Shown here piece by piece: positions 1 to 64,000 of a stretch of 64,000 nucleotides of DNA (its first letter is position 1; the number at the start of each line of letters is the position of its first letter). Location of the stretch: positions 1 to 64,000 of the forward strand of contig QZEE01000020.1 in assembly GCA_009917445.1 (NCBI GenBank), in the 5' to 3' direction. The notes under the pieces are model-generated. The model worked only from the letters and a program-made list of their open reading frames with translations, did not search any database and had not been told where the DNA came from. The translations under genes were made by a program, and so were the position numbers. This stretch comes from a bacterium D16-76. GTDB taxonomy: Bacteria > Bacillota > Clostridia > Oscillospirales > Acutalibacteraceae.

Positions 1-48
1 CTGGGGCACCAGATCTTCTATTGTTACCATGTGGTATTTCAGCTGCAT
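1..48 (-). CDS. IS1182-like transposase, N-terminal fragment at window edge
   Basis: The reading frame runs off the left edge after 16 codons (MQLKYHMVTIEDLVPQ). This opening, with the V-T-I-E-D-L-V-P-Q stretch, resembles the N-terminus of IS1182-family DDE transposases, which usually continue with a D-H-x-L-R-K motif not visible here. A GGGGGAT purine run lies about 7 bases before the ATG, and an extended -10 box is about 25 bases upstream. The gene begins inside a truncated mobC-like gene, so the insertion boundary is probably near base 110. The family call rests on 16 residues and is tentative. Confidence 0.5.
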   Translation of the reverse strand, partial: MQLKYHMVTIEDLVPQ

Positions 49-209
49 TTTCTCATCCCCCTGCTTCTATCATTATACCATATTGGGGTGGCAGGGGATA
101 GTTTGTCAACACGGCCAAGCTGGGACATTTTCTGCTCAATCAGGGCCAGCTCCTCCGGGGAAACCCGGAAATTCACCTGTACCTCCCGTTTCCGCTTTGC
201 CGCGCTCAT
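39..209 (-). pseudogene. MobC-like relaxosome protein, truncated by an insertion sequence
   Basis: Residues 1 to about 32 (basic K-R-K-R start, then F-R-V-S-P-E-E and I-E-Q-K-M-S-Q-L-G) match the start of plasmid MobC-type relaxosome proteins. The family normally continues with a K-N-x-x-A-Y-x-R-K-M-A helix. Here the frame turns into unrelated sequence after the Q-L-G motif and stops after 56 codons. The ATG overlaps the stop of the upstream DUF3849 gene as ATGA, so the two were co-translated. The new sequence contains the promoter and start of the IS1182-like transposase, which makes insertion the simplest cause. Confidence 0.6.
72..80 (-). promoter_or_regulatory. Extended -10 promoter for the left-edge transposase
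   Basis: On the minus strand TGGTATAAT forms an extended -10 element (TGnTATAAT) about 25 bases before the transposase ATG. A TTGACA is present at 104-109 but lies 26 bases from the -10, too far to act as a normal -35. Confidence 0.4.
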
Positions 210-1012
210 CGTTCCGGTTCCCGTTTTTTAGGGGCGGCGGGTCTGCGTTCCGGCGGCTCCTGTTTGAGTTTTTCCAGGACGGAGCCTTTCTCCGGGGCTT
301 GAAGGGCTTTCCGCGCCTGCTTCAAAAACAGGTCGGTCAGACCGGGGTTGACCTTATCCACCACCAGGGCATAGCTGTGGCGGGGATCGCCGCCATCCTC
401 CGGCATGGGGATTGTTTTCGCCCAGGCTTTGTTATCGCGGGAGATGCGCCCGTCATGCTCCTTTTTCAGCACCGTATTGGCAAGGATGTACTGCATACGC
501 TCCGGCCCGAACTGTTCCAGCACCTCTTTGACAGCGGCCTCGGTATTCAGACGGTTATCCCCATAGTGGGCGTTAATGGCCTGCTCAATGGCTTCTTTGC
601 AGGCAAGACTGACTTGCAGGGAGGCGCGGTACTGTGCCATCTCCCCATGCTCGGACGCATAGGCGGCAGAGTGGGGATAGACCGGGGCGGCTCTCTGTTC
701 TTCTTTGGCCCTGTGCATCTCATTCGCCCGTTCCTCAATGCTTTCCCGTATCACATCCATATAGCCGGTTTCCAGCTTTTCAAAATGGCGGTACACATCA
801 GCCAGCGGCGAGGGGGAATCCAGAAGCGCCTGTGCCTGGTTATCGGAGAGTTCCAGTTCCTCCATCGCCAGCACAATGTCCTCCCGGACGGTGTACTCAT
901 AGGCATGGTTTAAGACCTCCTCCGGGGACTGGCTTTTCAGCCAATCCCGGAAGGTATCCTGTTCAGCGGCCATCTTCTCATAAAGGGCCGTATTCTTTTC
1001 GTTGCTGTTCAT
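206..1012 (-). CDS. DUF3848/DUF3849 conjugative-element protein
   Basis: This 268-residue soluble protein has two domains seen together in Firmicutes conjugative elements. Residues 8-95 (L-Y-E-K-M, then N-H-A-Y-E-Y-T-V-R-E-D) resemble DUF3848. Residues 112-215 (Y-P-H-S-A-A-Y-A, A-C-K-E-A-I-E, F-G-P-E-R, Y-I-L-A-N-T-V) resemble DUF3849. No biochemical role is established for either. The gene follows the tail of a large methylase/helicase-like gene by one base and ends overlapping a mobC-like start, the usual order in such elements. It appears intact, although both neighbours are broken, so it is probably a passenger relic. Confidence 0.75.
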   Translation of the reverse strand: MNSNEKNTALYEKMAAEQDTFRDWLKSQSPEEVLNHAYEYTVREDIVLAMEELELSDNQAQALLDSPSPLADVYRHFEKLETGYMDVIRESIEERANEMHRAKEEQRAAPVYPHSAAYASEHGEMAQYRASLQVSLACKEAIEQAINAHYGDNRLNTEAAVKEVLEQFGPERMQYILANTVLKKEHDGRISRDNKAWAKTIPMPEDGGDPRHSYALVVDKVNPGLTDLFLKQARKALQAPEKGSVLEKLKQEPPERRPAAPKKREPER

Positions 1013-1013
1013 A

Positions 1014-1232
1014 TTATCTTGCCTCCTGTTCCTGTTGTCTGGGTTTCTTTTCCATGCTGCGGGGCGGGATGGGGCGTTTCAGCCCTTCCAGCACCGAGGG
1101 CCTTTCGCGTTTGGCAATCGCCGCTTCTGGACGGGACTGCCCCTTGCTGTCCATGTTCAGCTCCATATCCAGCTCCACCAGACGGGCGTTCTTGACCCGC
1201 AATTCCTCCTCATAGGGGAAGGCTTTACCCAA
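1014..1232 (-). pseudogene. C-terminal remnant of a large ICE methylase/helicase-like protein
   Basis: About 72 residues from G-K-A-F-P to the stop (E-E-L-R-V-K-N-A-R-L, L-D-M-E-L-N-M-D) resemble the extreme C-terminus of the very large methylase/helicase-like proteins of Firmicutes conjugative elements, where G-K-P-F-P-x-E-x-E-L is typical. Upstream of about 1,232 the frame meets unrelated sequence that reads as a CD1108-type protein on the opposite strand, so more than 90 percent of the gene is missing. It ends one base before the DUF3848/3849 ATG. The assignment comes from remembered family patterns and needs a search. Confidence 0.5.
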
Positions 1233-1239
1233 AAGCGCA

Positions 1240-1655
1240 TCCGAACCCGCCCGGCCAGGGCCGCCGCCCGCGCCGAGTCCCAATTTATCAAGGCCCAGGC
1301 GGACTATCAGACCCGCAGGCTGGCCCAGGAACAGCTGGAGGCGTTCAAAAGCGCCGCCGCTCGGCTATGGCACAGGGAAAAGCTGAAACAGCAGTATCGG
1401 AAACAGGCGCGGGAGGCCGCCAAGCAGGGGGCCAAGGCCCCCGAAAAGACCGCCGCCGCTTCGGAAAAGCTGGTGGAAAAGGCGGTGGGCGTGGTGCGGC
1501 GGCATCCTGTGGGGGCGCTGCTGCTGGCGGCCTGTGTTTTGCTCTTGGTGGTGATGCAGTTGCTTGCCTTTGGATTGCGAGTGCTATATGCTGGGGAAGT
1601 GCTGGACGGGAGCCTACTGCCGCTACTTCCGGGAGGCCATCCTCCCCCTTGACCC
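1240..1655 (+). pseudogene. CD1108-type mobile-element membrane protein, internal fragment
   Basis: In this frame the sequence reads R-A-R-A-A-A-R-A-E-S-Q then A-Q-A-D-Y-Q-T-R-R-L-A-Q-E-Q, a basic coiled stretch, and one transmembrane helix (G-A-L-L-L-A-A-C-V-L-L-L-V-V-M). CD1108-family proteins of Clostridial conjugative elements have a similar basic coiled coil followed by a single membrane helix and a large extracellular part. Both the long N-terminus and the extracellular domain are missing here. There is no start codon with a ribosome site. The fragment is fused at its left to an opposite-strand gene tail and runs at its right into a VLP-type fragment. Confidence 0.5.
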
Positions 1656-1830
1656 GGCGCTGGAGGCCGCCCTGTCCGGCCAGGGGCCAGCCCCGGAAAC
1701 CCGGCCCTGCCCTGTCTGCGGGCGGCCCGCTCTCCTGGACGGGCGGCGGCGCTACTGCTCCGAGGCTTGCGCCCGCGCCGCACTCCGGGAACAAAAGCGG
1801 GATTATATGCGGAAAAAGCGGGGCTGGTGA
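1564..1830 (+). pseudogene. Cysteine-rich VLP-type protein, probable N-truncated fragment
   Basis: The frame encodes an early C-E-C and Y-C-R-Y-F-R-E-A-I-L-P motif, then a C-P-V-C-G knuckle and a Y-C-S-E-A-C pair before a basic tail (R-D-Y-M-R-K-K-R). This pattern fits the small cysteine-rich VLP proteins of Firmicutes conjugative elements, which probably bind zinc. The usual N-terminal cysteines are absent, the only possible start is a TTG at 1,564 without a ribosome site, and an in-frame stop lies 12 bases upstream. It is therefore probably a decayed copy, although a short functional protein cannot be excluded. Confidence 0.5.
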
Positions 1831-1967
1831 GTGGAAAATTAGGCCCCCGGAAACCCGCCTGTATCAAGGCTTTGCCGGGGCCGTTCAAGGGTGGGGCGTA
1901 TCATTTCACGTCCTCCTCTGTTTCCGGCTGATATGTTCCACATTTTACAGTTTGAGAGGAGGCTACT

Positions 1968-2036
1968 ATGGACGAAAATCAAGGCTATACAATCTTAAAG
2001 GCCGTCATGCCGGGAAATGGCTGGGGCGGCAGGTAG
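1968..2036 (+). CDS. Possible 22-residue leader ORF before mobC
   Basis: An ATG at 1,968 follows a GAGAGGAGG ribosome site by six bases and opens 22 codons (starting M-D-E-N-Q-G-Y-T-I-L-K, ending G-W-G-G-R). The stop lies one base before the mobC ATG. The strong ribosome site compared with the weak one before mobC suggests translational coupling. No family is recognised. It could also be the remnant of a longer gene. Confidence 0.35.
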   Translation: MDENQGYTILKAVMPGNGWGGR

Positions 2037-2037
2037 C

Positions 2038-2385
2038 ATGGCCAGAAAGAAGCGAGTCCGGGATGTGCCGCTCTATGTATGGGTACGGCCTGACGAGCTG
2101 GAGGCCATCCGGGGCCGCATGGAAGAGGCGGGCATCCGCAATATGAGCGCCTATATCCGCAAAATGGCCCTCAACGGCTATATCCTCCATGTTGACCTTT
2201 CCCACGTCCAGGAGCTGGTGTCCCTCCAGCGGCGGTGTGCAAATAATCTCAATCAGGTGGCAACCCATGCCAACAGCTACGGCGTGTACCCGGAAGAGAT
2301 CAAATCTCTGCAAAAGGACTATGCCGATCTGTGGGGGCCGCTGTCTGACCTGCTCCAGAAGCTCTCCGAGGTGGTGCGCCTGTGA
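2038..2385 (+). CDS. mobC: MobC-like relaxosome accessory protein
   Basis: The 115-residue protein has a basic N-terminus (M-A-R-K-K-R-V), a strand followed by P-D-E-L-E-A-I, the hallmark helix M-S-A-Y-I-R-K-M-A-L-N-G-Y, and a C-terminal N-N-L-N-Q-V-A region typical of MobC proteins that bind the transfer origin and help the relaxase nick. The ATG at 2,038 is preferred over the upstream codon at 2,017 because it aligns with the family start. In related elements the relaxase gene follows directly. Here it begins 1.2 kb downstream because an AT-rich two-gene cassette lies between them. Confidence 0.85.
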   Translation: MARKKRVRDVPLYVWVRPDELEAIRGRMEEAGIRNMSAYIRKMALNGYILHVDLSHVQELVSLQRRCANNLNQVATHANSYGVYPEEIKSLQKDYADLWGPLSDLLQKLSEVVRL

Positions 2386-2386
2386 C

Positions 2387-2417
2387 AACAGGGAGCGGCC
2401 CTGCGCCGCTCCCTGTT
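2387..2417 (+). terminator. Strong hairpin after mobC
   Basis: Arms AACAGGGAGCGG and CCGCTCCCTGTT pair perfectly over 12 bases around a 7-base loop, two bases after the mobC stop. There is no following U-run, so it may protect the mRNA 3' end or slow the polymerase rather than terminate by itself. Confidence 0.5.
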
Positions 2418-2420
2418 ACT

Positions 2421-2451
2421 CCTACTTCTGGCCAGTGTGGCCAGAAGTAGG
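2421..2451. repeat. Element palindrome, copy 1
   Basis: The perfect arms CTTCTGGCCA and TGGCCAGAAG flank a GTG spacer and are extended by four more pairs on each side. It is the longest of five copies of a 23-base palindrome found only between genes of this element. It lies between mobC and the tail-to-tail TIR cassette. Confidence 0.75.
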
Positions 2452-2482
2452 GACGATACATCAAATGCCATCCCCTGCCTTA

Positions 2483-3070
2483 TTAATTTGTGTGACGAGG
2501 GTGCATCATAATCAAATACATAACTGTTAAAATGACGCAAAAGGCACAACACACGGTATCAAATACGACACCCCATATATTAACTAAATTTCTCCACTCA
2601 AAAATGGATTTCGCAACATTTACGGCAATAATCAAAACTGGGATAATCCATGTATAGAATATATAAATCAAATCAAGGGCTTTAGGGTATTTATCCAAAT
2701 AATTGTCGCTTTCTCGCTTAAAGCATTTTTCATGCAGTATTTTTGAAATTTTATCCTCTAATAATGCAATATACCCATACTGCCGCTCAATATAGATATT
2801 AGTTTGATAATAGCGTATCATGGTATAGGACAAAACGATCCAAATTGCGGATTGCAGAAGAGATATATTAAAGTTAAATGTTACCTCGTATGTTGAATAG
2901 ATATATTGAGAAATGCTTTCCGCAATTTCGCTCGGGAATAGGAGCATAGAAAAATTCAGTAATTCCAGTACACAAAATACAACAAATAGTGTTCCTCTTT
3001 TTTTCTGTGTATCAAGACTTATATGCACCGTTTCTTTATAATGATCGTACAGTACATCTAACTTTTCCAA
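2483..3070 (-). CDS. Four-helix membrane protein paired with a TIR-like protein
   Basis: No named family is recognised. The 195-residue protein has four likely membrane segments, about residues 26-45, 68-88, 133-153 and 167-189. A charged helical stretch (residues 89-132) lies between the second and third. It starts with TTG three bases after the TIR-like gene stop, with AAGGGGA nine bases upstream, so the two are translated together. Both genes are strikingly AT-rich beside GC-rich neighbours. By analogy with Thoeris and other TIR systems, where a TIR enzyme makes a signal that activates an effector, this may be a membrane-disrupting effector. That role is inference. A SLATT-like architecture was considered but not established. 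Confidence 0.65.
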   Translation of the reverse strand: MEKLDVLYDHYKETVHISLDTQKKRGTLFVVFCVLELLNFSMLLFPSEIAESISQYIYSTYEVTFNFNISLLQSAIWIVLSYTMIRYYQTNIYIERQYGYIALLEDKISKILHEKCFKRESDNYLDKYPKALDLIYIFYTWIIPVLIIAVNVAKSIFEWRNLVNIWGVVFDTVCCAFCVILTVMYLIMMHPRHTN

Positions 3071-3073
3071 TCT

Positions 3074-3499
3074 TCAATATCCCCTTACAGCTTTTATAAT
3101 CGCATCCTGTGTAAAGCTATAAACTCTCGTAGCATTAACACCACGAAGTTCTTCTGGATATTCATACTGCGAACTAATTTGAACTGCAACAAGCCGTTTC
3201 CTTAATTCTTTTGCTTTGGCAATTTCATAATTCTGCCAGTTCCGGTAGCCAATCTCTCGCCAGTCTTTATGTAACCTATTAGCATCTTCGCCAATAATAA
3301 CAACAACTACAGCGGCTTCGTTTATTTTTCGGGACAACACATTTTTTACAACAGAAACACTTTCTGTTTGTATTTCGCTCGGAGAACGATCATCGCAAGT
3401 AAACTCGAAATTCGAATTGCTGTTCCACATATTTAATGTGTACTTGTACTGTCTATCTTTCTCAAAATCAAACGAAACAAAAATTTTAGGTTTAGCCAT
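3074..3499 (-). CDS. TIR-like (ThsB/MTH538-type) protein
   Basis: The 141-residue protein opens with K-I-F-V-S-F-D-F-E-K-D-R, continues with the strand A-A-V-V-V-V-I-I-G-E (residues 62-71) and ends the core with W-x-x-Y-E-I-A-K-A (residues 88-96) and R-L-V-A-V-Q. This layout matches the MTH538/ThsB TIR-like family (PF08937). In Thoeris, ThsB senses phage and makes a cyclic ADP-ribose-type signal from NAD. I chose the ATG at 3,499, with GGGGGA six bases upstream, over a start two codons earlier. The only partner is the downstream membrane protein. No ThsA-like SIR2, SLOG or macro domain is visible. The TIR family call is firm; its biological role is inferred. Confidence 0.8.
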   Translation of the reverse strand: MAKPKIFVSFDFEKDRQYKYTLNMWNSNSNFEFTCDDRSPSEIQTESVSVVKNVLSRKINEAAVVVVIIGEDANRLHKDWREIGYRNWQNYEIAKAKELRKRLVAVQISSQYEYPEELRGVNATRVYSFTQDAIIKAVRGY

Positions 3500-3620
3500 A
3501 ACCAATCCCCCTTATACTTAAAGTTTGCTAAAATTTTACTATATATCTCCATTTCCGTCAAGCCCTATAAGTGCAAATGGCTTGAGGCTTTCTTATTTCA
3601 GGTAGAGGGGAGGAGCACCT

Positions 3621-5033
3621 ACGGCTACAACCTACATCAAGCCCCACAAACAGGCCGCCAAGCGGACGGCCATTCAAAGTCTGAAAGACCGCTTTGACTA
3701 TGGCCTGAACCCGGAGAAGCTGGGGGCAGCGTCCTCCTACCTCTGCGACCCGGAAACCGCCCACGCTGAATTTATGCTGGTAAAGGGGCAGTATCAGGCG
3801 GAAACGGACCGGACGGCGGAGCAGGGGGCGCTGTGCTACCAGATCCGCCAAGCCTTTCCCCAGGGGGAAGTCACCCCGGAGGAGGCCAACAGGATCGGCT
3901 ATGAAACGGCGATGCGCTGGACAAAGGGCAAGTATCAGTTTTTTGTCTGCACCCATACCGACAAAGGCAACATTCACAACCACATTTACTACAATTCCAC
4001 GGCCTATGACCGTTCCAGGAAATTCCGCAACTTCATCGACTCCAGCTTCGCCCTGCGGCGGCTGTCTGACCGGGTATGCCTGGAACACGCGCTGTCCGTG
4101 GTAGAGCGGCCCAAGCTCCACAGCAAGGGCCGCTTTCTGCATTATGGGCAGTGGCAGGGCGAGGCTCGGCCACCGTCCCAAAAGGAGCAGATACGCTGGG
4201 CCATAGATGCGGCCCTGTCCGAACGCCCCGCCGACTTCTCTGATTTTCTGCGGCGCATGGAGGCGGCGGGCATCCAGGTGGTGCATGGGCGGGGCGGGGT
4301 AATCTCGTTCCGCGCTCCCGGCCATGACCGGGCGGCCCGGCTCCGGGCATCCACCCTGGGGGCGGGCTATGGACGGGAGGACATTCAGGCCGTGATTGAC
4401 GGCAAGGCTCCCACGCGCCAACCGAAACAGGCGCGGCCCCAGCCCGCGCCCCAGCGCGTCAATCTGCTGATCGACATACAGGAGAAAATGCGCCAGGGCA
4501 AAGGCCCGGCCTATGAGCGGTGGGCCAAGGTCTACAACCTGAAACAGATGGCCGCTGCCCTCCAATTCCTCCAGGAGCATGGGCTGACCGACTATGACGC
4601 GCTGACGGAGCAGACCACGGCGGCGGTGAATCGATTTCATGCCCTGGCCGGGGAGATACAATCCACCGAGACCCGGCTCTCCCAAACGTCTGAGCTGATG
4701 GCCGCCGTGGTGAGCTATGCCAAGACCCGGCCCGTGTTCGATGGGTACAAGGCAGCCAAGTATTCAAAAAAGTATCTGGCCCAGCATGAGGCGGAGTTGG
4801 CCGACTACCGGGCGGCCAAGGCTACAATCAATGACATTTTGGGCGGGGCCAAGCTCCCCAAAATGGACGCCCTCAAAAAGGAGCGCCGGGAGCTGGCTGA
4901 AAAGAAAAAGGCCCTCTATATCGAGTACCGGGAGGCCCAGCGGCAGATGCGTGAGCTGGTGGCCGTCAAGGGCGGCGTGGATCATCTGCTCGGCCTGACG
5001 GACGGGCGGGAAAATAAGGCCCAGGAGCGGTAG
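3621..5033 (+). CDS. MOB-P-type relaxase with ACG at the start position
   Basis: This PF03432-type relaxase nicks the transfer origin and pilots DNA. Counted from 3,621 it is 470 residues. Tyr27 in F-D-Y-G-L-N-P-E-K is the likely catalytic tyrosine, and the metal-binding motif is H112-T-D-K then H119-N-H121. The C-terminal half is coiled. The conserved opening A-T-T-Y-I-K-P-H lies directly after ACG at 3,621, and an AGGGGAGGAG ribosome site sits at normal distance, so the ATG seems to have mutated to ACG. The next ATG (3,774) would lose Tyr27. An in-frame stop at 3,603 rules out an earlier start. Translation may be weak or abolished. Confidence 0.8.
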   Translation, partial: TATTYIKPHKQAAKRTAIQSLKDRFDYGLNPEKLGAASSYLCDPETAHAEFMLVKGQYQAETDRTAEQGALCYQIRQAFPQGEVTPEEANRIGYETAMRWTKGKYQFFVCTHTDKGNIHNHIYYNSTAYDRSRKFRNFIDSSFALRRLSDRVCLEHALSVVERPKLHSKGRFLHYGQWQGEARPPSQKEQIRWAIDAALSERPADFSDFLRRMEAAGIQVVHGRGGVISFRAPGHDRAARLRASTLGAGYGREDIQAVIDGKAPTRQPKQARPQPAPQRVNLLIDIQEKMRQGKGPAYERWAKVYNLKQMAAALQFLQEHGLTDYDALTEQTTAAVNRFHALAGEIQSTETRLSQTSELMAAVVSYAKTRPVFDGYKAAKYSKKYLAQHEAELADYRAAKATINDILGGAKLPKMDALKKERRELAEKKKALYIEYREAQRQMRELVAVKGGVDHLLGLTDGRENKAQER

Positions 5034-5056
5034 CGACAGGGCCGCAGACAGGGGAG

Positions 5057-5079
5057 CTTCTGGTCAGCATGGCCAGAAG
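5057..5079. repeat. Element palindrome, copy 2
   Basis: Arms CTTCTGGTCA and TGGCCAGAAG flank GCA, with one wobble position. The copy lies 24 bases after the relaxase stop. Confidence 0.75.
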
Positions 5080-5089
5080 TCCATCGGGT

Positions 5090-5149
5090 TTGGGGGAACC
5101 CCAACAAGCATTTTCGCGGAGCGAAAATCGCAAGTGTCTATACACTTGC
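5090..5149. other. Three tandem inverted repeats; candidate transfer origin
   Basis: Three perfect inverted repeats follow each other: TTGGGG/CCCCAA, ATTTTCGC/GCGAAAAT with a GGA loop, and GCAAGTGT/ACACTTGC with a CTAT loop. None has a U-run and no gene overlaps them. Relaxase recognition sites are often hairpins near the mob genes, so an oriT is a reasonable guess. Tandem terminators or RNA stability elements are alternatives. Confidence 0.35.
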
Positions 5150-5210
5150 CTTGCTTGCCGCTAACGCGCTCCCCTGGAAACCCCCGCGAAAAAGGCCGGA
5201 GGCGTTCTTC

Positions 5211-5568
5211 CTACGCTTCCGACCTTTCACGGGCCTTGCGGATGCCCTCTGCGGCCCCCTCCATGATGATAAGCTCTTTTTCGTCCATGCCGTTCAGCAT
5301 ACGGTCAAGGTGTTTCCGGCGCTCGTCCTCTCCATTGTGCCTGTCCGGGTAGAAAAATTCATCTACGGAAATATCCAAAAGGGTGACGAGCTTGTAAAAG
5401 GAGTTGAGGCTGGTGTGCTGGCCCCGATTTTCAATATACATGATGGAGCGGGGGGGTGAGGTCTACAAGCTGGGACAGATGCTCCTGCGTCCAGCCTTTG
5501 GCCTTGCGTCTGCGCTTTATTTCTTTGCCCAGGGCGTGACAGTCCAGGCGCTTTTCATATTGGTACAT
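5211..5568 (-). pseudogene. XRE-family regulator, frameshifted in a G7 run
   Basis: The gene begins at ATG 5,568 (M-Y-Q-Y-E-K-R-L-D) and encodes a helix-turn-helix with R-R-R-K-A-K-G-W-T-Q-E-H-L-S-Q-L-V-D. The frame shifts at the seven-G run 5,450-5,456. One base fewer would join it to the downstream frame (S-I-M-Y-I-E-N-R-G) and its conserved L-L-D-I-S-V-D-E-F-F segment, ending at 5,211. The full product would be about 118 residues, normal for these element regulators. It is divergent from the MerR operon. The run could reflect a real mutation, slippage or a sequencing error. Confidence 0.7.
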
Positions 5569-5759
5569 TTTCACATCACCCCTATATTATTTTACATTTC
5601 AGGAGTATATATGAGAACGAAACACAATTTTATATTTTAGTAGTATTTAACTTCACATCACATCGTTGCAAAGATAAATCGGACAAGTTATAATAGAACC
5701 CTCCACTTTACCACCAGACTTTAGAAAAGAGGTACAATAGGACAATGGGGGTGAATATT

Positions 5760-6536
5760 TTGACAACATATAAAACTGCCGAGGTTGCGGCGGTCATCGG
5801 GGTACACCCGAACACCGTCCGCCTATACGAAGAATGGGGGCTGATCCCAGCGGCAAAGCGGCAGAAAAACGGTTATCGTGTTTTTACCGCTTTTCACATT
5901 CAACAATTTTGGCTGGCCCGGACTGCTTTTCAAATTGAGGTGTTGCAGGGTGGTCTGCGAAAAAAGATTGTAGAGGTTGTGAAATTATCGGCCCAGGGAA
6001 ATTTTGACGGAGCCATCCTGCTCACGCGGGAATATATCGCTGATTTGGGAAAAGAGCGCGACCATGCGGAAGAGGCCATCTGCATTGTCCAGCGCATCCT
6101 GTCCAGGGACAACCCGGACACTCCGGTTTTCTTAAAACGGAAAGAAACCTCCGATTACCTGGGTATCTCAATGGACACGCTGCGGAATTGGGAAATGAAC
6201 GGGTTGTTGACGATCAAGCGGAAACAGAATGGGTATCGCGTCTACTCGGAGCAGGATATAAGGCGGTTGAAAATCATTCGCTCTCTGCGGTGTGCAAATT
6301 ACTCCCTGGAGGCAATTTTGCGGATGCTCCAGCAGCTCTCCAAAAACCCGAACGCTGATATGGGGCAAATATATTGTAACAGGAGGTATCAACGTGGAAG
6401 AAGTTGTAAAAGTCGAAAGTTTGACCAAGGCGTATGGGGCGCTCCCTGCGGTAGACCATGTGAGCCTGTCGGTCAAACGCGGTACGGCCTTTGGACTGCT
6501 GGGGGCCAACGGAGCCGGGAAAAGCACGACTATTGA
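5760..6536 (+). CDS. MerR-type regulator with two HTH domains and a replaced C-terminus
   Basis: Two MerR-type helix-turn-helix domains are visible: one near residues 2-45 (T-A-E-V-A-A-V-I-G-V-H, R-L-Y-E-E-W-G-L) and one near 122-165 (T-S-D-Y-L-G-I-S, L-R-N-W-E-M-N-G-L-L). The TTG at 5,760, six bases after GGGGGTG, is the likely start; ATG 5,745 is the alternative. After about residue 200 (L-S-K-N-P-N-A-D) the frame leaves family-like sequence and reads through the next gene's ribosome site and first 47 codons. The original C-terminus is probably deleted. It probably controls the ABC exporter behind it. MerR proteins of this kind respond to drugs or membrane stress. Confidence 0.75.
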   Translation: MTTYKTAEVAAVIGVHPNTVRLYEEWGLIPAAKRQKNGYRVFTAFHIQQFWLARTAFQIEVLQGGLRKKIVEVVKLSAQGNFDGAILLTREYIADLGKERDHAEEAICIVQRILSRDNPDTPVFLKRKETSDYLGISMDTLRNWEMNGLLTIKRKQNGYRVYSEQDIRRLKIIRSLRCANYSLEAILRMLQQLSKNPNADMGQIYCNRRYQRGRSCKSRKFDQGVWGAPCGRPCEPVGQTRYGLWTAGGQRSREKHDY

Positions 6537-7113
6537 GTGCATCCTGGGGACGAAACGGGCGGACAGCGGGAATGTTTCTGTCCTCGCCCTTGACCCCAGG
6601 AAAGACCGCCGCCGCTTGTTCCAGCAGGTGGGCGTTCAATTCCAGGAGTGCGACTATCAACCGGAAATCAAGGTTTCCGAATTGTGCGAGGAAACGGCCT
6701 GTCTATACAAGGCCCCCGCCGATTGGAGAGGGCTGTGTGAGCAGTTTGGAATTGGGGACAAAACGGGATCACCCATCAAGAGCTTGTCCGGCGGTGAGCG
6801 TCAGCGGCTTTTTATTGTGCTGGCCCTTATCCCAAAACCGCAAGTTGTTTTTCTGGACGAGCTGACAACCGGACTTGACGCAAGAGCGCGGCGGGGGGTC
6901 TGGAAAATTTTGAAGGAGCTGAAAAACGGAGGATTGACAATTTTTCTGACCTCCCACTTTATGGACGAGGTAGAGGCCCTCTGTGATGAGATTTGTATTC
7001 TCCAAAAAGGCCGGGCTGTGTTTTACGGAACAGTGGCACAGGCGAAAGAGAAAAGCGGCTGTGGAAACTTTGAGGATGCCTATCTGAAACTTTCCGGGGA
7101 GGGGATTGAATGA
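6394..7113 (+). CDS. ABC transporter ATP-binding protein (drug-export type)
   Basis: The 239-residue ATPase has Walker A L-L-G-A-N-G-A-G-K-S-T-T, signature L-S-G-G-E-R-Q-R, Walker B V-V-F-L-D-E-L and the switch histidine in T-S-H-F-M-D-E. These motifs look functional. A GTG start at 6,394 is chosen because AGGAGG lies seven bases upstream and the family alignment begins there. It overlaps the MerR frame by 143 bases and the permease by ATGA. Together the pair resembles ABC-2 exporters of the DrrAB or CcmA type. The substrate is unknown. Confidence 0.9.
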   Translation: MEEVVKVESLTKAYGALPAVDHVSLSVKRGTAFGLLGANGAGKSTTIECILGTKRADSGNVSVLALDPRKDRRRLFQQVGVQFQECDYQPEIKVSELCEETACLYKAPADWRGLCEQFGIGDKTGSPIKSLSGGERQRLFIVLALIPKPQVVFLDELTTGLDARARRGVWKILKELKNGGLTIFLTSHFMDEVEALCDEICILQKGRAVFYGTVAQAKEKSGCGNFEDAYLKLSGEGIE

Positions 7114-7853
7114 AAACCTTTTGCACTCTGCTGAAAAATGAACTGAAATTGAATATCCGCAATATGAACATGGTGATTTTCGCCATCATCCTGCCCCTGG
7201 TGGTGCTTGTGATCCTCGGCTTTTTGTACGGGACGAACCTGGCGGCGGACGGCGCGAACTACACATTTTTGGAACAGTCTATCGGCGCACTGTGCGCCAT
7301 CTCTGTCTGCGCTGGCGGTCTGATGGGCTTGCCACTGGTGGTGGCGGAGTACCGGGAGCGAAAAATTCTGAAACGCTTTCAGGTCACACCCGTCAGCCCC
7401 GGTATGCTGCTTGCCGTGGAATTTCTGATCTATATGCTTTATGCGCTGGTGTCCCTGATTTCCCTGCTTCTGGTTTCCGGGCTGGCCTGGGGCGTTCACC
7501 TGCGCGGCTCCTGGGTGAGCTTTGCTGGCAGTTGGCTCCTGACCGTACTTTCTACCTTGAGCATTGGCATGATGGTGGGCGGTATCGCCAAGAATACCAA
7601 GAACGCAAGCGTTATCGCCTGTGTGCTGTATTTCCCCATGCTGATTTTCTCCGGGGCCACCCTGCCCTTTGAAGTGATGCCGGAGAGCGTGCAAAAGATT
7701 ATCAGTGTGTTCCCCATGACTCAGGGCATCCAGTTTATGAAATCGGCGTTCCTGGGCCTGTCAGTTGAACATTTTGCATTGCCCATTTTTGTGATGCTGG
7801 GCGTTACTCTGGTCTGTTCTGGAATTGCGGTGAAATGCTTTAAGTGGGAATAA
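7110..7853 (+). CDS. ABC-2 family transporter permease
   Basis: The 247-residue membrane protein has about six transmembrane segments, starting with F-A-I-I-L-P-L-V-V-L-V-I-L-G-F. The A-E-Y-R-E-R-K-I-L-K-R-F-Q-V-T-P motif before the second half is typical of ABC-2 exporters, where this coupling helix contacts the ATPase. Its ATG overlaps the ATPase stop, so the subunits are made together. The transporter is normal in length and has no second permease gene, so it probably acts as a homodimer with the upstream ATPase. Confidence 0.9.
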   Translation: MKTFCTLLKNELKLNIRNMNMVIFAIILPLVVLVILGFLYGTNLAADGANYTFLEQSIGALCAISVCAGGLMGLPLVVAEYRERKILKRFQVTPVSPGMLLAVEFLIYMLYALVSLISLLLVSGLAWGVHLRGSWVSFAGSWLLTVLSTLSIGMMVGGIAKNTKNASVIACVLYFPMLIFSGATLPFEVMPESVQKIISVFPMTQGIQFMKSAFLGLSVEHFALPIFVMLGVTLVCSGIAVKCFKWE

Positions 7854-7958
7854 TGCGGCCGCATTTCATTCTACTGTTTACAACATAGCCTTGATAGTAT
7901 TCCAAGCCCATGATATGCTCGGTAACGGGAAACCAGAAAGGAGGAGCTGATTTGATAG

Positions 7959-7981
7959 CTTCTGGTCATCATGGCCAGAGG
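7959..7981. repeat. Element palindrome, copy 3
   Basis: Arms CTTCTGGTCA and TGGCCAGAGG flank TCA. The copy lies 105 bases after the ABC permease and 63 bases before the TIGR04076 gene. Confidence 0.75.
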
Positions 7982-8043
7982 CAATCAGAAAACATTCCCT
8001 TTTATACAAGTACAGTAAAATCCATAAACAACGGAGGTTGAAC

Positions 8044-8391
8044 ATGAAAAAATGGCTTGATGAAGAATATGAATTTGAAGTTGAAGTGATCGGCTTTTTG
8101 CGCGGCGATCACACAGAGCATTACTGTCGGAATGGTGAAGAAATCGGAGATAAATATACCTGCACCTATGGATGCCCTGTCAATGCAGAGGGATATGGTA
8201 TCTGCTCCAAAGTGATGATGGTACTTTACCCAATTATGGAGGCCATCAGGAGCGGCGGAGATTTAGAGAACATTGGCGGGGATGGAAAATACAGCAAGGT
8301 AGTTGTCTGCCCTGATGGATGCGTTATGTTTCGGATTACAGCGAAGCCTTTAGGCAATCCAAACCCCTTTAAGGGAAAATGTTTCGGCTGA
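8044..8391 (+). CDS. TIGR04076-family small protein
   Basis: The 115-residue soluble protein matches the TIGR04076 pattern: an acidic opening (K-K-W-L-D-E-E-Y-E-F), then C-P-V-N-A-E-G-Y-G-I-C-S-K and a C-P-D-G-C-V-M-F-R motif. The paired cysteines suggest metal or redox chemistry, but no function is known for the family. The ATG at 8,044 follows CGGAGG by six bases. An earlier TTG at 8,038 would place the ribosome site too close. A palindrome copy lies upstream and a terminator downstream, so it is probably a single-gene unit. Confidence 0.75.
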   Translation: MKKWLDEEYEFEVEVIGFLRGDHTEHYCRNGEEIGDKYTCTYGCPVNAEGYGICSKVMMVLYPIMEAIRSGGDLENIGGDGKYSKVVVCPDGCVMFRITAKPLGNPNPFKGKCFG

Positions 8392-8533
8392 ACCCCTATT
8401 TCCAGTAAACTTGAAAGTAACAAACGAGATTGAAATTGATATGAGGAATGTCATCCGCCCAACGGGATAATAAAAAAACCGTTGTTTTGGCGGCTGGTAT
8501 CTGTGCGCCCGAACAAAGTACGAGTAGCCCTAC

Positions 8534-8576
8534 GGCGGTTTTGAAATAACAAATTTCAAAGCCGCCGCTTTCTTTT
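8534..8576 (+). terminator. Rho-independent terminator after the TIGR04076 gene
   Basis: GGCGG-TTTTGAAAT pairs with ATTTCAAA-GCCGCC around an AACAA loop and is followed by GCTTTCTTTT. It lies about 140 bases after the gene stop. Confidence 0.7.
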
Positions 8577-8768
8577 GAAAAAATGGAAAACGGAGGATGT
8601 GTTAAAGTCGCCCATTTTTAAGGACACGGCGGTATCCGGGAGGTATCGTCATGTCCTTTTTTATCCTGGCTCCCTCTAACCTGTCAAAAAAAGCATAGAC
8701 CCTCCGCCGGGTTACTCCGGCCATATATGCGAAATATGTAAGTACATAAAGAACTATGTCACTTCATG

Positions 8769-8797
8769 CGCCTGCACAGTACAACGCTGTGCGGGCG
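8769..8797 (+). terminator. GC-rich hairpin upstream of the sigma factor gene
   Basis: CGCCTGCACAG pairs with CTGTGCGGGCG with one mismatch across a 7-base loop. The following TTGTCGTTTCC is only weakly U-rich, so termination is possible but not certain. Confidence 0.4.
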
Positions 8798-8813
8798 TTG
8801 TCGTTTCCTGTCA

Positions 8814-8836
8814 CTTCTGGCCATCGTGGCCAGAGG
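8814..8836. repeat. Element palindrome, copy 4
   Basis: Arms CTTCTGGCCA and TGGCCAGAGG flank TCG. The copy lies about 95 bases before the sigma factor start. Confidence 0.75.
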
Positions 8837-8931
8837 CTTTGCGGAGCAGCTCTCCCGGATGCCGCTCCCCGCCGCCCCTCCATTTCGATCTGCTGACCCG
8901 TCAACCGCCCAACATCGAAATGGAGACAACT

Positions 8932-9351
8932 ATGAAAACTATCATTCTGAACCATTACTACCCCCACCTGACCGAGCGTGTCATGCTGGAGGTTTCTGAC
9001 GAGATCGCCGTGACCCTCTCCATCGGGGGCCGCCTGTGCGACAGCTACAAGCGCCGCAAGCGGGAACATGACGAGTGTTCCCTGGACAACACCCCCGGCT
9101 TTGAGGCGGACGTGACCTTTCCGCCGCTGACCCCGGAGCAGGCGCTGGAGAACGTGGAAAAGCGGGCCACCCTCTATGCGGCCATCGGCCAGCTCCCGCC
9201 CGTCCAAGCCCGGCGCGTCTACGCTCACTACATACTCGGCATCAGCAGGGCCGACCTTGCGCGGGCCGAGGGCGTGGGGATCAGCCGGATCAGCGGCTCC
9301 ATTGACCGGGGCTTGCTGAACCTGAAAAATATTTTGGAAAATCCCATTTAG
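8932..9351 (+). CDS. Sigma-70-like factor of mobile elements
   Basis: The 139-residue protein resembles the short sigma-70-family proteins of Tn916-like and related elements. It opens with H-Y-Y-P-H-L-T and V-S-D-E-I-A, has an acidic middle (F-P-P-L-T-P-E-Q-A), and ends in a region-4 helix-turn-helix (R-V-Y-A-H-Y-I-L-G-I-S-R-A-D-L-A then S-R-I-S-G-S-I-D-R-G-L). It lacks region 2, so it probably acts as an element-specific transcription regulator. ATG 8,932 follows TGGAGA by five bases. It may control the mobility genes; its target is not visible. Confidence 0.8.
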   Translation: MKTIILNHYYPHLTERVMLEVSDEIAVTLSIGGRLCDSYKRRKREHDECSLDNTPGFEADVTFPPLTPEQALENVEKRATLYAAIGQLPPVQARRVYAHYILGISRADLARAEGVGISRISGSIDRGLLNLKNILENPI

Positions 9352-9843
9352 GAGAGAGGACTTTCCCCCAATTTTCCGCCTGATAGGTGAGGAGGGACAA
9401 GCCCCTCCCGCTGACAACTGAATACACAGTATTCCAGATACAAAACCCGCGTGATAGCGGCAAAAGGCGCGCCGCCAGGATGGACAGCTTATAGGAGGTG
9501 AGTGGACAAGCTGGCCGAGCGATCAACGCAAGCCTTTGACCCGGCTGTGGCAAGCCGGGCGCGAGGACAGCGCGGGGGATAATGAAACTTGTTCACGCCC
9601 TCCCACAGACTTGAGGGGGAGTCCCTGCGGTATGCGGCAATCGGTACGGCGGGGCTATGCAGCCGGAGCCATCGGCGGTCTGGAATACTCCCCGCGCCGG
9701 GGATGCGTGGCAAATACGGCGCAGTATCAATGCAATCAAGGGGGCCGCCCCAGCCGGGGCGTTCTGTCTTGCGACAGCCCAAATTAGCCCGGCGGGGTGG
9801 CCCCTGGCCTTTGCAGATTGAAATGGAATACAGTCCCCCTCTG
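9352..9843 (+). other. Gene-free, hairpin-rich region; structured RNA candidate
   Basis: No convincing gene fills these 492 bases. The only small frame with a ribosome site is GTG 9,502 to 9,582 (26 codons, beginning D-K-L-A-E-R-S-T-Q-A-F). Short strong hairpins recur: CCCCG/CGGGG, CGCCCC/GGGGCG, TGTC/GACA and CCCTC/GAGGG pairings among them. The GC content is high and the long open frames lack ribosome sites and family-like sequence. A structured non-coding RNA or a complex regulatory leader for the recombinase operon fits, but no known RNA class is recognised. Confidence 0.3.
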
Positions 9844-9866
9844 CTTCTGGTCATCCTGACCAGAGG
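9844..9866. repeat. Element palindrome, copy 5
   Basis: Arms CTTCTGGTCA and TGACCAGAGG flank TCC. Changes in both arms keep most pairs. It lies just before a terminator-like hairpin. Confidence 0.75.
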
Positions 9867-9877
9867 TGGGGGGAGGT

Positions 9878-9908
9878 CAAAGGGCGGCGGTTTTTCTGCC
9901 GCCTTTTG
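9878..9908 (+). terminator. Terminator-like hairpin before the small conserved ORF
   Basis: CAAAGGGCGGC pairs with GCCGCCTTTTG around a T-rich 9-base loop. The T-run sits partly within the 3' arm, so termination strength is uncertain. Confidence 0.5.
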
Positions 9909-9973
9909 ACGTTTCCCCACAGGACAGCGGGAAACTGTATGCACCTGTTCACCGATTTGTAAAGGAGGCTCCG

Positions 9974-10162
9974 ATGGCAGAAACGAGAATTTCTTATCAC
10001 AAAGAGGTCAAGACGGCTTCTTTTCAGGGCAGGACGATCACGCTGGAAAACCTGACCCCTATCTTGTCCCCCAAGGCGCAGGACAAGCGCAAGCGGGAAA
10101 TTGAGAGCTGTCTTTTCGAGGTCTTTATCAAGTACGCGCCGGGCCGGGCGCAGGTGGTGTAA
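9974..10162 (+). CDS. Small conserved element protein of unknown function
   Basis: A strong AAAGGAGG ribosome site five bases before ATG 9,974 supports this 62-residue gene. It starts M-A-E-T-R-I-S-Y-H-K-E-V-K-T-A and contains G-R-T-I-T-L-E-N-L-T-P-I-L, followed by a charged helix (Q-D-K-R-K-R-E-I-E). Similar short proteins seem to occur beside recombinases of related elements, but I know no function. A role as an excision accessory factor is only a guess. The recombinase promoter begins 12 bases after its stop. Confidence 0.65.
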   Translation: MAETRISYHKEVKTASFQGRTITLENLTPILSPKAQDKRKREIESCLFEVFIKYAPGRAQVV

Positions 10163-10174
10163 TGCGAGGCATCC

Positions 10175-10203
10175 TTGTGGGATAGGGCTACCAGAGGTAT
10201 AAT
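10175..10203 (+). promoter_or_regulatory. Sigma-A promoter of the recombinase gene
   Basis: TTGTGG (10,175-10,180) and TATAAT (10,198-10,203) are 17 bases apart. The first transcribed base would be about 35 bases before the recombinase ATG. The spacer contains CCAGAGG, a half-site of the element palindrome. Confidence 0.7.
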
Positions 10204-10248
10204 ATGGGTGTAAGGTTTGGTAGCTCCTGAAACGGAAAGGAGTACCAA

Positions 10249-11754
10249 ATGAACATTCGGGAAGATGCAATTTACGGACGGCAATCGGTAGACCGCAAGG
10301 ACAGTATCAGCATTGAAAGTCAAATCGAGTTTTGTAAATACGAGCTGAGAGGGGGTAACTTCCGCCAGTACACCGACAAGGGCTATTCCGGCAAGAACAC
10401 CGACCGCCCCAAATTCCAGGAGCTGATGGCTGACATCAAACGGGGCCTGATTAAGCGGGTGGTGGTCTACAAGCTGGACAGGATCAGCCGCTCCATTCTG
10501 GACTTCGCCACCATGATGGAAACCTTTCAGGCGTACAACGTGGAGTTTGTGTCCTCCACGGAAAAGTTTGATACCTCCACGCCAATGGGCCGGGCCATGC
10601 TGAACATCTGCATCGTGTTCGCCCAGCTGGAACGGGAAACCATTCAGAAGCGGGTGACGGACGCTTACTATTCCCGCTGCCAGCGCGGTTTTCACATGAG
10701 CGGCGCGGCCCCGTTCGGCTTTCAGCTTGAACCCACCACCATTCAGGGCATCCGCACAAAAATGATGAAGCCCGACCCGGAAACGGCGGACATCGCCCGG
10801 CTGATGTTTGAAATGTACGCCCAGCCCTCCACCTCGTTCGGGGACATCGCCCGGCACTTCGCAGACGTGGGTATCCTGATTTATGACAAGGAGCTGACCC
10901 GTGGCTTTATCTCCCAAATGCTCCGCAACCCCATCTACGCCCAGGCCGACCTGGAAATGTACGAATTTTTCAAAAGCCAGGGGACGGTAGTGATCAACGA
11001 GGCGGCGGACTTCGCGGGGACAAACGGCTGTTATCTCTACCAGGGCTGGGACGTGCAGGAACGAAAAAACAAGCACCTGAAAGACCAGATCCTTGTGGTG
11101 GCCCCCAGCGAGGGGCTGGTATCGGCGGATGTGTGGCTCCGCTGTCGGAAAAAGCTGATGGCGAACACCACGTTCCAGAACGGGCGCAAGGCAAAAAATA
11201 CCTGGCTGGCCGGGAAAGTGAAGTGTGGCCGCTGTGGGTACGCCTTAATGAGCGTGGGCAACCCGTCAGGCGTTCAATACCTGCGATGCTCCAAGCGGGC
11301 GGACAACAAGAGCTGTCCGGGCTGTGGGACGCTCCGCACTAGGGAATTTGAGCGGTTTATCTACGGCGAAATGGTGAAGAAGCTGGCGCAATTCCAAACC
11401 TTGACGGGCAAGCGGGAAAAGGTCAATCCCAAGCTGACCGCCTTAAATGTGGAGCTGGCCCGTGTGGAGGATGAAATTGAAAAGCTGCTGAACACCCTGA
11501 CCGGGGCCAGCGCGGTTTTGATCTCCTACGCCAACACCAAGATTGAGGAATTGGACGCACAGCGGCAGACGCTGTCAAAGGAAATCGCGGCCCTGTCTGC
11601 GGAAACCATGTCGCCGGAGCAGATCGAGCGGTTATCGGTGTACCTGAACCGCTGGGAAGAGATTGACTTTGACGACAGGCGGCAGGTGGCTGACGGCCTT
11701 ATCTCTCAAATCCGCGCCACGGGTGAATGTGTCGCTATTGAGTGGAAAATCTGA
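10249..11754 (+). CDS. Large serine recombinase (integrase/excisionase)
   Basis: The 501-residue protein has the resolvase catalytic domain at the N-terminus with nucleophile Ser13 (Y-G-R-Q-S-V-D), K-L-D-R-I-S-R and L-E-R-E-T-I-Q-K-R. A recombinase domain follows (F-G-F-Q, F-I-S-Q-M-L-R-N-P-I-Y). The zinc ribbon is C-G-R-C-G-Y-A-L with C-S-K and C-P-G-C, and a coiled coil lies near 400-450. This is the TnpX-like group that inserts and excises circular elements. It ends about 20 bases before a dyad and 70 bases before chromosomal DNA, as expected at an element end. GGAG precedes the ATG. No inactivating change was seen. Confidence 0.93.
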   Translation: MNIREDAIYGRQSVDRKDSISIESQIEFCKYELRGGNFRQYTDKGYSGKNTDRPKFQELMADIKRGLIKRVVVYKLDRISRSILDFATMMETFQAYNVEFVSSTEKFDTSTPMGRAMLNICIVFAQLERETIQKRVTDAYYSRCQRGFHMSGAAPFGFQLEPTTIQGIRTKMMKPDPETADIARLMFEMYAQPSTSFGDIARHFADVGILIYDKELTRGFISQMLRNPIYAQADLEMYEFFKSQGTVVINEAADFAGTNGCYLYQGWDVQERKNKHLKDQILVVAPSEGLVSADVWLRCRKKLMANTTFQNGRKAKNTWLAGKVKCGRCGYALMSVGNPSGVQYLRCSKRADNKSCPGCGTLRTREFERFIYGEMVKKLAQFQTLTGKREKVNPKLTALNVELARVEDEIEKLLNTLTGASAVLISYANTKIEELDAQRQTLSKEIAALSAETMSPEQIERLSVYLNRWEEIDFDDRRQVADGLISQIRATGECVAIEWKI

Positions 11755-11773
11755 CTTTCAACTATCCATCGCA

Positions 11774-11803
11774 CTTGACTATGGGCTGTATGCCCTTGTC
11801 AAG
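11774..11803. other. Candidate right attachment site of the element
   Basis: CTTGAC and GTCAAG form the outer arms of a dyad, with GGGC and GCCC nested inside around TGTAT. Large serine recombinases act on sites with imperfect dyads beside their gene. It lies between the recombinase stop and a chromosomal terminator. The left partner is not identified. Confidence 0.45.
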
Positions 11804-11825
11804 AGATGTAACCCTTACTACATAT

Positions 11826-11868
11826 AAAAAAGAAAGGCCCCCACAGCATCCACCCTGTGCGGGGCCCT
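11826..11868 (-). terminator. Terminator of the SLH-GH5 gene
   Basis: On the minus strand GGCCCCGCACAG pairs with CTGTGGGGGCC around an 8-base loop, followed by TTTCTTTTTT. It marks the start of chromosomal sequence to the right of the mobile element. Confidence 0.85.
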
Positions 11869-11886
11869 TCCCTTATATCCAGCTTT

Positions 11887-13446
11887 TCAAAACCGCCCAA
11901 ACACAAACCGGCCCGATTCCGTCAAATCCTCCCAGCCCCAGGCCCGGTCCGTTGGGGTGCCGATTTTCAGCGCCGCCGAGGTCTCGTTCTTCCCGCAAAG
12001 GGACCAGTTGGCCCAGCTGATCCCCCTTTCCTCCAGGAAGTCCAGCCACACCGCCGCCTCGTCCAAAAACACCCCGCCCGAGCCGTCGGCCCGGCTGGTG
12101 CCCCATTCGCTGATAAACACCGGCAGCCCCTTGGCCATAGCCCCGTCAATGCGGTCCCGCAGGGCCTGCCCATGGGTGCCCGCATAAAAGTGCAGGGTAT
12201 ATAAGATCCCCTCCCCCTCCACAGGGTCCTGGGCGGCCAAATGTATGTCCTGGCTCCAGGTAGGGCTGCCCACCAGCACCAACCCCTTCGAGTGGGCCCG
12301 TATAGCCTTAACCACCCGCTGGGCATAGGGCTTCACATCCCCCTGCCAGCTCACGTTGCCGTTGGGCTCGTTGCAGATTTCATACAAAACGTTAGGCGTA
12401 TCCTTATACCGCTGGGCCATCCGCCCAAAGAAATCCTCGGCCTCCTCCACATGGTCCATAGGGTTGCCGTCAAAAAGGATGTGCCAATCCAGTATCACAT
12501 ACATGTCCTGGGCAATGGCCGCGTCCACAGCCTCCACGGCCCGCTTTTCCATCTTTTCCGGCTGGCTCAGGTACCCGTCCTCCGCCGTATACATGGCCAC
12601 CCGGAAAAGGTTGGCCCCATAGCCCGCCGTATTTTTAATAGCCTGCCCCCCCACAAACTCCGGGAACCACTGGATGCCATGGCTGCTCATGCCGTGCAGC
12701 ACCACCGGCTGGCCCATCTCGTTGCACAGCTGGGTACCCTTCACCTGCAGCCAGCCATTTTCCGATGCCCCACCCTTTATAGCCTCCATCGGCCCATCCG
12801 GTACGTCCGGCACACCCGGTCCAGGGGGATTCGCCCCCCCGCCCGAAAGCTTCAAAGCCCTCTGTATCAGCAAGCAGGCCTCCCCCCGGGTCAAATGCCC
12901 CAAAGGCCGGAAAGCCCCGTCCCCGTGGCCCACCACCACCCCTGCCGCGTAAGCCGCAAAGGTGCTCTCATAATACCGCCCGTCCAGTTCCCCAAAATCC
13001 TTTATTTTCGGGGACTCCGTGCTGTAATCCCCCCGCACATCCGGCAGCAAAGCCCGCATCAAAGCCTTCACCGCCACCTGCCGGGTCACCGCCTCGTCGA
13101 ACCTCTCCCCGGTCGGGGGGCACTCGTCCCAGTCCACCCAGCCCCGGTCCAAAGCCGCCTGTACCCAGCCAGCCGCCCAGTGCGGGGTCTGCCCTGCCCC
13201 CGGCGATACCCCGGCGCACCGCCCGGCAATGGTCAAAAACTGCCCAATAGACACCGCCTCCCCCGGCCGGAACAGCCCGTCCGGGTATCCCAGCAGGTAC
13301 CCTTCCCCAGCCATCTCGTTTATAGCGTCCGCATACCAGGCCCCGGCCTCCACATCGGCAAAAGCCCCCGCGCTAAGGGGCAAAGCCCCCAGCAGCACCA
13401 CCGCCGCCAGCAAAGCGCCCAGCGCCCTCCATACCGTCCTTTTCAT
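11887..13446 (-). CDS. Secreted SLH-domain glycoside hydrolase family 5 enzyme
   Basis: The enzyme probably hydrolyses beta-glucan or mannan-type polysaccharide at the cell surface. A signal peptide (A-L-L-A-A-V-V-L-L-G-A-L-P-L) is followed by three SLH repeats (about residues 28-75, 88-135 and 148-200 from this start) that anchor to the cell wall. A Pro-Gly linker precedes a GH5 domain. Acid/base Glu360 lies in C-N-E-P-N-G and nucleophile Glu447 in I-S-E-W-G. The ATG at 13,446 follows GGAGG by seven bases; the frame opens nine codons earlier. It lies alone, downstream of and on the same strand as the E1-like gene. The exact substrate is not predictable. Confidence 0.88.
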   Translation of the reverse strand: MKRTVWRALGALLAAVVLLGALPLSAGAFADVEAGAWYADAINEMAGEGYLLGYPDGLFRPGEAVSIGQFLTIAGRCAGVSPGAGQTPHWAAGWVQAALDRGWVDWDECPPTGERFDEAVTRQVAVKALMRALLPDVRGDYSTESPKIKDFGELDGRYYESTFAAYAAGVVVGHGDGAFRPLGHLTRGEACLLIQRALKLSGGGANPPGPGVPDVPDGPMEAIKGGASENGWLQVKGTQLCNEMGQPVVLHGMSSHGIQWFPEFVGGQAIKNTAGYGANLFRVAMYTAEDGYLSQPEKMEKRAVEAVDAAIAQDMYVILDWHILFDGNPMDHVEEAEDFFGRMAQRYKDTPNVLYEICNEPNGNVSWQGDVKPYAQRVVKAIRAHSKGLVLVGSPTWSQDIHLAAQDPVEGEGILYTLHFYAGTHGQALRDRIDGAMAKGLPVFISEWGTSRADGSGGVFLDEAAVWLDFLEERGISWANWSLCGKNETSAALKIGTPTDRAWGWEDLTESGRFVFGRF

Positions 13447-13465
13447 CCCTTTGCCTCCTTTGCCT

Positions 13466-14179
13466 TTATCCAAAATCCCGGCCCAAAAGGCCGTTTACCA
13501 CCACAGCCGCCAGCAGCAGCCCCGCCGCCGCCGGCACATAAGACAGCGACCCCGGCGCCGGCCGGCCGCCGGCCTTTTCCTCAGCCGGGCCCATGGGGGC
13601 GCAGGGCGGCTCTGTAGAGTACACCACCCGCACCCCGGCAATGCCCAGCTTTTTCAGCTCCCGGCGCATGGCCCTCGCCAGCGGGCACACCGAGGTCTTC
13701 TCGATCTCCGCCACCCGGAAAGCCGTAGGGTCCAGCTTGTTGCCCGTGCCCATGCAGCTTACCACCGGCGTGCCCGCCTCCCGGCACAGCCGGATCAGGG
13801 AAAGCTTCGCCGCCACGGTATCCACCGCGTCCACCACATAGTCATACTGGGCAAAATCCAGCCCGTCCCCCTCCCCGGTAAAAAACAGGGGCAGCCCCCG
13901 CACCCGGCACCCGGGGTTAATGTCCCCCACCCGCTGGGCCGCCGCCTGGGCCTTAGGCATGCCCAAGGTGCTTTCCAGGGCCAAAACCTGCCGGTTGCAG
14001 TTTGTCAAGCTTATGCTGTCGTGGTCGATGATATCCATCGCCCCCACCCCAGCCCTGGCCAGGGCCTCGATCACATACCCCCCCACGCCCCCCGCGCCGA
14101 ACACGGCCACCCGCGCCCGGCCCAAGGCTTCCATCCCCTGTGGCCCAATCAACTGTTCCTCCCGGCTAAAACGGTGCAT
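13466..14179 (-). CDS. tcdA: TcdA-like E1 enzyme (tRNA t6A dehydratase)
   Basis: The 237-residue protein carries the nucleotide-binding G-A-G-G-V-G-G-Y-V motif near the N-terminus, D-x-D-S-I-S-L-T-N-C-N-R-Q for ATP and adenylation, and V-S-C-M-G-T-G-N-K-L-D-P as in TcdA/CsdL proteins. These cyclise the N6-threonylcarbamoyladenosine of tRNA using ATP. The start M-H-R-F-S-R-E-E-Q follows AGGAGGGG, one base after the comF stop. A C-terminal hydrophobic stretch (A-A-A-G-L-L-L-A-A-V-V-V) matches the membrane helix of this family. It is part of the malic enzyme-comF-tcdA run. Confidence 0.85.
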   Translation of the reverse strand: MHRFSREEQLIGPQGMEALGRARVAVFGAGGVGGYVIEALARAGVGAMDIIDHDSISLTNCNRQVLALESTLGMPKAQAAAQRVGDINPGCRVRGLPLFFTGEGDGLDFAQYDYVVDAVDTVAAKLSLIRLCREAGTPVVSCMGTGNKLDPTAFRVAEIEKTSVCPLARAMRRELKKLGIAGVRVVYSTEPPCAPMGPAEEKAGGRPAPGSLSYVPAAAGLLLAAVVVNGLLGRDFG

Positions 14180-14180
14180 G

Positions 14181-14852
14181 CTACCCCTCCTTTTTCTCTG
14201 CCGACGCGGCACACAAGCCATATACCTGCCGTGCCCCCGCGTCATAAAGGGCCTTGGCACACTGGCACAGGGTGGCCCCAGTGGTTACAATGTCGTCCAC
14301 CAGCAGCAGGGCCTTCCCCTCTGCCCCCGGCCCCGCCCGGTAAGCCCCTTTCACATTCTCCATCCGGGCCGCCCGGCCCAAACCATGCTGGCACTGGTTT
14401 TCCCGGGACTTTTCCAGCACCCCCAGCAGCGGCAGCCCCAAAGCCCTTGCCACGCTTTTCGCCAGCAGCCGGCCCTGGTCATACCCCCTGGCCCTGCGCC
14501 CCCGCTTAGACAGCGGCACATACGCCACCCCATCCAAATCAGCCCACGGCCCCGCCGCCCCGGCCGTAAACCGCCCCAGCTGGCCCGAAAGCCCCTTCTC
14601 CCCCATAAACTTATACCGGTGCATCGTCCGGCGGTACCCGCCCTGGTACAAGGCCGGGGCCCTAACCTCCAAGAACCGCCCGCCCTTTTCCAGCTGGAAA
14701 AGCCGCGGCTTCGGCGCCGCAGGCACAGGCCCGCAGCCCATGCAGCGAAAATCCCCAGGGCCCACAGCCCGCCCGCACCACAGGCACCGGGCCGGGAACA
14801 AAAGCAGCACCGCCCGTTCCCAAACCCCCGGCCGCCTTACATCCTTCCTCAA
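14181..14852 (-). CDS. ComF-family phosphoribosyltransferase-like protein
   Basis: The 223-residue protein has an N-terminal zinc knuckle (C-L-W-C-G, C-M-G-C) and a C-terminal phosphoribosyltransferase fold with the PRPP loop L-L-L-V-D-D-I-V-T-T-G-A-T. ComFC proteins support DNA uptake and replication-fork repair. The start is a TTG overlapping the malic enzyme stop, which is unusual but fits translational coupling. The K-R-R-R-x-R-G-Y-D-Q region common to the family appears as K-R-G-R-R-A-R-G-Y-D-Q. No other competence gene lies nearby. Confidence 0.85.
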   Translation of the reverse strand: MRKDVRRPGVWERAVLLLFPARCLWCGRAVGPGDFRCMGCGPVPAAPKPRLFQLEKGGRFLEVRAPALYQGGYRRTMHRYKFMGEKGLSGQLGRFTAGAAGPWADLDGVAYVPLSKRGRRARGYDQGRLLAKSVARALGLPLLGVLEKSRENQCQHGLGRAARMENVKGAYRAGPGAEGKALLLVDDIVTTGATLCQCAKALYDAGARQVYGLCAASAEKKEG

Positions 14853-16021
14853 ACCCGGGCCACGCCTGTGTCCCGGGCCGCCTGGGCCACCGCGGCCGCC
14901 ACAGCCGGGGCCACCTCCTTGTTAAAAGCCGAGGGGATAATATTGTCCTCCCGCAGCTCCTGCGGCGGTATCAAATCCGCCAGCGCCCGGGCCGCCGCCA
15001 CCTTCATGCCGTCGTTGATCTCCCTGGCCCGCACGTCCAGCGCCCCTCTGAAAATCCCCGGGAACGCCAGTACATTGTTGATCTGGTTGGCATAGTCCGA
15101 CCGGCCGGACCCCACCACCCGGGCCCCAGCCGCCAGCGCCTCCTCCGGGAAAATCTCCGGCGTGGGGTTGGCGCAGGCAAACACAATGGGGTCCTCAGCC
15201 ATGGCGCGCACCATATCCCCGGTCACGCACCCCGGCGCTGAAAATCCCATAAACACATCCGCGCCCTTTATCACCTCTGCCAAAGCCCCCCGTTTCTTCT
15301 GGGGATTCGTCTGGGCCGCCAGCTCCTGCTGGGCCGGGGTCAAGCCCTCCATGCCTTCCACCAGGGCCCCGGCCTTGTCGCACACCACCACGTTTTTCAA
15401 TCCCAATGCCATCAGCAGCCGGGTGCAGGCCGTGCCCGCGGCCCCCGCGCCGTTTACCACCGCCGACACCTCCTCAATCCCCCTGCCAGTCAGCCGCAGG
15501 GCGTTGATCATAGCCGCCACCGTCACCACAGCCGTGCCGTGCTGGTCGTCGTGGAAAACCGGTATGTCCAGCCGCTTTTTCAGCTCCGCTTCAATCTCAA
15601 AGCACCTGGGCGCGGCAATGTCCTCCAAATTGATGCCCCCAAAGGACCCGGCCAGCAGCTCCACTGTCCGCACAATCTCCCCCACGTCCTTGCTGCGCAC
15701 GCACAAGGGGAAGGCGTCCACCCCGGCAAAGGCTTTAAACAGGGCGCACTTGCCCTCCATCACCGGCATGCCCGCCTCGGGGCCGATGTCCCCCAAGCCC
15801 AGCACAGCCGTGCCGTCGGTGACCACCGCCACCAAATTCCCCCGCCGGGTGTATGTATAAGATAAATCCCTGTCCTTGGCAATCTCCAAGCAAGGCGCCG
15901 CCACCCCCGGGGTATACGCCACCGAAAGGTCGTCCTTGCCCTGTAGTGGGCAGGGTGTTTCCACCCGTATTTTGCCTTGCCATTCCTTGTGCATTTCCAA
16001 AGCTTTTGCCGCGTAGTCCAC
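14849..16021 (-). CDS. NAD(P)-dependent malic enzyme
   Basis: It converts malate to pyruvate, CO2 and NAD(P)H. The 390-residue length fits the short bacterial type without a phosphotransacetylase domain. Motifs include S-V-A-Y-T-P-G-V-A-A-P-C, the metal and active-site stretch V-F-H-D-D-Q-H-G-T-A, nucleotide-binding G-A-G-A-A-G-T-A, and F-A-C-A-N-P-T-P-E-I. A GTG at 16,021 is chosen because AAAGGAGG lies seven bases before it; the longer frame crosses the promoter. It starts the operon with comF and tcdA. Confidence 0.92.
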   Translation of the reverse strand: MDYAAKALEMHKEWQGKIRVETPCPLQGKDDLSVAYTPGVAAPCLEIAKDRDLSYTYTRRGNLVAVVTDGTAVLGLGDIGPEAGMPVMEGKCALFKAFAGVDAFPLCVRSKDVGEIVRTVELLAGSFGGINLEDIAAPRCFEIEAELKKRLDIPVFHDDQHGTAVVTVAAMINALRLTGRGIEEVSAVVNGAGAAGTACTRLLMALGLKNVVVCDKAGALVEGMEGLTPAQQELAAQTNPQKKRGALAEVIKGADVFMGFSAPGCVTGDMVRAMAEDPIVFACANPTPEIFPEEALAAGARVVGSGRSDYANQINNVLAFPGIFRGALDVRAREINDGMKVAAARALADLIPPQELREDNIIPSAFNKEVAPAVAAAVAQAARDTGVARV

Positions 16022-16072
16022 GTCGTTTCCTCCTTTGTTTTGCGAAAGTAAAAAGCGCCAATCTTTCCCTAA

Positions 16073-16101
16073 ATTATACCACAGCCCCACCGCAGAATCA
16101 A
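16073..16101 (-). promoter_or_regulatory. Sigma-A promoter of the malic enzyme operon
   Basis: On the minus strand TTGATT (16,101-16,096) and TATAAT (16,078-16,073) are 17 bases apart. TG-G before the -10 gives an extended form. The gene start is about 50 bases downstream. Confidence 0.8.
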
Positions 16102-16211
16102 TACAGCCGCCGCCTATCCCAAACATTGCCAGCAGCCCATTACGCGGTCAAGGGGCCTAACGCCGACCGCGTATGCCCGCCCCCTCCCACGTCCTCTTAT
16201 CCCCAAAACAC

Positions 16212-16240
16212 TTGATTTTCCCCCCAACCCGTGCCATAAT
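16212..16240 (+). promoter_or_regulatory. Sigma-A promoter of the HAD-mazG pair
   Basis: TTGATT and CATAAT are separated by 17 bases, and the gene begins 31 bases after the -10. It is divergent from the malic enzyme promoter. Confidence 0.7.
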
Positions 16241-16270
16241 AATAAAAAACACCCGAAAGGAGCCCCACCC

Positions 16271-16951
16271 ATGCCTCTCCCCTATAAAGCCTGCCTCTTC
16301 GACCTGGACGGCACCCTGGTGGACACCCTGCACTCCATTGCCTATTTCGGCAATAACGCCCTCAGCGCCTTTGCCCTGCCCCCCATCCCCGTACAAACCT
16401 ACAAACAGCTGGTAGGCAACGGCGCCGATGTCCTCATCCATCGCATGCTGAAAACCGTAAACGCCGACCTCCCCCCCGAAAAAGAAAAAGCCCTCCGCGC
16501 CGAATACGACCGCCTCTACGAATCCGACCCCCTGGCCCTGGCCGGCCCCTACCCCGGCCTGCCCGATGTACTGGAAAAACTCCACGCCCAAGGCCTGCGC
16601 CTGGGCGTCCTCTCCAACAAGCCCGACAACATGGCTCAATACGTCGCCCAGGCCTTTTACGGCCCCCTCTTAGACACCATCCGCGGCCAGCGCCCCCAAA
16701 CCCCCAAAAAGCCCGACCCCGCCGCCGCCCTGGAAATCTGCGCGGCCTGGGGCCTCCTCCCCGGGGATGTCCTCTACATCGGCGACAGCGGGGTAGACAT
16801 GCAGACCGGCCAAAACGCCGGCATGGACACCTGCGGCGTCCTCTGGGGCTTCCGCACCGAAGAAGAGCTCCGCGCCCACGGGGCCAAATACTTAGCCGGC
16901 GACCCCGCCCAGCTGGAAGCCGCCGCCACAGGGAAAGGAAGGAAAGCATGA
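16271..16951 (+). CDS. HAD-family phosphatase, phosphoglycolate phosphatase-like
   Basis: All four HAD motifs are present in 226 residues: nucleophile D-L-D-G-T-L-V-D near residue 10, the S-N-K-P threonine/serine motif, K-K-P-D-P lysine, and G-D-S-G-V-D acid pair. The cap domain after motif 1 (L-V-G-N-G-A-D) is like that of Gph, which clears 2-phosphoglycolate from DNA repair. Other small phosphoesters are possible. GAAAGGAG precedes the ATG by eight bases. The stop overlaps the mazG ATG, suggesting joint nucleotide or metabolite housekeeping. Confidence 0.88.
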   Translation: MPLPYKACLFDLDGTLVDTLHSIAYFGNNALSAFALPPIPVQTYKQLVGNGADVLIHRMLKTVNADLPPEKEKALRAEYDRLYESDPLALAGPYPGLPDVLEKLHAQGLRLGVLSNKPDNMAQYVAQAFYGPLLDTIRGQRPQTPKKPDPAAALEICAAWGLLPGDVLYIGDSGVDMQTGQNAGMDTCGVLWGFRTEEELRAHGAKYLAGDPAQLEAAATGKGRKA

Positions 16952-17274
16952 GCCAATTCGGATTCCACGATATGCAGGCCATTCAAAAGGAGCTGCAGGA
17001 AAAATACCAGGCCAAGTGGGGCGGCCTAAACCCCCGCAAAGGCCGCGATTCCCTCTTGTGGATGATGATAGAAGCCGGCGAAGCCGCCGACGTCATTAAA
17101 AAACTGGGCGACCAGTCCATCCTGGAAAACCCCGAGACCCGCCGCCACTTTATCGAGGAAATGTGCGACGTCATGATGTATTTCAACGACACCCTCCTCT
17201 GCTACGCCATCACCCCCGAGGAAGTGGAGGAAGCCTACAAAGAAAAGCACAAAAGGAACATGTCCCGCTGGTAA
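16948..17274 (+). CDS. MazG-like nucleotide pyrophosphohydrolase
   Basis: The 108-residue single-domain protein has the MazG metal motif: E-A-G-E-A-A-D near residues 42-48 and E-E-M-C-D-V-M-M-Y-F-N-D near 70-82. These all-alpha enzymes hydrolyse unwanted nucleoside triphosphates to monophosphates. It overlaps the HAD gene by ATGA and has AAGGAAGG just upstream. The length suits the short dimeric group rather than the two-domain MazG of E. coli. Confidence 0.85.
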   Translation: MSQFGFHDMQAIQKELQEKYQAKWGGLNPRKGRDSLLWMMIEAGEAADVIKKLGDQSILENPETRRHFIEEMCDVMMYFNDTLLCYAITPEEVEEAYKEKHKRNMSRW

Positions 17275-17417
17275 GCGCAGCCAGGCCATTGTCTCCGGCA
17301 AATCCCCCCGGCCCTTAAGTTTTCCATAAACATGTCCGATATATTCTATAGACGGGGGCAGCCTGGAAAATCCCCCCTCAAAAAGATTCATAAAAGCACC
17401 TGCCCGCCGTCACATGG

Positions 17418-17514
17418 TTTTCACAAAGACAGGGGATAATAAAGGCACAGCAAGAGAAAAGCTGTAAGCACAGTCCTAAATAGAGGACCCCCAAGAATAA
17501 GTATCTTTGTGAAA
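17418..17514 (+). promoter_or_regulatory. Structured leader before htrA, with a stem reaching the ribosome site
   Basis: TTTTCACAAAGA (17,418-17,429) is complementary to TCTTTGTGAAA (17,504-17,514), whose end overlaps the first A bases of the AAAGGAG ribosome site. Between them is a small hairpin GTCCT/AGGAC. If transcription starts upstream, the leader could fold and reduce ribosome access. No known riboswitch class or CIRCE operator was recognised. Confidence 0.4.
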
Positions 17515-17527
17515 GGAGCGGTGGTTT

Positions 17528-18997
17528 ATGTATTCCCCGTATGACGATCAAAACAAAAACATCCCCAGCCCCACCTCCGATATAGGGCAGGAGAAACCCC
17601 AGGACGCCCAGCCCGCCGCGTCAAATACCCATACCGGCGCTTACCCCTACACAACCCAGACAGCCGGCCAGCCCTACTATACCCAGCCCGTCCAGCCCCC
17701 TGCCCAGCCCACCCAGTATACCTGGGGCACAGCCCAGCCGGCGGGCCCCTACTACGGCGGGCCCCAGCCGGTAAAGCCGAAAAAAGAGAAAAAGCGCGGC
17801 GGCAAATTCGCCCTGCGCCTGCTGGCGGCGGTGCTGTGCTGCGCGGTGGTGTCCCTGGGCTCGGTGGGCGTGTTCGCGGCGCTTATCCAAAACGGCATCG
17901 TCGCCGTAGAAAGCCCTGAAGGCGCCCAGGCCACAGCGGCCTTTACCCTGTACAAGCTGGAAAACGCCGCCCAAAAAGCCTCCCCCACCGCCACCGTCGG
18001 GGCCATGACCTCCCAGGAGGTCGCCCAAAAGCTCATCCCCTCGGTGGTGTGCGTGCAGAATTATCAAATCAGCCAGCAGAACATCTTCTTTGGCGGCTTA
18101 GAGTACGCCCCCGCCGAAGGCGCCGAGGTCTCCCCGGCTGGGGAGGGCTCCGGCATCATCTTCTCCAAAGACGGCTATATCGTCACCAACCAGCACGTCA
18201 TTGACGGCGCCACCAATATCAAGGTCGTCACCCATGACGGCATGTCTTACGAAGCCCAGCTCATCGGCGAAGACACCCAGACCGATCTGGCCGTGCTGAA
18301 AATCACCACAGACGACGAATTGACCCCCGCAGACTTTGGCTCCTCAGAAGACCTGCAGGTCACCGACACCGTCATGGCCATCGGCAACCCCGGCGGCATC
18401 CAGCTCAATTCCAGTGTGACTATGGGCTACGTCTCCGCCCTGAACCGCCAAATCACCAACAGCGACACCGGCTTTACCATGGAGTGCATCCAGACCGACG
18501 CCGCCATCAACCCCGGCAACTCCGGCGGCGCCCTGGTCGATATGAACGGCCATGTAGTAGGCATCAACTCTTCTAAAATCGTGGCCACCGGCTATGAGGG
18601 CCTGGGGTTTGCCATCCCCTCCGACACCGTGCAGCCCATTGTCTCCGACCTGATCGAGTACGGCTACGTAAAAGACCGTGCCGCCCTGGGCATCTCGGTG
18701 CAGTATATAGACCGCATGCTGGCCATGTGGAACGGCCTGACCCCCGGCTGCTATGTCTACGACCTGACTACGGAAAACGCCCGTAACTCCGGCCTGCGGC
18801 AAGGGGACGCCATTACCGCCATAGACGACACCCAGATCACATCCAGCAATACGATCTCGGCTTTCTTAGCCACCAAAAAGCCCGGCGACACCGTCACCCT
18901 CACCGTAAACCGGGCCACAACCGGCGAATCCGATCTGGAGATCCAACTGGTACTCTCCGAAAACTCCGGCGTTTCGGCCAGCCGTAAAGACCAATAA
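17528..18997 (+). CDS. HtrA/DegP-type membrane serine protease with PDZ domain
   Basis: The 489-residue protein has a Pro/Gln/Tyr-rich cytoplasmic tail (1-80), a basic patch, one membrane helix (95-119), a trypsin-like domain and a C-terminal PDZ domain (about 390-475). The catalytic triad is His223 (T-N-Q-H-V-I), Asp253 (T-D-L-A-V-L-K) and Ser332 (N-P-G-N-S-G-G-A-L). It degrades misfolded proteins outside the membrane, like B. subtilis HtrA/YvtA proteins. AAAGGAG lies nine bases before the ATG and may be partly masked by the leader stem. It is a single-gene unit. Confidence 0.92.
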   Translation: MYSPYDDQNKNIPSPTSDIGQEKPQDAQPAASNTHTGAYPYTTQTAGQPYYTQPVQPPAQPTQYTWGTAQPAGPYYGGPQPVKPKKEKKRGGKFALRLLAAVLCCAVVSLGSVGVFAALIQNGIVAVESPEGAQATAAFTLYKLENAAQKASPTATVGAMTSQEVAQKLIPSVVCVQNYQISQQNIFFGGLEYAPAEGAEVSPAGEGSGIIFSKDGYIVTNQHVIDGATNIKVVTHDGMSYEAQLIGEDTQTDLAVLKITTDDELTPADFGSSEDLQVTDTVMAIGNPGGIQLNSSVTMGYVSALNRQITNSDTGFTMECIQTDAAINPGNSGGALVDMNGHVVGINSSKIVATGYEGLGFAIPSDTVQPIVSDLIEYGYVKDRAALGISVQYIDRMLAMWNGLTPGCYVYDLTTENARNSGLRQGDAITAIDDTQITSSNTISAFLATKKPGDTVTLTVNRATTGESDLEIQLVLSENSGVSASRKDQ

Positions 18998-19111
18998 CGC
19001 GTACAAGTTTTCTTTTTCATAAATCTCCTTTTTCAAGCAGGGGGCCGGCGCGCAAGCGTTGGCCCTTTGCTTGTTCCAAAGCCCGCAAATTTTCACGAAA
19101 GGTTGAGAAAC

Positions 19112-19600
19112 ATGGACGCCATCTACCACATCGCCACAAAAGAGGAATTTGCCCGCCTGTGGCAAAAGAACATCCATAACAACCCCGGCGACCCCCGCTG
19201 GCCCCAGTGGGCCCGGGACTACGCCGCCTACGTAGAAAAAGGCATGGCCGTAACCTTTGCCGCCGTGCTGGGCGGCGAGCCCGTAGGCGAAGCCACGCTC
19301 CTGCTTTCCCCGGCCTGCAAGGCCGTTGGGGGCCGCACACAGCTGGCCGACGGCCAAACCGTGGCAAACGTAAACGCCCTGCGCATGGAAAAAAGCTGGG
19401 AGGGCCAGGGCCACATGTCCCGGCTGGTAAAAGAGCTGGAAAGCTACGCCCGCACCCAGGGCCTGCGGGCCCTCACCATCGGTGTAGACGCCTGGGAGAC
19501 CCGCAACCTGGCCATTTACCTGCACTGGGGCTACACCACCTACGTAATGGCCGAGGAGGAAGCCGGCGGCCCCGTGCTCTACTACCAAAAGATGCTCTAA
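19112..19600 (+). CDS. GNAT-family N-acetyltransferase
   Basis: The 162-residue protein has the GNAT core: a strand with G-G-E-P-V-G-E-A-T, an acetyl-CoA loop of altered form (E-K-S-W-E-G-Q-G-H-M-S-R-L-V), and a late helix L-A-I-Y-L-H-W-G-Y-T-T-Y. The loop keeps Q/R-x-x-G-x-G/A only loosely. ATG 19,112 is chosen by the family start and nearby AAGGTTGAG, not a strong site. Substrate cannot be predicted. A clear terminator follows, so it is monocistronic. Confidence 0.8.
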   Translation: MDAIYHIATKEEFARLWQKNIHNNPGDPRWPQWARDYAAYVEKGMAVTFAAVLGGEPVGEATLLLSPACKAVGGRTQLADGQTVANVNALRMEKSWEGQGHMSRLVKELESYARTQGLRALTIGVDAWETRNLAIYLHWGYTTYVMAEEEAGGPVLYYQKML

Positions 19601-19612
19601 AACAACCAAACA

Positions 19613-19643
19613 GCGGCCAGGGCGTACCCGGCCGCTTTTTTTT
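19613..19643 (+). terminator. Rho-independent terminator after the GNAT gene
   Basis: GCGGCC and GGCCGC form the stem base with further GGG/CCC pairing around the loop, followed by eight T residues. It separates the GNAT gene from the ytrA-like promoter only 20 bases on. Confidence 0.9.
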
Positions 19644-19663
19644 CAAAAAAACCGCCGCCCCCC

Positions 19664-19692
19664 TTGACAACCCCGGGAAGCGGTGGTATACT
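19664..19692 (+). promoter_or_regulatory. Consensus sigma-A promoter of the ytrA-ABC operon
   Basis: A perfect -35 TTGACA and -10 TATACT are separated by 17 bases. The operator dyad begins ten bases downstream, so a bound repressor would sit over the transcription start. Confidence 0.88.
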
Positions 19693-19701
19693 ACCACCAT
19701 A

Positions 19702-19723
19702 GTTAATTACTCAAGTAGTTAAC
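19702..19723. promoter_or_regulatory. Probable GntR/YtrA operator
   Basis: GTTAATTACT and AGTAGTTAAC form a near-perfect dyad around CA, with one mismatched pair in the arms. It covers the predicted transcription start of the operon, as expected for autorepression by its first gene. Confidence 0.75.
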
Positions 19724-19745
19724 CGCTCAAGAAAGGAGGCGTACC

Positions 19746-20129
19746 ATGCTCAAGGTGGATATGAACAGTGAAAAACCCATCTTTATACAGATTGCGGAAG
19801 GCTTAGAAGACGCCATCCTCTCCGGCGCCCTGGACGAAGGCGGCCAGCTGCCCTCTATTACCGAGCTCTCCGTCCAGTACACCATCAACCCCGCCACCGC
19901 CCTCAAGGGCATAAACCTTTTGGTAGACCAGGGTGCGGCTTACAAAAAGCGCGGCGTGGGCATGTTTGTGGCACAGGGCGCCCGGGCCCTGCTGCAAAAA
20001 AAGCGCCAGGGCGATTTTTCCGCCCGCTTCGTGGCCCCTATGGCCGCCGAGGCAAAACGCCTGGGCCTGCCCCGGCAGGAACTGATGGATATGGTCGCGC
20101 TGGAATGGGACAGCGCCGAGAAAGGATGA
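19746..20129 (+). CDS. YtrA-type GntR transcriptional repressor
   Basis: The 127-residue protein has a GntR winged helix-turn-helix (residues 10-75, including Q-I-A-E-G-L-E-D-A-I and L-P-S-I-T-E-L-S) and a short helical C-terminus, which is the YtrA subgroup layout. AAAGGAGG precedes the ATG by six bases. It sits directly behind a consensus promoter with a dyad and overlaps the next ABC ATPase gene by ATGA. Repressors of this class control adjacent ABC transporters and often respond to cell-wall antibiotics or peptides. The inducer here is unknown. Confidence 0.88.
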   Translation: MLKVDMNSEKPIFIQIAEGLEDAILSGALDEGGQLPSITELSVQYTINPATALKGINLLVDQGAAYKKRGVGMFVAQGARALLQKKRQGDFSARFVAPMAAEAKRLGLPRQELMDMVALEWDSAEKG

Positions 20130-20986
20130 ACCCTATGGCTATCAAAACACAAAACCTTACCAAACGCTTTGGCCTGGTGCAGGCCCTGCAGGGGGTCAGC
20201 ATTACCCTGGAAGAAAAAAAGATCTATGGCCTGCTGGGCCGCAACGGGGCCGGCAAGTCCACCCTGTTAAACATCCTCACCGGCCGCCTTTTTGCCGATG
20301 AGGGCGCCGTCACCATCGACGGCGAAAACGCCATTGAAAACGACCGCGCCCAGGGCAAGGTCTTCCTGATGAGCGAGAAGACCCTCCACCCCGATTCCAT
20401 GCGGGTGCGCCAGGCCTTCCGCTGGGCCCAAACCTTTTACCCCGGCTTTGACCAGGGCCAGGCCCTCTCCCTCTCCGGCGACTTCGGCCTCAGCACCAAC
20501 GCCAGGATATCCGGCCTTTCCACCGGCTACCATTCCATTTTCAAGCTGGTGCTGGCCCTGTCCGTCAACACCCCCTACGTGCTTTTAGACGAGCCCATCT
20601 TAGGCCTGGACGCCAACCACCGGGAACTCTTTTACAAGCGCCTCCTGGAAAAATACGCTGCCGCCCCCTTTACCGTCGTGCTCTCCACCCACCTCATCGA
20701 AGAAGTGGCCAGCCTGGTCGAAGACGTGATTATTATCAAGGACGGCCAGGTCCTCCGCCAGGAATCCCGTGACTCCCTGCTCTCCCAGGGCTACACCGTC
20801 TCCGGCGGCGCCGCCGCGGTAGACGCCTACATCCAGGGCCGCCGCGTGCTGGGCATAGACGCCTTAGGCGGCCTGCGCACCGCCTACATCCAGGGCTCCC
20901 CCGACAAATCCGCCCCATCCGCCCAAGACCTGGAGTTCGGCCCCATGGACCTGCAAAAGCTCTTCATCCAGCTTACCAACTCCTAG
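20126..20986 (+). CDS. ABC transporter ATPase with a G-L-S-T-G signature
   Basis: The 286-residue ATPase has Walker A G-L-L-G-R-N-G-A-G-K-S-T, Walker B Y-V-L-L-D-E-P and switch histidine in S-T-H-L-I-E-E. The signature reads I-S-G-L-S-T-G-Y-H-S, so the second canonical G of L-S-G-G is changed to T. This variant occurs in YtrB-like and some ABC-2 ATPases and may still work. Its first ATG overlaps the repressor stop; a second ATG at 20,135 is also possible. The permease is 240 bases downstream after a hairpin-rich gap. Confidence 0.88.
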   Translation: MNPMAIKTQNLTKRFGLVQALQGVSITLEEKKIYGLLGRNGAGKSTLLNILTGRLFADEGAVTIDGENAIENDRAQGKVFLMSEKTLHPDSMRVRQAFRWAQTFYPGFDQGQALSLSGDFGLSTNARISGLSTGYHSIFKLVLALSVNTPYVLLDEPILGLDANHRELFYKRLLEKYAAAPFTVVLSTHLIEEVASLVEDVIIIKDGQVLRQESRDSLLSQGYTVSGGAAAVDAYIQGRRVLGIDALGGLRTAYIQGSPDKSAPSAQDLEFGPMDLQKLFIQLTNS

Positions 20987-21035
20987 CCTCCGGCAAGACC
21001 TTGGGGCGCCGGTCTCGCCTGGTCTCGTCTGCCGA

Positions 21036-21113
21036 CTCGGTCGGGTCAGAACGGTCCCCACTGGGGACCTTCCCCGGCTCGGTCGGTTCGCAGATTGTCT
21101 GCCACTGGCAGAC
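21036..21113 (+). repeat. Duplicated hairpin unit between the ABC genes
   Basis: CTCGGTCGG occurs at 21,036 and 21,078. Each copy is followed by a perfect 7-pair hairpin with an ACT loop: GGTCCCC/GGGGACC at 21,053-21,069 and GTCTGCC/GGCAGAC at 21,097-21,113. The two stems have different sequence but remain paired, which suggests selection on the fold. Confidence 0.65.
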
Positions 21114-21229
21114 GCTCACCCCAATCCCCGCTTAGGGCCCAGCCCTAAGAACCCACCCCGTGTGCCATGTGCGCCTTTGAAACCTTCGCACTCTTTTTAA
21201 ATCGATTCTCTTTGAGAGGGGTATTACCT

Positions 21230-22021
21230 ATGAAAATTAAACCGTCAATCCGCTACCAGCTCCACGACCAGCGCCTTTCCTTCCTGGTCTACTATGGCGT
21301 TATGGTAGGCATGATTTTGTTAAACCTCCTGTTCCTCCCCTTTGCCGGTGGCTCCGACCTCCGCATTACCTCCGGCGGCATTACCGCCGTCACCTCCATC
21401 TTCTTTTTTATCGTGGGCCTCTGCTCTTTTAAAGACCCCTTCCTGCTGGGGCTTCAGCACGGCATCTCCCGCCGCAGCCAGTTTTTGGCCCGCTTAGCGT
21501 CCATGGGCATCGGGTGCGCTTTCTTGGCCCTGGCCGACGAAATCTACACCCTGCTTGTCGCCCTGCTAAAGATTCCCTTCCCCAACAGCTTTTTTGCCTT
21601 TTCCCTATATGAGATGGTCTACGGCGGCTCCACAGGCACGAAGCTCTCCCTTGGCCTGATGGATGAAGCCACCGCCGCCACCTCCCATACCGCCCTCATG
21701 ACCATCCTGCTCTCCATCGTCTTCAGCTTTTTCGTGCTGCTGGTTTTCAACTCCTTCGGCTACCTGGTCACCACCCTCAACTACCGCCTGGGCAAAACCG
21801 GCAAAATCATCCTCTGGTGCGGCTGGCCGGCCCTGCTCATGGCCAGCGGTGTGCTTTTCGATGCCAACCCCCGGCTGGAATCGGCCCTGGCCGCCTTCAT
21901 GGTCAATTTGGCAAGGCTCTGCTTTTCCACCCTGCCCCGCATGTGCTTGACCTGCCTGCTCCTCACCGCCCTTTTCTCAGCCCTCACCTGGCTTCTTATG
22001 CGCCGGGCCAACGCCAAATAA
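21230..22021 (+). CDS. Polytopic membrane protein, likely ABC permease partner
   Basis: The 263-residue protein has about six hydrophobic segments (for example V-G-M-I-L-L-N-L-L-F-L near the start and L-T-C-L-L-L-T-A-L-F-S at the end). No diagnostic family motif is recognised. Its place behind the ytrA-like repressor and ATPase makes it the likely membrane subunit. ATG 21,230 follows GAGAGGGG by eight bases; the longer frame lacks a ribosome site. A 240-base gap with hairpins before it may reduce its level relative to the ATPase. Confidence 0.7.
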   Translation: MKIKPSIRYQLHDQRLSFLVYYGVMVGMILLNLLFLPFAGGSDLRITSGGITAVTSIFFFIVGLCSFKDPFLLGLQHGISRRSQFLARLASMGIGCAFLALADEIYTLLVALLKIPFPNSFFAFSLYEMVYGGSTGTKLSLGLMDEATAATSHTALMTILLSIVFSFFVLLVFNSFGYLVTTLNYRLGKTGKIILWCGWPALLMASGVLFDANPRLESALAAFMVNLARLCFSTLPRMCLTCLLLTALFSALTWLLMRRANAK

Positions 22022-22026
22022 AAAAA

Positions 22027-22083
22027 GCGGGCAGACTGCCTGCCCACCCAAAAACGGCCTGCCACCCGGCGGGCCGCTTTTTT
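22027..22083. terminator. Convergent terminator region between the ABC permease and sfsA
   Basis: GGGCAG/CTGCCC at 22,029-22,045 is followed by a stronger stem CGGCCTGCC/GGCGGGCCG at 22,055-22,077 flanked by A4-5 on one side and T6 on the other. It can terminate both the plus-strand operon and the minus-strand sfsA. Confidence 0.75.
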
Positions 22084-22756
22084 ACAGCCGGATTTCCACC
22101 GCTCCCTTTGCCGTCAGGCTTCCGGGCGTTACCCGGCAGTCTATAGCTTCCAGGCGCACGCCCTTTTTCTGGGCTTCCCCCAGCGCCCGGGCAAATTCCG
22201 GGTGGGTGCGGCCATTGGGCGTAAAGTAGCGCACACCCTCCATCTGCACCACAAACAGCGCCATGGCCCGGTACCCGGCCTCCACCGCGTCGCACAGCTC
22301 ATGCAGATGCTTCACCCCCCGCTCCGTAGGCGCGTCCGGGAAAAGCACCACCCCGTCCTCTTCCAGCGTCACGCCCTTTACCTCCACAAACCACCTTTCC
22401 CCCCCGGCTTCGCCGTAAAAGTCAAACCGCGATGCCCCAAACCGCTGTTCCGCCCGCAGCAGGCCCAGCCCCGGCAGCAGCACCGGCAGGTATTCCGCCG
22501 CCACCTTGTTCGGGGCCTGGCTGTCCATGTTGATCAGCCTCCCCCCCTTCTCCACCGCGATTAAATCAAACCGCGTCTTCCGTTTCGCCCCTGTCCCTTC
22601 CTCCAGGTAGACCTTCGCCCCTTCCACCAGCAGCTCCCGGCACCGCCCGGTGTTTTTCACATGGCAGATTTCCACCTGCCCGCCCACCTCCACATGGGCA
22701 ATAAACCGGTTAGGCCGCGCCAGAAACCGCCCCGCTGTCACGTTCCCATATTCCAT
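22082..22756 (-). CDS. sfsA: SfsA-family protein (sugar fermentation stimulation)
   Basis: The 224-residue protein matches SfsA: R-P-N-R-F-I-A-H-V, then N-T-G-R-C-R-E-L-L near residue 35, a nuclease-like core with F-D-F-Y then F-V-E-V-K-G-V-T-L-E near 120, and F-P-D-A-P-T-E-R-G-V-K-H-L. SfsA is thought to bind DNA and has a restriction-endonuclease-like fold. The start M-E-Y-G-N-V is chosen by family alignment; the longer frame enters a GC-rich repeat. It stands alone between convergent and repeat-bearing regions. Confidence 0.9.
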   Translation of the reverse strand: MEYGNVTAGRFLARPNRFIAHVEVGGQVEICHVKNTGRCRELLVEGAKVYLEEGTGAKRKTRFDLIAVEKGGRLINMDSQAPNKVAAEYLPVLLPGLGLLRAEQRFGASRFDFYGEAGGERWFVEVKGVTLEEDGVVLFPDAPTERGVKHLHELCDAVEAGYRAMALFVVQMEGVRYFTPNGRTHPEFARALGEAQKKGVRLEAIDCRVTPGSLTAKGAVEIRL

Positions 22757-22820
22757 GCTTTCCCTCCCATGTCGCCGGGGCCCCAGCCCCGCAAACGCCT
22801 GTTTTTCACCGCGCCAAAAG

Positions 22821-22886
22821 GCCTTGGGGCCCCGCCCCAACCCCCGCCAAAGGGTTATCACCCTTTGGAATCCCACGCTTCGCTTC
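22821..22886. repeat. Double-hairpin intergenic repeat, copy B
   Basis: TTGGGGC/GCCCCAA is followed by CCAAAGGG/CCCTTTGG with a 6-base loop, then the shared tail TCCCACGCTTCGCTTCCC. The tail supplies the last codons (S-E-A-W-D-S-K-G) of the minus-strand DeoR gene. Confidence 0.65.
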
Positions 22887-23637
22887 CCCGCTCTACAGCC
22901 ACCACTTCTATGCCTTTCCCTTCCAGCTCTTCCCGCACCGGCAGCGGTATGCCGTCATCCGTCACCAGCAGGTCAATGGCCCCGCCCAGCTGCAAAGGCA
23001 CCGCCCCGTGCCGGGTGAATTTTTCACTTTCTGTCAGCACCGCCGCATGTTCGGCTTGGGCGGCCATATCCCGCACCGCTTGGGCCCGCAGATGGTCGCT
23101 GTTGGTAAAGCCCGACCGCCCCGTATACCCGTCCGTACCCACAAAAAGCCGCTCTACGCAGAAGCCCCCGGCGCCCTGGGCCACCATAGGCCCCACCATC
23201 ACCTGGGACTCATTCTGGTACACGCCCCCCAGCAGCACCACCCGCGCCCCGGGCTTCGAGCGTATATACCCCGCAATAAAAGCGCTGTTGGTGACAATCG
23301 TCACCTCCCGCCGCCCCTTCACGATTTCTTCCGCCAGCAGCGCGCAGCAGCTTCCGCTTTCAATCATCACCGTCTCCCCGTCCCGCACCCATTCCACAGC
23401 TTTTTGGGCAATGCGCCTTTTCCGCTCATAGTGGTACGCCAGCCGCCCGTTCAAGTCGTCCTCGCTGCGCAAAAGGGCATAGCCGTGCTCGCGCCGCAGC
23501 ACGCCCTTTTCTTCCAGCCCGTCCAAGTCCTTGCGCATGGTCACGCTGGACACCCCCAGCGCCTCCGCCAGCCTGGCCACCTCGATTTTCTTCTCCCGCG
23601 TCACCATCTCCAATATTTTCGCCGCCCGCTCTTTCAC
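22858..23637 (-). CDS. DeoR-family transcriptional regulator
   Basis: The 259-residue protein has an N-terminal DeoR helix-turn-helix (A-R-L-A-E-A-L-G-V-S-S-V-T-M-R-K-D-L) and a sensor domain with I-E-S-G-S-C-C-A-L-L, V-T-N-S and F-V-G-T-D-G-Y, the usual sugar-phosphate-binding pattern. The start is GTG at 23,637 with AGGAGGTGA upstream. No sugar operon is adjacent, so its targets lie elsewhere. The last eight codons come from an intergenic repeat, a sign that the original C-terminus was extended or replaced. Confidence 0.85.
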   Translation of the reverse strand: MKERAAKILEMVTREKKIEVARLAEALGVSSVTMRKDLDGLEEKGVLRREHGYALLRSEDDLNGRLAYHYERKRRIAQKAVEWVRDGETVMIESGSCCALLAEEIVKGRREVTIVTNSAFIAGYIRSKPGARVVLLGGVYQNESQVMVGPMVAQGAGGFCVERLFVGTDGYTGRSGFTNSDHLRAQAVRDMAAQAEHAAVLTESEKFTRHGAVPLQLGGAIDLLVTDDGIPLPVREELEGKGIEVVAVERGSEAWDSKG

Positions 23638-23697
23638 GCAATCACCTCCTGACTAGTATAGCCCATTTCCCTTACGTTGGCAACCCTTCCCCCTTTC

Positions 23698-23725
23698 AAA
23701 AAAAACGGGCCCCTTACGGGACCCG
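23698..23725 (-). terminator. Terminator of the sigma/DUF4179 operon
   Basis: On the minus strand CGGGTCCCG pairs with CGGGCCCG-like sequence (one mismatch) and is followed by a run of eight T residues. Confidence 0.75.
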
Positions 23726-23756
23726 CCTTGTCTCTATATTTCGGTGTAATTTTCGG

Positions 23757-25760
23757 TCACGGCATACTTTCCACACCCGTCCCCGGGTTCGGCAGCTCTG
23801 CTATGCTGCTGCTTGCCGCGTCCGATTCAGCCCCCCCTTCGCCCGGCATAACAGGCGCATCCGCCGGGTTGCGGTTTTCAGCGGCCCCCGCCATCTGCGG
23901 CACCCAAGTGGTATACATCCGCGGGTCGTCAAAAATAACCTCCCCCGTCTTGTTGTCAATCACCTGCACGATCACATTTGTTTCCTTGTACGGCTTTGTG
24001 TACATGTCCGCCCAGGGCTCCTCCCCGTGCATCACAAAGCTCATCTGCCACTTCGGTATGGTCTGGAACCCCAGGTTTTGCAAGTTCTCCCCGTTATACC
24101 GCGCAAGGCAGAACCGGCTCTCGTCCTCCTGCCGGTACATATAGGATTCCACTCCCTCTTCCAGCTGTGTGCACTCCTCCGGGGCCCGGCTCTTCACCTC
24201 GCCGATTTGCTGGCCGTTCAGCCAGAACCGCATGGTAAGATCCGGTACTTCCTCGGTATCGGCATACATGTCCACCTGATACATATAGCCTTCTTCCACC
24301 TGGCTGTCCCAGTCCGTGTAGTCCGGGCCCATGCTCTTGTCCGTCAGCAGGTAGCCCCCCGTAAACAAAGGCGTATGGGGCGTGTTGACGTATTCCTCCG
24401 TGTCCAGCTTCTTCATGCCTTCCTGCAAGTAAGTGTCCGTGGGCTCGGCCTTCCCGGTTTCCAGGTCAATGGTAAGCTCCGCGAACAGGTCGTGGATATA
24501 CCCGGGCTCCATGGTTTCCGGCTTCGCCATCAGGGCGCTCCCCGGGTCCAGCTCGAAGATACGCAGCTTCACCTGGCTGCATCCCGCCGGCGCGCCGTCA
24601 AAGCCCACCGTGTAGTTGATCATCGTGCCCTTCTTGGGGTAAATGGGGTTGGGCCCTAACACCTCCAAGCGGCTGTCCATTTCTATCAGGTTCGAGTTGC
24701 GCCCCAGCTCCTGCCCGTCCTCGGTGTACAGGTGGCAGGCATAGGGCCCGCCCTTGGGCTGGCCGTTTACGCGCATCTCTTCCTCGCACTCATAGCCCCA
24801 AATGGGCGTCTCCAATTTCAGCTTGATATACCCCGGCGTGCTTTCCACCTCCAGCACGCTTACGCCGTTATCCTGCCCTTTGCCCACCGAGATATGGTTG
24901 TGCTTTTTATTCACCGTCACCGTAAATTCCGTCTCAAACCCCACCCGTATCAGGTCCGGGGTCTGCCGCTTCCCGCTGTCTTTGCTGTAGTGGGCCTCCA
25001 GCGTGGGGATGGACACCGTCACCGGCAGCTCCTGGCCGTCCGCGACTTCTCCCCCCTGCACGGGCATTACATGGCTGTACCGCAGCACGCCCTCGCCGGG
25101 CGACCCGGTCATGCCGCCGCTTATGCTGTCCGTCACCGTGCCGTTTATGGTGAACTGGCAGTCTTCGTAATCCTCCGGGCTGTCCTCCCGTTTTTCAAAC
25201 ATCTCGAACCGGCCCCCGTACTTGTAAAACACAATGGACTCATACTGGGCGGCTTCTGGCGGGCAGCGCAGCTCGGTAGTAAAGTACACATTTTCCCCGT
25301 CGCAAAACGCCTCGTCCACCGTAAGCTCATAGCCGCTGTCCACCTGGGCCAACGCCCCCTGGCTTACTTGTTCCAAATCCGCATAGGTGTTCAGGTTCGA
25401 CCCCATAGGGTTCTTCCAGCTTTTGTTGACTTTCTCAAAGATTCCCCCCAGCCCCGGCAGGCTTTCCGTAAACTGCGGGTAGCTAAAGTTTAACCCCATC
25501 AGCAGCACCGCGGCCGCCAGCACCGTGCCCCCTGCGGCCAGCCCGGCCCGCACCGGCCAGGGCCAGCGCTTTACGGTCACAGCCTCCACCTGTTCATATT
25601 CTTCCCGCTTCCAGGCAGGGGCCTTGTGGGGCTCCGGCATGTCCATGGGCAGCTCGGCATACACTTGCTTCAATTTCCGCTCCACCGCCGCCGGCACCCG
25701 ATCTATTTGCAGCTCAGCCCGCAGCCCCGCAGTGGTCCTGTTTTTCCGCAGATGTTTCAT
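23757..25760 (-). CDS. DUF4179-type membrane protein, probable anti-sigma factor
   Basis: The 667-residue protein has a short cytoplasmic N-terminus (1-70) with a basic motif, one membrane helix (about 72-92, A-A-G-G-T-V-L-A-A-A-V-L-L-M) and a long extracellular beta-rich region ending in a low-complexity Ala/Ser/Pro tail. DUF4179 proteins sit directly behind ECF sigma genes in Firmicutes and are thought to hold the sigma factor at the membrane. Its ATG overlaps the sigma stop, supporting this. The extracellular part is longer than usual and may sense envelope stress. No ligand is evident. Confidence 0.78.
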   Translation of the reverse strand: MKHLRKNRTTAGLRAELQIDRVPAAVERKLKQVYAELPMDMPEPHKAPAWKREEYEQVEAVTVKRWPWPVRAGLAAGGTVLAAAVLLMGLNFSYPQFTESLPGLGGIFEKVNKSWKNPMGSNLNTYADLEQVSQGALAQVDSGYELTVDEAFCDGENVYFTTELRCPPEAAQYESIVFYKYGGRFEMFEKREDSPEDYEDCQFTINGTVTDSISGGMTGSPGEGVLRYSHVMPVQGGEVADGQELPVTVSIPTLEAHYSKDSGKRQTPDLIRVGFETEFTVTVNKKHNHISVGKGQDNGVSVLEVESTPGYIKLKLETPIWGYECEEEMRVNGQPKGGPYACHLYTEDGQELGRNSNLIEMDSRLEVLGPNPIYPKKGTMINYTVGFDGAPAGCSQVKLRIFELDPGSALMAKPETMEPGYIHDLFAELTIDLETGKAEPTDTYLQEGMKKLDTEEYVNTPHTPLFTGGYLLTDKSMGPDYTDWDSQVEEGYMYQVDMYADTEEVPDLTMRFWLNGQQIGEVKSRAPEECTQLEEGVESYMYRQEDESRFCLARYNGENLQNLGFQTIPKWQMSFVMHGEEPWADMYTKPYKETNVIVQVIDNKTGEVIFDDPRMYTTWVPQMAGAAENRNPADAPVMPGEGGAESDAASSSIAELPNPGTGVESMP

Positions 25761-26284
25761 GTGCAGTCCCCCTCCTGTCCCAGATAGATTTTCTTAAAAC
25801 GGTTGCGTCCCCGCATCAGGCGGGTTTTCACCGTGCCCTCCTTCATGCCCAGCATCCCGGCAATTTCCCGGATCTTAAACCCGTCCATATAATGCAGGGT
25901 AAGCACCAGCCTGTCGTTTTCCGCCAGCTGAGCAAGGCTCCTGCGCACGTCCATAGATTGGTCGTAGTCTTCCGCCGGGGCCTGGGTTTCCGGCAGCACG
26001 TCCAGGGGCATAAAGTGGCTGTGCCCCCGCAGCAGGTCATAGCAGTTGTGTATCAGTACCCGGGTCAGCCAGGTTTTAAAGTACCGCGGCTCCCGCAGGT
26101 TAGGCAGCTGGGCATAGGCGGTCAGTACCGTTTCGCCTATGGCGTCGGCGGCGTCCTCCTCGTTGTGCAAAATCGCCAGCGCCACCCGGCTCATAGCCAG
26201 CTTTTGTTCTTCTATCAGCGCAATAAACGCATCCCGGTCGCCCTTTTTTGCCTTCCTAACCAATTTTTCTATCCCTTGTGCCAT
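25757..26284 (-). CDS. ECF-family RNA polymerase sigma factor
   Basis: The 175-residue protein has region 2 (A-I-L-H-N-E-E-D-A-A-D-A-I-G-E-T-V, then F-K-T-W-L-T-R-V-L-I-H-N) and region 4 (R-L-V-L-T-L-H-Y-M-D-G-F-K-I-R-E-I-A, G-T-V-K-T-R-L-M-R-G-R). This is typical of ECF sigma factors paired with DUF4179 anti-sigma proteins. It is the first gene of a two-gene unit that ends at the terminator near 23,700. The promoter is not clear, though such factors usually activate their own operon. Confidence 0.9.
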   Translation of the reverse strand: MAQGIEKLVRKAKKGDRDAFIALIEEQKLAMSRVALAILHNEEDAADAIGETVLTAYAQLPNLREPRYFKTWLTRVLIHNCYDLLRGHSHFMPLDVLPETQAPAEDYDQSMDVRRSLAQLAENDRLVLTLHYMDGFKIREIAGMLGMKEGTVKTRLMRGRNRFKKIYLGQEGDCT

Positions 26285-26409
26285 TTCACCATCCCATTTC
26301 TCCCGCAGGCAATCGGCCCGGGCCGCCTGCTTTCTTCCTCTATTAGACGGCCCGGCCCCCCAAATGGTTCGCCCCCCTGCAAAAAAAATTTCAGCTCCCC
26401 ATCTCCCTC

Positions 26410-26484
26410 AACCCCCGCAAGGGTTTCACCCCTGCACCCCACCAGAGGGCCAAGGCCCTCTGGACTCCCACGCTTCGCTTCCCG
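26410..26484. repeat. Double-hairpin intergenic repeat, copy C
   Basis: GCAAGGG and CCCCTGC can pair imperfectly, followed by CACCCC. A second hairpin, CCAGAGGGCC/GGCCCTCTGG, is perfect. The tail is ACTCCCACGCTTCGCTTCCC. It lies between the ECF sigma gene and the EAL-HDOD terminator. Confidence 0.65.
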
Positions 26485-26510
26485 CACCCCGCCGCGCCCT
26501 TACACAAAAG

Positions 26511-26538
26511 CAAAAAGCGCGGCACAGCGGCCACGCTT
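26511..26538 (-). terminator. Terminator of the EAL-HDOD gene
   Basis: On the minus strand AAGCGTGGC pairs with GCCGCGCTT and is followed by TTTGCTTTT. It is 17 bases after the gene stop. Confidence 0.8.
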
Positions 26539-26554
26539 TCTTCCTATTTTCACG

Positions 26555-27799
26555 TTATACCTGTTCCAGCCCCATTAGCTGCTTCCAAATCGTGTTAACC
26601 TCTTCCGTACAAGTAAAATACACACTGGTAAGCAGGTTGGTGGCAATGCCCAGCTGGTCCGCATACTGCCGTATGTTCTTCCAGTCTGCCCGCTCATAGC
26701 TCACCACCAGGTCATACAGCGCCCCGCAGCGGCCCTCATGCCGCAGCAGCGCCGCCTTGATCTCCTCCGCCAGCGGCACCGGCTCCAAAATATCCTCCAT
26801 GGGCGCGTCAATCAGGTAATCCAGCGTAGAGAACATCCCCATCAAATAGGCGTCCGCCCGGCTGATGGGCATATCCTTGGCATACCGCATCAGCTCGCTG
26901 CAGAAGCTGCCCCGCATAAAAGAGATTTTTAAGAACTCCTCCGACCCCGCGTCAATCTCGTTTTCGGCGTTGCTGGCGCTCAGCAGGTATATCCACTGCT
27001 TCAGCTGGGCAATGCCCAGGGTCACCAAGGCCTGGCGTATGCTGGTGACCTTGTGGGTAGAGAAATAGGCCGAGTTCGCCACCCGCAGCAGGCCATAGGT
27101 CAGGGTAGCGTCCATGGAGATGATGTTCTCCACCTCTTCCATATCCGGCTCGTCCTTCACCACCGCCACCATCAGCCGGAAGAAGTTGCTTTGCAGGTAG
27201 CCGCTGGCATGGGCCTTGGTGGCAAGCTTTTGCGCCACGTAAGAGCCCTCCATGGCGTCCACCCCCATGTCCAGGGCTTTTTGGTACAGCTCGGCTGTCT
27301 CAATATCCGTGGCAATGCATTTCTTTTCCATGGTGTGGGCCATGCCGATGATATTCTGCAAAGAGCTGTCCGCCGTCTCGGCAAAATTCAGCTTGATGTA
27401 GTCAATGTCCCCCATCAGCCCCATGTACCGGGGCGAGAACCTAAACTCATTTACCGCGATTTTATAGCCCTCTTTGGCAAACTGCTGCACAAACCGCATG
27501 GCCAGCGGGTGTATGATCACGCTGTCGTCAATTTGGATCACAAGGCTTTCCTTTTCAAACAGATGGGGCGCCTTGCGCATCAGCAGGTTCGAGGTAAAGG
27601 TCATAAAGTGCACAGGGCCTTTTAGCGTGCGCTCTACGTTTTGCAGCAGGAAGTTGTACACCGTGTCCGCCGCGGCAAAGTCATGGGTAGCCCCGTCATG
27701 GCCATACGCCTGGTTTTCGCCGTGATAGAGGATCTCATAGGCCAAAATCTCGCTTTTGGCATTTTTGATAGGCTGCCGTACTATATATTTTTCTTTCAT
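26555..27799 (-). CDS. EAL-HDOD signalling protein with degenerate EAL motif
   Basis: The 414-residue protein joins an EAL-like domain (1-205) to an HDOD domain (210-400), the YuxH/CdgJ layout. The catalytic E-A-L is E22-I-L within Y-E-I-L-Y, and metal-binding acids of active EAL phosphodiesterases are not evident. It is thus unlikely to cleave cyclic di-GMP and more likely acts by protein contacts. Such proteins affect motility in Vibrio and other bacteria. It follows the motility operon on the same strand after a 150-base gap, with AAAGAAAA-type purines rather than a strong ribosome site before the ATG. Confidence 0.85.
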   Translation of the reverse strand: MKEKYIVRQPIKNAKSEILAYEILYHGENQAYGHDGATHDFAAADTVYNFLLQNVERTLKGPVHFMTFTSNLLMRKAPHLFEKESLVIQIDDSVIIHPLAMRFVQQFAKEGYKIAVNEFRFSPRYMGLMGDIDYIKLNFAETADSSLQNIIGMAHTMEKKCIATDIETAELYQKALDMGVDAMEGSYVAQKLATKAHASGYLQSNFFRLMVAVVKDEPDMEEVENIISMDATLTYGLLRVANSAYFSTHKVTSIRQALVTLGIAQLKQWIYLLSASNAENEIDAGSEEFLKISFMRGSFCSELMRYAKDMPISRADAYLMGMFSTLDYLIDAPMEDILEPVPLAEEIKAALLRHEGRCGALYDLVVSYERADWKNIRQYADQLGIATNLLTSVYFTCTEEVNTIWKQLMGLEQV

Positions 27800-27947
27800 G
27801 GTCTTATCAGGGCCTCCTCATTTTGCGGTTTGCTGGCGCACAGGAACAAAGGGAGCGCCCAGCCGCGCGGTTTGCCGCGGCCAGGGGGGTCTCGCCCCAG
27901 CCTGGCCGCACCCGGCACATAAGGGTATATTGGGGGGATGGGGCCGC

Positions 27948-28880
27948 TTAAGCGGTCTGGGTCTGGGCCTTCTCCTGCAGCAGCCGGTCCATCACCGAAA
28001 CCAGCCGGCCAATCTCCGGCTTTGTCAGCTGCTCGTTGGCCCCCAGCTCTTCGCCCTTTATGCGCATTTCCTCGCTGATGAGGGAGGAGAAAATGATGAC
28101 CGGCAGGTGCTTAAGGTCGTTGTCGTCTTTTACCAGCTTTGTCAGCCGGTGGCCGTCCATCTGGGGCATCTCAATGTCTGTCACGATAAGGGACACGTCG
28201 TTGTCCACAGTGCCGTGCTTTTTGCTTTCCAGCAGGTGGTCCCACATTTCCTTGCCGTTGTGGAACATGCTTAGGTGGGTGTAGCCCGCTTTTGTCAGGG
28301 CGTCGCGGATCATCCGGGAAAGGAGGATGGAGTCTTCGGCTATGTAGATGGGCTCCAAATTGCGCTCGCGGGGGCCCATCTCATCGATCTCGCTGATCTG
28401 GATAGAGGTCTCCGGCGCAATCTCGGCTACAATCTTCTCAAAGTCCAAAATGGTCACCAGGTCGCCGCCGCACTGGGCAATGCCCGTGGCCACGCCCTCG
28501 TCGCCGCCGCTGATGGTTTTGTCCGGCTTCTGGATCTCCGTCCAGGAAATGCGGTTGATGCCCACCACCGTGTGCACCCGGAAAGCCAGGGTCATTTTGT
28601 TAAAGCCCGTTACAATGAACAGGTCCTTCTCCTTGGGCTCGCAGTCTGCCACCCCCAGGTACTTGGGCAGGTTGATCACCGTGATCACCGCGTCCCGGGG
28701 CTTAAAGATGCCCTCTACCGCCGCATGGGTGTGGGGCATAAACTTTACCGGCGCGCTGATCATGATTTCCGTCACCTTGGCCACGTTGATGCCGTACAGC
28801 ACCCCGTCTATGGTAAATTCCATAATTTCAATCTCATTGGTACCGGATTCCAACAAGATCTCGTCTTTTCCAACTGCCAT
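27948..28880 (-). CDS. cheV: Chemotaxis coupling protein CheV
   Basis: The 310-residue protein has a CheW-like coupling domain (15-165) and a receiver domain (176-305) with phospho-acceptor Asp235 in V-T-D-I-E-M-P-Q-M-D-G. CheV links receptors to the CheA kinase and adapts through phosphorylation. The acidic pair A-E-D-S of the receiver (residues 181-184) is present. It is the last chemotaxis gene of the motility operon, 23 bases after cheD. CheA, CheW, CheB and CheR are not in the window. Confidence 0.93.
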   Translation of the reverse strand: MAVGKDEILLESGTNEIEIMEFTIDGVLYGINVAKVTEIMISAPVKFMPHTHAAVEGIFKPRDAVITVINLPKYLGVADCEPKEKDLFIVTGFNKMTLAFRVHTVVGINRISWTEIQKPDKTISGGDEGVATGIAQCGGDLVTILDFEKIVAEIAPETSIQISEIDEMGPRERNLEPIYIAEDSILLSRMIRDALTKAGYTHLSMFHNGKEMWDHLLESKKHGTVDNDVSLIVTDIEMPQMDGHRLTKLVKDDNDLKHLPVIIFSSLISEEMRIKGEELGANEQLTKPEIGRLVSVMDRLLQEKAQTQTA

Positions 28881-28903
28881 TACACTCGCTCCCTTCGCCT
28901 TGT

Positions 28904-29392
28904 TCAGATCGTATGGTCCGGCTTGCCATAGCTTTTTACCGTCACCATCCCCGTAGCCGGGTCAAAGGTAATGGTGCGGGCTGTGGTGCCGCCTACATCT
29001 TCCGCCAGCAGACGGATCTGCTCAGCTTTTAAGATCATATGTACACTGTCTATGTTCCGCTTGCCAATGTTGCCCAGACTGCTGCCCGAGGCGGTCTCGA
29101 ACATTTTGGCCCCGCCGGCCACCTTGGCCACAATATTCCCCCGGCGGCTGCCCCGGGCCTCCATCTGTTTTAGGGTCTCCCGGATGCCGGTGTCCGCATA
29201 TTTCATGGTGTTTTTCCGGCCGGCCTCCATGTTCAGGGGCAGCATAATATGGATAAGCGCGGAAAGCTTGGAAATCTTATCTTGCAGGCAGATGCCGATG
29301 CAGGACCCCAGCGCGTATGTAATGAGCTCCTCCCCGTGCTGGGCGATTTTCATGTCGGCAATCTTCACCACCAGTTTTTGCCCGCTAGGCAT
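28904..29392 (-). CDS. cheD: Chemoreceptor deamidase CheD
   Basis: CheD deamidates glutamines in chemoreceptors and binds CheC. The 162-residue protein has catalytic Cys31 in L-G-S-C-I-G-I-C and His48 in L-I-H-I-M-L-P, with G-G-A-K-M-F in the later core. Its start overlaps the cheC stop by eight bases, matching their physical partnership. The length and motifs are normal. Confidence 0.95.
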   Translation of the reverse strand: MPSGQKLVVKIADMKIAQHGEELITYALGSCIGICLQDKISKLSALIHIMLPLNMEAGRKNTMKYADTGIRETLKQMEARGSRRGNIVAKVAGGAKMFETASGSSLGNIGKRNIDSVHMILKAEQIRLLAEDVGGTTARTITFDPATGMVTVKSYGKPDHTI

Positions 29393-30011
29393 CGGAAACG
29401 CCCAGCTTATGCAAGAGATAGTTCAGCCCCCGGATCTCCGGGGAAAGCAGCAGCCTGCAGGGGAGCTCATAATCGTCGCAGGTAAAGTTGCCGCCAATGG
29501 TCATCAGGTAGTCGGTCTGCCCGCCGTACTCGGCCATGGGCACGGCCAGGATGGCGCCCTGCATGTCAACGGTCAGGCTGGGCACGGTCAGGTCCATGGT
29601 CACCCCGGAAAGGCCCGACAGGGCGTTGATGAAGGTGGAGATCATGATGTTCCCCACTTCTACCAGGGCCGAGCGCTGCAGCTCATCCAGGTGCTCGAAC
29701 TCCTCCACCTGGTTATCCAGCATACATTCCAGCACCATGTTGACAAACTCCAGGGGCAGCACCGAGAGCATGATGCCCCCTATGTCCCCGCTGATGCGCA
29801 CCAGCACCCCGGCCGTCACGTTCTCCGGGCCGCCAATCCAGTCAATGGCTTCGTTGTACCCCATAATGCGTACTTCCGGCAGGGTAATGCGTACCCGGCG
29901 GTTCAGCAGGCCAGAAAGCGCCGTGGCCGCGTTGCCGGTCCCTATGCTCCCCACTTCCCGCAGGGTATCGATCTCTAAGCTGTTTAGGTCGTCATAGTTC
30001 TTTATTCCCAT
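29385..30011 (-). CDS. cheC: CheY-P phosphatase CheC with one altered site
   Basis: The 208-residue protein has two phosphatase helices. The second, L-V-E-V-G-N-I-M near residue 116, keeps Glu and Asn. The first, L-R-E-V-G-S-I-G (residues 17-24), has Ser22 where Asn is usual. CheC removes phosphate from CheY and is stimulated by CheD. The sequence suggests one active site may be weakened. A GC-rich repeat fills the gap before this gene in the operon. Confidence 0.93.
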   Translation of the reverse strand: MGIKNYDDLNSLEIDTLREVGSIGTGNAATALSGLLNRRVRITLPEVRIMGYNEAIDWIGGPENVTAGVLVRISGDIGGIMLSVLPLEFVNMVLECMLDNQVEEFEHLDELQRSALVEVGNIMISTFINALSGLSGVTMDLTVPSLTVDMQGAILAVPMAEYGGQTDYLMTIGGNFTCDDYELPCRLLLSPEIRGLNYLLHKLGVSDA

Positions 30012-30030
30012 TTTGCCCTCCTCTCAGGAG

Positions 30031-30106
30031 CCTCCGGCGGGCAGGGGCCTTGCCCCTGCACCCCACTTAAGGGTGGAACCCTTAAGGATCCCGCGCTTCG
30101 CTTTCC
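30031..30106. repeat. Double-hairpin intergenic repeat, copy D (inside the motility operon)
   Basis: CCTCCGGCGG leads into GCAGGGGC/GCCCCTGC with a CTT loop, then CACCCC, then CTTAAGGGT/ACCCTTAAG with a GGA loop, then CCCGCGCTTCGCTTTCC. It separates cheC from the upstream flgG-like gene. Confidence 0.7.
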
Positions 30107-30179
30107 GCGCACTTTATGTGGTGTTTATGGGGGCTGGGCGGCACGCGTTGGGGGCTCCGGTTGTTTTTATGGCTTGCTT

Positions 30180-30929
30180 TTAGCGCAGGCCGTTTACAGT
30201 AGTCTCGATTTCGTCAGAGGTCTGAATCATTTTTAGCGCGTAGGTGAAAGACCGCTGGGATTCGATGACTTTGACCATTTCGTGGGCCAGGTCTGTGTTG
30301 GAACGCTCTAGGTAGCCTTTTACCAGCTTGCCCTGGCCGATCTGCATTTGGCCGTTTTTTTCTACGGGTACAAAGCGGTTGCGGCCTATGTTCAGCATGC
30401 CGTTGGTGTTGACAAAGTCAAAGATGCCAATGGGCAGCTCGGTTTTTACGTTGTCCTCGTCCACTTCAATAAGGCGGCCGTCACGGCCCATGACAAAGCG
30501 GCCGTCCCCGTCGGACAGGTACCACCGGGCCTCTTGGGTGGGCTCGCCGGTTTCGGGGTCCGGGGCACCCTGCACGTAGAACTCGGCCATGGTGAAGGAG
30601 CCGTCACGGGTGTAGCTGTACTCCCCGGTGGCCGGGTCCCACAGGGCGAAGAAGCCGTGGCCGCTTATGGCGTAGTCCAGGTCCAGGCCTGTGTCCGCCA
30701 GGCCGTTGCTGGAAAAGTCTGTGTCCGCCCCCACCATGAAGGTGCCTGTGCCCCGGGGCAGCTCGTCGGCCTGGGCGCCTACTACGTTATCGTACATCAA
30801 CTGCGCAAAGGACGGCTTTTTCGCTTTGAAACCGTAGTTGTTTACATTGGCGATGTTGTTGCCGTGGACATTCAGCCGCTCTTGCTGCTGCCACGCCCCT
30901 ACCGCCGCGGTGTAGAAGGATTGGTTCAT
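30180..30929 (-). CDS. Flagellar rod/hook-basal body protein (FlgF/FlgG family), second copy
   Basis: The 249-residue protein has the N-terminal rod motif L-N-V-H-G-N-N-I-A-N-V-N-N-Y-G-F-K, a central beta domain (G-H-G-F-F-A-L) and the C-terminal helix S-N-T-D-L-A-H-E-M-V-K-V-I-E-S-Q-R-S-F. It forms the distal or proximal rod. FlgF and FlgG cannot be told apart safely by eye; the typical C-terminus of this copy favours FlgG. A 238-base AT-richer gap separates it from the preceding rod gene. Confidence 0.85.
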   Translation of the reverse strand: MNQSFYTAAVGAWQQQERLNVHGNNIANVNNYGFKAKKPSFAQLMYDNVVGAQADELPRGTGTFMVGADTDFSSNGLADTGLDLDYAISGHGFFALWDPATGEYSYTRDGSFTMAEFYVQGAPDPETGEPTQEARWYLSDGDGRFVMGRDGRLIEVDEDNVKTELPIGIFDFVNTNGMLNIGRNRFVPVEKNGQMQIGQGKLVKGYLERSNTDLAHEMVKVIESQRSFTYALKMIQTSDEIETTVNGLR

Positions 30930-31167
30930 AGAAAAGTTACCCTCTTTCTTTTAGGGAGTTCTTGGGGAAGCCCTGCATGCGCTGCATAAAAAATGACAAA
31001 ATGGTTTCGCGGGTTACAAATTGTTTACAAAACAGCATATTCTTGCAAAAAACCAACCAGGTTTGGGGGGTTTTGCGGCTGCTGGCCTTGCCTCTTGCTT
31101 TGCTTATTTTTCTGTATTGGCATTAAGATGGCTGTTTTGAATATTTATGCAGGCTTTGCTTGGCTTT

Positions 31168-31917
31168 TTATTGCAGGCGGCCCAGGTCGCTGGTGGCCTG
31201 GCCCATGACCTGGTCGTACATTTTTGTTACCGTGGCGCTGCTCTGGTAGGCCCGCTGGGTGGTGATCATTTTTACCATCTGCTGCACCAGGCCCACGTTA
31301 GAGCGCTCTACCCTGCCGTTGTAGATTTTTGCCGTGCCCAGCTGGGGCTGGCCCCCGCCGGTGAAAAGGCCCTGGGCGTTTTTTACCAGCTGGCCGTTGT
31401 CTTCAAACTCGTACACGCCGATCTGCCCTAAGAAGCCGCCGTTTTCTGTGTAGATGCGGCCGGCATCATCGGTCCGGATTTTGTCCGTCACCAGCTGGAT
31501 TTCTTCCTGGTTGATGTCCAGCACACGGCCAAAGCCCGGCAGGGTCAAATAGCCCTCGTCATCCAGGGTGAAGTTGCCCGCCCGGCTATAGGCTATGCCG
31601 TCGCCGGTCTGGATGGCAAAAAAGCCCTCGCCGTCAATGCCGAAGTCCAGGGGCATGCCCGTCTCGTCAAAGGCGCCCTGGGTATAGTCGGTATAGACCT
31701 GGCTGGGCACGGTGGCATAGCTGATGCCGCCGATTTCTTCGTAATTCTTGATCTTGTTGCCTACCCGGCTCCACATGACTTCGTCAAAGGTCTGCCCGGT
31801 AAAGCAGTCCTCTTTGAAGCCTGAGGTGGCTACGTTTGTCATGTTGTTGGAGATGACGTCCAGGTTCTTGCCGTGGGTGATCATCCCGGACGCCAGGTTG
31901 TAAAACCCTTTGAACAT
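31168..31917 (-). CDS. Flagellar rod/hook-basal body protein (FlgF/FlgG family), first copy
   Basis: The 249-residue protein opens with F-Y-N-L-A-S-G-M-I-T and L-D-V-I-S-N-N-M-T-N-V-A-T-S-G-F-K, has I-D-G-E-G-F-F-A-I, and ends with N-V-G-L-V-Q-Q-M-V-K-M-I-T-T-Q-R-A-Y. This is the rod protein pattern. With the second copy it probably provides both FlgF and FlgG. It follows the sigma factor gene by about 80 bases, and GGGAGGGAAAGGAA precedes its ATG. Confidence 0.85.
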   Translation of the reverse strand: MFKGFYNLASGMITHGKNLDVISNNMTNVATSGFKEDCFTGQTFDEVMWSRVGNKIKNYEEIGGISYATVPSQVYTDYTQGAFDETGMPLDFGIDGEGFFAIQTGDGIAYSRAGNFTLDDEGYLTLPGFGRVLDINQEEIQLVTDKIRTDDAGRIYTENGGFLGQIGVYEFEDNGQLVKNAQGLFTGGGQPQLGTAKIYNGRVERSNVGLVQQMVKMITTQRAYQSSATVTKMYDQVMGQATSDLGRLQ

Positions 31918-31998
31918 TTCCTTTCCCTCCCAAAACAGGTTTTCTATGGTAAAATAGGTTTTTATTGGCTTTCAAATGCGGCTTTTTGTGGCGCGGCT

Positions 31999-32781
31999 TT
32001 AGCCGCTTTGCATGTATTCGCTCATCATGACTTTGAGCTTCTGCACCGCCTTGGCGTGGATTTGGGAGACCCGCGGGGCGCTGATCTCTAAGACCGCGGC
32101 GATATCCTTCATTTTCAAGTTGCGCTCGTAATATAAGGAAAGCACCAGCTGCTCGTTTGTCTTTAGGGAGCTTACCGCTTTGGCCAGGGTAGCCGCAAGC
32201 TCTTCGCCCATAAGGGCCTGCTCGGGGTGGCCGCCGCTTTCGGGGTCGGCGGCTGCCTCCCAGGTGTCGCTGTTGTCGAAGACCTCGTCTAACGAGAGGA
32301 TGTTGTGCAGGGCGGCGTTGGCCATGGCTTCCCGGTACTCTTCCAGGGTGATGCCCAGCTTTTCCGCCACTTCCTGGTCGGTGGGCATTTTGCCGGTGGT
32401 GTTGTACATTTCGGTGACAGCCTTGTCAATGCGCTGGGCCCGCTGGCGCACCGTGCGGGGCACCCAGTCCTGTTGGCGGGCCAGGTCTACGATCATGCCA
32501 CGGATGCGCTTTGCCACGTACATTTCAAAGCGGCCCTTCTCGGGGTCGAATTTGTCTACGGCGTCGGCCAGGACGATCAGCCCCTCGTTGATGATGTCAT
32601 CCAGCTGGGTGAAGCTGCAGAACACGCCCCGTATCTGCAGGGCTATGCTGCGGATAAGCCCTGTGTAGCGCAGGGCGATTTCCCACTTCAGGTTTGGGTC
32701 GCGGTTTTCGCCGTAAAGGGCAAAAAGCTCTTCAGGGGTCATGTCCTCATAGCTTTTGCCTTGGGCGGCTTCTGGCTTCAT
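31999..32781 (-). CDS. fliA: Flagellar sigma factor FliA/SigD
   Basis: The 260-residue sigma-28-type factor has region 2 (D-D-I-I-N-E-G-L-I-V-L, F-E-M-Y-V-A-K-R-I-R-G-M-I-V-D), region 3 and a region-4 helix-turn-helix (L-K-M-K-D-I-A-A-V-L-E-I-S-A-P-R-V-S-Q). It drives late genes such as flagellin, for which a matching promoter is visible at 56,351-56,379. Its ATG overlaps the flhA stop. In many Clostridia flhF and flhG stand between these two genes; they are absent here. Confidence 0.93.
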   Translation of the reverse strand: MKPEAAQGKSYEDMTPEELFALYGENRDPNLKWEIALRYTGLIRSIALQIRGVFCSFTQLDDIINEGLIVLADAVDKFDPEKGRFEMYVAKRIRGMIVDLARQQDWVPRTVRQRAQRIDKAVTEMYNTTGKMPTDQEVAEKLGITLEEYREAMANAALHNILSLDEVFDNSDTWEAAADPESGGHPEQALMGEELAATLAKAVSSLKTNEQLVLSLYYERNLKMKDIAAVLEISAPRVSQIHAKAVQKLKVMMSEYMQSG

Positions 32782-34889
32782 GTGCCCACCGCCCTTCTTA
32801 CGGCGCTGGCTGCGGACTGCATGGTTACATTGCCGATGGACTGGATCTGCACGGTGCCTACGATCTCGCTAAAGGACAGCACGTAGAGGTTGGCAAAATA
32901 CTGGCCCAGAAGTCGGCTTAAGTAAATGCGGATCACCTGGCTGGTAAGGAGGATGGGGGACTGGTTCAGCTCGCCAAATTTGGGGATGTGCTCGGCAAGC
33001 TGGGTTATGACGGTCTGGATCAGATCCGGCTCCATAGCCAGGTAGATGCCGTGGTCGTTTTTCACAAGGGATGCCACGATCTTGCGCTCCACCTCGGCGT
33101 CCAGGGTGACGGCCCTGAGCTGCCCCTCTTCGCAGAAGCGCCGGGTGATAGTACGGCTTAAGGCGCTGCGCACGCTTTCGGTGATGATATCCGGGTCCCG
33201 GGTGGTGTTCATGGAATCGACCATGGTTTCCAGGATGGTCTCCATATCCCGGATGGGCACGCCCTCCATCAAGAGGTTGCGCAGGACCTTTTCAAGCAGC
33301 GCGTAGGAAACCACGGCCGGGCAGGCTTCCTCCACCAGCTCGGGGGAGGTGACTTTCAGGTTCTCTACCAGCTGGATGGTTTCGGAACGGGTGAGGAGCT
33401 CGAAGGCGTGGCGCTTGATGGTTTCGGACAAATGGGTCAGCATGACGGACACGGGGTCGATAACGGTGTAGCCGTAGATTTCCGCCATTTCCTTGTTTTC
33501 CGGCAAAATCCACCGGGAGGGGATGCCGTAGGCGGGCTCCACGGTCTCGATGCCGTCGATTTCGCCCAGGGGCTTTTCGGGCTCCAGGGCCAGGTAGTAA
33601 TCTACCAAAATTTCGCCCTTAGCCACTTCCTCGCCCTTAATGCGCACCACGTACTGGTTGGTGCCGATAATGGAGCTGTCATGCATGCGCACCGTGGGCA
33701 CCACAAAGCCCATCTCTTGGGCGTACTGGCGGCGGAAGATGATAATGCGGTTGATGAGCTTGCCGCCGCTGCTTTCGTCTACCAGGGGGATGAGGCTGTA
33801 GCCTACTTCCAGCTCGATAGGCTCTACAGAAAGCAGGGAGTACACGTTGCTGATATCTTTATAGAAGTCGGATTCGGTGGGGGCCGCCTCGGGGGCTTCC
33901 GCTATGGCGGCTTCCTCCTCGGCCTGCTGCATCTCCTGCACCTGGCGGACGCGGCTGCTTCGGGTGATGAAGAAGCCCATGGTGAAGATGGCTGCGGCCA
34001 CGACCAGCAGGGGCACGGTGGGGGTATTGGGGATGACAGCCAGGAAGACCAAGGCCGCAGCGGCGGTCATAAGGGCGCGGGGCTGGGCTTTGAACTGGCC
34101 CAGGACGTCGCCGTTAAGGCTGCCGTCGGAGACGGAACGGGTGACGATCATGCCGGTGGCGGTGGAAATCATCAGGGCCGGCAGCTGGGAAACCAGGCCG
34201 TCGCCAATGGTGGCGGTGGAATAGATGGAGGCCACGGTGCCGATATCCTGGCCGCCCTGGACCACACCGATGATAATGCCGCCGATCAGGTTGATCAGGG
34301 TGATGATCAGGGACATGACGGCGTCGCCCTTGACGATCTTGGTGGCGCCGTCCATGGCGCCATAGAAGTCGGATTCTTTCTGAATCTTGGCGCGGCGCAT
34401 GCGGGCTTCCTGCTCGTCGATAACGCCGGTGTTCAGGTCCGCGTCAATAGCCATCTGTTTGCCGGGCATGGCGTCCAGGGTGAAGCGGGCGGCCACTTCG
34501 GCCACGCGCTCGGCGCCCTTGGTAATGACGATGAACTGCACCAGCACGATGATAAAGAAGATGATGAAGCCGACTACAATATTGCCGCTGGTGATCAATT
34601 GCCCGAAAGCGGAAATGACCTGCCCCGCGTTGCCCCCGTTTGTCAAGATGAGACGGGTGGAGGAGACGTTCATGCCTAAGCGGAACAGGGTCGTGATAAG
34701 CAGGAGGGAGGGGAAGATGGAAAACTCCAGGGCCTCCGATATGTTCATGGTGATCAGCAGGATAACCACGGAAAGGGCAATATTGATAACCAGAAGGACG
34801 TCCAGCATAAAGGTGGGCAAGGGCAGGATGAGGAACAAGACCACTACCACCACAAACAAGGAAACGGCGTTATCCAGCAGGCGTTTCAT
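32778..34889 (-). CDS. flhA: Flagellar export gate protein FlhA
   Basis: FlhA forms the nonameric cytoplasmic ring and proton channel of the flagellar export gate. The 703-residue protein has about eight N-terminal membrane helices (to about residue 330) with the conserved loop M-P-G-K-Q-M-A-I-D-A-D-L, then a cytoplasmic domain that docks chaperone-substrate pairs. ATG 34,889 is chosen because AAAGGAGG lies six bases upstream; the longer frame enters a repeat-like region. It is translationally linked to fliA. Confidence 0.95.
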   Translation of the reverse strand: MKRLLDNAVSLFVVVVVLFLILPLPTFMLDVLLVINIALSVVILLITMNISEALEFSIFPSLLLITTLFRLGMNVSSTRLILTNGGNAGQVISAFGQLITSGNIVVGFIIFFIIVLVQFIVITKGAERVAEVAARFTLDAMPGKQMAIDADLNTGVIDEQEARMRRAKIQKESDFYGAMDGATKIVKGDAVMSLIITLINLIGGIIIGVVQGGQDIGTVASIYSTATIGDGLVSQLPALMISTATGMIVTRSVSDGSLNGDVLGQFKAQPRALMTAAAALVFLAVIPNTPTVPLLVVAAAIFTMGFFITRSSRVRQVQEMQQAEEEAAIAEAPEAAPTESDFYKDISNVYSLLSVEPIELEVGYSLIPLVDESSGGKLINRIIIFRRQYAQEMGFVVPTVRMHDSSIIGTNQYVVRIKGEEVAKGEILVDYYLALEPEKPLGEIDGIETVEPAYGIPSRWILPENKEMAEIYGYTVIDPVSVMLTHLSETIKRHAFELLTRSETIQLVENLKVTSPELVEEACPAVVSYALLEKVLRNLLMEGVPIRDMETILETMVDSMNTTRDPDIITESVRSALSRTITRRFCEEGQLRAVTLDAEVERKIVASLVKNDHGIYLAMEPDLIQTVITQLAEHIPKFGELNQSPILLTSQVIRIYLSRLLGQYFANLYVLSFSEIVGTVQIQSIGNVTMQSAASAVRRAVGT

Positions 34890-35013
34890 GGACATCCTCC
34901 TTTCTGATAAGGGATGGGGGGCGGGCATGACGGCCGGCCCCAGGTTATTATATCATAATGCGCCCCATAAATAAAGACTTTCCATCAACATTGCGTGAGA
35001 AAAATCTTCCACC

Positions 35014-36081
35014 TTAAACGGCGGGGAGCTTATTGGCCAATTTATAGACGTAGACCAGCACTTCGGCCACGGGGCCGTAAAGGTCTGGGGGGATCTCCTG
35101 GTCTACGGCGGCGTTTTCGTAAAGGGCGTGGGCCAGGGGGACGTTTTCGATGGTGGGGATGCCGCACTCCTCGGCTTTGCGCACGATGCGCATGGCAAGC
35201 TCATCCTGGCCCATGGCCAGCACCACGGGGGCGGAATCCTCGCCCTGGCGGTAGCGCAGCGCGATGGCGTAATGGGTGGGGTTGCGGATGACCACATCGG
35301 CTGCGGGCACCTGCTGCATCATGCGGCCCTGGGCCATTTTCCGCTGGATCTCTTTAATGCGGCTTTTGACCTGGGGGTCGCCTTCGGTCTGTTTATATTC
35401 TTCTTTAATTTCCTGTTTGGACATTTTCATTTTACGCTCGTGGTCCCACCATTGGTACAGGAAGTCAAACCCCGCAAGGGCGGTAAAGGCCATGCAGACC
35501 TTGAGCATCATAAAGAAGATGGCTTCTAAAAGGTTCCGGCAGGCATCGGGCAGGCCGGTATAGAGGTAGTTGCTGGCGACCAGGACTAAATCCTGGACGC
35601 TGGTATAGATGAAGTAGAGAAGGATGGAAATTTTCAGGATGCCCTTTAGGGCCTCTACGATACTGCGCAGGGAGAAGAGGCGCTTAATACCCTGAGCCGG
35701 GCTGATACGGTTAAACTTTGGCTTTAAAAGCTCACCGGTAACCAGCAGCTTTGTTTGGGCAAAGGTAGCCACCACAGCCATAAGCATAGTGACGCAGAGC
35801 ATAAGCCCGGCTGTCTGGGCCAGCACCACCACCCCCTGCACTACGATTTCGCCCAAGTAGGTCTCGATAGGGATGCCCTCCCCCACCTTGCCGATGAAGG
35901 AATAGCAATAGGTGAACATCTCCCGCAGGCGCTCTACATAGATGGGGAACAGCAGCCGGATGGCCATAACGCTCCCAATCAAGGTGGCCACGGCGATAAT
36001 ATCCTGCACCAAGAGCACATTGCCCTTCTTCCGCTCGTCTCGCCTTCGTTTCGGCGTAGCCTTTTCGGTTTTATCACCCAC
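35014..36081 (-). CDS. flhB: Flagellar export switch protein FlhB
   Basis: FlhB sets export specificity and is cleaved by itself at N-P-T-H, here residues 267-270. The 355-residue protein has four membrane helices and the basic G-D-K-T-E-K-A-T-P-K-R-R-R-D-E-R-K-K-G start. A GTG at 36,081 behind GGAAGGGGGGA is the best start, since the family sequence begins at G-D-K-T-E. The cleaved C-terminal part ends normally. A double-hairpin repeat lies between it and fliR. Confidence 0.95.
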   Translation of the reverse strand: MGDKTEKATPKRRRDERKKGNVLLVQDIIAVATLIGSVMAIRLLFPIYVERLREMFTYCYSFIGKVGEGIPIETYLGEIVVQGVVVLAQTAGLMLCVTMLMAVVATFAQTKLLVTGELLKPKFNRISPAQGIKRLFSLRSIVEALKGILKISILLYFIYTSVQDLVLVASNYLYTGLPDACRNLLEAIFFMMLKVCMAFTALAGFDFLYQWWDHERKMKMSKQEIKEEYKQTEGDPQVKSRIKEIQRKMAQGRMMQQVPAADVVIRNPTHYAIALRYRQGEDSAPVVLAMGQDELAMRIVRKAEECGIPTIENVPLAHALYENAAVDQEIPPDLYGPVAEVLVYVYKLANKLPAV

Positions 36082-36103
36082 GGGTGTCCCCCCTTCCTGT
36101 GTT

Positions 36104-36170
36104 GGCCCCCGGCGGCCAAGGGCGCTGCCCTTGGAACCCGCCAAAGGAGCGTAGCTCCTCTGGACTCCTT
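36104..36170. repeat. Double-hairpin intergenic repeat, copy E (inside the motility operon)
   Basis: CCAAGGGC/GCCCTTGG with a GCT loop is followed by CCAAAGGAGC/GCTCCTCTGG with a GTA loop and one mismatch, then ACTCC. More GC-rich inverted repeats follow to 36,367, and no gene is seen in the 286-base gap between fliR and flhB. Confidence 0.65.
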
Positions 36171-36367
36171 ACCGGCGGGCCCGGGCGGCTTTGGGGCGCC
36201 GGGGCGGCCGGGTTATGTTTTAACGGACGCTGTGGGGTGGGGCGTTCCCGGAAAATCCCCCTGAAGGGAGGCCGCCGCCCACACAACGCAAAGGTTTTTG
36301 AGGGGTCCAGGGGGACTTTTTCCAAAAAGCCCCCCTGGCGGGGGTTTGGGGGGGACCCCCAACAGGG

Positions 36368-37147
36368 CTAGCCGCTGGCGGTTTGGGCCAGGGCTTTTTC
36401 GATTTCGGAGAGCATGGTGGTTTCCGCGTCCAGGATGAACTCGCTGAAGGGGGAGAGCATGAAGAAGAGGATGACGGTGCCTACCAGGACTTTCAGCTCG
36501 ATGTTGATGGCGAAAACGTTGATTTGCGGAATGGCTTTCATGAGGATGCCCATGCCGATTTGGCCCATGAATTCGGCGGCCAGGATGGGCATGCAGAGCT
36601 TGATGCCCAGGAGTACGCAGTCTACGAAGATTTCAATGACGCGCTCGGCGGTGGCGTCGCCAAAGGCGGCGGTGCCAAAGGGGATCAGGTCGCCGGAGGT
36701 CATCATCAGGCGCAGCAGGGTATAGTGGCCGTTGGCGGCGAAGAACAGCAGCATGGAGAAGACGTTTAGCAGGTTTGCCGAGGGCGTTAGGTTGCCCTGG
36801 AAGCTGGGGTCGTAGGTCTGGGCCATGGATAGGCCCATTTGTTCGTCCATGATGGTGCCGGCAAGGGTTGGGATGAAAAAGAAAAACTGCATGATGATGC
36901 CTACCAGGAAGCCCAGGCCCAGCTCGAGGAGGATTTTGAACATGAACTCCAGGAGGGTGGCGGGGGTGGTTGCCAGGCCGGAATAGGCATACCCCACCGA
37001 TATGCTGAGCAGCATAATCAGGCCAGCCTTGAAATAGCCCGGGATGCTGGCGCGGCTTAACAGCGGGGTAAACAGCACAAAGCCCGACATGCGGGCGGTT
37101 ATATAGATGAACAGCGTTAAGCTGTCCCAGTTGATCAGGTCCTGCAT
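36368..37147 (-). CDS. fliR: Flagellar export gate protein FliR
   Basis: The 259-residue protein has about six membrane helices and the FliR features F-T-P-L-L-S-R-A-S-I-P-G-Y near the start, D-E-Q-M-G-L-S-M-A-Q in the middle and a terminal L-M-K-A-I-P-Q-I-N-V-F-A. It joins FliP and FliQ in the export gate. Four bases separate its ATG from the fliQ stop. The length is typical. Confidence 0.95.
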   Translation of the reverse strand: MQDLINWDSLTLFIYITARMSGFVLFTPLLSRASIPGYFKAGLIMLLSISVGYAYSGLATTPATLLEFMFKILLELGLGFLVGIIMQFFFFIPTLAGTIMDEQMGLSMAQTYDPSFQGNLTPSANLLNVFSMLLFFAANGHYTLLRLMMTSGDLIPFGTAAFGDATAERVIEIFVDCVLLGIKLCMPILAAEFMGQIGMGILMKAIPQINVFAINIELKVLVGTVILFFMLSPFSEFILDAETTMLSEIEKALAQTASG

Positions 37148-37151
37148 AGGC

Positions 37152-37412
37152 TTATGCCCTTAGGAGGCTGAACAGCTCCAGCGCGTATTCCTGCAGGGTG
37201 TTCATCATCCAGTCGCCGCCAATGACCAGGAACAGCACCACCACGATCAGCTTCATGATGAAGGAGATGGTTTGCTCGTGGATTTGGGTGACTGCCTGCA
37301 GGATGGCGGTGAGCACGCCCACGACCATGCTGAGCAGCAGCATGGGGCCAGCCAGCCGGATGGCCACGCCGATGCCGTCCCGGAATACGTCTACCACCTG
37401 TGTGATCTGCAT
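37152..37412 (-). CDS. fliQ: Flagellar export gate protein FliQ
   Basis: The 86-residue protein has two membrane helices (about residues 17-40 and 52-72) with the family pattern G-P-M-L-L-L-S-M-V-V-G-V-L-T-A and Q-A-V-T-Q-I-H-E-Q-T-I-S-F. Four copies assemble with FliP and FliR in the export gate. It lies in the conserved fliO-P-Q-R order. Confidence 0.95.
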   Translation of the reverse strand: MQITQVVDVFRDGIGVAIRLAGPMLLLSMVVGVLTAILQAVTQIHEQTISFIMKLIVVVLFLVIGGDWMMNTLQEYALELFSLLRA

Positions 37413-37445
37413 CCTGCCACCTGCCTTTCCTCTTTGCCTTGGTTT

Positions 37446-38129
37446 TTAACGGAAGCCCTGCACCAGTGTGGAGAACACCAGCTCCCAGCCGTTTAGGGTG
37501 ATGAAGAGCAAGAGCTTGAAGGGGGTTGAAATCATGGACGGGGGCAGCATGACCATGCCCATGGACATGAGGGTGGAGGCCACGATGATGTCGATGAGCA
37601 AGAAGGGGATGTAGAGGTAGAAGCCGATTTCAAAGGCCCGTTTCAGCTCGCTGGTGGCGAAGGAGGGCACGATGACCCGCAAGGCCAGCTGCGTGGCGTC
37701 TTCCTCGGTTTCGGGTACGCTTATACCGGCCATGCTGCAGTACATGTTTAGGGCTGAGGGCTCGGTTTGGCGCAGCATGAAGGTTTTTAGGGGGGCTTTG
37801 GCCCGGTCGAAGAATTCCTCCTGGGTGATCTCTTCGTTGATGTAGGGCTCGTAGGCGGTGGACTGGATCTCGCTGACTACGGGGCCCATGGTGAAGAGGG
37901 TTAAAAACAACGCAAGGCCCACCAGCACCATGTTAGGCGGTGTCTGCTGGGTGCCCATGGCGTTGCGCAGGAAGGAAAGGGAGATCACGTAGCGGGTAAA
38001 GGACGTGCACATGACCACCAAAGAAGGCAGGAGCGTGATGAGGGTGGTCAGCAGGATGATGTCCAGTGCCTGCACGCTGTCGCCGTTTATGTTGATCAGG
38101 TTGTTCAGGTTTTGCAGGCCGCCGTCCAA
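37446..38129 (-). CDS. fliP: Flagellar export gate protein FliP
   Basis: The 227-residue protein contains L-P-S-L-V-V-M-C-T-S-F-T-R-Y-V-I and G-M-V-M-L-P-P-S-M-I-S-T-P-F-K-L, both diagnostic of FliP. About four membrane helices are visible. A TTG start at 38,129 with GGGAGG nearby fits the frame. There is no long signal peptide, as in many Firmicutes forms. FliP forms the pentamer core of the gate. Confidence 0.93.
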   Translation of the reverse strand: MDGGLQNLNNLININGDSVQALDIILLTTLITLLPSLVVMCTSFTRYVISLSFLRNAMGTQQTPPNMVLVGLALFLTLFTMGPVVSEIQSTAYEPYINEEITQEEFFDRAKAPLKTFMLRQTEPSALNMYCSMAGISVPETEEDATQLALRVIVPSFATSELKRAFEIGFYLYIPFLLIDIIVASTLMSMGMVMLPPSMISTPFKLLLFITLNGWELVFSTLVQGFR

Positions 38130-38153
38130 ACGCCGCCACCTCCCTTGGGATTT

Positions 38154-38519
38154 TTATTTTTTCTTGGGGAAATACGAGCGCAGCACCTGGGCAAAACCCG
38201 GCCCCTCCCCGCCGGGAGGGGGGGATTTGGGATGCCACTGGCTGGCTTCTTCTTCGGTAAGCTCGGTGAGCACCTGGATGCCCGCGGCCGTCACCCCTAA
38301 AAGCAGGCAGCGGCTGTGCACACGCACCAGCACCAGGCGTTCGTTTTTGCCAACGTTTTGCTGCCACAGCAGGGTGATTTTCCCGGCTATGGGCATGCCG
38401 GCCCTGGGCAGGCCCGGCATGCCCTGGCGGGCAAGGAGCCGGGTGGTGAAATAGGCCAGTGCCAGCACCAGCGCCACCACCACCAGCATGCCCAGCAGCG
38501 ATAAAGCTTCTTGGGGCAT
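38154..38519 (-). CDS. fliO: FliO-like flagellar biosynthesis protein
   Basis: The 121-residue protein has one N-terminal membrane helix (L-L-G-M-L-V-V-V-A-L-V-L-A-L-A-Y) and a small cytoplasmic domain with V-G-K-N-E-R-L-V-L-V-R-V and L-L-L-G-V-T. This pattern and its place before fliP identify FliO, which helps assemble the FliP ring. The C-terminus is basic and ends R-S-Y-F-P-K-K-K. Confidence 0.85.
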   Translation of the reverse strand: MPQEALSLLGMLVVVALVLALAYFTTRLLARQGMPGLPRAGMPIAGKITLLWQQNVGKNERLVLVRVHSRCLLLGVTAAGIQVLTELTEEEASQWHPKSPPPGGEGPGFAQVLRSYFPKKK

Positions 38520-38525
38520 GGGGGG

Positions 38526-38891
38526 TTAGGGCTCGCCCACGATGGATGCCACGGTCTTCATGATGCGGTCGGGCTTGAAGGGCTTTACGATAAAGTCCTT
38601 GGCGCCGGACTGGATGGCCTCGATAACCATGGCCTCCTGGCCCATGGCCGAGCACATGACTACGTTGCAGGCGGGGTTCTTAGCTTTCATGGCCTTTAGG
38701 GCCTCCAAGCCGTCCATGTTGGGCATGGTGATGTCCATGATCACCAGGTCCGGGGTAAGCTCGGTGAACTTTTCTACGGCGTCCGCGCCGTCCACGGCTT
38801 CGTGGAGGTCGGTGTACCCGTTCTTGCTCAGGGTATCCTTGATCACCTTGCGCATGAAAGCAGCGTCGTCAACTAATAAGATCTTTGCCAT
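38526..38891 (-). CDS. cheY: Chemotaxis response regulator CheY
   Basis: The 121-residue receiver has the acid pair V-D-D near residue 8, phospho-acceptor Asp53 in I-M-D-I-T-M-P-N-M-D-G, and the conserved lysine in V-K-P-F. No output domain is present. Phosphorylated CheY binds the motor switch; FliM and FliY here both contain matching peptides. It sits between fliY and fliO as in Bacillus-type operons. Confidence 0.95.
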   Translation of the reverse strand: MAKILLVDDAAFMRKVIKDTLSKNGYTDLHEAVDGADAVEKFTELTPDLVIMDITMPNMDGLEALKAMKAKNPACNVVMCSAMGQEAMVIEAIQSGAKDFIVKPFKPDRIMKTVASIVGEP

Positions 38892-38947
38892 TGTCGTTCA
38901 TCCTCTTTTCTTAAAAGATTGTTCAGGTTGTTGTCCGTGCCTGGCGC

Positions 38948-40339
38948 TCATTTTAATTGAGCCACGTCCTCTAAGTCGGGTTTCTTTAATATTTCAGTCA
39001 CGCGGATGCCGAAGTTGTCGTCGATGACCACAACGTCGCCGCGGGCGATGCACTTGCCGTTGACGAACAGGTCCACCTGGTCGCCGGCCAGCTTATCCAG
39101 CACCACCAAGGACCCCTTGGCAAAGGACAGAATCTCCTGGACGCGCCGCCGGGTGCGGCCGATCTCTACGGTGACCTCCAGGGGCACGTTCATGATCAGG
39201 TCCAGGTTCTCCGCCTGCTCTTTGGAGAGCTCCTCGCCATTTTCCAGCTTGGGCATGGTGGGGGCCTGGGTGGGGATCACCTTGGGGTCGGCGGGCTGGG
39301 CCGCCGGGGGGGCCGGCCAGCCGTAGTAGGGCGGGTAATAGGGGGGATAGCCCGGGTAGCCGCCCTGAGCGCCCTCCTGCCCCGGGTAGGGCGGGTAGTA
39401 GGGCGGGGGCGCGGCCCCTTCGGGCATAGGCGGCATGGCTGCTGGGGCCGGGGCCGCAGGCACCGGGGATGGGGCTGGCGCCGGGGGGGCGGGGGCCGGT
39501 GCGGGCGCTGGGGCTGCTGCCGCCCCACCGCCTGCCAGCATGGCCTCGATCTCCTCTTGGCTCATGACATGGTTATCCCCAGCAGGGGCGGGGGCCGGCG
39601 CGGGCGCTGGGGCCGCAGGGACGCTGCCGGCCAGCATGGCTTCGATCTGCTCCTGGCTCATGACGCCGCCAGAGGGGGCGGCTGCCGCAGGGGCCGGGGC
39701 CGCTGGAGCAGGCGCCGGCGCGGGGGCGGGCTCACTGTCCTCTACCTCCAGGCCAAAGCCGGCAATGAGCTCTTTTGCCAGGTCTACGGAGATCACGTTC
39801 ATGAACTCGCTTTTGAGCTTGCCTTCGATGCTGAGGGCGAAACGAACCACTACAATGGGTCCGGACTCTATCGGCATGCGCTCCTTTTTGAACGCATCCA
39901 CGTCATATACGTCAAAGGTTTGGGGGGTGGAAATATTTACCACGCGCCCCAGGAAGTCGGACAGGGCGGTAGACGCCGCGCCCATCATCTGGTTCATTAC
40001 CTCGCAGGCTGCGCTCAGGGTCAAGTCATCCAGGACGAAATCCTCCATGGGGGTATCGGTGCCCATGAGGATATCCACTATGACTTTGATATCGCCCAGG
40101 CGCAGCAGCATGATGTTGCTGCCTGCCAGGCCCTCTACATACTTGATTTCAACACCTACGGCGGGTTCAATGGAGCCCAGTGAGAATTCCTCTACGTTTA
40201 CGACTTCTACGGAAGGGGTGGTGATATCCACCCGGTAGTTGAGCAGGTTGGATACGGCCGTCGCCGAGGAGCCCAGGCTGATATTCATGATCTCGCCGAT
40301 AGCGTCAATTTCTATTGGTTTAAAAACATTATTGCTCAT
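38948..40339 (-). CDS. fliY: Motor switch phosphatase FliY with two internal FliM-N-like peptides
   Basis: The 463-residue protein has a CheC-like phosphatase domain (5-195), a very long Pro/Ala linker (204-360) with a Tyr/Pro-rich end, and a C-terminal SpoA/FliN domain (378-455). Motifs E16-I-M-N and E113-V-M-N mark the phosphatase sites. Two copies of M-S-Q-E-x-I-E-A-M-L-A-G stand at 227-238 and 259-270. In B. subtilis the similar peptide is at the very N-terminus, but here residue 1 begins the CheC domain. The ATG overlaps the fliM end by 11 bases. Confidence 0.93.
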   Translation of the reverse strand: MSNNVFKPIEIDAIGEIMNISLGSSATAVSNLLNYRVDITTPSVEVVNVEEFSLGSIEPAVGVEIKYVEGLAGSNIMLLRLGDIKVIVDILMGTDTPMEDFVLDDLTLSAACEVMNQMMGAASTALSDFLGRVVNISTPQTFDVYDVDAFKKERMPIESGPIVVVRFALSIEGKLKSEFMNVISVDLAKELIAGFGLEVEDSEPAPAPAPAPAAPAPAAAAPSGGVMSQEQIEAMLAGSVPAAPAPAPAPAPAGDNHVMSQEEIEAMLAGGGAAAAPAPAPAPAPPAPAPSPVPAAPAPAAMPPMPEGAAPPPYYPPYPGQEGAQGGYPGYPPYYPPYYGWPAPPAAQPADPKVIPTQAPTMPKLENGEELSKEQAENLDLIMNVPLEVTVEIGRTRRRVQEILSFAKGSLVVLDKLAGDQVDLFVNGKCIARGDVVVIDDNFGIRVTEILKKPDLEDVAQLK

Positions 40340-41354
40340 TTTCTAAACTGTCCCTTCTCTCGGCGTTATTATGATATACCTCTTTGATCTTCACCGCTAT
40401 TTTCTTCTCACTGACACCCATGAGCCCGTCAAACCACTGGTGCCCGCCTATACGCAGGTACACCGGGCTGTCCTGCTTCTGGTTTAGGTCGATAACGTCC
40501 CCTATGCCCAGGCGGTAGATGTCCCCCAGCCGCAGGCTGGTGCGGGCAAGCTCGGCGTGGATCTCCAGGGTGGATTCCCGCAGGTTGTCCATGATCTCGT
40601 CGGAATTGTCTTCTTCATGGGCGCGCTTGACGGGGTTATCGGCGTTGATGGCGGAGAAGATGTTCATCAACATCATACCGGGCAGGCAGATGCTGATGCG
40701 CCCCTCCAGGTTGGGGAACTTTACCCCCAGCTCTACCAGCACCACGGTTTCGTCCATGCCAATGAGCTGCACCAGGGTGGGGTTGGTCTCGACCTTGCCA
40801 AACTCGAACTTTAAGGGGATGTAGTTTTCCCAGCTGCGGCCCATGACGGAGATGAAGTCCCGCACCAGGCTTTCGTAGAGCTTCAAGTCCAGGTCGGTGT
40901 ACACGTAGTCATCGGGAAGGTCATCGGCTACGTCCCCATCGCCGCCGGTCATGCGATCCATCATGCTTACCATAAAGGAGGTGCTGACGTACATGAGCAC
41001 CGGGGTCTCGTCCTCTTGGCCCTTCATGTTCAGGTGGGCGCTGGTAAGCACCATGGTGTCTGTAAGGGCGTTGGCAAATTCAAAGTAGCGCTGCTCTTCC
41101 ACGCCTTCCACTTCCACCTCGCAGGTGGCACGGGCTAAGCCGTTGATGCGGGTATTGAGCACACGGGAGTAATTGTCGAAAATGCCGCTTAACATTTTCA
41201 GGCGGTCTTTGGTAAACTTGCGGGGGCTGCTGAAGTCGTATTTGCGGTATTTCTTTTCTGGGGCTTCTTCTTTTTTCGGGGACGCGTCGCCGCCTCCTCC
41301 GTTCATGGAGTTCAGCAGCGCGTCGATTTGGGCTTGTGATAATACCTCTGCCAT
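40329..41354 (-). CDS. fliM: Flagellar motor switch protein FliM
   Basis: The 341-residue protein begins A-E-V-L-S-Q-A-Q-I-D-A-L-L, the CheY-P-binding peptide. A middle CheC-like domain (40-230) and C-terminal SpoA domain follow. In the C-ring FliM links FliG to FliY. It follows motB by three bases. FliL, often encoded just before FliM, has no gene here. Confidence 0.95.
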   Translation of the reverse strand: MAEVLSQAQIDALLNSMNGGGGDASPKKEEAPEKKYRKYDFSSPRKFTKDRLKMLSGIFDNYSRVLNTRINGLARATCEVEVEGVEEQRYFEFANALTDTMVLTSAHLNMKGQEDETPVLMYVSTSFMVSMMDRMTGGDGDVADDLPDDYVYTDLDLKLYESLVRDFISVMGRSWENYIPLKFEFGKVETNPTLVQLIGMDETVVLVELGVKFPNLEGRISICLPGMMLMNIFSAINADNPVKRAHEEDNSDEIMDNLRESTLEIHAELARTSLRLGDIYRLGIGDVIDLNQKQDSPVYLRIGGHQWFDGLMGVSEKKIAVKIKEVYHNNAERRDSLENEQ

Positions 41355-41357
41355 GTG

Positions 41358-42254
41358 CTAACCCCTTTCCTGCCCCTGGGCTTCACTGGAGGGTTCCCTT
41401 TCGGCCCCGCTGGCAACAGAGCTGGCAGAGGATTCGGTCTCATGCACGACCCCGTTTACAATGTCTTTGTACTGCTGGATGCTGTCGCCCAGCTTGTTGA
41501 ACATATCCTTGCCGGAGATAATCATTTCTACGCGGCGGTTGCGGGCACGGCCGGCCTCGTCGGTGTTGGGGGTGAGGGGGCGCCACTGGCCGTAGCCTTC
41601 ACTGACCAGACGGGCTGAATCCAGCGCGCTGGTATGCTCTTGGATATAAATAACGGTATTGGTAGCGCGGTTGGAGGACAGGAACCGGTCTACCGAGGTG
41701 GTGTTGGGGCGGTCTAAATTGGCCTGGGCTGTGTGGCCCAGCACCCGGACCTCGTCGATGTAGGGGGCGGCGTTGTCCAGCACACCGCAGACTACGTTGA
41801 GGGTCTCTTCGCCTTCGGGCTTGATGACGTACTCCTCGCCGTCAAAGAACACAGTGTCGTCAAAGTTTACATACACTACGCCGTCGCCTTTTGTTACCTC
41901 TATGTTCTTGCCGGAATCCTGGATATACTGGGTAAGCATTTGGTACAGCTGCTCCATGGCATTGTCCACTTCCTCCTGCTGGGCCTGCTTCTCCGCTTCT
42001 TCGGAAGAGAGGACGTCGGAGGAAGCGTCCGGCGGCATGAGGTCGGCGTTGGGCCCGTCGTTGCCCTTTGGGTCGGTCATGGTTTCGACAGCATCGGGGT
42101 TGAAGCTTTGCACCAGGGCTTTCCACTTGTTTTCGTCTACGGTGGACATGGAGTAGAGCAGGACGAAGAAGCATAACAACAGGGTAACCATGTCGCCATA
42201 GGTGTCCATCCAGTTGGCGCCGCCGCCACCCCCGTCGCTCTTTTTCATTTTCAT
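41358..42254 (-). CDS. motB: Flagellar stator protein MotB
   Basis: The 298-residue protein has one membrane helix (about 20-40) with the proton-binding Asp21 in Y-G-D-M-V-T-L-L-L, an acidic linker and an OmpA-like peptidoglycan-binding domain (V-L-G-H-T-A-Q-A, S-S-N-R-A, A-R-N-R-R-V-E). The D-T-x-G-D-G-H-T pattern fits H+-driven or Na+-driven stators equally. Its start is 58 bases after motA. Confidence 0.93.
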   Translation of the reverse strand: MKMKKSDGGGGGANWMDTYGDMVTLLLCFFVLLYSMSTVDENKWKALVQSFNPDAVETMTDPKGNDGPNADLMPPDASSDVLSSEEAEKQAQQEEVDNAMEQLYQMLTQYIQDSGKNIEVTKGDGVVYVNFDDTVFFDGEEYVIKPEGEETLNVVCGVLDNAAPYIDEVRVLGHTAQANLDRPNTTSVDRFLSSNRATNTVIYIQEHTSALDSARLVSEGYGQWRPLTPNTDEAGRARNRRVEMIISGKDMFNKLGDSIQQYKDIVNGVVHETESSASSVASGAEREPSSEAQGQERG

Positions 42255-42312
42255 GGCAGCAAGTCACTTCCTTTACCTAGTTTCTATGTAGGGGCTTTGT
42301 AGGCAGGGAGGT

Positions 42313-43128
42313 TTACTCGCCGCTGCCGCCGCTGCCTGCTCCAATCTTTTCGCGCTGCTTCTGCGCCACAAAGGTTAAGAGCTTTTCTTTGAGCATTTTG
42401 GGGTTCTCACCGGCCTGGATGCAGGTGATGCCCTCTACGATGATCAGCTTGAGCAGCACCTCGTCTTCGTCCCGGACGCGGAGGTTGTTGGCGATGGGGC
42501 TGAAAATCATATGGGCCAGCACGCAGCCATACAGGGTGGTGATAAGGGCCACGCCCATGTCTTTGCCGATGGTGGAGGAGCCTGAGGTGGGGTCCATGTT
42601 CTGCAGCATGTTGATAAGGCCCACCAGGGTGCCCACCATGCCGAAAGCCGGGGCTACGGCAGAGCCTTTGTCGTACAGGGCCGCGGCGGCGTTGTGCCGG
42701 GCGGACATGCACTCTATGTCATTCTCCAAGGTGGCGCGGACCCGGTCGGGGTCGTTTGCGTCCACGATGAGCATAATAGCCTGTTTAAAGAAGGGGTCTT
42801 CCTCCTGGTTGGCGTGCTCTTCCAGGGCCAGCAGGCCGTCCTTACGGGCAATGCCCGCCAAATCCACCAGGCGGTTGATAACCACATCCGCTGTCATTTT
42901 CGGATTTTTCAGCAAAATGCCGAAATGTTTGGGAATGCTGAGGACAGTTTTCAGGGGGAAGCTTGCCATCACGATGCCCAGCGTACACCCGATAACAATA
43001 AAGATACTGGATGGGTCCACAAAGTTGCCTAACAGTGTAAAGTTCATGGCAGGGAACGGGTCAAACGCCATACCCACCAGCATAACGGCTAGAGCCAAAA
43101 CCAGGCCGATTAAATATCCTATGTTCAT
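42313..43128 (-). CDS. motA: Flagellar stator protein MotA
   Basis: The 271-residue protein has four membrane helices in the usual two-plus-two layout, a cytoplasmic loop with charged residues that meet FliG, and P-A-F-G-M-V-G-T-L-V-G-L-I near residue 160. The conserved proline of this motif lies in the third helix. Together with MotB it converts ion flow to torque. It lies between flbD and motB. Confidence 0.95.
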   Translation of the reverse strand: MNIGYLIGLVLALAVMLVGMAFDPFPAMNFTLLGNFVDPSSIFIVIGCTLGIVMASFPLKTVLSIPKHFGILLKNPKMTADVVINRLVDLAGIARKDGLLALEEHANQEEDPFFKQAIMLIVDANDPDRVRATLENDIECMSARHNAAAALYDKGSAVAPAFGMVGTLVGLINMLQNMDPTSGSSTIGKDMGVALITTLYGCVLAHMIFSPIANNLRVRDEDEVLLKLIIVEGITCIQAGENPKMLKEKLLTFVAQKQREKIGAGSGGSGE

Positions 43129-43165
43129 AAAAACGTCACCCTCATTCTGAAATTTCCCGCAAAGC

Positions 43166-43384
43166 TTATCTTCTGGCGTTTGTTACGGTTACTTCCCTGC
43201 GGATGTCCATGACTTTCGCGTTATAGTCCGCGATTTTCTGGATGATCTCCTGGGCGCTCTCCTGCACCAGATAAAAGTCGTGGTTCATCATGACCACCTT
43301 GGTGCCGGGGATCATCTCGATACATTCGATCTGCATGTGGTTGAGGAGAAAACGTTCTTTGTTTGTCTTCGTCAGTGTGATCAT
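43166..43384 (-). CDS. flbD: FlbD-family flagellar protein
   Basis: The 72-residue protein has the FlbD/SwrD pattern: M-I-x-L-T-K then L-N-H-M-Q-I-E and E-M-I-P-G-T-K-V-V-M. In B. subtilis SwrD raises motor torque, perhaps through stators. The location directly before motA agrees with that role. AAGGCGATG-type sequence precedes the ATG. Confidence 0.9.
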   Translation of the reverse strand: MITLTKTNKERFLLNHMQIECIEMIPGTKVVMMNHDFYLVQESAQEIIQKIADYNAKVMDIRREVTVTNARR

Positions 43385-43469
43385 TCCAGTTCATCGCCTT
43401 TCGTTATGCGGCCACGCCGAAGCGGGGGGCCCTTGGGGGCTTCCCCGCCCATTGTGGCACAAGATTCAA

Positions 43470-44873
43470 TTACCGCTTCATATTGACCAGCTCTTCGAGC
43501 ATGGTGTCTGTAACTGTGACGATACGGGTGTTGGCCTGGTAGCCGCGCTGCACCAGTATCATGTTGCTGATTTCGGTGGCCAGGTCGGTACCGGAGGATT
43601 CGAGGCCGCCGGAGATGAGCGTGGTGGCGCCGGAGGAAAGGATGCCGCTGATTTCGCCGGGGATTTTGCCTGTGGTTTCATCATAACCCATGCTGGCGGG
43701 CTTATCAACAATTTGCTGGCCCGGATTATTGGGATCGTCCTTCATCACAGGCCCGTGGCTGTTCTGCACGGCACCCTTGATGGAGGTGGCATACACGTTG
43801 CCAGCACCTTCGAGGGCCTGATAGTAGTGGCCGTCAACGTGGGTCACACCGTTGGGGTTGTCGCACTTGGCAATAGCGAGGTAGCCAACCACCACAACTT
43901 TGCCTGTGGTAGTGGTTGCGGTGACGCGGCCAGAGCCGTCGTCGATGGAAATGCTGTCTACCAGGGCACGGGCGTCGCCTACGAAATCTTCTAGCTTTGC
44001 GCCTGTGGCGTTACCAGCACCCAACACAGTCGAAGTATTGGCGTCGGTAAACTCGACATCAAACTTATCAGCAATCACCTGTCCATTTTCATCCCGAGCA
44101 GGGGTACGCTTATAGCTGGGATACAGAGCGTCACCTTTTTCTTTTTTGATAATCAGGTTTTCATTAAAAACTTTTTGGCCTGTTGGTTTCCCGTCAGCAC
44201 CTATTTCATCCGTCTTGTCGGAATCCGGTACATCCAACGCATTCAACTCATCTTTAGTAGGCTTATGGTCCCAGATAATCTGCTCACCTGTTTTGGTGTT
44301 CAGGTAGACGTAGCACTCCTTCTGCACCAGCATGGGCATGCGGAAGTCGGTGAGGATGGGCTGGCCTTCGTATTCGGTGGTCCAGACGGGCTCTTCGTCG
44401 GTGCCCTTGTTTACCATGCGCTCGGTGGCCAGGTAGCCGTAAACGACCTTTTTGTTGCCGTCTACCATGTAGCCCTGGCTGTCAAAGCCCAGGTCGCCGT
44501 GGCGGGTGAGCAGCATGTTTTTAATATCGGACATGCTGTTGAAGCTTTGGCCCTTATCGCCCACGATGAAGAAGCCGTTGCCGTTTATCATGACGTCACC
44601 ATTGATGCCGGTGGGGGTGAAGTTTTTTGTGCTCATGTCCAGGTCAATGGTACCAATGGAAGCACCGTAGCCTACCTGGGAGGGGTTGTTACCACCGCTT
44701 TGCACGGTACCGTTGGAGCCGTTGCGCATGTTGGAATACATGGACTCTAAGAACGTATAGCGGGAAGCCTTATAGGCGTTGGTGTTTACGTTGGATATGT
44801 TGTTGCCGATCACGTTGAGCGCGTTCATATGGGCGCGCAGGCCCGCGACGGCAGAATACATTGCACCAGTCAT
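43470..44873 (-). CDS. flgE: Flagellar hook protein FlgE
   Basis: The 467-residue protein has the axial N-terminus (A-V-A-G-L-R-A-H-M-N-A-L-N-V-I-G-N-N-I-S-N-V-N-T), G-N-G-F-F-I-V, a variable middle and the C-terminal coiled coil (S-S-G-T-D-L-A-T-E-I-S-N-M-I-L-V-Q-R-G-Y). The middle (about 170-330) is likely surface-exposed and differs most among species. It follows flgD and a TIGR02530 protein. Confidence 0.93.
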   Translation of the reverse strand: MTGAMYSAVAGLRAHMNALNVIGNNISNVNTNAYKASRYTFLESMYSNMRNGSNGTVQSGGNNPSQVGYGASIGTIDLDMSTKNFTPTGINGDVMINGNGFFIVGDKGQSFNSMSDIKNMLLTRHGDLGFDSQGYMVDGNKKVVYGYLATERMVNKGTDEEPVWTTEYEGQPILTDFRMPMLVQKECYVYLNTKTGEQIIWDHKPTKDELNALDVPDSDKTDEIGADGKPTGQKVFNENLIIKKEKGDALYPSYKRTPARDENGQVIADKFDVEFTDANTSTVLGAGNATGAKLEDFVGDARALVDSISIDDGSGRVTATTTTGKVVVVGYLAIAKCDNPNGVTHVDGHYYQALEGAGNVYATSIKGAVQNSHGPVMKDDPNNPGQQIVDKPASMGYDETTGKIPGEISGILSSGATTLISGGLESSGTDLATEISNMILVQRGYQANTRIVTVTDTMLEELVNMKR

Positions 44874-44993
44874 AGGGAAAATTACTCCTTTTGTTAGTTA
44901 GATGGGCGCTGTCGGCGGGTGGCCAATCGGGCCGCCCGCCATAGCATCCCGCGCGGGGCATTCCCGCGGTAGGGGCCGGCTATCTGCTCGTGT

Positions 44994-45359
44994 TTATAAG
45001 AGCACAGCGCCATCGATATTGGTAAAGATGTTCTCTTTCATCTCCTCGCCGCTCATGGTGGTGATGACACGCCCATAGGGCACGTTGATGATGAAAGCCT
45101 GGGTTGCGTCAAAAGCCAGGATGTTCTTTGCGCCTTTTTCCTGGGCCTTTTCTACAGAGCCGGCCAGCTTTTCCATAAGGTCGGGGGTAAGCTGGATGCC
45201 GCGTTCCTCGGCCCGGCACATGGCGTGCTTGGAGAAGTTTACCTGCTTTTGCAGTTCGCCTTGGAGCATGGCGCCAAAGCCGCCCTGCGGGTTGCTTTTG
45301 ACTTGCTGTGTATAGGGGGCCTGCCGGGCTGCCGCCCCTTGCGCGACCTTCTCAATCAT
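44994..45359 (-). CDS. TIGR02530-type flagellar operon protein
   Basis: The 121-residue protein contains F-S-K-H-A-M-C-R-A-E-E-R-G-I and K-N-I-L-A-F-D-A-T-Q-A-F-I-I-N-V, the conserved core of this uncharacterised flagellar family found between flgD and flgE. A role in hook or rod assembly is likely from position only. Its start overlaps no neighbour, and a GC-rich hairpin lies between it and flgE. Confidence 0.85.
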   Translation of the reverse strand: MIEKVAQGAAARQAPYTQQVKSNPQGGFGAMLQGELQKQVNFSKHAMCRAEERGIQLTPDLMEKLAGSVEKAQEKGAKNILAFDATQAFIINVPYGRVITTMSGEEMKENIFTNIDGAVLL

Positions 45360-45397
45360 ACGCGGGCCTTCCTTCCTCCTGTGGGGCTACCTCTTGC

Positions 45398-46027
45398 TTA
45401 GATTTCGCCGGGCACGTTGGGGGTGCCGTCGGGCTTGGTGCCGGTGCTGGGGGTCTCATCGGTACTGCCGGAGCCCTCGCCGGGCTTTTCGACGCCGCCG
45501 GTGCCCTCGTCGGGTTTATTGGTGCTGTCCCCGGGCTTGGTGTCGTCGGGGTCGATCTTGTCCTTATCAGCCGGCAGCTTGCCAATGGCCATGATGTCGG
45601 TGAGGTAGTAGGTGTCATCGCCTACGAACACCACCTGCTTGCCGTTTAAGGTGCCCGTGCCGGTTATGACGCCTTCGATCTCGTCTACCTTGCCGGTAGC
45701 GGCGTTGAGCTTGCCCATGGTGACGGTTTTGCCTACCAGGGAAGCCGCGTAGGTCATGACCGTGGATTCGCTGATCAGGGAGTTGATGTTGGTGATGGCG
45801 GTTACCACGGACATCTGCACCAGCTGGTTCATCATGTCTGTGGTAGAGGCGGGGTTTTCCATGTCCTGGTTCTTAAAGCCCGCTACCATCAGGGTCAGGA
45901 AGTCGGTCATGTCCAAGCCCTGGCCTGCGTTCACATTGGTGCTTTGGTCGGCTACTTTCTTGGTGGTGGTGCCCCGGTTGTTGTTGGTTTTTATCAACTG
46001 GCCCAGGTCTGCCATATAATCTGCCAT
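45398..46027 (-). CDS. flgD: Hook-capping protein FlgD with low-complexity tail
   Basis: The 209-residue protein has the FlgD N-terminal scaffold signal (M-T-D-F-L-T-L-M-V-A-G-F-K-N-Q-D), the S-L-I-G-K-type sequence S-L-V-G-K-T-V, and one small beta region. The last 50 residues are Pro/Gly/Thr/Asp-rich and lack the FlgD Ig-like or tudor domains of Gram-negative forms. It caps the growing hook so that FlgE subunits fold in place. Confidence 0.9.
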   Translation of the reverse strand: MADYMADLGQLIKTNNNRGTTTKKVADQSTNVNAGQGLDMTDFLTLMVAGFKNQDMENPASTTDMMNQLVQMSVVTAITNINSLISESTVMTYAASLVGKTVTMGKLNAATGKVDEIEGVITGTGTLNGKQVVFVGDDTYYLTDIMAIGKLPADKDKIDPDDTKPGDSTNKPDEGTGGVEKPGEGSGSTDETPSTGTKPDGTPNVPGEI

Positions 46028-46058
46028 ATGTTGTCCACCTTCCTTTCGTTAGGGTTGC

Positions 46059-47198
46059 TTACTCTTCTTCCTTTTCTACCAGGCCCAGGCGCAGCTGCTG
46101 CACAAAATCCTCAGACTCGGACTGCTGCTGGGGCTTATGCTGCTGTTGGGGCTGCTGGCGGCCTTGGCCGTCCGGGTTCATGAAGGGGTTTTGCTGCTGC
46201 TGTTGGGGCTCGGCCTGCTGTACCTCTACATGGACTTCGCCGTGGTTGGCGGCTGCCAGCAGGGTGTGCAGCTGGGCGCTGTTCTCCCGCAAGAGGGACG
46301 TGGCCTTTTCGCTTACCGCGCCTAAGACTACGTGCAGGGCGCCGTCCTGCATACGGGTGATGGAAATGGTCATGTGGCCCAGGTTTGCCGGGTTCAGGGC
46401 AATTTCCACCCGGCTGTCGCCGGCGTTCAGCATCTGCATGACATGGTTTGCCAGCTGGCTGGGGGCCTCGGGCTTTTCGGGGGCTACGGGCTCATAGTTC
46501 TCGCCTACTTTTACCGGGGCCTCGGTTTCCCGCCGGAATACCGGGCGCTCGCCCTCGTACCAGACTTCCTCCACCTCCACCTCCGCGTCCGCCTCCTGGT
46601 CGGCTACGGGGGTCTCTCCGCTTTCTACCTGGAGCTTTGGCTGCTCCTGGGGCTTTGCCTCTACCTCTGCCTGCTGGGCTTCGGGCTGGGCCTCTACGGT
46701 GGGGACCTGCTGGGCCTCCTCTTGGAAGCCGGTGGCTTCTGGGGCGGGGGCTTCCGCCTCCAGCTGGGCTTCGGGCTGGGCCGGCTGCTCCTGCATGAGA
46801 GGGGCGGCGGCTTCCTGCACCACGGGGGCCTGCTCTGCCAGGACCTCTACGGGGGCGGCGGCCTGCATCACGGCCTCGGGGGCCTGCTGGACGTTTACCA
46901 CATCGAAGAGCACCACGGGCTGGGATGTTACCAAGCCTGCGGCCACCTCCATGCCTTCCTCTTCCCCGGCGGGCTCCTGCTTGCCTTCGGCTTTCTCCGG
47001 CTGCTGGGGCTTCTTTTCGGCCGCCTCTTCATTCTTGGCGGCGGGCTGCTTTTCGGCCTGGTTCTGCTTGGAATGCTCTACCAGCATGTCTTCAAAGGCC
47101 TGTGAGCCTTCCTCTGGCAAAGCGCCTGGGGCTGCGCCGGGCATACCGCCTGGCACACCGATGCCAAACATCCCCTGGAATAAAGAATTTACCTGCAT
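46059..47198 (-). CDS. fliK: Hook-length control protein FliK
   Basis: The 379-residue protein has a long Glu/Gln/Ala/Pro-rich ruler region (20-255) and a C-terminal hook-length domain (265-345) with R-V-E-I-A-L-N-P-A-N-L-G-H-M and L-R-E-N-S-A-Q-L-H-T-L-L. FliK measures the hook and then switches FlhB specificity. Low-complexity content is usual for this family. It lies between fliJ and flgD. Confidence 0.9.
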   Translation of the reverse strand: MQVNSLFQGMFGIGVPGGMPGAAPGALPEEGSQAFEDMLVEHSKQNQAEKQPAAKNEEAAEKKPQQPEKAEGKQEPAGEEEGMEVAAGLVTSQPVVLFDVVNVQQAPEAVMQAAAPVEVLAEQAPVVQEAAAPLMQEQPAQPEAQLEAEAPAPEATGFQEEAQQVPTVEAQPEAQQAEVEAKPQEQPKLQVESGETPVADQEADAEVEVEEVWYEGERPVFRRETEAPVKVGENYEPVAPEKPEAPSQLANHVMQMLNAGDSRVEIALNPANLGHMTISITRMQDGALHVVLGAVSEKATSLLRENSAQLHTLLAAANHGEVHVEVQQAEPQQQQQNPFMNPDGQGRQQPQQQHKPQQQSESEDFVQQLRLGLVEKEEE

Positions 47199-47386
47199 AC
47201 GTTACACCTCCTTCCTTATGTATATGCTTTTATTCATACGCCGGTATGACCCGGCCTTATACGCAATTTTAGGGACTTGGCCGCCTCAGATCTAAAAAAG
47301 GGAAGCCATGGTTCATTATACACTATATTTCCCTATCTGTCACTATCGGATTGCAAGTTTTTTGCCAATTATCCAAAATATTTTTG

Positions 47387-47830
47387 TCAACTTTGTGCGG
47401 CCCGGCGGGAACCCACCAGGTCGTCGATCCGTTTTTCCTCTTCTTTTGCCGCGGCGCTGTTGTATTCGCCCAGCTTGATCTCCTTTAGGCGCTCCAGGGT
47501 GGAGGTCTCCTGTTTGGCCTCGACCACCCGGGCCCGCTTTTCCTCTTCTAACTGGCGCAGGCGCTGGAGCTTCTCCTCTTCCCGCTGGACATCCTTTTCC
47601 AGCACTTCTATGCCCATCTGGTAGCGCATGCAGTCTATGACTGTCATGCCCTGGGCCTGTTTTTCCCGGTACTCCTGCAGGTAGTCCCAAAGGGTGCCCT
47701 GGGCCTGCTCCAATACCTCTTCCTGCCGGTTTACCTGGGCCAATACCTGCCCATGCTCCCCCAGCCGGGTTTCCAGCACCTGGCCTTTATAGCGCAGCAC
47801 CGTGTCCAGCTGGAACTTGAACTTCTTCAT
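47387..47830 (-). CDS. fliJ: Flagellar export protein FliJ
   Basis: The 147-residue protein is a single antiparallel coiled coil, starting K-F-K-F-Q-L-D-T-V-L-R-Y-K, the usual FliJ opening. It acts with the FliI ATPase and FlhA in export. It follows fliI by 14 bases. A 190-base gap holding AT-rich sequence separates it from fliK. Confidence 0.9.
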   Translation of the reverse strand: MKKFKFQLDTVLRYKGQVLETRLGEHGQVLAQVNRQEEVLEQAQGTLWDYLQEYREKQAQGMTVIDCMRYQMGIEVLEKDVQREEEKLQRLRQLEEEKRARVVEAKQETSTLERLKEIKLGEYNSAAAKEEEKRIDDLVGSRRAAQS

Positions 47831-47844
47831 GGCCCATCCCCCCT

Positions 47845-49146
47845 TTACCGTAATATTTTATGCAGCTCGTCCAGGCATTGGCTATAGCTGAATGCCTCGG
47901 TGGTGCCCTGCATCAAGAAGCCGTTGATCTCGTCAATCTTGGTTAGGGCAAAGTCCAGCTTTTGGTTGGTGCCCGCTTTGTAGGCGCCGATGGACACAAG
48001 GTCCGCGTTCTGGTTGTAGATGCTTAAGATGTCCCGCAGGCGGGAGGCCAGCTGGCGGTGCTCCTGGTCTACCAGCTCTACCATCAGACGGGAGATGCTG
48101 GCCCCGATGTCAATGGCCGGGTAATGGTTTTGGGCGGCCAGCTGGCGGGAAAGCACGATGTGGCCGTCCAGGATGCCGCGGACTGTGTCGGCAATGGGCT
48201 CGTTGGTGTCGTCGCCCTCTACCAGCACGGTGTAGATGGCCGTGATGGAGCCGCGCTTGAAGTTGCCGCTGCGCTCTAAGAGCTTGGGCAGCTCGGCGTA
48301 GATGGAGGGCGTGTAGCCGCGGGCCACCGGGGGCTCGCCTATGGCCAGACCGATTTCCCGCTGGGCCATGGCAAAACGGGTGAGGGAGTCCATCATCAGC
48401 AGCACGTCCAGGCCCTGGTCCCGGAAATACTCGGCAATGCCGGTGGCTACCGAGGGGCACTTCATGCGCAGCATGGCGGGCTGGTCGGAGGTGGCCACGA
48501 CCAGGATGGAGCGGGCCATGCCTTCTTCCCCCAGGTCCTTTTCCACAAACTCCAAAACCTCGCGGCCGCGTTCGCCCACCAGGGCGATCACGTTGATATC
48601 GGCTTTGACGTTTTTGGCGATCATGCCCAAGAGGGTGCTTTTGCCTACGCCAGAGCCGGCGAAGATGCCCATACGCTGGCCCTTGCCAATGGTCAACAGG
48701 CCGTCAATGGCTTTGACGCCAAACTCCATGCGCTCCCGGATGGGAGGGCGGGACAGGGGATTTATGTAGGAGCTGCCGATGCTGTAGGAATCGCCGCCCT
48801 CAAAGGGGCCCTTGTCGTCAATGGGCTGGCCCAGGGCGTTGATGATGCGGCCCTTGAGGAAGGGCCCTACCCGCATGCGCAGCTGGTGGCCGGTGTTGCG
48901 CACGAAATTGCCAGCGGAAATGCCGGTCATTTCGCTGTAGGGCATAAGCAGGATGCGGTCGCTTTTGAAGCCCACCACCTCGGCGGGGATCTGCCCGCCG
49001 GACTCGCCGTTATAAATGCGGCAGATGTCCCCTACCGCCGCCCGGCTGCCGGAGGCTTCGATGGACATGCCCACGATATTCTCGATTTTCCCGGTGTGGC
49101 CGATGGTCTCGGCCTGCTGCACCCGGCGGATGGTATCTTGAAACAT
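47845..49146 (-). CDS. fliI: Flagellar export ATPase FliI
   Basis: The 433-residue ATPase has Walker A G-S-G-V-G-K-S ending at Ser170, Walker B V-L-L-M-M-D-S-L-T-R-F-A and the F1-like D-x-x-G-E-R-G-R-E-V region (L-V-G-E-R-G-R-E-V). It powers and times protein export with FliH and FliJ. All catalytic residues look normal. Confidence 0.97.
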   Translation of the reverse strand: MFQDTIRRVQQAETIGHTGKIENIVGMSIEASGSRAAVGDICRIYNGESGGQIPAEVVGFKSDRILLMPYSEMTGISAGNFVRNTGHQLRMRVGPFLKGRIINALGQPIDDKGPFEGGDSYSIGSSYINPLSRPPIRERMEFGVKAIDGLLTIGKGQRMGIFAGSGVGKSTLLGMIAKNVKADINVIALVGERGREVLEFVEKDLGEEGMARSILVVATSDQPAMLRMKCPSVATGIAEYFRDQGLDVLLMMDSLTRFAMAQREIGLAIGEPPVARGYTPSIYAELPKLLERSGNFKRGSITAIYTVLVEGDDTNEPIADTVRGILDGHIVLSRQLAAQNHYPAIDIGASISRLMVELVDQEHRQLASRLRDILSIYNQNADLVSIGAYKAGTNQKLDFALTKIDEINGFLMQGTTEAFSYSQCLDELHKILR

Positions 49147-49149
49147 AGG

Positions 49150-49995
49150 CTACCTCCCCGGTTCCCTTTCGCCGTTGTCCAGCACACCCCGCAGGTTATC
49201 CAGTTGGGTGGAGACGCTGGCGTCGATGATCTCGTCGGGCATTTCGATGATGCAGGTGCCGGACTCGTCGTCTGCCATAGGGATGACCCGCACCCGGTCG
49301 GACAGGTGGCGCATGGCCTCTGCCAGCTCGGGCACGGTTTGGGCGTTGGCCCGGGCGTCGCAGTCGGCGATGTAGATCTGCACCCACTCGCAGCGGCGCT
49401 TTTTGGCGGTGGCCGCCTCGATCATACGGATCAGGATGTCGCTGGAACTGCGCAGGCTTATCCGGATGACCTTTTCCGCAATGGCCAGGGCCAGCTCTTT
49501 CAGGTCCTCCTTGCTTTTTTCCAGCATCCGCTCTTTTTCCGCCTGGGCCCCTTCCAGGAAAGCCTTGACCTGCTCCCCCTGGAGGGCGGCGTCTTTTTCC
49601 AGCTGCTGCCGGGCTTCCAGCCGGCCGGCGGCCAGGCCCTCCTGCAAGCCCTGCTGGAAGCCCTCGCTGGCGGCGTCCCGGCGCAGGTCTTCCAGCTCTT
49701 GCTGGGCGGCCTGGCGGGCCTCCTCCATCATGCGCTCCACCTCCTGGTGGGCGTCGGCCAGGATGGCGTCGGCCTGGACCTGGGCAAAGTCGATGGGGGA
49801 TGGGGCCGGGGGCTCCCAATGCTCCTCGGGGGAAGCCTGGGCCTCTGGGGCCTCAACCCCATCTAAAAGGGGGGCGGCTTCTTCCGGGGGGGCGGGGGGA
49901 GGCGCCTCGCCGTCAAAGACGGGCAGCTGGGCCGCGTCGGGGAACTCGTACTTGCTGGCGGCAAGGTTTGTCAAGCGCTTTAGGATATTAGGCAA
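49150..49995 (-). CDS. fliH: Flagellar export regulator FliH
   Basis: The 281-residue protein has an acidic, Pro-rich N-terminus, a long coiled coil (80-170) and a C-terminal FliH domain with A-E-K-V-I-R-I-S-L-R-S. FliH binds FliI and anchors it to the C-ring. The start is a TTG (P-N-I-L-K-R-L) overlapping the fliG stop by eight bases, a form of translational coupling. Confidence 0.88.
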   Translation of the reverse strand: MPNILKRLTNLAASKYEFPDAAQLPVFDGEAPPPAPPEEAAPLLDGVEAPEAQASPEEHWEPPAPSPIDFAQVQADAILADAHQEVERMMEEARQAAQQELEDLRRDAASEGFQQGLQEGLAAGRLEARQQLEKDAALQGEQVKAFLEGAQAEKERMLEKSKEDLKELALAIAEKVIRISLRSSSDILIRMIEAATAKKRRCEWVQIYIADCDARANAQTVPELAEAMRHLSDRVRVIPMADDESGTCIIEMPDEIIDASVSTQLDNLRGVLDNGEREPGR

Positions 49996-51196
49996 TGATA
50001 TCGTCCTTTCCGCCCTTCAGGATAATGATCTCGTTGCGTTCCTCCAAGGTGCGGATGATGTTGACGATGCGCTGCTGGGCCTCGTCCACGTCCTTCATGC
50101 GCACATTGGTGGTGATTTCCAGGTCGTCCCGGATAGACTCGGCCATACGGGAGGACATGTTGGTAAACAGCTTGTTGGCCACCTCGGTATTGGCGGCTTT
50201 GAGGGAGAGCACCAGGTCCCGGGGGTCGCAGTCCCGCAGGAAGCGCTGGACCGAACGGTCGTCCATGGTGATGATGTCGTCGAAGACGAACATGCGCTTG
50301 CGGATCTCGTCGGCCAGGATGGCGTCCCGCTCCTGCAGGCCGTCGAAGATGCCCTTCTCGCTGGAACGGTCCAAATGGTTCATGACGTCGGCCACGAAAT
50401 CGATACCGCCCACCTGGACGTTGTTGGCGCTGAAAATGCTGGCAAATTTATTCGACATTTCGCTTTCAATAATTTTAATGGCTGAGGGCGAGGCGCTGTC
50501 CATTTGGGCAATGCGCTGCACCACCTTCAGCTGGGTTCTGGGGTCTAACTGGGCTACCACGGCCGCGGCCTTGTCCGGGTCGATATAGGACAGGACCAGG
50601 GCGATGGTCTGGGGGCGTTCGTGCTGCAGGGCGGTGAAAAGGTCCTTTTCGCCGGCCTTGTTCATAAAGGAGAACTCCCGGTTCTTCAGGGACTTTGTGA
50701 CCTTATCCAGCAGGGAGGAGGCCGACTGCTCGCCAAAGGCTTTCTCCAGGACCGTGCGGGCGTACTCCAGGCCACCCTCGGTGACGGCCTTGTTGGTCAT
50801 GCACATCTGGTAGAACTCGGTGAGCACGTCCTCGGTGGCATCGGAATCCAGGAAGCCCAGCTTTGCCACTTCCAGGGTCAGGAGCTCTACGTCCTCGGGC
50901 TCCATATACTGGTACAGGGCCGAAGCCTTGTCTACGCCCAGGGCCACAATGACGGCCGCGGCCTTCTGGGAGCCGTTCATGGCCTCTACAATGGGGGAAG
51001 GGGGGCGGCCGGGGTCCATGGCAATGAGCTCCGCAGGGCTCATGTGCGGGGTGACCAGCTGGGGCTTGGGCGCCGGGGCCGGTTCGGCCGGGGCCGCCAG
51101 GGCCAGGTCTTCTATATCGGGTTCGCCTTTTTTACGGCGGCGTTTTTTCTCCCGCTTGGGCTTCTCCCGTTTTTCACGTTTAGCTTTCGCTGCCAT
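49988..51196 (-). CDS. fliG: Flagellar motor switch protein FliG with a basic N-terminal extension
   Basis: The 402-residue protein has the usual FliG core from about residue 70 (N-G-S-Q-K-A-A-A-V-I-V-A-L-G), the middle E-R-P-Q-T-I-A-L-V-L and the torque helix near 340-375 (L-R-D-C-D-P-R-D-L-V-L). About 66 residues precede the core: a very basic Lys/Arg/Glu run (4-24) and a Pro/Ala linker. Most FliG proteins are about 335-345 residues and lack it. The start ATG lies inside the fliF end and is the only candidate with the basic run in frame. Confidence 0.93.
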   Translation of the reverse strand: MAAKAKREKREKPKREKKRRRKKGEPDIEDLALAAPAEPAPAPKPQLVTPHMSPAELIAMDPGRPPSPIVEAMNGSQKAAAVIVALGVDKASALYQYMEPEDVELLTLEVAKLGFLDSDATEDVLTEFYQMCMTNKAVTEGGLEYARTVLEKAFGEQSASSLLDKVTKSLKNREFSFMNKAGEKDLFTALQHERPQTIALVLSYIDPDKAAAVVAQLDPRTQLKVVQRIAQMDSASPSAIKIIESEMSNKFASIFSANNVQVGGIDFVADVMNHLDRSSEKGIFDGLQERDAILADEIRKRMFVFDDIITMDDRSVQRFLRDCDPRDLVLSLKAANTEVANKLFTNMSSRMAESIRDDLEITTNVRMKDVDEAQQRIVNIIRTLEERNEIIILKGGKDDIIA

Positions 51197-52826
51197 GGCT
51201 CTCCTCCTCTCCCTTCAGCCAAGTCTTCACCATCTGCGCTGCGATTTCAGGGTTCTGCTCCGCAAACTCGCGGACGCCGCGCCTTAGCTCCATACTGCGC
51301 TCCATGTGGACATCCATGATGTCCGCGCCTTCCGGCTCGGGCTCCGGCTCTACTACGGCGGCCACGGCTTCGGGCATGATGGCCGTTACCGGGGCTTCCT
51401 CCAGCACGGCCTTGTTCCGCTTGCTGCGCAGCAGCATCAGCATGAAGAACATGACCAGGATGAACAGCAGCAGGCCGGCTACCAGGGCGTACAGCACCCA
51501 GTCGGGTATGCCGCTGAGGATGCTGACGGGGCCGTCTGTGGTGCGGTTGGGCTCTTCTTCCTCGCCGGTATAGAAGGGATGGCTTATAATGGAGATTTTT
51601 TCGGCCTGCAGGTTGGCCGGTATGCCGGAGGCCCGGCCTACGTGGGCCAGGAGGGCATCGGGGTCGGCCAGGTTGGGCACGTCGCTGTTGATGGTGACGG
51701 AGACCATGACGTCGGACACGGTGCCCGCCAGGACTTCCTGCTGGGTGCGGGTCTCATTTACCTTATAATCTGTGGAGCCGGCAGCTTCCAGCTCCTGCTC
51801 GTTGCCGTTTACCGGGGCGCGCTCTACGTAAGTGGGCAGGTCGGCGTTGGTGGTGGTGCCCACTACACCGCCGGCCTCTTCGTCCCCGCGGACGACACGG
51901 CCCTGCCACTCTTTGTGGCCGATGATGCCTTCGCCGTTTGTACTGCCGTCATCGGCCCAGTCGGGCAGATCGAATTCGGTGCGGTCTACAAAGCTGGTGC
52001 TCATTTCTACGGTGGTGTTTACGCCTACGGAGACGTTTTCAGGGCCGAACATGGGGCCCAGCACTTCCAGCACCGCTTTGCGGATCTTATTGTTTACACG
52101 CTCTTCAATGGCGTATTGCAGCTCCATATCGGTGCTGTCGCTGTCTACCTCGGTGCCGTCGTATGTATTGCCCAAGGTGTCGATAATGGTGATTTTATCC
52201 ATTTCCAGGCCCTGTACGCTGCGGCTGACCAGGGAACGGATGGCGTTAGCCAGCTTTTTGGAAATCTCGTCGCCGTCCTCCATAGTCACGGTTACCTGGG
52301 CCGATGCCTTGAGCACGTCGTCCTGGCCCAGCACATAGCGGCGGTCTTCGCCGGCGGCTATGGTGACCCGGGCGTCCTTTACGCCGTCCAGGCAGCGAAT
52401 GGTGGCGCCTATGCGGTCCTGCAGGTCATACAGGTACATGGTGCGTCGGTCCGACTCGGTGGAAAGGCTGCCTACATTTTTCAGGTATGTTTCGTAGCCG
52501 AAGCCGGACTGGGGGTAGCCCTCCATGAGCAGGCCGGCTTTCAGGGCGGGCTCCTGGTCGGCCCGGACCAGAACGGTGTCGGCGCCCTGTATCTTATAAT
52601 CGGTTATCCCGGCGCTGGCCAGGTATGTTGTCACCGACTGCATGTCTTCGCTGACAAGCCCGGTGAAAAGGACCGTATAGGGATTCTTGGAGCCCTGCAC
52701 AGAGACAAAGATGATAACGCCCGCTACCACCAGCACCACAACGGCAATGATGGCCCAGAGCTTCTTCCCCAGCTTCCCCAGGAATCCCTTTGTTTTTGAA
52801 ACGATGTCTTTTGCTTTTTCTCCCAC
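51180..52826 (-). CDS. fliF: Flagellar MS-ring protein FliF
   Basis: The 548-residue protein has an N-terminal membrane helix (W-A-I-I-A-V-V-V-L-V-V-A-G), periplasm-side ring domains with D-Y-K-I and V-R-A-D-Q-E, a second helix near 445-470, and a C-terminal FliG-binding tail (R-R-G-V-R-E-F-A-E-Q-N-P). A GTG start at 52,826 with GGAGG upstream is preferred over a start five codons earlier. FliF seeds assembly of the basal body. Confidence 0.95.
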   Translation of the reverse strand: MGEKAKDIVSKTKGFLGKLGKKLWAIIAVVVLVVAGVIIFVSVQGSKNPYTVLFTGLVSEDMQSVTTYLASAGITDYKIQGADTVLVRADQEPALKAGLLMEGYPQSGFGYETYLKNVGSLSTESDRRTMYLYDLQDRIGATIRCLDGVKDARVTIAAGEDRRYVLGQDDVLKASAQVTVTMEDGDEISKKLANAIRSLVSRSVQGLEMDKITIIDTLGNTYDGTEVDSDSTDMELQYAIEERVNNKIRKAVLEVLGPMFGPENVSVGVNTTVEMSTSFVDRTEFDLPDWADDGSTNGEGIIGHKEWQGRVVRGDEEAGGVVGTTTNADLPTYVERAPVNGNEQELEAAGSTDYKVNETRTQQEVLAGTVSDVMVSVTINSDVPNLADPDALLAHVGRASGIPANLQAEKISIISHPFYTGEEEEPNRTTDGPVSILSGIPDWVLYALVAGLLLFILVMFFMLMLLRSKRNKAVLEEAPVTAIMPEAVAAVVEPEPEPEGADIMDVHMERSMELRRGVREFAEQNPEIAAQMVKTWLKGEEESHGSES

Positions 52827-52899
52827 GGACACTACCTCCACTCAAACCCGGGGCCAGGCGGTGCTGAATTTTTTCGCGCGGTCGCGGCTATACTATAAT

Positions 52900-53202
52900 T
52901 TACAGGCTGATGCGCATCAGCTCGTTAAAAGCCTCTAGCCCCTTGTTGCGCAGCTGCACCATCATGCTGACGGACATTTCGTACTTGGTGGTGGCCAGCT
53001 GCAGCTCGGCCGGGTTGTCCAGCTGGCCGGTAGCCAGCAGGTATTGGGCGTGGGCCTTTTCCTCATCGGTCTGGCGCACGGCCTCTACGGCGGCGCCGAA
53101 AAAATCGGCAAAAGTATCGCCGGGGGCGTGGGTCTGCTTCGGTTCCGCTTTTGTCAAGGGCATGGTATCCCACAAGGGGGAAATAGGCGTAAGTACGTTC
53201 AT
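52900..53202 (-). CDS. fliE: Flagellar rod adaptor FliE
   Basis: The 100-residue protein has F-A-D-F-F-G-A-A-V-E-A-V near the middle and the conserved C-terminal helix M-S-V-S-M-M-V-Q-L-R-N-K-G-L-E-A-F-N-E-L-M-R. FliE joins the MS ring to the rod. A 219-base gap before it contains a strong hairpin. Confidence 0.92.
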   Translation of the reverse strand: MNVLTPISPLWDTMPLTKAEPKQTHAPGDTFADFFGAAVEAVRQTDEEKAHAQYLLATGQLDNPAELQLATTKYEMSVSMMVQLRNKGLEAFNELMRISL

Positions 53203-53353
53203 TTCCTATGTACCTTCTTTCTATTTTATACGCTGGGCAGCAAAAAATCAATAGGTTTGCTGGATTTTGGGGATGCCCGTCTTATAAAGTTTATGCTGCA
53301 AAAGGAAAAACGTGTTTGCTCCTTTTCCTTTTTCGGAGGGCCTGGGGCCCTGC

Positions 53354-53401
53354 CCCCATAGGCACGTAAGGCGCGCGCTGCCCTTTACGTGCCTATAGGG
53401 G
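53354..53401. repeat. Long hairpin inside the motility operon between flgC and fliE
   Basis: CCCCATAGGCACGTAA pairs with TTACGTGCCTATAGGGG with one bulge, around about 15 bases of loop. It lies in the 219-base flgC-fliE gap with other GC-rich inverted repeats. It is not followed by a U-run on the minus strand and may be a processing or pausing site. Confidence 0.6.
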
Positions 53402-53421
53402 CTTTGGGCTTGCCCTGTGGC

Positions 53422-53883
53422 TTAGCGGCCGATCTCCAGGCCCCGGGCCACTACGGTCTTTAAGGTGTTGAAGGCGGTCACGTTGGCCGAATAGGCCTGG
53501 GTGGCGGCCATGGCGTCGGTAATCTCTTTGACCAGGGTGATATTGGGCATTTGTACGTAGCCCTCCTCGTCGGCGTCGGGGTGGGTGGGGTCGTAAGAAA
53601 TCTGGAAAGGGGCTTCGGTGTCTTCGCCGATTTCCACCACGCGCACGCCGCCGGCCTTTTCGTAGCCACGGTTTGAGGCGCCCGCGGCCCGGGCCATAAT
53701 CATGCGGAAATCGTCTTTGCCGCTTTCGGCCTGGAAGGTGACGATCTTGCGGCGGTAGGGGCCGTCGCCGTTTTCGGTGCGGGTGGTATTTAAGTTGGTG
53801 ATGTTTTCGGAGATTACGTCCAGCCGGAGCTGCTGGGCGGTGAGGCCGGAGCCTACGATATTCATTGTGCCTAAAAATGCCAT
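53422..53883 (-). CDS. flgC: Flagellar rod protein FlgC
   Basis: The 153-residue protein opens with S-G-L-T-A-Q-Q-L-R-L-D-V-I-S-E-N-I-T-N and has H-P-D-A-D-E-E-G-Y-V-Q-M-P-N-I, diagnostic of FlgC, and A-M-A-A-T-Q-A-Y-S-A-N near the end. It forms the proximal rod with FlgB. Fifteen bases separate it from flgB. Confidence 0.95.
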   Translation of the reverse strand: MAFLGTMNIVGSGLTAQQLRLDVISENITNLNTTRTENGDGPYRRKIVTFQAESGKDDFRMIMARAAGASNRGYEKAGGVRVVEIGEDTEAPFQISYDPTHPDADEEGYVQMPNITLVKEITDAMAATQAYSANVTAFNTLKTVVARGLEIGR

Positions 53884-53898
53884 GTCGGTTCCCCCCTA

Positions 53899-54291
53899 TT
53901 ATCCGTTGATTGCTGTGCGCAGGGCGTTGATCTCGCTGGAAAGGCTTTGATAGACGTACTGCATCTGGTAGGCGTTGCGCACGGCTTCTAAGCTCTGCTC
54001 GGTGACGTTTACGCCGTTGTCATCCATACGGACGGCCTCTTCAGGCTCTTCTACCCGCCAGCTGACGTTTTCGATGGCCTTGCGCATGGCGGGCTGGGTG
54101 CCGCTGCCTTCCCGCTCGCGGTCGGCGGCTTCCAGGGCGGACTGGAAGGATTCTTCGAAGACGACGTTTTTCTGCTTATAATTGGGCGTTTCGGCGTTGG
54201 AGATGTTATCCAGGATGGCCGCCTGCTTGGCCCAGAGGAAGTCCATGGACTTTTCCAGCATGCGCATGCTGTTTGTGGTTAGGCTGATCAC
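53899..54291 (-). CDS. flgB: Flagellar rod protein FlgB, first gene of the motility operon
   Basis: The 130-residue protein has A-I-L-D-N-I-S-N-A-E-T-P-N-Y-K and a C-terminal helix with M-Q-Y-V-Y-Q-S-L. A GTG at 54,291, six bases after AAAGGGGGA, is the start; the longer frame has no ribosome site. A consensus sigma-A promoter lies about 100 bases upstream and probably drives the operon of about 26 kb. Confidence 0.92.
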   Translation of the reverse strand: MISLTTNSMRMLEKSMDFLWAKQAAILDNISNAETPNYKQKNVVFEESFQSALEAADREREGSGTQPAMRKAIENVSWRVEEPEEAVRMDDNGVNVTEQSLEAVRNAYQMQYVYQSLSSEINALRTAING

Positions 54292-54392
54292 GAAATGTCC
54301 CCCTTTTGTATGAATCATCGATTTCTTGTTATATGTGCACAAGATTTATATCAACGCTTTAGGGCATAGTGCCACTTTTTTTTGCAACATAA

Positions 54393-54421
54393 ATTATAAC
54401 ACAGTTCTTTTCCAGATTCAA
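54393..54421 (-). promoter_or_regulatory. Sigma-A promoter of the motility operon
   Basis: On the minus strand TTGAAT (54,421-54,416) and TATAAT (54,398-54,393) are 17 bases apart. This leaves a leader of about 95 bases before flgB. It directly follows the flagellin terminator. Confidence 0.85.
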
Positions 54422-54447
54422 GAGCCAAAATTTACTTTTATTTGACA

Positions 54448-54481
54448 TAAAACAAGGGCCGGGAGAATACTCTCCCGGCCC
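54448..54481 (-). terminator. Terminator of the flagellin gene
   Basis: GGGCCGGGAGA and TCTCCCGGCCC pair perfectly over 11 bases with an ATAC loop. On the minus strand it is followed by TTGTTTTATG. Confidence 0.9.
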
Positions 54482-54512
54482 CGCAAATATGACGGGACTG
54501 GATTTATTTTGC

Positions 54513-56240
54513 TTAGCCTAAGAGCTGCAGGACGCCCTGGGGCACAGCGTTGGCCTGGGCCAGCATGGCCTGGGCGGACTGGATGAGGATGTTGTTCTTG
54601 GTGTAGGCCATCATTTCCTCGGCAACGTCTGTGTCGCGGATGGTGGACTCGGCATCCTGGATGTTCTCGGCCATGACGGACAGGTTGTTGGCGGTGTGCT
54701 CCAGGCGGTTCTGGACAGCGCCAAGGTCGCCGCGGACGGAGGACACGCTGTTGATAGCGTCGCGGATGGTCTGAATGGCCGCCTTTGCGGTTTCCTGCTT
54801 GCCGATGTCCAGGTCGGCAATGCCCAGGGCCTTGGTGTGCATGTCGCCCACAAAGACACTCATCTGGTTGTAGTCGTCAGGGGTATCGCCAATCTGCAGG
54901 GACAGGCCGCCGCTCGCCTTGGTGCTGGCGCCGTTAGCAATCTTGATAAAGGTATTGTCCGTAGCCGTTGTGCTGACCTTCCAGGCGCCGGTGTCGACCT
55001 GACCCTGCTGTACGTCCAGCCCGGTGGCGTGCTTGATCTTCTCCACCATTTTGGCAATGTCATCATTGTCAATGGCTTTCGCGGTACCGACTTCCACCCA
55101 ATGCTCAATGCCGGCTTCCCGCATCTGCTTGATGGCGTCATCGTCAACCTTGCCGTTTTCCACAAAGACGAACTTCTCGCCGTTAATCTCGAAGACCGCT
55201 TTCTCCAGAGAAGTATTATCATCTGTGTGCTTGAAGATCTTGGCCTGGGACAGGTCCAGGGCCTGGTAGGCGTCCTCGCCTGTGACACTGGTAGCTTGGT
55301 CAGGGCCAGCAATCTTGTTGGTTCCGCCAAAAGCCTTGACAGCGCCATTCTCATCCCACTGCTTCATGTCAACGGAATCAACATTCGCAACGCCGGCTCC
55401 CGCTTTCTTGGCCTCCAGTGTAATCTTGTCGGTAGCAAACGTAACATCATAGGTCTTGCCCAGCTCGCTCTCCTTGATCGCCTTCTCAAAGGCCGCGCCA
55501 ATGTTTGCGTCCGAAAGGTTGCTTGCAAGAGCCTGATCGGCGCTTAGCAGCGCATTGCCGTCTTTGTCCACGAAGTTAAACTTCGTGCCATCGTCGCTCA
55601 GCTTGGCGGTGATCTCAAAGTCATACTTCTTGCCATCGGACATGGAGATGCTCATGGAGAACTTCTCGCCGCCCTTAACAGCACCGGCAGTAACCTGAGC
55701 AATCTTGATATCGTCCTTGGTCTTGGTGGCATCCACATCGGTCAAGCCAGCGGCCAAAGCGCCCTTGATGGAGTCCCAGCCCTCGAAGTTGGAAGAGGAG
55801 GCCTTGCCGGTTTGGGACAGGGAGCCGTCCAGCAGCTTAATGCCGTTGAAGTTGGCGGAATCGGCAATGCGGTTGATTTCGGTCTTGAGGGCGTTGACTT
55901 CTTTTTGCAGGTTGGCGCGGTCAACCTCGTTGTCGTAGGTGCCGTTGGCAGACTGGGTGGCCAGGTAATCCATGCGGTTGAGCATGTCCTGGATTTCCTG
56001 CATGGCGCCCTCAGCGGTCTTTACCAGGCTGATGCCGTCCTTGACGTTCTTCTGGGCAGCGTTGAGGCCGGTAATCTGGGCGCGCATTTTCTCCGAAATG
56101 GCCAGGCCGGCGGCGTCATCGCCAGCGCGGTTGATCTTGTAGCCGGAAGACAGCTTCTCCAGGTTCTTAGACAGAGCGGACGTGTTGGTGTTGTAGTTCC
56201 GGTAGGCGTTCATCGCCATGATGTTGTGTTGGATACGCAT
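54513..56240 (-). CDS. Flagellin
   Basis: The 575-residue protein has conserved flagellin ends: residues 1-170 (M-R-I-Q-H-N-I-M-A-M-N-A-Y-R, L-S-S-G-Y-K-I-N-R-A-G-D-D-A-A-G-L-A-I-S) and the last 100 (D-A-I-N-S-V-S-S-V-R-G-D-L-G-A-V-Q-N-R). The large middle domain, about 300 residues, is acidic and species-specific and would be exposed on the filament. There is a single flagellin gene in the window. A sigma-28-like promoter and strong terminator make it a single-gene unit. Confidence 0.96.
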   Translation of the reverse strand: MRIQHNIMAMNAYRNYNTNTSALSKNLEKLSSGYKINRAGDDAAGLAISEKMRAQITGLNAAQKNVKDGISLVKTAEGAMQEIQDMLNRMDYLATQSANGTYDNEVDRANLQKEVNALKTEINRIADSANFNGIKLLDGSLSQTGKASSSNFEGWDSIKGALAAGLTDVDATKTKDDIKIAQVTAGAVKGGEKFSMSISMSDGKKYDFEITAKLSDDGTKFNFVDKDGNALLSADQALASNLSDANIGAAFEKAIKESELGKTYDVTFATDKITLEAKKAGAGVANVDSVDMKQWDENGAVKAFGGTNKIAGPDQATSVTGEDAYQALDLSQAKIFKHTDDNTSLEKAVFEINGEKFVFVENGKVDDDAIKQMREAGIEHWVEVGTAKAIDNDDIAKMVEKIKHATGLDVQQGQVDTGAWKVSTTATDNTFIKIANGASTKASGGLSLQIGDTPDDYNQMSVFVGDMHTKALGIADLDIGKQETAKAAIQTIRDAINSVSSVRGDLGAVQNRLEHTANNLSVMAENIQDAESTIRDTDVAEEMMAYTKNNILIQSAQAMLAQANAVPQGVLQLLG

Positions 56241-56350
56241 AAAAAAATTATCCTCCTTGATACTACGCAGCAGGTTCCCTCCTGCTGGTCAAATATGGTT
56301 TTCGCAAACGTATAGGCAACCGGCCTGCGTTGCTTACCGCTTACAATAGT

Positions 56351-56379
56351 ATATTCGGACGTTTTCCGGAATAGTTAAG
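56351..56379 (-). promoter_or_regulatory. Sigma-28-type promoter of the flagellin gene
   Basis: On the minus strand CTTAA and CCGAATAT are separated by 16 bases, close to the Bacillus-type SigD pattern CTAAA-N16-CCGATAT. The leader is about 105 bases. The sigma factor encoded at 31,999-32,781 is the likely partner. Confidence 0.65.
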
Positions 56380-56400
56380 ATTTCCGAACAAGGAATCTGC

Positions 56401-56440
56401 AAAAAAATACCGCGGGGCATCTTCCCGCGGCATCTTTTTT
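56401..56440. terminator. Bidirectional terminator after the lipoprotein gene
   Basis: CCGCGGG and CCCGCGG flank a 7-base loop, with A7 on one side and T6 on the other. It ends the lipoprotein gene on the minus strand just upstream of the flagellin promoter. Confidence 0.88.
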
Positions 56441-56441
56441 A

Positions 56442-56858
56442 TTAGGCCAGCTCCAGCCTTGTCAGGGTATCGGTTTCCACGTCCAGCTCGTACAGGGCGG
56501 TGCCGTCCCGGGCGTATAGGTAGGTGCCCAGCGGCGTGTTGGTATCTGTGGCGTTTTTGTCGTAGACGGTTAGCTCCAAGCAGGGTATGCCGTCTACCGG
56601 CACACTGGCCTGCTGGTTGTACACGTCGTACTCTGACACCCGCTGCCCTTCCAGCCCCAAAACCTGGGGTGAAAGCTGCTTAAAATGCTCGACAGTTTCT
56701 TCTACCGTCATCACTTCCAGCTCGCTTTCCGCGTCTTCCAGCGAGCTTTGGGCGCTTTCCGCCAGGGTGCCTACAGATGAGGTACCCTCACCCCCGCCGC
56801 ACCCTGCCAGGGTCAGGGCCAAAAGGCCCCCGGCGAGCATCGCGCCAATCCGTCTCAT
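56442..56858 (-). CDS. Small lipoprotein of unknown function
   Basis: The 138-residue protein has a signal peptide ending in the lipobox L-A-G-C (Cys19), a Gly/Ser linker and an acidic helical stretch (S-L-E-D-A-E-S-E-L-E-V) followed by a small beta domain (G-T-Y-L-Y-A-R-D-G-T-A-L-Y-E-L). No family is recognised. It sits between the FtsA-like gene and flagellin. Its predicted place is the outer face of the membrane. Confidence 0.78.
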   Translation of the reverse strand: MRRIGAMLAGGLLALTLAGCGGGEGTSSVGTLAESAQSSLEDAESELEVMTVEETVEHFKQLSPQVLGLEGQRVSEYDVYNQQASVPVDGIPCLELTVYDKNATDTNTPLGTYLYARDGTALYELDVETDTLTRLELA

Positions 56859-56939
56859 GTCAAATTCCCCCTTGCCTTACCTTGTGCTTTTGGGGCCAGC
56901 CTATGGGCCGGCCCTTTTCCGCCAGTTAGTATAGCACAT

Positions 56940-57245
56940 TTTCCTCCATCTGGCAAGACCCAAGCTGCGAAGGTTCTGCCTGCAACGGGGCTTTCTTTTG
57001 CGGGATGGAGGGGCCAGCCAGGCTAGAAGGCATCTGGGGATGTCCATGTTTTTCCCTAAGACCTTGGGGTTAACACCCCAAACCCCGGCTCACGCCTGTA
57101 GAGCCTCCGGCGCAAAGGCCGCGCCTGCGGCAAGGTCTTGGGGCGTCGCCCCAAACCCCACTCAGGGGCTTTGCCCCCGAGACCCCCACAAGGGGCCTAA
57201 CGCCCCTTGACCGCGCAAGAAAGGGCCGGTTCACGTCTACTGTCC
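56940..57245. other. Gene-free region with GC-rich inverted repeats
   Basis: No gene is supported in these 306 bases. Several inverted repeats resembling the double-hairpin family occur, for example CTTGGGGCG/CGCCCCAA near 57,140 and GGGGCTTTGCCCC. They probably include the 3' end of the FtsA-like transcript and the promoter region of the lipoprotein gene. Confidence 0.55.
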
Positions 57246-59315
57246 CTACTCTTGATAACGGATGATAACATCGTCATGGTTTCTTAGCACCTGGGTGAAC
57301 TGCCCCTCCAAGCCATTGACCAACAGTTCAACCGGCTTTTCCAGGTTATCGAAATCCAACCCGGAATACTCTAACACATCCATTAGGTAATAGTCCCCGC
57401 CCTGGGGCTTAGGCGGCAGGCGCAGCATCCCGCCGTTCAGCTGGATTTGCAGCACGGCACCTCCCCCGCTGCCAAACTCCATCTGCCCTGCCAGCTCTTC
57501 CCGCTTAGGGGGCTCCGCAGGCTGGGGCTTCTCCCGCTTGGGCTGCGGCTCCGCTTTCGGTACGCTTTCTGCCGGTGGGGGCGCGGCTTTTGCCGGCGCG
57601 GGCTTTGGTGCGGGCGGCATGGGCGGCTCAGGCGTGGCGGGGGCCGGGGGGGCTTTTACGGCTTCGGGTTCTGCTGGGGCTTTTACAGCCGGGGCCTCCT
57701 CTTGCGCCGCAGGGCGGCTCCGCCGGCTTTGGGGCGGCGGGGTGCCGGGTATGGCCTCTACAACATCGCCGGAAGACAGCTTATAGGCTGGGCCTTCTAC
57801 CTGGCCGTTTACGGTGGCGCTGGCGTAGCCCTCTGCCAGCAGGGCGCCCAGGGTACAGGCTGCGGCGGCCCCGGCGGTGGCTGGGGTAAAGTCGATGCGG
57901 TCCCCGGCCTGCACCACGTCGGAGAGCTGGGCCTCTTCCCCGTTGCGCAGCATACGGGCACCCTTGCCAGGCGCGCCCCTGAACAGACGGCGCTGGCCGT
58001 TTAGGGTAATGGCCAGGTTCGCGCCTGTATGGCCGATCATGTCCCCGTAGTGGTAGCCGTTCATCAAGAGTACGTCCCGCAGGGTCAAAAGGCCGCTGCG
58101 GAAAAGCTTGGCGGGGCTGCCGTTTAGGGTGATCATATAGCTGTCGTTGATCATGCCCAGGGCCGCGGAGATGGCAATGCCCAGGGGGGTGGCCAGCTCG
58201 GGGTCGTCCAGGGCGTATTCGTCGCAGTAGGCCCCGGTTTCAAAGTGGCGGCCAGCCAGGGCCACCCGGCCTTCGCTCATTTCCAGCTCTTCGGCCACCA
58301 GCTGGGTTAGGCCGGCAAGCTTGGCCCCGCCCCCCGCCAGGAACACCGCAGAGGGGGTGCTGCCGTTTATTTCTACGGCTTTGCCAGCGATTTCTTTTGC
58401 CAGCCGCTGGGCCGCCGGCTGGGCCAGCTTCCACAGGGCCTCTGGGTCGGCTTCGTGCTTGAGGCCCAGGATGTCGGAATAGGGCTGGGGCTCTTTGCCC
58501 CCAATGCAGAGCTTTAGGCGCTCGGCGGTTTTGAAATCTACTAAAAGGCCCTTCATGATGGCTTCGGTCACTTCGTCCCCGGCAACGGTGGCCATAGTAT
58601 AGCCTACCACGCTGCCTTCCCGGCATACGGCCAGGTCGGAGGTGCCTGCGCCGATGTCCGCCAGCACCAGGTTTAAAAGGCGGATATCTTCGGGTATGGC
58701 GGCGTTTAGGGAGGCAATGGGCTCTAGGGTCAGGCTGGCTACCTCCAGGCCCAGGCGGCCCATGACGGCGTAAAGGCTCTCGACTACCCCGCAGGGCAGG
58801 AAGGTGGAGACTACCTCTACCTCGAACCGCCGGCCCCGGTGGCCCATAAGGTTTGCCATGGCGTAGCCGTCCAGCTTATAGCCGCGGGCGGTATAGCCTA
58901 CCATATAGAAGCGGTCCTGGGCTTCGCTTTCCGCAGCCAGCTGGGCTTCGGCCGCGGACACGGCCCCGGCCTCCAGCTGGCCCAGCAGGTCGCCGTCGGC
59001 CACCCGCAGCTCTGGGAATTCCAGGCTGAAGGACGCCCCCTGGCTGCGCAGGGCCCGGCCTGCCGCCGCCACACACACCCGTTTCAGCTGGGTTTGGGTT
59101 TTCTGCTCCAGCCGTTTTAGGACGGCCTTTGCCACCTCTGCTACCTGTTCGATCTCAACAATCTGCCCATCCAGCATGGCCCGGCGGCCATGCTCCTCTT
59201 TTTCAATGGCCGCTACGTGAAAACGGCCCTTTTCCGCCCGGCCCACTATGCCGATAATGCTGCGGGTGCCAATGTCCAGCGCGAAAATCGTCTCTGCGTC
59301 CTGCTTTTGCGGCAC
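57246..59315 (-). CDS. FtsA-like actin-fold ATPase with beta-grasp-like C-terminal repeats
   Basis: The 689-residue protein has FtsA/PilM motifs: phosphate-1 A-L-D-I-G-T-R-S near residue 13, the SHS2-like insert, phosphate-2 A-D-I-G-A-G-T-S-D-L-A, and adenosine V-F-L-A-G-G-G-A-K-L. Actin-like sequence ends near 385. After it come several short units of the form x-L-N-G-x-x-x-x-L followed by G-D-x-I (near 395, 430, 475 and 610), split by a Pro/Ala/Lys linker (525-600). FtsA proteins are usually about 420 residues and end in an amphipathic helix, which is not seen. It is thus probably not the main FtsA. Confidence 0.75.
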   Translation of the reverse strand: MPQKQDAETIFALDIGTRSIIGIVGRAEKGRFHVAAIEKEEHGRRAMLDGQIVEIEQVAEVAKAVLKRLEQKTQTQLKRVCVAAAGRALRSQGASFSLEFPELRVADGDLLGQLEAGAVSAAEAQLAAESEAQDRFYMVGYTARGYKLDGYAMANLMGHRGRRFEVEVVSTFLPCGVVESLYAVMGRLGLEVASLTLEPIASLNAAIPEDIRLLNLVLADIGAGTSDLAVCREGSVVGYTMATVAGDEVTEAIMKGLLVDFKTAERLKLCIGGKEPQPYSDILGLKHEADPEALWKLAQPAAQRLAKEIAGKAVEINGSTPSAVFLAGGGAKLAGLTQLVAEELEMSEGRVALAGRHFETGAYCDEYALDDPELATPLGIAISAALGMINDSYMITLNGSPAKLFRSGLLTLRDVLLMNGYHYGDMIGHTGANLAITLNGQRRLFRGAPGKGARMLRNGEEAQLSDVVQAGDRIDFTPATAGAAAACTLGALLAEGYASATVNGQVEGPAYKLSSGDVVEAIPGTPPPQSRRSRPAAQEEAPAVKAPAEPEAVKAPPAPATPEPPMPPAPKPAPAKAAPPPAESVPKAEPQPKREKPQPAEPPKREELAGQMEFGSGGGAVLQIQLNGGMLRLPPKPQGGDYYLMDVLEYSGLDFDNLEKPVELLVNGLEGQFTQVLRNHDDVIIRYQE

Positions 59316-59428
59316 GGCGATTCACCTTCCTCGGTTCCTTGGTTTGGCAAAGCCGGGCAAACCCCTGGGGGCCGTCCGGCTTTGCGTGGCTTCTGGTTAA
59401 AATGGTGCTTATGTTTTAGGGCTTAAGC

Positions 59429-61204
59429 TTAATACTTGTCGTCGTAGTAGCTGCTGCTATAAGAGGAGATCTCGTTGCTTTCCTGAACCGGGGCGGCTAC
59501 GGGGGTGCTGATGCCCTGGCTGCCGTAGTCCCGCAGGGTGAACTTGGCCATAAGCTGCTTCATCAGCTGGGCCTGGCTGGACAGCTCTTCGCTGGCCGCG
59601 GCGCTCTGCTCGCTTGTGGCGGAATTGTTCTGCACCACCGCGCTGATCTGGTCGATGCCCTCACGGATCTGCTCAATGGATTCAGCCTGCTGCTGGCTGG
59701 CGTCGGCTACGTCGCCCATTTTGGCAACGGCGGAGTTGACCAGCTCGACGGTCTTTTCCAGGGCATCGGACACGTCGGACACATAGATGCTGCCCCTCTG
59801 TACGGCGGTAATGGCGTTCTCGATGCGGGCCTTGGTAGCCTTGGAAGCTTCGTCAGACTTGGAAGCCAGCTGGCGTACTTCGTCGGCCACAACCGCAAAG
59901 CCCTTGCCGGCGGAACCAGCCCGGGCAGCCTCTACGGCAGCGTTGAGGGCCAGGATGTTGGTCTGGAACGCAATGTTGGAAATGGTATCGATGATCTCGC
60001 GGACCTCTTCGGCCGCGGTTTTGATCTCTTCCATTGCGGTCACCATGCCGCGCATGTGCTCGTTGCACACGGTAATCTGGGCGTTGGCGTCGTTGGACAT
60101 GGCGCTGGAATCTTTGGCCAGGCCCACGCTCTCCTCGGCGCCCTGGGCGATCTCGGTGACAGTGGCGGACAGCTCCTCAACGGCGCTGGCCTGCTGGGTG
60201 GCGCCTTGGGCCAGGGCCTGGGCGCTGTTGGACACCTGCTCGGCCCCAGAGGAAACCTGGTCTGAAGAGGACTGAATCTGCTGCAGGGTGGTGCTCAGGC
60301 TGCGGTTGATTGCCCGCATGGAGGTGAGCACGGAGGACAGGGCGCCTACATACATATCCTCGGCCTGGGTGCGCACATCGAAGTTGCCGCCGGCCATCTC
60401 TTCCAGCAGGCGGCCTTCGTCGCCAATGACAGAGGTAAGCACATGCTGGCTGGTGCGCAGGGCCTTGCACATATCGCCCAGCTCGTTTTCGCTTTCGTAG
60501 TTTACGGGGATGTCCAGCTTGCCTTCGCTGAAGCCCACCAGGGCGGTGCGCACTTCCTCAACCGGCTTGGTAATGCCCTTGATGATCCGGATCTCCATAA
60601 GGAACACAAAGATGGAGGAAAGCAGCATGACCGCAATGATGAGGATGATGGACCACATCACCAAGTCTTCTTGGCGGGACAGGGTTTCCGTCTGGGCTGC
60701 CAGGAGGGCGTCGGTGACAGACTGGGAAGTTTCGGCCGTGGCATTGATCAGGGGGGAGCACTCCTCCAGGATCATGCGGATGCCCTCGTCCTTATCGGTC
60801 TTCAGGGTTTCCAGGATGCCGGGCACGGAGTTGCCCCAGTCGCCTACGCTGGTCAGGTATTCGTCCAGCTTTGTGGTGTCTTCCAAGGGGTAGATCTCCT
60901 TGAGCTTCTGAAGCTCTTCGGACAGGGTGGCCAGGGTATCGTTGATGCGGGTTTCCCGGGCGGTGTTGTCGGTGCCCTCAGGGGACAGGGCAATGTCCCG
61001 CAGGTGGCGGGCGCCGATGTTGGTGTTCATGCGGGCCTGGTAGATCAGGGTACCTGCCTGGATATCCTTATTGATGATCTTCTGGTAGGTACTGGTCTGC
61101 TTGTTCATGATAACCAGGGTGGCGATGATGATCACCAGGGACACCAGCAATGTGACGGCCCACCCCATTATCAAGCTCACCTTGACTTTCATGTTCTTGA
61201 GCAT
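59429..61204 (-). CDS. Methyl-accepting chemotaxis protein
   Basis: The 591-residue receptor has a first membrane helix (11-33), a four-helix-bundle sensor region (34-180), a second helix (183-206), HAMP (207-260) and the signalling hairpin with tip [19 protein letters not shown]. It ends in a flexible tail ([12 protein letters not shown]). The ligand is unknown. It lies 110 bases upstream of the FtsA-like gene on the same strand. Confidence 0.95.
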
Positions 61205-61340
61205 GGTGAAGTTCCTCCTTCAATTTGTCTTCTCTTGCAGAAATAATAAGTATGGCTTATATAAAATCGGGTGCGCCGCGCAGGCATAGCCCGAGCCAGC
61301 CAGGCCGGCCGCGCCCCGTACCCGTATTTTCCCATCCCGC

Positions 61341-62045
61341 TTATACGATATCCCCAAAGCGGCCCTTCTCCACGTCCCCTACTACCCGGCCGTCTACCAG
61401 GGTGACCACCCGCCGGCGCATGAAGTTGACGAACTGTTTGGCGTGGGTGGACATGACAATGGTGGTGCCCCGCTGGTTAAGCTCGTTTAGCAGCATGAAA
61501 ATGTCCCAGATGCTGTCGTCGTCCATGCGGTCCGTGATCTTGTCTAAAAGCAGGATCGGCGGGCTGTTGAAGATGGCCTTGGCCAGCTCTACCCGTTTGC
61601 ACTGGGAGATGGACATGTCCAGCGGGTAGCGGTACTCGCACCCCGCCATGCCCACCAGGCCCAGGGCTTTTTTCATCCGGGGCTCATCTACCAGGCGGGT
61701 GCGCAGGCGCTCCATTTTTTTCATGGAGCACATGTTGTCGTACACCGTGGCCGAGCGCACCAGCGCCGATTCCTGGGGGACTTTGCCGAATATGTAGGGC
61801 AGCTTTTTCTGCTGGCGGCGGGTAAGCTTGTCAAGGTTGAAATGGTTCAGGTACACCACGCCGTCGTCTGGCGGCAGGTCCCCGGCGATCATTTCCAGCA
61901 GGGTGGTGCTGCCAGCCCCCCGGCTGCCCACCACAAAGACGAATTCCCCCTGCTCGATGGTCAGGTTCACGTCCCGCAGGGTCTCGAACTTGTGGCCGTG
62001 GCCTTTAAATATTTTTGAAACGTGTTCCAAACGGATGGTTGGCAT
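61341..62045 (-). CDS. FtsE-like ABC protein with lost catalytic residues
   Basis: The 234-residue protein aligns with FtsE-type ABC ATPases along its length. Walker A reads G40-S-R-G-A-G-S46-T-T, so the lysine is Ser46. The signature reads M-S-I-S-Q (144-148) instead of L-S-G-G-x. Walker B reads I-L-L-L-D168-K169, so the catalytic Glu is Lys. Gln91 of the Q-loop and His201 of the H-loop remain. It is unlikely to bind or hydrolyse ATP normally. No ftsX gene is beside it. The ATG at 62,045 with AAGGAG upstream is preferred over longer forms. Confidence 0.85.
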   Translation of the reverse strand: MPTIRLEHVSKIFKGHGHKFETLRDVNLTIEQGEFVFVVGSRGAGSTTLLEMIAGDLPPDDGVVYLNHFNLDKLTRRQQKKLPYIFGKVPQESALVRSATVYDNMCSMKKMERLRTRLVDEPRMKKALGLVGMAGCEYRYPLDMSISQCKRVELAKAIFNSPPILLLDKITDRMDDDSIWDIFMLLNELNQRGTTIVMSTHAKQFVNFMRRRVVTLVDGRVVGDVEKGRFGDIV

Positions 62046-62158
62046 GGTTTGTCTGCTCCTTCGCCCCCTTTGTGGACCGGGTAGCCGCTTTACAAAAGCA
62101 GCGGCGTTTGGTATACTTTCTATATGGTACGAGAATCCCACCAGCCGGAGGTAGCCCC

Positions 62159-63064
62159 ATGAAGCGCGGCAGGAAGAAAAACCGCATATGGCCCTTTTTC
62201 CTGCTGGCCGCCCTATGCGTGGCCGGCATGGAACTGCTTTTTTGCAGCTACTATGCCCCGGCGGAGTTTGCCCGGATTACCGGGCCCGTAGTAGGGGCCG
62301 TGGAAGGCTTTTGCACCTACGTGGGCGATTCGGTACGGGAGGCCGCCACGCGGCTGCGGGTACGCACCCTTTTGCGGGACTGCGCCCGGGCCAGCGCCGC
62401 CCCCTTCCCCCTTGAGTTTGCCTTGCCCCAGGTAGCGGAAATGCCCCTGGTGCCCCCCAAGGAAAAGCCGGCGCCGGCGGACCCGGTCATTACCCGGTTT
62501 TCTATGGAAAACGGGCAGGAGGTGCTTACCGGCGGCACGGTGCCCTGTGTATATTATAATCAACAAGAGGCCCCTTGGTCAAGTATGGCTTTTGGGGGGG
62601 ACCCCATTGGGCCTTATGGATGCGGGCCGGTGGCTATGGCCATGGTGGTTTCTTCTATGACAAGCCAGCCTATGGACCCAGGCCAGATGGCTGCCTGGGC
62701 GGCTGAAAACGGGTACTGGGCCCCGCAGAGCGGTTCTTATCACAGCTTGATACCCGATGCCTCTGTGGCTTTTGGGCTGGGGTGCACCCGCCTGGGGGCC
62801 TGCAGCCCCGACCAGATGGTGCGGGCCCTGCTGGGCGGCGACATGCTGGTGGCCCTGATGGGCCCCGGGCATTTTACCAGCAGCGGCCACTTTATTGTGC
62901 TGCGGGGCGTCACCCTGGGCGGCGAGGTGCTGGTTGCCGACCCCAACAGCCGGGAAAACAGCCTGGTCACCTGGGACCCCCAACTGCTGCTGGACCAGAT
63001 GTACGTAAGCGACGGCCACGGCCTGGGGCTGTGGCAGATTTCTGCCCCGCCGCCCCAGCTATAG
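62159..63064 (+). CDS. Membrane-anchored C39-type cysteine peptidase
   Basis: The 301-residue protein has an N-terminal membrane helix (W-P-F-F-L-L-A-A-L-C-V-A-G), a stalk, and a C39_2 domain (125-290). The motif Y-Y-N-Q-Q-E-A-P-W precedes catalytic Cys in G-P-Y-G-C-G-P-V-A-M-A. The histidine is in S-S-G-H-F-I-V-L and the aspartate in V-A-D-P-N-S-R-E. It acts outside the cytoplasm, perhaps on surface proteins or peptides. GGAGG lies seven bases before the ATG. It is divergent from the FtsE-like gene and convergent with fliT. Confidence 0.88.
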   Translation: MKRGRKKNRIWPFFLLAALCVAGMELLFCSYYAPAEFARITGPVVGAVEGFCTYVGDSVREAATRLRVRTLLRDCARASAAPFPLEFALPQVAEMPLVPPKEKPAPADPVITRFSMENGQEVLTGGTVPCVYYNQQEAPWSSMAFGGDPIGPYGCGPVAMAMVVSSMTSQPMDPGQMAAWAAENGYWAPQSGSYHSLIPDASVAFGLGCTRLGACSPDQMVRALLGGDMLVALMGPGHFTSSGHFIVLRGVTLGGEVLVADPNSRENSLVTWDPQLLLDQMYVSDGHGLGLWQISAPPPQL

Positions 63065-63067
63065 TGG

Positions 63068-63145
63068 CCTCCGGCGGGCAGGGGCGCTGCCCCTGCACCC
63101 TGCCAGGGGGGCATTGCCCCCCTGGACTCCCAACGCTTTGCTTTG
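63068..63145. repeat. Double-hairpin intergenic repeat, copy G
   Basis: CCTCCGGCGG, then GCAGGGGC/GCCCCTGC with a GCT loop, CACCC, CCAGGGGGGC/GCCCCCCTGG with an ATT loop, then ACTCCCAACGCTTTGCTTTG. It follows the C39 peptidase stop. Confidence 0.7.
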
Positions 63146-63182
63146 GCGGGCTTGGGGCTTTTTTTGGTACCTATCGATATTC

Positions 63183-63229
63183 AGCAAAGTATGCCGTCTG
63201 GAAATCAGCCTCCTGACGGCATGTTTGCT
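63183..63229. terminator. Long hairpin between the C39 gene and fliT
   Basis: AGCAAAGTATGCCGTC pairs with GACGGCATGTTTGCT over about 15 bases. On the plus strand it is followed by TGCGTATTTTT, so it may end the C39 transcript. On the minus strand no T-run follows. Confidence 0.65.
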
Positions 63230-63238
63230 TGCGTATTT

Positions 63239-63637
63239 TTATGTCCGGAATTTGCTGTAGAAAGAGTGCCGGCCGTCTATCCGCAGGCTTACCCGCCTGT
63301 CCAGCTCTTGGGAACGGTCCAGCAGGCGGCGGTTTTGCGCCACCTGGCTGCACAGGGGTTCTTCCTCTTTCTTTTGGGCTTCGCTGCCGGTTAGCAGCTG
63401 GTGGGCGCGTATGGCTTCTTCTTCTGGGAGCTTTAGCACGCCTTCGTGCAGCTGGGCTTCGATCTCCTTGAGGTCGTGGATGGGGTCTTCCCGCATGTGC
63501 AGCAGCATCTGCACCGATACTTCGTCTTTGCGGTCTACGGCCTCGCCCAGCTGCTGGGTCAGGTCGAAAAACTCCAGCAGCTTGATGTATTGCCTGCGCG
63601 TTTTTATGAATAAGTCCTTTAGGGTCTTTTCCTCCAT
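63239..63637 (-). CDS. FliT/FlgN-like flagellar chaperone
   Basis: The 132-residue protein is predicted as mostly helical with a charged coiled coil (M-E-E-K-T-L-K-D-L-F, L-E-F-F-D-L-T-Q-Q-L-G-E-A-V). Size and position directly behind fliS suggest FliT, the filament-cap chaperone, though FlgN-like proteins look similar. Family motifs are weak, so the call rests mostly on context. Confidence 0.6.
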   Translation of the reverse strand: MEEKTLKDLFIKTRRQYIKLLEFFDLTQQLGEAVDRKDEVSVQMLLHMREDPIHDLKEIEAQLHEGVLKLPEEEAIRAHQLLTGSEAQKKEEEPLCSQVAQNRRLLDRSQELDRRVSLRIDGRHSFYSKFRT

Positions 63638-63684
63638 TGCCCGCTGCCACTGGCCCGCCTAAGGCGCGCCCCTTCCTTTCCGCC

Positions 63685-64000
63685 TTACGGCTGCTGCCCG
63701 CTGGGGGCCGCCGGCTGTTCGGCGCAGTTCTTTTCCGCTGCCCGGAAGCTGTCCCGCAGATCCAGCACCATGGGCTTGATTTCGCCCAGCACCTCTTTGT
63801 TGCGGCCAATTTTTACCCGGCCCAGCTGGTAGCCAAAATAATCGTACAGCCGGTGCAGGTCATTGGCGATGGGGTACTGCCGGTCCAGGGTGTCGTCCAG
63901 GTACTGCACGATATCCATGCTCCGGTCTACCGAGGCGTCCAGCTGCTCAAAGTCCTCTTGCTGCAGGGCCAGCTCGCAGCGCACCAGGTGCTTTACCAGC
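63685..64000 (-). CDS. fliS: Flagellin chaperone FliS, C-terminal part at window edge
   Basis: At least 104 residues run to the right edge. The sequence L-V-R-C-E-L-A-L-Q-Q-E-D-F and V-Q-Y-L-D-D-T-L-D with H-R-L-Y-D-Y-F-G-Y-Q-L matches FliS, which holds flagellin before export. The N-terminus is outside the window. It precedes a FliT-like gene, and flagellin is 7 kb away on the same strand. Confidence 0.85.
   Translation of the reverse strand, partial: LVKHLVRCELALQQEDFEQLDASVDRSMDIVQYLDDTLDRQYPIANDLHRLYDYFGYQLGRVKIGRNKEVLGEIKPMVLDLRDSFRAAEKNCAEQPAAPSGQQP

Follow-up and report, generated by a model that had tools for sequence, protein, structure and literature searches.

In cell division, wall hydrolysis is under the control of a trans-membrane system whose known motor is FtsE. 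In a 64,000-nucleotide stretch of the D16-76 genome (the window), one reading frame encodes an FtsE-like protein in which key ATPase residues are replaced and beside which no ftsX stands. Is this gene a remnant on its way out, or is it maintained as a protein that no longer hydrolyses ATP? If maintained, what process does it serve?

An FtsE paralogue apart from FtsX

The frame is intact, with 234 residues, a stop codon and no internal stops by translation. We set its start at the ATG at 62045, rather than at the GTG at 62141 to which the open frame reaches back, because orthologues start at MPTI. We use FtsE2 as our own label for this ftsX-less family of FtsE paralogues. The gene and its altered motifs are as follows.

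61341..62045, reverse strand: FtsE2, FtsE-like putative pseudo-ATPase, 234 aa (translation, FtsE family match, orthologue alignment)
61902..61928, reverse strand: degenerate Walker A, G40-S-R-G-A-G-S-T-T48, Lys to Ser46 and Ser to Arg42 (orthologue alignment)
61602..61616, reverse strand: degenerate signature, M144-S-I-S-Q148, Gly to Ser147 in the fourth position (orthologue alignment)
61539..61544, reverse strand: end of Walker B, D168 retained and catalytic Glu replaced by Lys169 (orthologue alignment)

The Walker A lysine position is Ser46 (codon AGC, 61908-61910), and Walker B reads LLLDK, with the Lys169 codon (61539-61541) right after D168. Q91, D168 and H201 are retained. Translation bears out the first-pass annotation, which reported Ser46, Lys169 and the MSISQ signature in an intact frame with Q-loop and H-loop kept, and which correctly found no adjacent ftsX; it omitted two changes, Arg42 and Ser147.

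The top NCBIfam match of FtsE2 is FtsE (TIGR02673), at 144 bits, under the curated cut-off of 264.85 bits. A structure model built from 17 aligned orthologues (pLDDT 79) matched Streptococcus pneumoniae FtsE (6z63) with a Z score of 28.0 at 33% identity, placing it in the FtsE/type VII nucleotide-binding domain (NBD) fold. FtsE2 thus shares the fold of FtsE from the FtsEX type VII ABC system (S. pneumoniae 6z63, M. tuberculosis 8idb), and like FtsE it has the C-terminal stretch RVV..DG..V.D..KG.FG as well as FtsE for its best family match. Unlike FtsE of FtsEX, it lacks the Walker A Lys and the catalytic Glu, its signature is degraded, no ftsX adjoins it, its groove regions have diverged, and its setting is flagellar rather than divisional. 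A further structure, 9iue, with 18 FtsE chains, was considered as a possible flagellar ring and rejected, being an FtsE/X-ZipA filament.

The genome also has the separate FtsEX pair for which the first-pass annotation proposed to look: an intact, apparently active ftsE followed by ftsX, on another contig (C116). This canonical FtsE scores 297.6 bits, above the same TIGR02673 cut-off, and the one match to the FtsX_Gpos family in the genome is on a contig other than that of FtsE2. No permease gene was found next to FtsE2 among the open reading frames and family matches of the window. Canonical FtsE and FtsX are present in nearly all relatives, with or without FtsE2. FtsE2 is a paralogue and not the cell's own FtsE.

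Loss of catalytic residues across one clade

Within the genus, an orthologue of FtsE2 was found in 16 of 29 genomes. The Walker A Lys and Walker B Glu are absent from all 14 of the closest orthologues (the D16-76 copy included), every one from this genus. Walker A in these 14 reads GSRGAGS[ST]T, and Walker B ends in DK or DR, position 169 being Lys in ten and Arg in four. P-loop Arg42 (from Ser) and signature Ser147 (from Gly) are invariant among them, as are G40, S41, G43-S46, T48, Q91 and D168; the A-loop aromatic is retained, and the H-loop histidine (H201) is missing in four. Arg42 is encoded by the synonymous codons CGG, CGC and AGA, and the charges at 42 and 169 persist through codon changes. 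Chance or sequencing error was ruled out as the source of the substitutions, since 14 genomes agree, including the single-contig genome G022.

The 14 form a single clade in the tree (support 95/86). Two copies of the same genus outside it, in G019 and G028, keep the Walker A Lys and the catalytic Glu, as do all full-length orthologues from other genera and families except L066. In the competent copies of the Oscillospirales (L026, which is the gene of G019, with L027, L028, L053-L065, L067-L070 and L074) the fourth-position signature Gly is kept along with Lys and Glu. Because these outgroup orthologues hold both residues, we interpret the distribution as a single loss of catalysis from an FtsE2 ancestor that was, to judge by its residues, catalytically competent. 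The exception has the following position.

L066:1501-2184 (genome G107), L180: highly diverged FtsE2 copy (alignment, tree)

This copy is sister to the 14-member clade (support 97/96) on a long branch (1.39), and it is intermediate in its residues: it has the P-loop Arg and the Gly-to-Ser change in the signature, and it has lost the catalytic Glu and the H-loop His while keeping the Walker A Lys. As the lysine survives there without the glutamate or the signature glycine, the signature and the catalytic glutamate probably went earlier than the Walker A lysine.

Could the gene be a decaying pseudogene whose frame is still open? Several motifs are gone, with the H-loop histidine gone too in four members, as decay would predict. 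Pairwise dN/dS among the 14 species is 0.03-0.11, evidence of purifying selection, 118 of 234 positions are invariant, and no copy has a stop codon; we disfavour decay as extremely improbable. The first-pass annotation would have withdrawn its proposal had relatives kept the catalytic residues while this copy alone decayed. Its objection does not apply, as near relatives share the losses and only outgroups keep the residues. The proposal itself, a pseudo-ATPase kept for a non-hydrolytic role, gains from the finding of 14 species in one clade at these dN/dS values: on its residues, FtsE2 of the 14 is most likely a pseudo-ATPase.

Degenerate NBDs are known in asymmetric ABC transporters. Nucleotide-binding site 1 (NBS1) of Pdr5 has Cys for the Walker A Lys and deviates in every motif (PMC7756269), and FtsE2 resembles such sites in being a conserved NBD without Lys, Glu and signature. 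By contrast, those sites form half of a transporter that has a working second site and transmembrane domains, whereas FtsE2 stands alone, an NBD to which neither a permease nor a second NBD is linked.

In S. pneumoniae FtsE, the cavity that receives the FtsX coupling helix is shaped by regions R2-R4 (PMC7468199). In a single alignment that is gapped in R4, the R2/R3/R4 identities to this FtsE were 32/49/45% for canonical FtsE, 7/41/20% for competent FtsE2 and 12/27/9% for the 14; outside R2-R4 they were 52%, 41% and 37%, respectively. The groove for the coupling helix is thus not conserved in FtsE2 at the level of sequence. This divergence suggests that the usual mode of coupling to FtsX is probably absent from FtsE2.

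A flagellar locus

The FtsE2 family was seen only in Oscillospirales in the samples searched. A class-wide profile search of 291 genomes, which a diverged form could escape, yielded none outside that order; D16-76 and G048 aside, scores matched the canonical FtsE level throughout. Those relatives that bear a name come from gut metagenomes, as assemblies labelled Oscillibacter, Intestinimonas, Pseudoflavonifractor, Flavonifractor, Butyricicoccus and Agathobaculum.

Presence of FtsE2 goes with that of flagellar genes. In an order-wide sample of 394 genomes, FliF was found in 18/18 with FtsE2 vs 70/394 overall (hypergeometric 4e-15, a statistic that takes no account of kinship or linkage). In the genus, the 16 genomes with FtsE2 take in all 15 with FliF, the exception being the 60%-complete G024, which has FtsE2 and no FliF match, and FliF is absent from all 13 genomes that lack FtsE2. 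Since the FtsE2 gene lies inside a flagellar cluster, joint gain and loss would be expected from linkage, and the co-occurrence shows association, not function. The cell-division setting suggested by the first-pass annotation is not borne out; the gene tracks the flagellar cluster and not division genes.

Of 38 loci fetched, two were duplicates, and we compared the 36 that are distinct. The setting is flagellar in all of them, and the gene order ParA-like, FliD, FliS, FliT-like, C39-type peptidase, FtsE2 holds wherever the contig extends. The neighbours in the window are as follows.

57246..59315, reverse strand: FtsA-like actin-fold protein, 689 aa (FtsA match under the FtsA cut-off)
59429..61204, reverse strand: methyl-accepting chemotaxis protein (MCP), directly downstream of FtsE2 (MCPsignal match; weaker 4HB_MCP_1 and HAMP matches)
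62159..63064, forward strand: C39-like cysteine peptidase with a hydrophobic N-terminal segment, divergent to FtsE2 (locus comparison)
63239..63637, reverse strand: small FliT/FlgN-like protein, a name given from its position (no Pfam match)
63685..63999, reverse strand: FliS, incomplete at the window edge

The MCP gene follows FtsE2 in 31 of the 34 distinct loci with enough contig; in the remaining three the FtsA-like gene comes straight after FtsE2. Competent copies share this position: in a flagellar cluster without ftsX, they lie between the C39 peptidase and an MCP or FtsA-like gene. The C39 peptidase gene adjoins FtsE2 in every distinct locus, reversed in orientation in two genomes, and its catalytic Cys, His and Asp motifs are retained in the aligned loci. 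Among 60 relatives, a close orthologue of the peptidase (E below 1e-60) was found in exactly the 17 genomes that have FtsE2.

The FtsA-like protein is the strongest FtsA-type match in the D16-76 genome, which has two weaker ones elsewhere (347-351 aa). Its gene co-occurs with FtsE2 in 16/16 genomes of the genus and is confined there to genomes with the flagellar cluster; no FtsA scoring above the cut-off was found in the 60 relatives. Because it occurs in the same 16 genomes as FtsE2, with no above-cut-off FtsA in those relatives, the 689-aa protein looks like a flagellar-locus protein rather than a division FtsA. The contact with FtsE2 raised in the first-pass annotation is possible given this co-occurrence, whereas the idea that the two meet as division partners loses ground, the FtsA-like protein being under the cut-off and, in the genus, flagellar-cluster-only. 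An MCP gene usually sits between the two, and in several FtsE2-bearing relatives of another family (f13) the fetched regions yielded no FtsA-like gene.

A ParA-like ATPase gene and one for a ComFB-domain protein adjoin fliD in nearly all loci (for example L051:11055-11834, forward strand, outside the window); together they may serve to place flagella or receptors. A scan for the sigma-28 consensus upstream of FtsE2 and the MCP gave background-level scores only, as did the flagellin control. Correlations between the distance matrix of FtsE2 and those of C39, MCP and FliT-like proteins were all high (partial r 0.25, 0.46 and 0.55, respectively), and did not separate the neighbours.

Possible roles of FtsE2

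The account that we favour, and consider reasonably probable, is that FtsE2 is a flagellar-locus paralogue of FtsE apart from FtsX, turned pseudo-ATPase once in the genus and maintained since as a scaffold or adaptor for the flagellar or chemosensory apparatus. A paralogue of FtsE would have been separated from FtsX and settled in the flagellar cluster; hydrolysing no ATP, it may now be a fixed scaffold or adaptor at the cytoplasmic membrane face, forming with the MCP, FtsA-like, ParA-like and C39 proteins a module that helps place or assemble the apparatus. Competent relatives would do the same job as an ATP-driven switch. Several points weigh against this account: the co-occurrence of FtsE2 with FliF is partly due to the gene's place in the cluster, the distance matrices singled out no partner, the promoter scan gave no sigma-28-like site upstream, and the P-loop, Q91 and D168 are so well retained that nucleotide binding may persist.

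The last of these leads to the main alternative to a non-enzymatic scaffold, a switch that binds nucleotide without hydrolysing it. Here the active site would have been re-wired, with Arg42 and Lys/Arg169 making up for the charges of the former Lys46 and Glu169 and an ATP or phosphate ligand held uncleaved. The constancy of Arg42 despite synonymous codons, the restriction of 169 to Lys or Arg, the invariant P-loop, Q91 and D168 positions and the retained A-loop aromatic all fit such a switch. So do their positions: residue 169 takes the site of the catalytic glutamate, next to the gamma-phosphate, and Arg42 falls in the alignment at S39 of S. pneumoniae FtsE, a residue in contact with the gamma-phosphate (PMC7468199). 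However, the signature, by which the other subunit would grip the gamma-phosphate, is degraded in 14/14, H201 is lost in 4/14, and conservation at active-site positions only marginally exceeds that of the remainder (permutation p = 0.056); we regard the switch as possible and rather unlikely. Alternatively, FtsE2 could govern the neighbouring surface C39 peptidase in opening the wall for the flagellum, in the manner of FtsEX, through some membrane subunit. FtsEX controls wall hydrolases, for example PcsB, CwlO and RipC (PMC11627006), and the peptidase, its catalytic motifs kept, adjoins FtsE2 throughout and matches its distribution among the 60 relatives. That match could come from linkage alone; moreover, in nearly all loci the peptidase and FtsE2 genes are transcribed away from each other, there is no FtsX-like permease nearby, and by inspection the peptidase appears to have just a short cytoplasmic tail, which leaves such control doubtful. 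A role in division, in which FtsE2 would pair with canonical FtsE, FtsX or the FtsA-like protein to tune septal wall hydrolysis, draws on the nearest solved structures, which are FtsE proteins, and on the shared presence of the FtsA-like gene in the 16 genomes. It is quite improbable, as none of the 13 species of the genus that lack flagellar genes has FtsE2 and most of them do have FtsEX, the FtsX-groove regions of FtsE2 have diverged, and the sub-threshold FtsA-like protein is limited to those same genomes.

Returning to the scaffold account, we offer a broader and speculative version of it: FtsE-like, FtsA-like and ParA-like proteins may have been re-used in Oscillospirales as a module placing flagella or chemoreceptors, the FtsE-like subunit having become in one clade a hydrolysis-dead nucleotide sensor, its P-loop Lys and catalytic Glu replaced by the new charges Arg42 and Lys/Arg169. 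No description of a stand-alone, ftsX-less FtsE family of flagellar clusters with a dead clade was found in the open-access literature searched. From competent enzymes the family passes by way of an intermediate to a dead form that is still conserved, and it thereby offers a clean test, set up by nature, of what remains possible for an FtsE-type NBD that has neither ATP hydrolysis nor FtsX. It also points to a tie of flagella to division-type proteins in gut Clostridia that has gone undescribed.

Elsewhere in the window, a large serine-recombinase-like frame lies near the start (10249-11754, forward strand), preceded by relaxase-like and MerR/ABC genes; their translations suggest an integrated mobile element there. 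The gene at 11887-13473 on the reverse strand encodes a protein in which an SLH domain is joined to a glycosyl hydrolase family 5 (cellulase) domain.
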